Below, in pieces: positions 1 through 12,752 of a stretch of 12,752 nt of DNA (its first letter is position 1; every line of letters starts with the position of its first letter). The notes beneath the pieces were generated by a model. It had not been told where the DNA came from, did no database searches, and saw only the letters and a list, made by a program, of their open reading frames with translations. The translations under genes and the position numbers were made by a program. Source of the DNA: Verrucomicrobia bacterium GWC2_42_7 (GTDB lineage Bacteria > Verrucomicrobiota > Verrucomicrobiia > Opitutales > GWC2-42-7-A); NCBI GenBank assembly GCA_001831055.1, contig MIDO01000111.1:1-12752 (forward strand), given 5' to 3'.

Positions 1-693
1 AAAGCTGTCCTGAAGCAAGTTTTAAATACATTGCGCGAAGTCGCAGTCGAAACCAACAAGGAATGGGCAGCGAAATTAGGAATTAATCCAGCAGCGGCAA
101 TAACTTGCGTTAAGCCAAGCGGAACTGTCAGTCAATTAGTGGATTGCGCAAGTGGAATTCACCCAAGGCACAGTCAATTCTATTTCCGTCGCGTTCGTTC
201 AGACAAGAAAGATCCATTGAGCCAAATGATGAAGGCTGCCGGATTCCCTTGCGAAGACGATCTCATGAAGCCGCAGCATAATCTTGTGTTTACTTTCCCT
301 ATGAAAGCGCCTGAGGATGCGATCACAAGGGAACAAATGACTGCACTTGACCAATTGGATTTGTGGTTGACTTACCAAAATGAATGGTGCGAACACAAGC
401 CCAGTATTACTGTAAACGTCCGCGAACAAGAGTGGATGGAAGTCGGTGCTTGGGTCTATAAACATTTCGACCAAGTTTCTGGCATATCTTTCCTTCCTTA
501 CTCCGATCATTCCTATCGCCAAGCGCCATACGAAGAAGTTCGAGAAGAAGAATATAATGCATTGCTCCAAAAGGTCCCATCACAAGTGGATTGGAGTCTC
601 TTGCAGGAATTCGAAGTCGAAGACTCCACAACTGGTACCCAAGAACTTGCCTGTACTGGGGGGGCTTGTGAGTTGGTTGATATAACCAGGTAA
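1..693 (+). CDS. nrdJ: Adenosylcobalamin-dependent (class II) ribonucleotide reductase, C-terminal part
   Basis: The reading frame is open from base 1, so the gene starts outside the window; 230 C-terminal residues are present, against roughly 700-740 for the whole family. The protein reduces ribonucleotides to deoxyribonucleotides in the cytoplasm using a cobalamin-generated thiyl radical. Seen: the block CVKPSGTVSQLVDCASGIHPR near residues 36-56, which is typical of the monomeric class II (Lactobacillus-type triphosphate reductase) branch, and a C-terminal ACTGGAC motif. There two cysteines (about residues 218 and 223 of the visible part) have the C-x4-C spacing of the swinging redox pair that re-reduces the active site. 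The TAA stop is followed at once by the arm of a long hairpin (694-819) that probably terminates the transcript. The radical-site cysteine and B12-binding insert lie upstream and cannot be checked. The family call is firm; the triphosphate preference is inferred. Confidence 0.9.
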   Translation, partial: KAVLKQVLNTLREVAVETNKEWAAKLGINPAAAITCVKPSGTVSQLVDCASGIHPRHSQFYFRRVRSDKKDPLSQMMKAAGFPCEDDLMKPQHNLVFTFPMKAPEDAITREQMTALDQLDLWLTYQNEWCEHKPSITVNVREQEWMEVGAWVYKHFDQVSGISFLPYSDHSYRQAPYEEVREEEYNALLQKVPSQVDWSLLQEFEVEDSTTGTQELACTGGACELVDITR

Positions 694-819
694 CTGAAAA
701 AAGTTATTTCAAATTTGGAGTGTGTTGGACATCGGACTCACACTCCTTTACGTACGTATGTACGCTCGGTCGTGTTTGCCTCGTCCGCCTTCTCCAAATA
801 TTGAACTAACATTTTTCAG
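694..819 (+). repeat. Family A palindromic element, copy A1; likely nrdJ terminator
   Basis: A single long hairpin. The outer arm CTGAAAAAAGTTATTTCAAA at 694-713 continues to TTTGGAG and pairs with 793-819, which reads CTCCAAA, TTGAACTAAC and TTTTTCAG. The inner part carries the family core GAGTGTGTTGG, the dyad centre ACGTACGTATGTACG, and CTCGGTCGTG. In this copy the stem base is GGAG/CTCC where other copies have CGAG/CTCG, so both arms changed together. The first base follows the nrdJ stop codon directly. Confidence 0.85.
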
Positions 820-880
820 CGGAGGTTCATATAAAGAAGAGCTTACCTCTCCTTGCCTGCCTGCTCGAACTCTTAAATTA
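820..880 (+). repeat. Module M2 trailing element A1
   Basis: About 60 bp following A1, with the pattern CGG.GGTTCATA.A.AAGAGC, then CCTTGCCTGCCTGCTCGAA. Similar modules follow the right arm of A2 (twice), A4 and, on the other strand, A7. It ends in the same GCCTGCTCGAA sequence that closes the A core, which suggests it is an extension or a partial duplicate of the A right half. Confidence 0.6.
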
Positions 881-906
881 TAGTTAATTGCATTGAGAAT
901 GGAGAT

Positions 907-948
907 GAGGAAACCCTTCTTTTTGAGGTAAAAAAGAAGGGTTTCCTC
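907..948. repeat. Palindrome with AAACCCTTCTTTTT arms
   Basis: The arm GAGGAAACCCTTCTTTTT (907-924) pairs with the complementary arm ending at 948 around a short GAGGT loop. The hairpin at 9634-9664 has almost the same arm and loop, so this is a dispersed short repeat. It could fold in RNA from either strand and act as a terminator. Confidence 0.75.
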
Positions 949-971
949 AACCTTCCCAAGAAAAACCAATG

Positions 972-1010
972 ATTTGGCAATCAAAATCTTGCAGATTTTG
1001 ATTGCCAAAT
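972..1010. repeat. Perfect 18-bp stem, 3-nt loop hairpin
   Basis: The arm ATTTGGCAATCAAAATCT (972-989) is perfectly complementary to 993-1010 across the loop TGC. It lies between the convergent genes nrdJ and the methyltransferase-like gene. No other copy was noticed in the window. Confidence 0.8.
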
Positions 1011-1080
1011 AAATTTAGGCCATTGGATCCCCCGAGGGGAAGCGCAAAAGCGTCTCGACTGTCAATACATTTCACTATAT

Positions 1081-1193
1081 CATTCACGAAAAAACAATAG
1101 ACTTTATTTTTGTGAATGATCGCTTTCTTTGCGGACCACGAATTTATATATATATTTTCTTTTCTCGAGGAAAGAAAGGCTTTTGCACCTTGT
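1081..1193. repeat. Family D element, copy D1
   Basis: A variable hairpin (CATTCACGAAAA...TTTTTGTGAATG, 1081-1118) is followed by a tail ATCGCTTTCTTTG, CACGAATTT, TTTTCTTTTCTCGAGG, AAAGAAAGGCTTTTGCACC and TTGT. The tail matches 5609-5687 with scattered differences, whereas the hairpin arms do not match. A possible outer stem pairs GCGCAAAAGC (1042-1051) with GCTTTTGCAC (1179-1188). Confidence 0.7.
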
Positions 1194-1238
1194 CACCCAT
1201 TAATTGTCTTAGCTATATAAACAACAGTGATGTCACTT

Positions 1239-1273
1239 CGCCGAAGCGGAATCTGTAAGATTTCGCTTCGGCG
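1239..1273. terminator. GC-rich hairpin, possible terminator
   Basis: CGCCGAAGCGGAATCT pairs with GATTTCGCTTCGGCG around a GTA-type loop, a strong stem of about 15 bp. It lies about 80 bp beyond the 3' end of the minus-strand methyltransferase-like gene. There is no clean T run, so the terminator role is inferred. Confidence 0.55.
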
Positions 1274-1278
1274 ATATT

Positions 1279-1345
1279 CTCCTTTTCGGAAGGGGTTTGG
1301 GGAAACCCATTTTGGGGGACCAAAAAGGGTTTCCCCAAGTTTTTA
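1279..1345. terminator. Family B element B1; likely terminator of the methyltransferase-like gene
   Basis: The mini-hairpin CTCCTTTTCGGAAGGGG is followed by a hairpin at 1297-1338 with arms TTGGGGAAACCCATTTT and AAAAAGGGTTTCCCCAA. It starts 15 bp past the stop of the minus-strand gene that ends at 1353. Family B copies sit in the same post-gene position behind the translocase and barrel genes. Confidence 0.7.
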
Positions 1346-1352
1346 CCTTACA

Positions 1353-2321
1353 TTAACTTAACCTCAAATAAGTGTTAAATGCTACTTTATGAGCATGTTG
1401 GTCGTGGGCGCCAACGTGGAAGTCGATGTTTTCGTCTCTTGAAACATCTTTCCACCAAATGGGAGCGTAAGATGCTTTTAATTTAATGTCATTTCGGGTG
1501 AAGGTAGGGAAGTTTTCTTGGTTTGAGAAGAAGGTAGGAATGGGCGATTTTTCGTGATCGATGAATACTTTTTGGGTATCGCCTGATATAGCAATGAGGC
1601 CTTGTTTGTTGGTGATGGATAGATAGTTATTTATTTGAGCATCAAAGGACTTATCATTAAATATTTGCCATGCAAGGTAGGCGCTTTTTAGGAAGTCCTG
1701 ATGGGATATATCGGAATCGGGGATTGCCCTTAGTTTGTTTTCTAGGGCGAACATAATGGGAGTTCCCGTGAAAGTAGCAACCATTTCACTGTAAACAAGA
1801 TCAGCCGATTTAATGTTTTGAGAATTAAACAGATCGGCTAATGAATGGTTATTTTTATCCATCTCCATTTGGCTGACAAGATCGGCGATATCTTGGAGAT
1901 TGTGTTTTCTAAAGTTAGAAAATACTTTATTTATGATTTTATCAAATTTTGCAGCCAATCCCATGGTAATATCAGCCTGAACGATGTTGATAGGGATATT
2001 CTTAGAGATTTTTTCTAGGAGGCTCTTGCTTGATTTGATAAAATCGTGGGAAATATCTATTAATGTTATTTCCCTTATCCGTTTTAAAAGGATATTATTT
2101 ATCTGTTGATTCTGAAACAATGGAGCCCTGGGGCCTACGCCAATGTACACTAAATGGATTTTTTCTGAGTTATCGAAATTATCCATTAATGTCTTGAGTA
2201 AGTAATTTCTGAGAGGGCTATAGAGTGTCGTTTCCCAATTCGTGTTATTTACTTGGTAGTCGTACTCGTGAATGTTATTCATGTACTCTACGGATTTTTG
2301 TTCTAATACAGCGTTTTGCAT
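1353..2321 (-). CDS. Putative class I SAM-dependent methyltransferase-fold protein
   Basis: A 322-residue soluble protein with no signal peptide or membrane segment. I do not recognise the specific family. Seen: a glycine-rich strand-loop HLVYIGVGPRAP (residues 57-67) like motif I of Rossmann methyltransferases, a second strand ITLIDIS ending in acidic D89, VQADIT (114-119), a strand-4-like ADLVYSEMV (173-181), and GLIAISGD (241-248). The order and spacing fit an AdoMet-binding fold. The C terminus is rich in histidine and aromatic residues (FHVGAHDQHAHK, 301-312). The start is supported by AAAGGA six bases upstream of ATG. It is a lone gene, converging on nrdJ across a hairpin-filled gap. 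The substrate is unknown, and a non-catalytic Rossmann protein remains possible. Confidence 0.55.
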   Translation of the reverse strand: MQNAVLEQKSVEYMNNIHEYDYQVNNTNWETTLYSPLRNYLLKTLMDNFDNSEKIHLVYIGVGPRAPLFQNQQINNILLKRIREITLIDISHDFIKSSKSLLEKISKNIPINIVQADITMGLAAKFDKIINKVFSNFRKHNLQDIADLVSQMEMDKNNHSLADLFNSQNIKSADLVYSEMVATFTGTPIMFALENKLRAIPDSDISHQDFLKSAYLAWQIFNDKSFDAQINNYLSITNKQGLIAISGDTQKVFIDHEKSPIPTFFSNQENFPTFTRNDIKLKASYAPIWWKDVSRDENIDFHVGAHDQHAHKVAFNTYLRLS

Positions 2322-2327
2322 ATGTTG

Positions 2328-2333
2328 TCCTTT
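2328..2333 (-). promoter_or_regulatory. Shine-Dalgarno site for the methyltransferase-like gene
   Basis: AAAGGA on the minus strand with six bases to the ATG at 2319-2321. It is one of the clearer ribosome binding sites in the window and fixes the start of this gene. Confidence 0.6.
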
Positions 2334-2402
2334 GTTAGTTTGTTAAGAACCAACCGGATTGCATGACCCTAATTTTAAGCCAATGAAGGGTAAAGGACGT
2401 AA

Positions 2403-2448
2403 AAATGCAAAAGCCTTTCTTTTTCGAAAAAGAAAGGCTTTTGCATTT
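2403..2448. repeat. Perfect 46-bp palindrome
   Basis: Each half is 23 bases with no spacer. The left half runs AAATGCAAAAGCCTTTCTTT and on through TTC; the right half is its exact reverse complement, meeting at TTTTTCGAAAAA. The arm words GCAAAAGC and CTTTCTTTT recur in the outer stem and tail of D1. It lies about 80 bp upstream of the methyltransferase-like gene, so it is not a simple terminator of that gene. Confidence 0.9.
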
Positions 2449-2868
2449 GCATATCTCCAGAAAAAACAGAAATTGCTAGCGGGAAACATAACAATTTTGT
2501 CTCGTCGGTGAATAAGCAGTGGGTTACGACTTGATTGATCCATGCAACAATCTTCAGAATGACTCCCAAATGAATCCACAACTGAAGATAATAAGGTAGA
2601 TTGTTAACAAGTTGATTAGTATTAAGATAGCATAATTCGGTTATTGGGTAACAACGGGTCGAAATTCGCCCAAAAGCTTAAAAATTGTTTCGATGAGGAT
2701 TGTTTTTTAACGAAACATTTTTTGATTTTCAGCTTCATTTTGCCATTTTCTAAACGAACTATGCGCTACGTGTTGTTTGAGGGTGAACCTACGCCTATGG
2801 TGCTCAATTGTAAAGACTAAAATGTGATGTAAGTAATTTCATAGAGAAAGGAGGCGCGGAATCCGAGG
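2449..2868. other. Gene-poor intergenic stretch
   Basis: I see no convincing gene. A plus-strand frame is open from 2626 to 2820, but its first ATG (2761) would give only 19 residues (MRYVLFEGEPTPMVLNCKD) and I recognise no similarity. It could be the remnant of a decayed gene. No long hairpin was found in this part. Confidence 0.4.
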
Positions 2869-2941
2869 ACCTTTGAAAACTTCTGGGAAACCCATTTTGG
2901 TCACCAAAATGGGTTTCCCAGAACCTCTTCCGAAAAGAAGG
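2869..2941. repeat. Family B element, copy B2
   Basis: Contains a perfect 21-bp inverted repeat (2881-2901 and 2903-2923) around a single central base: TTCTGGGAAACCCATTTTGG, then TCACC, then the complement. It is followed by CCTCTTCCGAAAAGAAGG, itself a mini-hairpin. This is the best preserved B core. It is not next to any recognised gene end. Confidence 0.8.
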
Positions 2942-3156
2942 TGATGCGCGGAACTAATTTTTTAAAAATAGTTATACCCAAATGAAACAAATCATCCCTT
3001 TTTACTCCAAAACAAATTCTGTTTCAAAAATACGGTTTTTAGAGGTGTCCATCCTTTTTTTTGAAGGGAAATTTTGCTCTGGTATCAATTTTGAACGTAT
3101 TTAACCATAAAAGGTGAAAAATTGCCCGTTGATTATCAAATGGATAGAAGATTTAA

Positions 3157-3180
3157 TCAAACAGATCAAACAGATCAAAC
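3157..3180. repeat. Short tandem repeat, 9-bp unit
   Basis: The unit TCAAACAGA occurs 2.7 times without mismatch. It may be a replication-slippage product; no function is indicated. Confidence 0.7.
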
Positions 3181-3197
3181 GAAATGCTCATTCCATA

Positions 3198-3206
3198 TGT
3201 TATAAT
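3198..3206 (+). promoter_or_regulatory. Candidate extended -10 promoter upstream of A2
   Basis: TGTTATAAT matches an extended -10 (TG-N-TATAAT). No good -35 was found at 17 bp. Transcription from here would begin near the left arm of A2 at 3212. The region is AT-rich, so chance occurrence is quite possible. Confidence 0.25.
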
Positions 3207-3211
3207 AGATA

Positions 3212-3333
3212 GAAAAACATTATTTCAGTTTTCGAGTGTGTTCGGCTTCGGATTCACACTTCCTCACGTACGTTAGTACGCTCGGTCGTGTTCACCTTGC
3301 CCGCCTGCTCGAAATTCTGAACTAAAGTTTTTC
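3212..3333 (+). repeat. Family A palindromic element, copy A2
   Basis: The left arm GAAAAACATTATTTCAG + TTTTCGAG pairs with the right arm CTCGAAATTCTGAACTAAAG + TTTTTC. The core GTGTGTT, CGGATTCACAC, ACGTACGTTAGTACGCTCGG and TTGCCCGCCTGCTCG is well conserved. There is no gene immediately on either side. Confidence 0.85.
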
Positions 3334-3450
3334 AACGGGTCTATGAGGAAGCGAACAAAAGTCCGCCTGCTCGAAAAACCCTTGAGTTAACATCTTTTTG
3401 GGGGGCCATGAGGAGGGAGCAACAATGTCTTTTCCACCTTCTGGCAACCT
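3334..3450 (+). repeat. Two tandem M2-like modules after A2
   Basis: The first unit is AACGGGTCTATGAGGAAGCG ... GTCCGCCTGCTCGAAAAA. The second begins TTGAGTTAACATCTTTTTGG, then GGCCATGAGGAGGGAGCAAC ... CCACCTTCTGGC. The units follow the same order of words as the M2 of A1 and A4 but have diverged. Confidence 0.5.
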
Positions 3451-3572
3451 TAGAATACGTAACCTGGACTCCTCTAGAAACCCTATTTTCGGGAAAATGA
3501 AGATTTTTCCAAAAAATGCTGTGAAATATGCGCCATAAGAAGTTCCTGTAAAACTTATTATGGGCAGATTGC

Positions 3573-3640
3573 CTCCTTTTCGAAAAGGGGTGAGGGGAAA
3601 CTCTTTTAGGGGACTAAAAGCAGTGTCCCTTCAGTTTTTA
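3573..3640. repeat. Family B element, degenerate copy B3
   Basis: CTCCTTTTCGAAAAGGGG, then GGGGAAACTCTTTTAG and CTAAAAGCAGTGTCCC. The stem is imperfect compared with B2. A plus-strand frame is open through it into the membrane-protein gene starting at 3668, which would give a spurious 36-residue N-terminal extension made of repeat sequence. Confidence 0.6.
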
Positions 3641-3667
3641 GAAGTCCACCTTAACCTGAAAATACAT

Positions 3668-4108
3668 ATGCCTACTATACCATCTGAATTAATATCATTA
3701 CTGGGGTCTTCGGTCCTTGGGGGTGTAATGAAAGTCTGGTCTCGATCCAACGAGATCCGACTTTACGAACGTATGATTGCCTTACAGCATCTACATTCAC
3801 CTAGTGCGCCGCCAGGGGACTTTTTCAAAAGTCGATTCTCGGGGGGACGATCTTTTCAATGGACGCGTAAATTCATTGCATTGATTGCCGTCTTTTTCAT
3901 CATTGCCTTTCCGAAAATTGTTGCTGTCTGGATGCCGCAAGCCGTACACATTGGATACCAACAACTCTCACAAGGGTTCCTTTTCTTCTCCGACATAGAG
4001 AAGATAAAGTGGGTTCAAATGAAGGGGCTCGTCATCTCGCCTTTGGATACCCATATCCTAGCAGCTATCGTGGGATTGTATTTTGGGGATGTGGTTTCTT
4101 CTCACTAG
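3668..4108 (+). CDS. Small membrane protein with two hydrophobic helices (holin-like layout, function unknown)
   Basis: 146 residues from ATG 3668. The in-frame ATG at 3560 is rejected because the extra 36 residues translate repeat B3. Seen: an N-terminal amphipathic Gly-rich segment (LISLLGSSVLGGVMKVW, 9-24), a charged linker, a membrane segment at about 69-88 (FIALIAVFFIIAFPKIVAVW), a polar stretch, and a second weak membrane segment at about 127-143 (DTHILAAIVGLYFGDVV). This layout recalls small phage membrane proteins of the three-helix holin type, but I do not recognise the family. No lysis enzyme or other phage gene is nearby, so the phage idea is weak. No clear Shine-Dalgarno sequence. 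The stop codon TAG lies inside the outer arm of element A3, so gene end and repeat overlap by 4 bp. Repeats flank it on both sides. Confidence 0.6.
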   Translation: MPTIPSELISLLGSSVLGGVMKVWSRSNEIRLYERMIALQHLHSPSAPPGDFFKSRFSGGRSFQWTRKFIALIAVFFIIAFPKIVAVWMPQAVHIGYQQLSQGFLFFSDIEKIKWVQMKGLVISPLDTHILAAIVGLYFGDVVSSH

Positions 4109-4236
4109 CGAAAGATGTTGGTTTAAGTTTCGAGTGTGTTGGGCAGCGGATTCACATTCGGTTACGTATTTAAATACGCTCCCTCATGTTCACCTTGCCC
4201 GCCTGCTCGAAAACTTAAACTAACATCTTTCGCTAG
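4105..4236 (+). repeat. Family A palindromic element, copy A3; overlaps a stop codon
   Basis: The outer arm CTAGCGAAAGATGTT + GGTTTAAGTTTCGAG pairs with CTCGAAAACTTAAAC + TAACATCTTTCGCTAG along about 30 bp. In this copy the dyad centre is ACGTATTTAAATACG. The CTAG at its left end contains the stop of the small membrane-protein gene, so the hairpin could end that transcript. Confidence 0.9.
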
Positions 4237-4253
4237 CGTTATGCAAAGAGAAC

Positions 4254-4375
4254 AAAAGAACTTTTCAGTTTAGAGTGTGTTGGACATCGGACGCACATTC
4301 GGTCACGTACGTATGTACGCTCCCGGTCGTGTACGCCTCGTCCGCCTTCTCGAGAAATTGAACTAATCTTTTTCA
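4254..4375 (+). repeat. Family A palindromic element, copy A4
   Basis: It starts only 17 bp after A3. The left arm AAAAGAACTTTTCAGTTTAGAG pairs imperfectly with the right arm CTCGAGAAATTGAACTAATC + TTTTTC. The core TGTGTTGGACATCGGAC, ACGTACGTATGTACGCTC and CCTCGTCCGCCTTCTCGAG is closest to A1. Confidence 0.75.
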
Positions 4376-4450
4376 GCGGGGCCTATGAAGAAGAGCTTAG
4401 AAATAAGCTCCCATTTTGCCTTCCTGCTCAAAATCCTGAACTAAAGTTTT
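4376..4450 (+). repeat. Module M2 after A4
   Basis: AGCGGGGCCTATGAAGAAGA, then GAGCTTAGAAATAAGCTC (a 7-bp hairpin with GAAA loop), then TTGCCTTCCTGCTCAAAA and TGAACTAAAGTTTTCC. The word order is as in A1's trailing module. Confidence 0.55.
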
Positions 4451-4502
4451 CCTGGTCCCTTCGGAACAGGAGAATCATAAAAATTTTCCTGTTACAACGT
4501 AT

Positions 4503-4585
4503 CTCCTTTTCGGAAAGGGGGTTGGGGAAAACCCATTTAGGGTGACCAAAATGGGTTTTCCCCAAAAACTCTTTTCTAAAAGAGG
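4503..4585. repeat. Family B element, copy B4 (three-hairpin form)
   Basis: Complete architecture: mini-hairpin CTCCTTTTCGGAAAGGGG; main stem 4522-4565 with TTGGGGAAAACCCATTT and AAATGGGTTTTCCCCAA around AGGGTGACCA; second mini-hairpin CTCTTTTCTAAAAGAGG. It sits 63 bp upstream of the barrel gene start, in the leader or promoter region rather than after a gene. Confidence 0.75.
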
Positions 4586-4648
4586 CTTTTAGACGACTCC
4601 AGCTTATTGTATTGATTTTCCGATAAAAAGAAGCCATCGTAGATTTTT

Positions 4649-5413
4649 ATGAGGAAGACGATAATTTTCATATTATTGATCGGTGGGGGAGTGTTCGGGC
4701 ATCTTACTGCGACTGAAAAGGATAAGGATATAAGCCTCTCAGGCGGAGTAGGGTACGAATCCGAAGATGTTTCTCGAGCCTCAAAGCAATCGGGTCCGGC
4801 GTTGCAGGGGTCGCTGCAGCTGAACTACGAAACAGCTAATGGTGAAATCTACGTGGGAAGTTGGAATAATTATCCTTTTTCACGAAAAACTTTGGTTGCG
4901 GTAGAAAGCGATCCTTACTTTGGTTATCAACACAATTTGGGGGAAGTCTTTTATGCTGATTTTGGTTATATTTATAACTGGAAAGTAAATCCTCCTGCCA
5001 GTGTCTTAGGTCACAGTAATGAGGTCTATGTTGGGGTTTCTGGCGATGTCATGCTGACACCCAAAGTATATGGGTATTATGATCTTGATAAAAGACAATG
5101 GACTCTAGAATCTGCCATTGGCTACAGTTTCGATCTCAATGAACTAGGTGCGCCCAATACGTCCTTAGATGTAGGCCTTCTTGTAGGAATTTTACGTGCA
5201 AAGAGTGCTTATGGGCCCTTACGTCCCAGGCGTAATGGTTATGCGTATTTTGGAACCACGGCCGACATTGTCTATCACTTTAATGATGTCTTTTGTTTCA
5301 AAATCGGAATCCGTTATGCCGCCAACAACGATAAGCCCACTGGTGTCGCCAACGATATAGGCCACCACAAAAAAATGTTTTGGTACGGAACTGGCTTATT
5401 CGCTCAATATTAA
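4649..5413 (+). CDS. Exported outer-membrane beta-barrel-like protein
   Basis: 254 residues. The N terminus has a classic signal peptide: MRK, a hydrophobic run TIIFILLIGGGVFG, and a plausible cleavage after LTA (residue 21). The mature part is an alternation of short amphipathic strands rich in Tyr, Gly and Trp (LQGSLQLNYETANGEIYVGS, YFGYQHNLGEVFYADFGYIY, EVYVGVSGDVML, YGYYDLDKRQWTLESAIGYS) and ends in an aromatic residue (GTGLFAQY), as outer-membrane barrels do. The strand pattern recalls the small conserved proteobacterial barrel family TIGR02001, which is an impression from memory rather than a search. An in-frame TAG three codons upstream supports this start; the Shine-Dalgarno site is weak. 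The gene is flanked by repeats B4 and B8. Role unknown; a porin or adhesin-type surface protein is possible. Confidence 0.65.
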   Translation: MRKTIIFILLIGGGVFGHLTATEKDKDISLSGGVGYESEDVSRASKQSGPALQGSLQLNYETANGEIYVGSWNNYPFSRKTLVAVESDPYFGYQHNLGEVFYADFGYIYNWKVNPPASVLGHSNEVYVGVSGDVMLTPKVYGYYDLDKRQWTLESAIGYSFDLNELGAPNTSLDVGLLVGILRAKSAYGPLRPRRNGYAYFGTTADIVYHFNDVFCFKIGIRYAANNDKPTGVANDIGHHKKMFWYGTGLFAQY

Positions 5414-5430
5414 AAAAGGAAAAAGCATAG

Positions 5431-5467
5431 GGGGACCCGCCTTGGGTTGCCCAGAAATCGATTCCCC
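5431..5467. terminator. Family B element B8, probable terminator of the barrel gene
   Basis: GGGGACCCGCCTTGGGTTGC followed by CCAGAAATCGATTCCCC, 17 bp after the stop codon. It is nearly the same as B7 at 8201-8238. The stem is imperfect, and each copy is followed within a few bases by a family A element. Confidence 0.6.
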
Positions 5468-5471
5468 AACA

Positions 5472-5537
5472 AGAAAAACGTGATTTCTATTTTCGAATTC
5501 ATTGGGCTGCGGATTCGCACCTGGTCACGTACGTATA
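5472..5537 (+). repeat. Family A element A5, left half only
   Basis: GAAAAACGTGATTTCTATTT, TCGAATTCATTGGGCTGCGG and ATTCGCACCTGGTCACGTAC match the left half of A6 closely. The similarity stops at the dyad centre (ACGTACGTAT) and the right half is absent, so it cannot form the family hairpin. Confidence 0.8.
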
Positions 5538-5574
5538 GTATAAGACATTAAAGTTATTACAAAGCAAATTTCCT

Positions 5575-5687
5575 CGCCCAAGAAAAATCACTAGATTTTT
5601 CTTGGGCGATAATCGCTTTTCTTTGGAAATCGCGAATTTTTATACGTTTTTTCTTTTCTTGCGAAAAGAAAGGTTTTCGCATCTTGT
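5575..5687. terminator. Family D element D2; likely terminator of the amino-acid transporter operon
   Basis: A perfect 15-bp stem CGCCCAAGAAAAATC/GATTTTTCTTGGGCG (5575-5608) is followed by the D tail. The tail contains TTTCTTTTC TTGC GAAAAGAAA, a second hairpin. It ends 26 bp from the minus-strand stop at 5714, so it is well placed to end that operon. The tail matches D1 while the first hairpin does not. Confidence 0.7.
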
Positions 5688-5713
5688 TTATGCTTTAATG
5701 CCTTATGCTATAC

Positions 5714-7288
5714 CTAAATGATATGCCGTATTTTTTTACCTTTACGATTTTCGGTAGATAGGCGTTTTTCTGCCCAGCGGGCGAAACGGACAAAGGGAAG
5801 GCCTAGAAGGAGATAGATACCTGCAACGATGATGCCAGTTCCTAGGTAATCGTAATAGGTTGTCGAAAGCTGAGTGTAGGCTTTGGTGAGTTCAACGATG
5901 GTTATCATGGACACCAATGAAGAGTCTTTTAGGAGGGAAATGAAGTCGTTTGTTACGGGTGGGATGACAAAGCGAAAGGCCTGGGGGATAACAACATGCC
6001 ATAAGGCTTGAAGGTGGGTCATTCCTAGGGCGCGCGCTGCTTCCATTTGCCCTCTGGGAACTGAAAGGATGCCCGTGCGATAATTTTCTGCTTCGTATGC
6101 GGAGTAATTAATGGCTAACCCCATTACTCCCGCTATAAAGGGAGAAAGTTTGATCCCTAGGTATGGGAAACCATAAAAAATGAAAAGTAGTTGGATTAAG
6201 AGAGGCGTACCGCGGACTGTTTCTATATACATGGCTGCCAGCGCACTTAGGGGGCGTGGGCTATAAACGCGCATGACCGCCAATCCCATTCCCAAGACAA
6301 TAGCAATTACCATTGCAGTAAGAGAGATACCGAGGGTCATCCAAGCTGCACTGATCAAGGAGGGGAGTGCGTCTAGGTAGCGGTTGAATTTAGTTTTCCA
6401 CGTCGAACTTTTTGTGTGTGTCGACATGTTTTTTACAAAATCCATGTAGGCTACTGGAGCTTCCTTGATGGGAGTGGTATCGCCAATATATTCCGCCATT
6501 TGATCGTTCCACAATTTCCAACGTGATAAGATAGATTTTAATTCGCCATTTGCCTTCATGTCGCGGATGGCTGCATTTAATTTCATCACCAGGTCGTGGT
6601 CTTCTTTTCGGACAACAATCCCATAGGCAATTTTTCCGATTGGCTTGCCCACTAATTTCAGCTTCTCATTTGATCCGGCATAAAAGAGTGCAATGGGCGC
6701 ATCCAGTAATGCGGCATCGATGCGACCGTTCATTAAATCAGAGTAAGCATTAATTTCGTTGCTGTAACAGCGGACTTCGCTGACTGTCAAATCGTTGAGG
6801 ACGCTTAGTGCTTCGGAATTTTTTAGAGTCCCAACGATTTTTCCACGGCAATCCTCTAGCTCTTTGATGTCTTTTTCGTTAGCCCTTACGACTAGTTGTT
6901 GGTGTGTAACAAAATAGGGAATCGTGAATGCAACCTCGGCTTCCCTCGCTGGAGTAATGACCATTCCATCAACAACAAGGTCGTATAATTTGCGTTGAAG
7001 TCCTGGAATAAGACTATCCCAATCATTTTGAATGAATTGCGCTTCGTAGCCGAGCTTTTTAGCGATACATTCAACTACATCCACTTCAAACCCCACGACA
7101 TTGCTGATATTGTCGTGACTAGGGAATACGAATGGCGCGCCACTCTCTGAATCAGAAGCCCATTTTAATGCCGGCTTAGATGCATCCAATGCCGAGCAAA
7201 AGGCGATAAACAATGTAAATGGGTATAGAACTTTTTTCCCTTCGAAAAAGGACTTTCCCAATAAATAAATTAAAAAACCTTTTATCAT
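5714..7288 (-). CDS. Polar amino-acid ABC importer: substrate-binding protein fused to permease (GlnH-GlnP type)
   Basis: 524 residues. An N-terminal hydrophobic segment (about 18-34) is a signal anchor. Next comes a type 3 periplasmic binding domain (about 40-262) with GFEVDVVECIAKKLG, the carboxylate-binding arginine in TPAREAEVAF (R115) and the amine-binding acid in ALLDAPIA (D196). A linker leads to a HisM/GlnP-type permease domain (about 305-505) with four to five helices and the cytoplasmic EAA loop EAARALGMTHLQALWHVVIP (416-435) that docks the ATPase. Binding domains fused to permeases are known, e.g. Lactococcus GlnP. Glutamine or a related polar amino acid is the likely substrate; the exact one is inferred. 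It starts 7 bp after the stop of the ATPase gene without a clear ribosome site, so translational coupling is likely. Confidence 0.88.
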   Translation of the reverse strand: MIKGFLIYLLGKSFFEGKKVLYPFTLFIAFCSALDASKPALKWASDSESGAPFVFPSHDNISNVVGFEVDVVECIAKKLGYEAQFIQNDWDSLIPGLQRKLYDLVVDGMVITPAREAEVAFTIPYFVTHQQLVVRANEKDIKELEDCRGKIVGTLKNSEALSVLNDLTVSEVRCYSNEINAYSDLMNGRIDAALLDAPIALFYAGSNEKLKLVGKPIGKIAYGIVVRKEDHDLVMKLNAAIRDMKANGELKSILSRWKLWNDQMAEYIGDTTPIKEAPVAYMDFVKNMSTHTKSSTWKTKFNRYLDALPSLISAAWMTLGISLTAMVIAIVLGMGLAVMRVYSPRPLSALAAMYIETVRGTPLLIQLLFIFYGFPYLGIKLSPFIAGVMGLAINYSAYEAENYRTGILSVPRGQMEAARALGMTHLQALWHVVIPQAFRFVIPPVTNDFISLLKDSSLVSMITIVELTKAYTQLSTTYYDYLGTGIIVAGIYLLLGLPFVRFARWAEKRLSTENRKGKKIRHII

Positions 7289-7295
7289 CTAAAAA

Positions 7296-8069
7296 TCACA
7301 TAAAACATTTTAAAAAGCGACGAGTACGCTCATCCTTTGGCGATACAAAAATTTCATCTTCATCTGAAATTTCAATAAATTCACCATGCTCCATATAAAT
7401 AATGTAATCCGAAGCATCCTTCGCAAATTTCATTTCATGCGTAACAATAATTTGCGTCATTCCTTCAGCGTCCAAGTTGCGCATGACTTGCAATACTTCG
7501 TCCACCATTTGAGGATCTATCGAAGAGGTCGGTTCATCGTAGAGCATCACCTTGGGATTCATCGCAAGCGCCCGTGCAATGGCCGCCCGTTGCTTCTGCC
7601 CACCCGATAAGCTCGCCGGATAACGCGATCCCAAATGTTGCAATCCGACTTTCTTTAAAAGCTCGTTTGCCTTGTATTCCGCCTCATCGTGCTCCGCCTT
7701 CTTCACAACCAACGGCGCCAGCATCACATTTTGTAAAAGTGTCTTATGTGGAAATAAATTAAATGCCTGAAAAACCATGCCCACATGTTGGCGTAATTCA
7801 TGTGCCTTATGGTAAAAGGTAGAATCGAGCGGAATGTCTTCCGATGAGCGATGGATTCTCATCCCGTCTATCACAATCGATCCCGTGTCCAAAACCTCTA
7901 AACAATTCAGACATCTCAAAAATGTTGATTTCCCACAACCCGAAGGCCCTATCACCGAAACCAAATCGCCTTCCTCGATAGCAACATCGATGCCTCTTAA
8001 CACCGGAACATCATCATAACTCTTTTGTAAATTCTTTACCCGAATGAGAGGCTCTTTCTTTTCCATCAT
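7296..8069 (-). CDS. glnQ: Polar amino-acid ABC transporter ATPase (GlnQ-like)
   Basis: 257 residues, usual length for the family. Walker A GPSGCGKST (41-49), Q-loop FQAFNLFPH (100-108), signature LSGGQKQ (154-160), Walker B VMLYDEP (174-180) and switch histidine THEM (210-213) are all intact, so it should hydrolyse ATP. The D-loop reads SSIDP instead of the common SALDP, a mild substitution. It is first in a two-gene operon with the fused binding-protein/permease, together making a full importer on the inner membrane. Two ATG codons stand in tandem; AGGA is 4 bases from the first and 7 from the second, so the second (MEKKEP) may be the real start. The symbol follows the family; the substrate is not proven. 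Confidence 0.9.
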   Translation of the reverse strand: MMEKKEPLIRVKNLQKSYDDVPVLRGIDVAIEEGDLVSVIGPSGCGKSTFLRCLNCLEVLDTGSIVIDGMRIHRSSEDIPLDSTFYHKAHELRQHVGMVFQAFNLFPHKTLLQNVMLAPLVVKKAEHDEAEYKANELLKKVGLQHLGSRYPASLSGGQKQRAAIARALAMNPKVMLYDEPTSSIDPQMVDEVLQVMRNLDAEGMTQIIVTHEMKFAKDASDYIIYMEHGEFIEISDEDEIFVSPKDERTRRFLKCFM

Positions 8070-8073
8070 CAGT

Positions 8074-8077
8074 TCCT
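8074..8077 (-). promoter_or_regulatory. Shine-Dalgarno site of glnQ
   Basis: AGGA on the minus strand. Its distance fits the second of the two tandem ATG codons (8064-8066) better than the first (8067-8069). Confidence 0.45.
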
Positions 8078-8090
8078 GTGCTCTATATTG

Positions 8091-8118
8091 TTTATACGCT
8101 AATAATAGGGTTGAACAA
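8091..8118 (-). promoter_or_regulatory. Candidate promoter of the amino-acid importer operon
   Basis: On the minus strand TTGTTC, a 16-bp spacer and TATAAA, with the -10 ending about 20 bp before the start codon region. It is a reasonable sigma-70/sigma-66 match in an AT-rich region; no other evidence. Confidence 0.3.
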
Positions 8119-8200
8119 AAATCATACCTATCTCAAGTTCTACTTTTTTTCAAATTTATCAAGAAATTATTACATTTTTTTTATAAAAAACAACCCCTTT

Positions 8201-8238
8201 GGGGAAACTGCTTTGGGTTGCCCAGAAATCGTTTCCCC
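8201..8238. repeat. Family B element, copy B7
   Basis: GGGGAAAC and GTTTCCCC close an imperfect hairpin with TTTGGG TTG CCCAGA inside. It is nearly identical to B8 at 5431-5467 and, like B8, followed directly by a family A element. It sits about 80 bp upstream of the importer operon promoter candidate. Confidence 0.65.
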
Positions 8239-8240
8239 AA

Positions 8241-8366
8241 CAGAAAAACGTGATTTCAATTTTCGAGTTCGTTGGGCTGCGGATTCGCACTCGGTCACGT
8301 ACGGATGTACGCTCCCTCATGTTCACCTTGCCCATCTGCTCGAAAAATTGAACTGACGTTTTTCTG
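8241..8366 (+). repeat. Family A palindromic element, copy A6
   Basis: The left arm CAGAAAAACGTGATTTCAAT + TTTCGAG pairs with the right arm CTCGAAAAATTGAACTGACG + TTTTTCTG. The core has GTTGGGCTGCGGATTCGCAC, ACGTACGGATGTACGCTCCC and CACCTTGCCCATCTGCTCG. It is a complete copy whose left half and preceding B element are duplicated at 5431-5537. Confidence 0.85.
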
Positions 8367-8373
8367 GCCCCCT

Positions 8374-8426
8374 TCCGAAAAGGAATTTTCTACATTTTCG
8401 AGCAATAACAAAATTCCTTTCGGGAT
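8374..8426. repeat. Inverted repeat, 16-17 bp arms
   Basis: TTCCGAAAAGGAATTTT pairs with AAAATTCCTTTCGGGA across a 20-nt loop that contains TTTTCGAGCA, a word of the A family. The remaining 68 bp up to the next element show nothing recognisable. Confidence 0.6.
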
Positions 8427-8494
8427 TTTCCTTCCGCGCAAAGTTCTTCTTTGGGATAGGTTTTTGAAATCGATATTAAAAGAAGAGAAGTGAT

Positions 8495-8695
8495 CAGAAA
8501 GAAGTTATTTTAAGTTTTCGAGCAAGCGGGCAAGGTGAATATGATTCTTGCTCCCTCCCTATAGACCCGCTGAAAAATGTTAGTTCACTATTTGGAGCAG
8601 GCGGACGAGGCAAACATGACGGAGCGTACATCCGTACGTGACGGAGGGCGAGTCCGATGTCCAACACACTCGAAACTTAAACTAACTTCTTTCTG
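8495..8695 (-). repeat. Family A element A7, composite with M2, abutting the stress-protein stop codon
   Basis: The outermost arms CAGAAAGAAGTTATTTTAAG + TTTTCGAG and CTCGAAACTTAAACTAACTT + CTTTCTG enclose 201 bp. Read on the minus strand, the order is an A core (ACGTACGGATGTACGCTCCG), an internal right arm with GTGAACTAACATTTTTCAG, an M2 module (CGGGTCTATAGGGAGGGAGC), and a second right arm. It is therefore longer than other copies. Its last base touches the stop of the universal stress protein gene (8696-8698), so it is likely that gene's terminator. Confidence 0.8.
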
Positions 8696-9553
8696 CTATT
8701 TGAAGAGCAAGATAGGCACATGACACCGCCTAATAAGGTCCGTGGTGGTGCTGCCAATGATGAGGTGGCGGATAACGCCGTGTCCGTAGGCTCCCATGAT
8801 TAGAAGATGAACGTCTTTGTCTACAACGTATTTTTCTATCACGTCTCCAGGTTCACCTATCATGAGGTGCGATTGAATTTTATAACCTGCTGATTCCAAT
8901 GAATCGACTGCCTTTTTTAATAATAAAACATTGCTTCCGCGATCCTCTTCATTACTGCAAGTAATAAGGTGGAATTCCATCTCCTTAAACATCTCCGAAC
9001 GGGTCAGGAATTGAATCGCTCGATTCACTGAAGGACTTCCATCATATGCAATTAAAACACGTTGAATATCATGAAATTTCCTTGGAGTCACTAGGCAAGG
9101 TTTTGTCGCAGAACGAATAACACGCTCCATCGTCGACCCCAAATGCTCTGTCGCAATCCGCGCATTTTCTCCGCGTTTACCCAAGCAAATGACATCGAAT
9201 CCTTCCGTATCTTCTGAAAATTCTTCAAAACAATCCGTCAGAAAACCTGTCCGTTGATGGAACTTTACTCGGTCTTCTTCGATTCCATACTTTTTAAAAA
9301 CCTTATGTACCCGGCTTCCAATAAGCTTGGTCTTTTCCTTTTCAATGTCCTGTAGTTGCGAAAAAACTCCTTGAAATGGCTGAACCCCTAGACTGCCACT
9401 AAAATCAGTAACCATTGACATTTCAAATTGGCGTAGGTCCGAAACATAGAGAACATCAATTAACGCATGTGTCCGCTTCGCTAACCAAGCCGCATATGCA
9501 TAACAAACTTCTGAATCGTGAGAACCATCTGTGCAAACCAACAGCTTTTCCAT
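8696..9553 (-). CDS. Universal stress protein, two tandem UspA domains
   Basis: 285 residues, about twice a single Usp domain. Domain 1 spans roughly 1-158 and begins KLLVCTDGSHDSE. Domain 2 spans 164-285 and begins RVLIAYDGSPSVNRA. The ATP-binding pattern G-x2-G-x9-G-S/T is exact in domain 2 (GAYGHGVIRHLIIGST, 254-269). Domain 1 has GKRGENARIATEHLGST (125-141), with ten residues where nine are usual, so nucleotide binding there may be altered. Such proteins are cytoplasmic and act in stress survival, often by binding ATP; the partner is unknown. The gene appears monocistronic: element A7 abuts its stop and hairpins lie upstream. The Shine-Dalgarno site is poor, as AAAGG is only a base or two from the ATG. 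Confidence 0.9.
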   Translation of the reverse strand: MEKLLVCTDGSHDSEVCYAYAAWLAKRTHALIDVLYVSDLRQFEMSMVTDFSGSLGVQPFQGVFSQLQDIEKEKTKLIGSRVHKVFKKYGIEEDRVKFHQRTGFLTDCFEEFSEDTEGFDVICLGKRGENARIATEHLGSTMERVIRSATKPCLVTPRKFHDIQRVLIAYDGSPSVNRAIQFLTRSEMFKEMEFHLITCSNEEDRGSNVLLLKKAVDSLESAGYKIQSHLMIGEPGDVIEKYVVDKDVHLLIMGAYGHGVIRHLIIGSTTTDLIRRCHVPILLFK

Positions 9554-9633
9554 ACCTTTTATACTTTCACAATTCTAAAAAAATAGCAATCCCCTTCTTC
9601 GACGTTTTTCTATAAGAGAGTGCTAAAGCGCGA

Positions 9634-9664
9634 AAACCCTTCTTTTTGAGGAGAAGAAGGGTTT
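9634..9664. repeat. Short palindrome related to 907-948
   Basis: AAACCCTTCTT pairs with AAGAAGGGTTT, loop including TTTGAGGAG. The arm and the TTTTTGAGG loop are shared with the hairpin at 907-948. Here it lies about 80 bp upstream of the stress-protein gene and 5 bp before element A8. Confidence 0.7.
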
Positions 9665-9669
9665 CCTGA

Positions 9670-9792
9670 CAGGAAAAGCATCTGTTCTGTTTTTGGGTAT
9701 GTTGGGCTACGGATTCACACTCCCTTACGTACACACGTGGTCGGTGGTATTCACCTTACCGGCCTTCTCAAAAACAGAACAAATGCTTTCTG
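9670..9792 (+). repeat. Family A palindromic element, copy A8 (most divergent arms)
   Basis: The left arm CAGGAAAAGCATCTGTTCTG + TTTTTG pairs with the right arm CAAAAACAGAACAAATGC + TTTCTG. The arm sequence GTTCTGTTTTTG is unlike the other copies, yet both arms carry it. The core keeps GTTGGGCTACGGATTCACAC, TTACGTACACACGT and CACCTTACCGGCCTTCTC. Confidence 0.8.
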
Positions 9793-9980
9793 AACTTTTC
9801 CAAGAAACACTTTTAATAAGCTCATAATCAAAACCTTACGGTTTTTATTATGCGCTGGATGAGAAGTCGCCCCAAAACAAAATACTATATTCCTTTTCAA
9901 TGCGTTTTACTATACGACTTAACTTGCTTATGGTATATCAATAGAAATTTAATCACCTATATAAAATATCCGAAAAAAAC
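9793..9980. other. Intergenic stretch with one hairpin
   Basis: No credible gene. The only structure seen is CATAATCAAAACC/GGTTTTTATTATG around TTAC at 9823-9852. The rest is AT-rich and featureless. Confidence 0.45.
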
Positions 9981-10012
9981 TTGCGCGGTAATAAAAATTT
10001 ATTACCGCGCAA
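9981..10012. terminator. Palindrome, 15-bp arms, possible translocase terminator
   Basis: TTGCGCGGTAATAAA pairs perfectly with TTTATTACCGCGCAA around a 2-base centre. It lies downstream of the minus-strand translocase gene and behind element B5, so the two hairpins form a tandem 3' structure. Confidence 0.6.
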
Positions 10013-10018
10013 ATGGTC

Positions 10019-10078
10019 TCCTTTTTGGAGGGGGCTTGGGGGAGCCGCTTTGGGGTGACCAAAAGCGCTCCCCCTATA
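10019..10078. terminator. Family B element B5, probable terminator of the ATP/ADP translocase gene
   Basis: Main hairpin 10038-10074: GGGGGAGCCGCTTTGG and the complement AAAAGCGCTCCCCC around GGTGACC, preceded by CTCCTTTTTGGAGGGGG. The arms are GC-shifted relative to B2 (AGCCGC/GCGCT instead of AACCCA/TGGGTT) but still pair. It starts within 10 bp of the stop codon. Confidence 0.7.
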
Positions 10079-10085
10079 GCTCCTT

Positions 10086-11618
10086 TTAATGGGAACTGAT
10101 TTCTTTTTCTTCCTCTTTTTGGAGGACGACGATCTTGTTGCTAAGTCCTTTTACTGCAATTAACCAGATTAAGCAGATTATTACAAAGACTCCGGCGACC
10201 CAAGGTGCTAACTGTAATAGAGAGGCTCCTGGGAATGCAACGCTCATTAAGAAGGCTTGGATACTGGCTCCACCCGATTTTCCTAGACGTCCACCAACGA
10301 CGTCGACGACAGCTTTACCTTTGACTTTCATGTCTTCGTCTAGAGGGATGTACGCCATTTCCTTGGTTAAATCGAAGAGAGAGTATTTTGTCGATTTGAT
10401 TGCCACAACAACAACCGCACCTACCATTACCGCTAAAGCAACTGGGTTTGTTCCAATTTGTTGGATAAAGTCTGCTAATTCCGTACGGAATAGTACGAAA
10501 GCGAAAAACAAGCAACCTCCGAAGAACATGATTAGGGGGGTTACAACTGCTGCGGTAAACCAGCTGAAAATACGCAATATATTGCTGCCAACAATCATCA
10601 TTAGCATCGAAACGACGCCAGTCCAGAAGCTGAACTGATTCATGAACACGTTCATGTCATCGGGTCTTGGGTACTTGATTTTAACTTGGCTCTTCCAGGC
10701 GGCTTCAATTAGGTTAACACTTGTCCCGTAAGTAATGACCAAAATGGCGATCAAAGCAAGATAGGGCGATGTAAAGATGGTCATGAAGCTTTGAACAAGG
10801 CTTGGCTTCTTCTTTTTCTTTGCAACTCCAGGTAATTCGGGTTTGTCATAGAAACGTTTGTCAGTGAGTACGTTTGTATAAATCCAACGATAAATAATCA
10901 TCGTGAAGATACCAAAAACGAAAACGATACCCATTTGCCATTTTAATGAAATGCCCCATGCATCGACACCTTCTGGTAAACGGTCTTTGAGAGAAGAGAA
11001 GTATTCTCCAATGGTTCCTGAAAGCATTAAAGAGGTTTGGGCGATTAGTCCGAAAAATGCATAAAAACGTTTAGCTTCGGGCGTACGTGTAATTTGGTTT
11101 GCAAATTGCCAGAATGACAACGATAAAATGGCGCTACCCCAGATCTCTGCTAATACATAAAAAATAGAATAAGTCCAATTCCCGTAAATGGAGATTAACC
11201 ATTTTGCGCGAGGAAATTCAACTTGCCAGGCTTGTACTGATTCAATTGAAGGGTGCAAGATATCCCGATTTGGGTACAAGAAAAATGCAAATGCTCCAAA
11301 AAATAGCACAAATGGGGTCAATGTAACATAAAACAACTTTTCGTTACTAAAAATGTTACTTGCTTGCGCATACATAACCATAAAAATGATGGCTGCAGGC
11401 GTTACACAAAATAACTTTAGATAAGAAAGGGCTTCTGCACCAGATCCTCCTGCTGTCACAATTAAACTATCCTTTATATTACGCAAACAGGTATAGTTAA
11501 ATAGAATGAAAAAGAATATCATACTCATAGGTATAACCTTCTTCAATTCATACATGTGTATCGGAAATAACATCGATCGTAATTTCCCAAACTGCGGATG
11601 GGCTGTATTAGTGCTCAT
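10086..11618 (-). CDS. npt1: ATP/ADP translocase (NTT/Tlc family)
   Basis: 510 residues with 11-12 membrane helices, the normal size. Chlamydial and rickettsial members swap bacterial ADP for host ATP across the inner membrane. Seen: an N-terminal FGKLRSMLFPIH..ELKKV that closely follows chlamydial Npt1; RNIKDSLIVTA with K49; YVLAEIWGSAILS with E158; NLIEAAWK with E305; KYSLFDLTKEMAYIPL (411-426); and VVGGRLGKSGGASIQAF (440-456) with K446. These lysine and glutamate positions correspond to those described as essential in plant and bacterial carriers. The strong likeness to Npt1 favours ATP/ADP exchange over the nucleotide-import paralogues, but substrate is inferred. The gene stands alone, with terminator-like B5 and the 9981-10012 palindrome behind it. 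No good Shine-Dalgarno site precedes the ATG. Confidence 0.95.
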   Translation of the reverse strand: MSTNTAHPQFGKLRSMLFPIHMYELKKVIPMSMIFFFILFNYTCLRNIKDSLIVTAGGSGAEALSYLKLFCVTPAAIIFMVMYAQASNIFSNEKLFYVTLTPFVLFFGAFAFFLYPNRDILHPSIESVQAWQVEFPRAKWLISIYGNWTYSIFYVLAEIWGSAILSLSFWQFANQITRTPEAKRFYAFFGLIAQTSLMLSGTIGEYFSSLKDRLPEGVDAWGISLKWQMGIVFVFGIFTMIIYRWIYTNVLTDKRFYDKPELPGVAKKKKKPSLVQSFMTIFTSPYLALIAILVITYGTSVNLIEAAWKSQVKIKYPRPDDMNVFMNQFSFWTGVVSMLMMIVGSNILRIFSWFTAAVVTPLIMFFGGCLFFAFVLFRTELADFIQQIGTNPVALAVMVGAVVVVAIKSTKYSLFDLTKEMAYIPLDEDMKVKGKAVVDVVGGRLGKSGGASIQAFLMSVAFPGASLLQLAPWVAGVFVIICLIWLIAVKGLSNKIVVLQKEEEKEISSH

Positions 11619-11760
11619 ATTATTAATTTAATCTGTTCCATTTTCCTCTCCCCCACGTTTTACTCTAAACGCAATATAAAGAAAAAGGAAGTGATAATCC
11701 TTAAGACAATTTTACCTTCCTACTCAAGATAAAAATTCATTTTTTTAGAGGGTAGGGGGT

Positions 11761-11822
11761 TCTGAAAATTCCAGGGAAACTTCTTTTAGTTGTCTAAAAG
11801 CGTTTCCCGCAAAACCTTCAGA
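11761..11822. repeat. Family B element, copy B6
   Basis: Inner stem GGGAAAC...GTTTCCC with CTTTTAG/CTAAAAG (11774-11808), closed further by TCTGAA (11761-11766) and TTCAGA (11817-11822). It lies about 140 bp upstream of the translocase start and 200 bp beyond the peptide-transporter gene end, so it could serve either gene. Confidence 0.6.
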
Positions 11823-12020
11823 AAAGGATATAATGCGAATAACTAGCTTTTGTCAAGTAAGTTACGCGCAAAAAAATGACTCCAGTATCAATCTGTTTTA
11901 CTATAGCAAAAGACCTTTGAGTGAGTGCAATCCGATCTCCTTTGCCAATGGGAATTGAAAAAAATTCTTTTGGGGTGATATCTCTTTTTTGGAAGGGCCG
12001 AAAAACAAATTCTATCTCCT
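11823..12020. other. Intergenic stretch, nothing recognised
   Basis: About 200 bp between element B6 and the oppF-like stop codon. AT-rich; words such as CTTTTGGGGTGATA near 11968 recall a worn family B core, but no stem can be built with confidence. Confidence 0.35.
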
Positions 12021-12752
12021 CTACATTTGAGGGATAGAAGCGAGGAGTTGGCGGGTATAGGGGTGTTGGGGGTTGGTGTAAAGGGATTCTGCGTCCGAGT
12101 GTTCGACTATTTTCCCTGTCTGCATAACCAGAACTTCGTCGCTAACGTGCTCAACTACAGCGAGATCGTGTGCGATAAATAGATAGGTAAGTCCCATTTC
12201 TTCTTGTAGATCTTGCAGGAGATTAATGATTTGCGCCTGAACAGAAACGTCTAGGGCGCTAACAGGCTCATCACAAATGATAAATTCAGGTTCGATTGCC
12301 AGCGCTCTAGCGATTCCTATGCGTTGACGTTGTCCTCCACTGAACTCGTGAGGGTAGCGGTTCATGTGATCGGGTTGGAGTCCGACTTTTTTTAGAAGAT
12401 CAACAATGCGTTGAGTTTTTTGTTCCTTCGACCAATCCGGAAAATGGATATCGAGGGGTTCTCCCAAAATACTGGCAACGGTCATCCGAGGATTAAGCGA
12501 GTTAAAGGGATCTTGGAAAATCATTTGGATTTTTTTACGATAAGGGAAAAACTCGCGATTGCTCAGATTGGAAATCTCATCCTTTCCATAAAAAATAGCC
12601 CCTTCCGTAATGGGAGCTAGCCGAACAATAGCACGTCCAAGGGTTGTCTTGCCGCTTCCGCTCTCGCCAACCAATCCCATTGTCGATCCCTTTCTTATAG
12701 AAAAGGATACGTCGTCAACCGCTCGAAGGACGGATCGCCTTTTAAAAATAAT
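12021..12752 (-). CDS. oppF: Oligopeptide/dipeptide ABC transporter ATPase (OppF-like), partial at right edge
   Basis: The frame is open to the window edge, so the 5' end is missing; 243 residues are visible. They begin IIFKRRSVLRAVDDVSFSIR, which matches the usual lead-in of OppF before Walker A (GESGSGKTT, visible residues 29-37). Q-loop FQDPFNSLNP, signature FSGGQRQR, Walker B FIICDEPVSALD and switch histidine AHDLAVV are intact. It would power peptide import at the inner membrane with OppD and the OppB/C permeases, presumably encoded further right. The protein ends after QHPYTRQLLASIPQM. Full-length OppF proteins usually continue about 60-80 residues with a C-terminal oligopeptide-transport domain containing cysteines; here it is absent. 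Confidence 0.88.
   Translation of the reverse strand: MIFKRRSVLRAVDDVSFSIRKGSTMGLVGESGSGKTTLGRAIVRLAPITEGAIFYGKDEISNLSNREFFPYRKKIQMIFQDPFNSLNPRMTVASILGEPLDIHFPDWSKEQKTQRIVDLLKKVGLQPDHMNRYPHEFSGGQRQRIGIARALAIEPEFIICDEPVSALDVSVQAQIINLLQDLQEEMGLTYLFIAHDLAVVEHVSDEVLVMQTGKIVEHSDAESLYTNPQHPYTRQLLASIPQM

Follow-up and report, generated by a model that had tools for sequence, protein, structure and literature searches.

The window, a stretch of 12,752 nucleotides from Verrucomicrobia bacterium GWC2_42_7 (contig MIDO01000111.1), carries eight places, A1 to A8, of a hairpin repeat, with further half copies, a linker, a promoter-like module and composite sites. Scores in bits are from a covariance model (CM).

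694–819, plus strand: A1, full hairpin copy (CM 150.5 bits; GAG-strand fold z −7.7); the GAG..TGA strand, which folds better, is the minus one
853–887, plus strand: right-half copy 3′ of A1 (direct repeat)
908–960, plus strand: hp3-type composite without element, a paralogous empty site by eye (sequence compared with filled hp3 sites)
1279–1345, minus strand: hp2-type composite without element, a paralogous empty site (composite-site comparison)
3120–3208, plus strand: recurring promoter-like module with ATCAAAC iterons and TATAAT; it ends at A2
3210–3335, plus strand: A2, full hairpin copy immediately 3′ of that module (CM 136.6 bits)
3362–3410, plus strand: right-half copy 3′ of A2 (sequence)
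4105–4236, plus strand: A3, full hairpin copy (CM 137.2 bits at 4108–4233)
4234–4257, plus strand: linker of the CGGGGTTATGCAAAGAGAGCAAAA type between A3 and A4
4248–4376, plus strand: A4, full hairpin copy with badly paired arms (CM 102.6 bits)
4416–4450, plus strand: right-half copy 3′ of A4 (direct repeat)
5472–5537, plus strand: A5, left half copy cut at the hairpin tip (direct repeats in the window; sequence)
8241–8366, plus strand: A6, full hairpin copy inside a filled hp2 composite site (CM 132.2 bits)
8490–8560, minus strand: right-half copy adjoining A7 (inverted repeats in the window; sequences)
8570–8695, minus strand: A7, full hairpin copy, its right arm a poor match to its left arm (CM 125.0 bits)
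9671–9793, plus strand: A8, diverged full hairpin copy inside a filled hp3 composite site (CM 95 bits)

All eight places are homologous and real, by repeat finding in the window and by the covariance model. The first-pass annotation had listed seven full copies and the half copy A5, and these stand, but its A7 at 8495–8695 was in fact a full minus-strand copy (8570–8695) and a separate right-half copy (8490–8560). By eye, the arm of that half copy fits the left arm of A7 better than the right arm of A7 does. End-to-end folding, claimed for each full copy, is well supported for A1, A2, A3 and A6 and, in the outer arms, for A8 (RNA z −5.2 to −11.3 over the two strands, with none of 100 shuffles as low). 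A4 and A7 fold only weakly against shuffles. For A4 the GAG strand gives z −2.3 (1 of 100 shuffles as low) and its complement −0.6 (22 of 100); for A7 the two strands give −1.8 (5 of 100) and −2.5 (0 of 100). With DNA parameters the values are −0.12 for A4 and −0.24 for A7. The outer arms of A3 are 26 bp long and 96% complementary; by eye, its left arm holds the stop codon of the upstream ORF, which ends at 4108. The hairpin of about 126 nucleotides contains no gene and no transposase was seen, consistent with the earlier description of non-autonomous palindromic repeats without coding capacity. An Rfam search of the window gave no match.

The 1.3-Mb assembly was searched with the covariance model, the check that the first-pass annotation had proposed. 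At least 150 matches were found at E ≤ 0.01 (150 of 150 scored, from 1,329 first-look candidates). Contigs C1 to C20, taken in order (209.8 kb), hold 25 copies of at least 60 bits, one cut by a contig end, which extrapolates to about 155 for the whole assembly (1.297 Mb, 64% complete). The first-pass annotation had guessed that copies could number in the hundreds; its refuting outcome of no further copies is excluded. Copy density in the window is about four to five times the assembly average. The 126-position model gave 197 matches; the best 150 were aligned, and 110 copies remained once overlapping duplicates on the reverse strand had been taken out, a count that therefore omits a few weak places. 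The host is a member of the Verrucomicrobiota and not, as had been supposed, of the Chlamydiota; Verrucomicrobia bacterium GWF2_51_19 belongs to its order. As a whole the earlier interpretation is partly supported. Absent from it were the kinship with ERIC and with dispersed hairpins of other phyla, the fact that one strand folds better, an orientation tied to replication, the insertion at set positions in other palindromes and the mosaic arrays of half copies.

The tip strand, which includes an internal loop of GAG/UGA, reads GGAGC-KTAN-(loop)-NTAM-GTGAC; a second box has the form AAGG/RAC (by eye, AAGG..CAAC in A1). Tip and box also occur in dispersed long hairpins of at least Bacteroidota, Clostridia, Bacilli, Deltaproteobacteria, other Verrucomicrobiota and Enterobacterales, and size and the plan of one single hairpin are common to them too. 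At E ≤ 0.001, a model (R1) trained on 13 copies, all from the window's genome, matched 14 of 17 genomes, with counts of 130, 55, 48, 23, 19, 18 and so on, the 130 being from a deltaproteobacterial bin and the 48 from Porphyromonas somerae. It had none in tip-bearing genomes of Sporosarcina, Shouchella and Vampirovibrio. At loci selected by the tip, tip-alone matches score 19–27 bits and the best full-length matches 45–73 bits. The second box was observed in 63 of 126, with 9.1 expected in shuffles, and at least 30 flank-to-flank pairs form at 104 of 126 loci compared with 104 of 630 shuffles. The tip pattern gave no control match (19 genomes). These comparisons rule out a chance origin of the shared pattern, and the flank pairing and second box likewise exclude alignment by chance-level palindromic words. 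Among the matches listed, the tip is conserved across phyla and the ends are not. An Rfam search of 11 hairpin loci matched the hairpin to no family, and STnc540 overlaps one Citrobacter copy. The sequence likeness suggests common descent of tip and box over the phyla, with convergence onto a common binding protein a possible alternative.

The Enterobacterales copies are ERIC, as 13 of 17 loci have the published primer core with 4–10 mismatches in 44, ungapped. The ERIC (IRU, RU-1) repeat resembles the window element in being a single long imperfect hairpin (about 127 bp), non-coding, intergenic and present in many copies. Its tip, GGAGC-KTAC-NNNN-GTAM-GTGAC, and its AAGG/CAAC box are also alike, whereas the arms are unrelated. 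The 44-nt ERIC core (primers ERIC1R and ERIC2) differs from A1, A4 and A6 at 19–22 positions, the tip being the common part. Available parts of PMC2229807 and PMC2759123 describe TA termini with a TA target duplication for ERIC; neither was seen in the window's genome, where the ends are CAGAAAG..CTTTCTG. The host range given in the accessible text of PMC10969869 (2024) is Enterobacteriaceae and Vibrionaceae, unlike the phylum of the window's genome. Excerpts of PMC2759123 (2007) describe the mechanism of ERIC transfer as not elucidated. Our literature search, mostly outside subscription journals, found no report of ERIC-type elements beyond the Gammaproteobacteria. The window copies, with the tip, its GAG/UGA loop and the AAGG/RAC box in a long hairpin, would fall with ERIC in one proposed superfamily.

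One strand, GAG..TGA, folds better than its complement in 81 of 83 genomes, by a mean of −13.6 kcal/mol. Isolated mismatches in these genomes are polarized as well, with G.T 85 versus A.C 21, G.A 103 versus T.C 2, G.G 15 versus C.C 3 and A.A 13 versus T.T 4. In the window's genome the GAG..TGA strand folds better in 53 of 56 copies; A7 and A8 reverse the rule by 0.8–0.9 kcal/mol. Contrary mismatches are also found there (G.G 1 versus C.C 7; A.A 2 versus T.T 11). As a test for an RNA strand, G.U and A.C were compared and are equal in that genome (91 versus 91, one fixed column dropped; 7 versus 5 in the 83-genome comparison). The outcome is thus negative, but a reading of it as DNA only is contradicted by the clear strand polarity of mismatches over the 83 genomes.

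We also examined orientation. In three of the four genomes tested it tracks GC skew, and the sense of the relation is the same in all three. In the window's genome 78 of 110 copies follow the skew (p = 9e-5; 26 versus 5 contigs), and neither coding balance (p = 1.0) nor the flanking genes (p = 0.25) are linked to orientation. On intergenic skew alone the polarity is weak (p = 0.08). Many contig skews in this genome are near zero, that of the window itself being 0.006. With tandem arrays collapsed, 56 of 78 copies follow the skew in Clostridiaceae M8S5, where polarity is unseparated from coding direction and the cut point was picked for best fit, and 19 of 22 do so in Clostridia RGIG5325, where polarity is confounded with coding direction. 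GWF2_51_19 has no polarity (16 of 34). A preferred genomic direction suggests insertion during DNA replication.

Copies recur at fixed points of other palindromes. Among the sites listed, the hp2 composite is empty at 85 and filled at nine. In the complete M8S5 genome, direct repeats flank 24 of 34 copies (20 of 26 loci; the 24 include array members) compared with 13 of 1,122 mixed-flank controls. That test covered 44 of 86 tips in 30 stretches, the first ten picked for close-lying copies, and ends were unrecognised for 10 of the 44. The repeats are 17–31 bp long and mostly duplicated terminator-like hairpins. Long target repeats were not above control in the window's genome, GWF2_51_19, WY2, P. 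somerae or Enterobacterales, and no short target duplication was convincing in 55 unlinked copies of the window's genome, where the best of many offsets gave 10 versus 2.0 for 2 nt inside the arms. The M8S5 mode may therefore be special.

Half copies are nested and in tandem, linkers form arrays, a uniform junction, ACGTA[CT]TG|C[AT]GAAA, occurs in 13 places, and base-pair swaps are concerted. Such features are what would be expected if mosaic palindromic blocks were amplified by replication slippage and template switching at hairpins with no dedicated enzyme, the same process perfecting the complementarity of the arms. Replication-linked orientation, the target-hairpin repeats of M8S5 and the lack of a tested enzyme family common to all element genomes (below) also fit. 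However, slippage leaves unexplained both the conservation of tip and box over phyla and dispersal to unlinked sites with repeated exact ends, and we consider it unlikely.

Copies in the window's genome are intergenic, dispersed and found in both gene orientations. Relative to flanking genes their orientation is 28 versus 20, and 24 lie between convergent, 48 between tandem and 15 between divergent genes. Per kilobase of intergenic DNA this is 1.22, 0.87 and 0.74 copies, respectively, only a mild convergent excess, and a terminator or 3′-end role there was rejected on that account. ORFs for this count were called by a simple script; 14 copies lie inside short, probably spurious ORFs and nine at contig edges. 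In that genome the copies, once inserted, look like passive residents, clearly favouring neither gene ends nor a gene direction. The main function could instead be that of a structured RNA (a 3′ UTR stabiliser, an RNase E/III site or a terminator), as for Yersinia ERIC, with dispersal secondary. Consistent with this are the better-folding strand in 81 of 83 genomes, the promoter-like modules, of which eight lead directly into a hairpin or half copy and one into neither, and the RNA effects of ERIC in Yersinia described in available portions of PMC2229807 and PMC10969869. The gene-context counts and the equality of G.U and A.C in the window's genome argue against it, as does a polarity that tracks contig skew and not genes, making an RNA role quite improbable as the main one.

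No transposase-like cluster recurs beside copies; by eye, the top 45 clusters common to at least three loci are housekeeping-like or the repeats themselves. Pairing left and right ends by eye revealed no larger cis element with M8S5 ends. Y1_Tnp is present in four and RVT_1 in six of 15 element genomes, and both were rejected as the common partner as they are missing from several element-rich genomes, though several genomes are incomplete. A parental transposase with the same ends was not found in the searches beside copies and in M8S5, the window's assembly being 64% complete. REP/BIME and REPIN sequences, which have RAYT (Y1) partners, are likewise intergenic palindromes in mosaics, and REP/REPIN with RAYT follows a single-strand hairpin logic, as does the present proposal. 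No Y1_Tnp match was found in the window's assembly (64% complete), GWF2_51_19 or WY2.bin34. Integron attC sites share with the window element a folded single strand with bulges and strand polarity; window-type copies, in contrast, were seen dispersed between ordinary genes and not in cassette arrays. Bacterial MITEs such as Correia/NEMIS, RUP, bcr1 and Rickettsia RPE have their ends and short target duplications as defining features, whereas in the window element it is the centre that is conserved across lineages. They are like it in size, inverted repeats and the lack of a gene, as far as the text available from PMC2229807 goes, and REPs are given as 20–40 bp with GTAG/CGTC tags in that of PMC3733652, compared with about 126 nt here. 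If the copies were ordinary MITEs, mobilised by an insertion sequence, extinct or unseen, that binds the terminal inverted repeats, this would account for the consensus CAGAAAG..CTTTCTG ends with long complementary arms, the paralogous empty sites and the absence of a cis enzyme, but a tip kept across phyla while the ends are not (among the matches listed) is the reverse of what a terminus-binding transposase needs, and with strand polarity and no classical short duplication in the window's genome this origin is the least probable of those weighed.

The copies are, we think, probably a non-autonomous mobile element, an imperfect gene-less hairpin of about 126 nt in a superfamily that includes ERIC and is scattered over several phyla. 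The element would move as, or through, the single folded strand GGAGC..GTGAC, which a protein may recognise at the tip. Insertion would be at replication forks, into sites with an extruded hairpin. Staggered nicks at the hairpin base could accompany it and would give the hairpin-long duplication of M8S5. A broader possibility, advanced tentatively, is that ERIC is one branch of pan-bacterial mobile hairpins with a common recognition structure on the folded strand. An unrecognised, widespread machinery, neither a PF01797-type Y1 transposase nor a PF00078-type reverse transcriptase, would then insert them into hairpin-forming sites at replication forks.

Part of the repeat load that breaks up such assemblies may come from this element. 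It is a marker of past activity, and the conserved hairpin could be used as bait for the protein that moves it. ERIC repeats have been used for decades in bacterial typing; given relatives in other phyla, a known folding strand, polarity with replication and the hairpin-long repeats of M8S5, how ERIC moves would become a testable question.

Repeat searching, alignment and a covariance model all recovered the seven full copies (about 126 nt) that the first-pass annotation had placed in the window, together with half copies. For A7 the full copy spans 8570-8695 on the minus strand, and the adjoining stretch that had been joined to it (8490-8560) is a separate right-half copy. Every full copy had also been proposed to fold end to end. 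Folding is strong in five of the seven and weak in A4 and A7, because their arms match poorly. The host assembly comprises 1,296,502 bases in 133 contigs and is 64% complete. Of its 1,329 first-look candidates 150 were scored, and all 150 match at E<=0.01. The covariance model found 25 copies of at least 60 bits in contigs C1-C20 (209.8 kb, taken in order), a density that gives about 155 for the assembly and agrees with the hundreds thought possible genome-wide. Runs of N lie within or adjoin these repeats at three loci of this assembly (L110, L109, L098), and the repeats may be part of the cause of its fragmentation.

Chlamydiota had been suggested as the host group. The genome G012, of which stretches of 4 and 8 kb match MIDP01000005.1 at 100% identity, is Verrucomicrobia bacterium GWF2_51_19, of the same order as the window host and another family; the window organism therefore belongs to the Verrucomicrobiota, and the earlier assignment falls. 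Of 387 genomes from the phylum, five have the apical strand of the hairpin, TCACGTAC-N3-6-GTACGCTC; the host's is one of them, with 57+45 occurrences. The control, the same pattern reversed, is found in two genomes, neither among those five. A looser tip pattern is found in nine of the 387 (control, two). G012 has 82 exact tips and, in 334 kb, 67 model matches at E<=0.1, which by eye form at least three subtypes with wholly different outer stems that still pair. A model trained on 13 copies, all of the window's genome (R1), matched seven of 35 genomes belonging to the order, the host and G012 included, with the host's family represented by its own genome alone. The other five matched weakly (1-8 matches). 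For two of these, G029 and G031, loci were inspected by eye; their tips are variants in which base pairs have been swapped (GTAG/CTAC, GTAT/ATAC), and both genomes therefore look like members of the family.

Within the phylum and beyond it the tip is patchily distributed. A scan of GTDB species genomes for GTCACGTACN{3,5}GTACGCTCC gave at least 118 stretches; carriers listed include Bacteroidales, Porphyromonas, Clostridia, Christensenellaceae, Sporosarcina, Lysinibacillus, Shouchella, Coriobacteriales, Deltaproteobacteria, Vampirovibrio and Enterobacterales. A different tip pattern is found in 17 of 198 Bacteroidota genomes, the starting genome included (control, two). Most of the loci form a hairpin with the tip at its centre: at least 30 flank-flank pairs surround the tip in 104 of 126 loci versus 104 of 630 shuffled controls; ten of the 126 have fewer than 20. 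In 63 of the 126, with 9.1 expected, there is also a second box, AAGG to the left and RACR to the right, the distances on the two sides matching. R1 was also run on 17 whole genomes picked for holding the tip, with 150 candidates scored per genome. At E<=0.001 it matched 14 (130 in the deltaproteobacterial WY2.bin34, 55, 48 in Porphyromonas somerae, 23, 19, 18, 9, 6, 5, 5, 2, 1, 1 and 1) and gave zero matches in three.

The published primer core of ERIC, the hairpin repeat of Enterobacteriaceae and Vibrionaceae, aligns ungapped with 4-10 mismatches in 44 to 13 of 17 Enterobacterales loci, so that this branch of the family is ERIC. The other four had no match in the ungapped test; at least one, L250, fails visibly because of a longer loop. 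Window copies have the tip and overall plan in common with ERIC but lack the rest of its core and its TA ends, and we regard them as kin of ERIC without filing them as ERIC. The complete genome of Clostridiaceae M8S5 has 86 tips, most with GAGCTTAC..GTAAGTGA, which is ERIC's stem variant. One ERIC copy in Citrobacter youngae overlaps a stretch (L229, 4526-4699) that Rfam matches to the sRNA STnc540, a hint that STnc540 is partly ERIC-derived.

The two strands of the hairpin differ in stability. A comparison with RNA parameters covered 131 copies, which accession prefixes group into 83 genomes; in 81 of these the GGAGC..GTGAC strand folds more stably (mean -13.6 kcal/mol). Its isolated mismatches are of tolerated kinds: G.T 85 versus A.C 21, G.A 103 versus T.C 2, G.G 15 versus C.C 3 and A.A 13 versus T.T 4. 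G.T exceeds A.C in 45 genomes, with the opposite in seven. This general pattern would be expected of RNA and of single-stranded DNA alike. Of 56 copies in the host's genome, 53 have the same strand as the more stable one (mean -5.7). G.A 27 versus T.C 2 is also consistent with the rule there, but G.T 7 versus A.C 5 (91 versus 91 in the alignment minus one fixed column), G.G 1 versus C.C 7 and A.A 2 versus T.T 11 are at odds with it.

GC skew is an established sign of the leading strand. The folding strand lies opposite the contig's G-rich strand in 78 of 110 copies of the host's genome (p 9e-5), or 26 contigs versus 5 by majority. Orientation there was associated neither with the coding-strand balance (p 1.0) nor with flanking genes that are co-oriented (p 0.25). 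The link becomes weak when skew is taken from intergenic DNA alone (p 0.08), and many contig skews are small. In M8S5, 56 of 78 collapsed copies obey the same rule, with p 2e-4 at a chosen, best-fit turning point (2.5 Mb, in agreement with the GC-skew change across the stretches covered) and coding direction as a possible confounder. Clostridia RGIG5325 agrees in 19 of 22 copies (p 7e-4), confounded with coding direction. G012 had no bias relative to skew (16 of 34 copies).

Other palindromic composites of the host's genome also have copies at fixed positions. The second family, hp2, consists of GGGGAAAC..GTTTCCCC and a short hairpin box, CCCCTTCCGAAAAGG; the third, hp3, of AAACCCTTCTTT..AAAGAAGGGTTT and CTTCCCAAGAAAAACC, is repeated in the same genome (also at loci L074, L107 and L116). 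Window sites of these, and of a promoter-like module, are:

908-960, hp3
1279-1345, hp2
2876-2940, hp2
3120-3208, promoter-like module
3573-3635, hp2
4505-4566, hp2
8199-8240, hp2
9633-9670, hp3
10018-10075, hp2
11774-11808, hp2

Among 129 hp2 boxes in 459 kb, 85 were classed as empty, nine as filled, always with the element in one orientation, and 35 as other; eight hp3 boxes are filled and at least 15 were classed as empty. Thirteen copies are situated at the tip where the left half of another copy ends, all with one junction, and 30 of 65 fuzzy linker matches lie directly downstream of a copy. The promoter-like module (tandem ATCAAAC iterons and TATAAT) stands upstream of unrelated genes. 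A hairpin or half copy begins within about 10 nt of its TATAAT in eight of nine cases (the window, L064, L098, L099, L109, L110, L111 and L114; L068 is without a hairpin).

Among 34 M8S5 copies whose ends were recognised, 24 (20 of 26 loci) are flanked by direct repeats of 17-31 bp, in most cases the local terminator-like hairpin. When a left flank is compared with the right flank of another copy, the match is as good in 13 of 1,122 comparisons. Flanking repeats of this kind showed no excess over controls in the host's genome, G012, WY2, P. somerae or Enterobacterales. We infer a mechanism of movement; in one reading of the M8S5 repeats, both strands would be nicked at the base of an extruded hairpin.

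Protein clusters that recur beside the copies were rejected as partners; by eye they were housekeeping-like or consisted of the repeats. A transposase domain (Y1_Tnp, in 4 of 15 element genomes) and a reverse transcriptase (RVT_1, in 6 of 15) were likewise rejected as common partners, neither matching in the host's genome, G012, WY2.bin34 or G418, although several of the genomes are incomplete. No larger cis element was found in M8S5 among 81 left and 96 right ends, paired by eye. The IMG/VR phage contig IMGVR_UViG_3300024580_000032 (portal, head, tail sheath, tail tube and tape-measure genes) has two ERIC-like hairpins between structural genes (L255, 5975-5997 and 10026-10048) and is a possible carrier.

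A 510-aa ORF of the window (10086-11618), which by eye we take to resemble an ATP/ADP (nucleotide) translocase, would suggest an intracellular life style for the host. Searches of an open-access library gave no description of an ERIC-like superfamily outside Gammaproteobacteria. The window hairpins are a real, mobile, non-autonomous element, and they are a Verrucomicrobiota lineage of this proposed superfamily.
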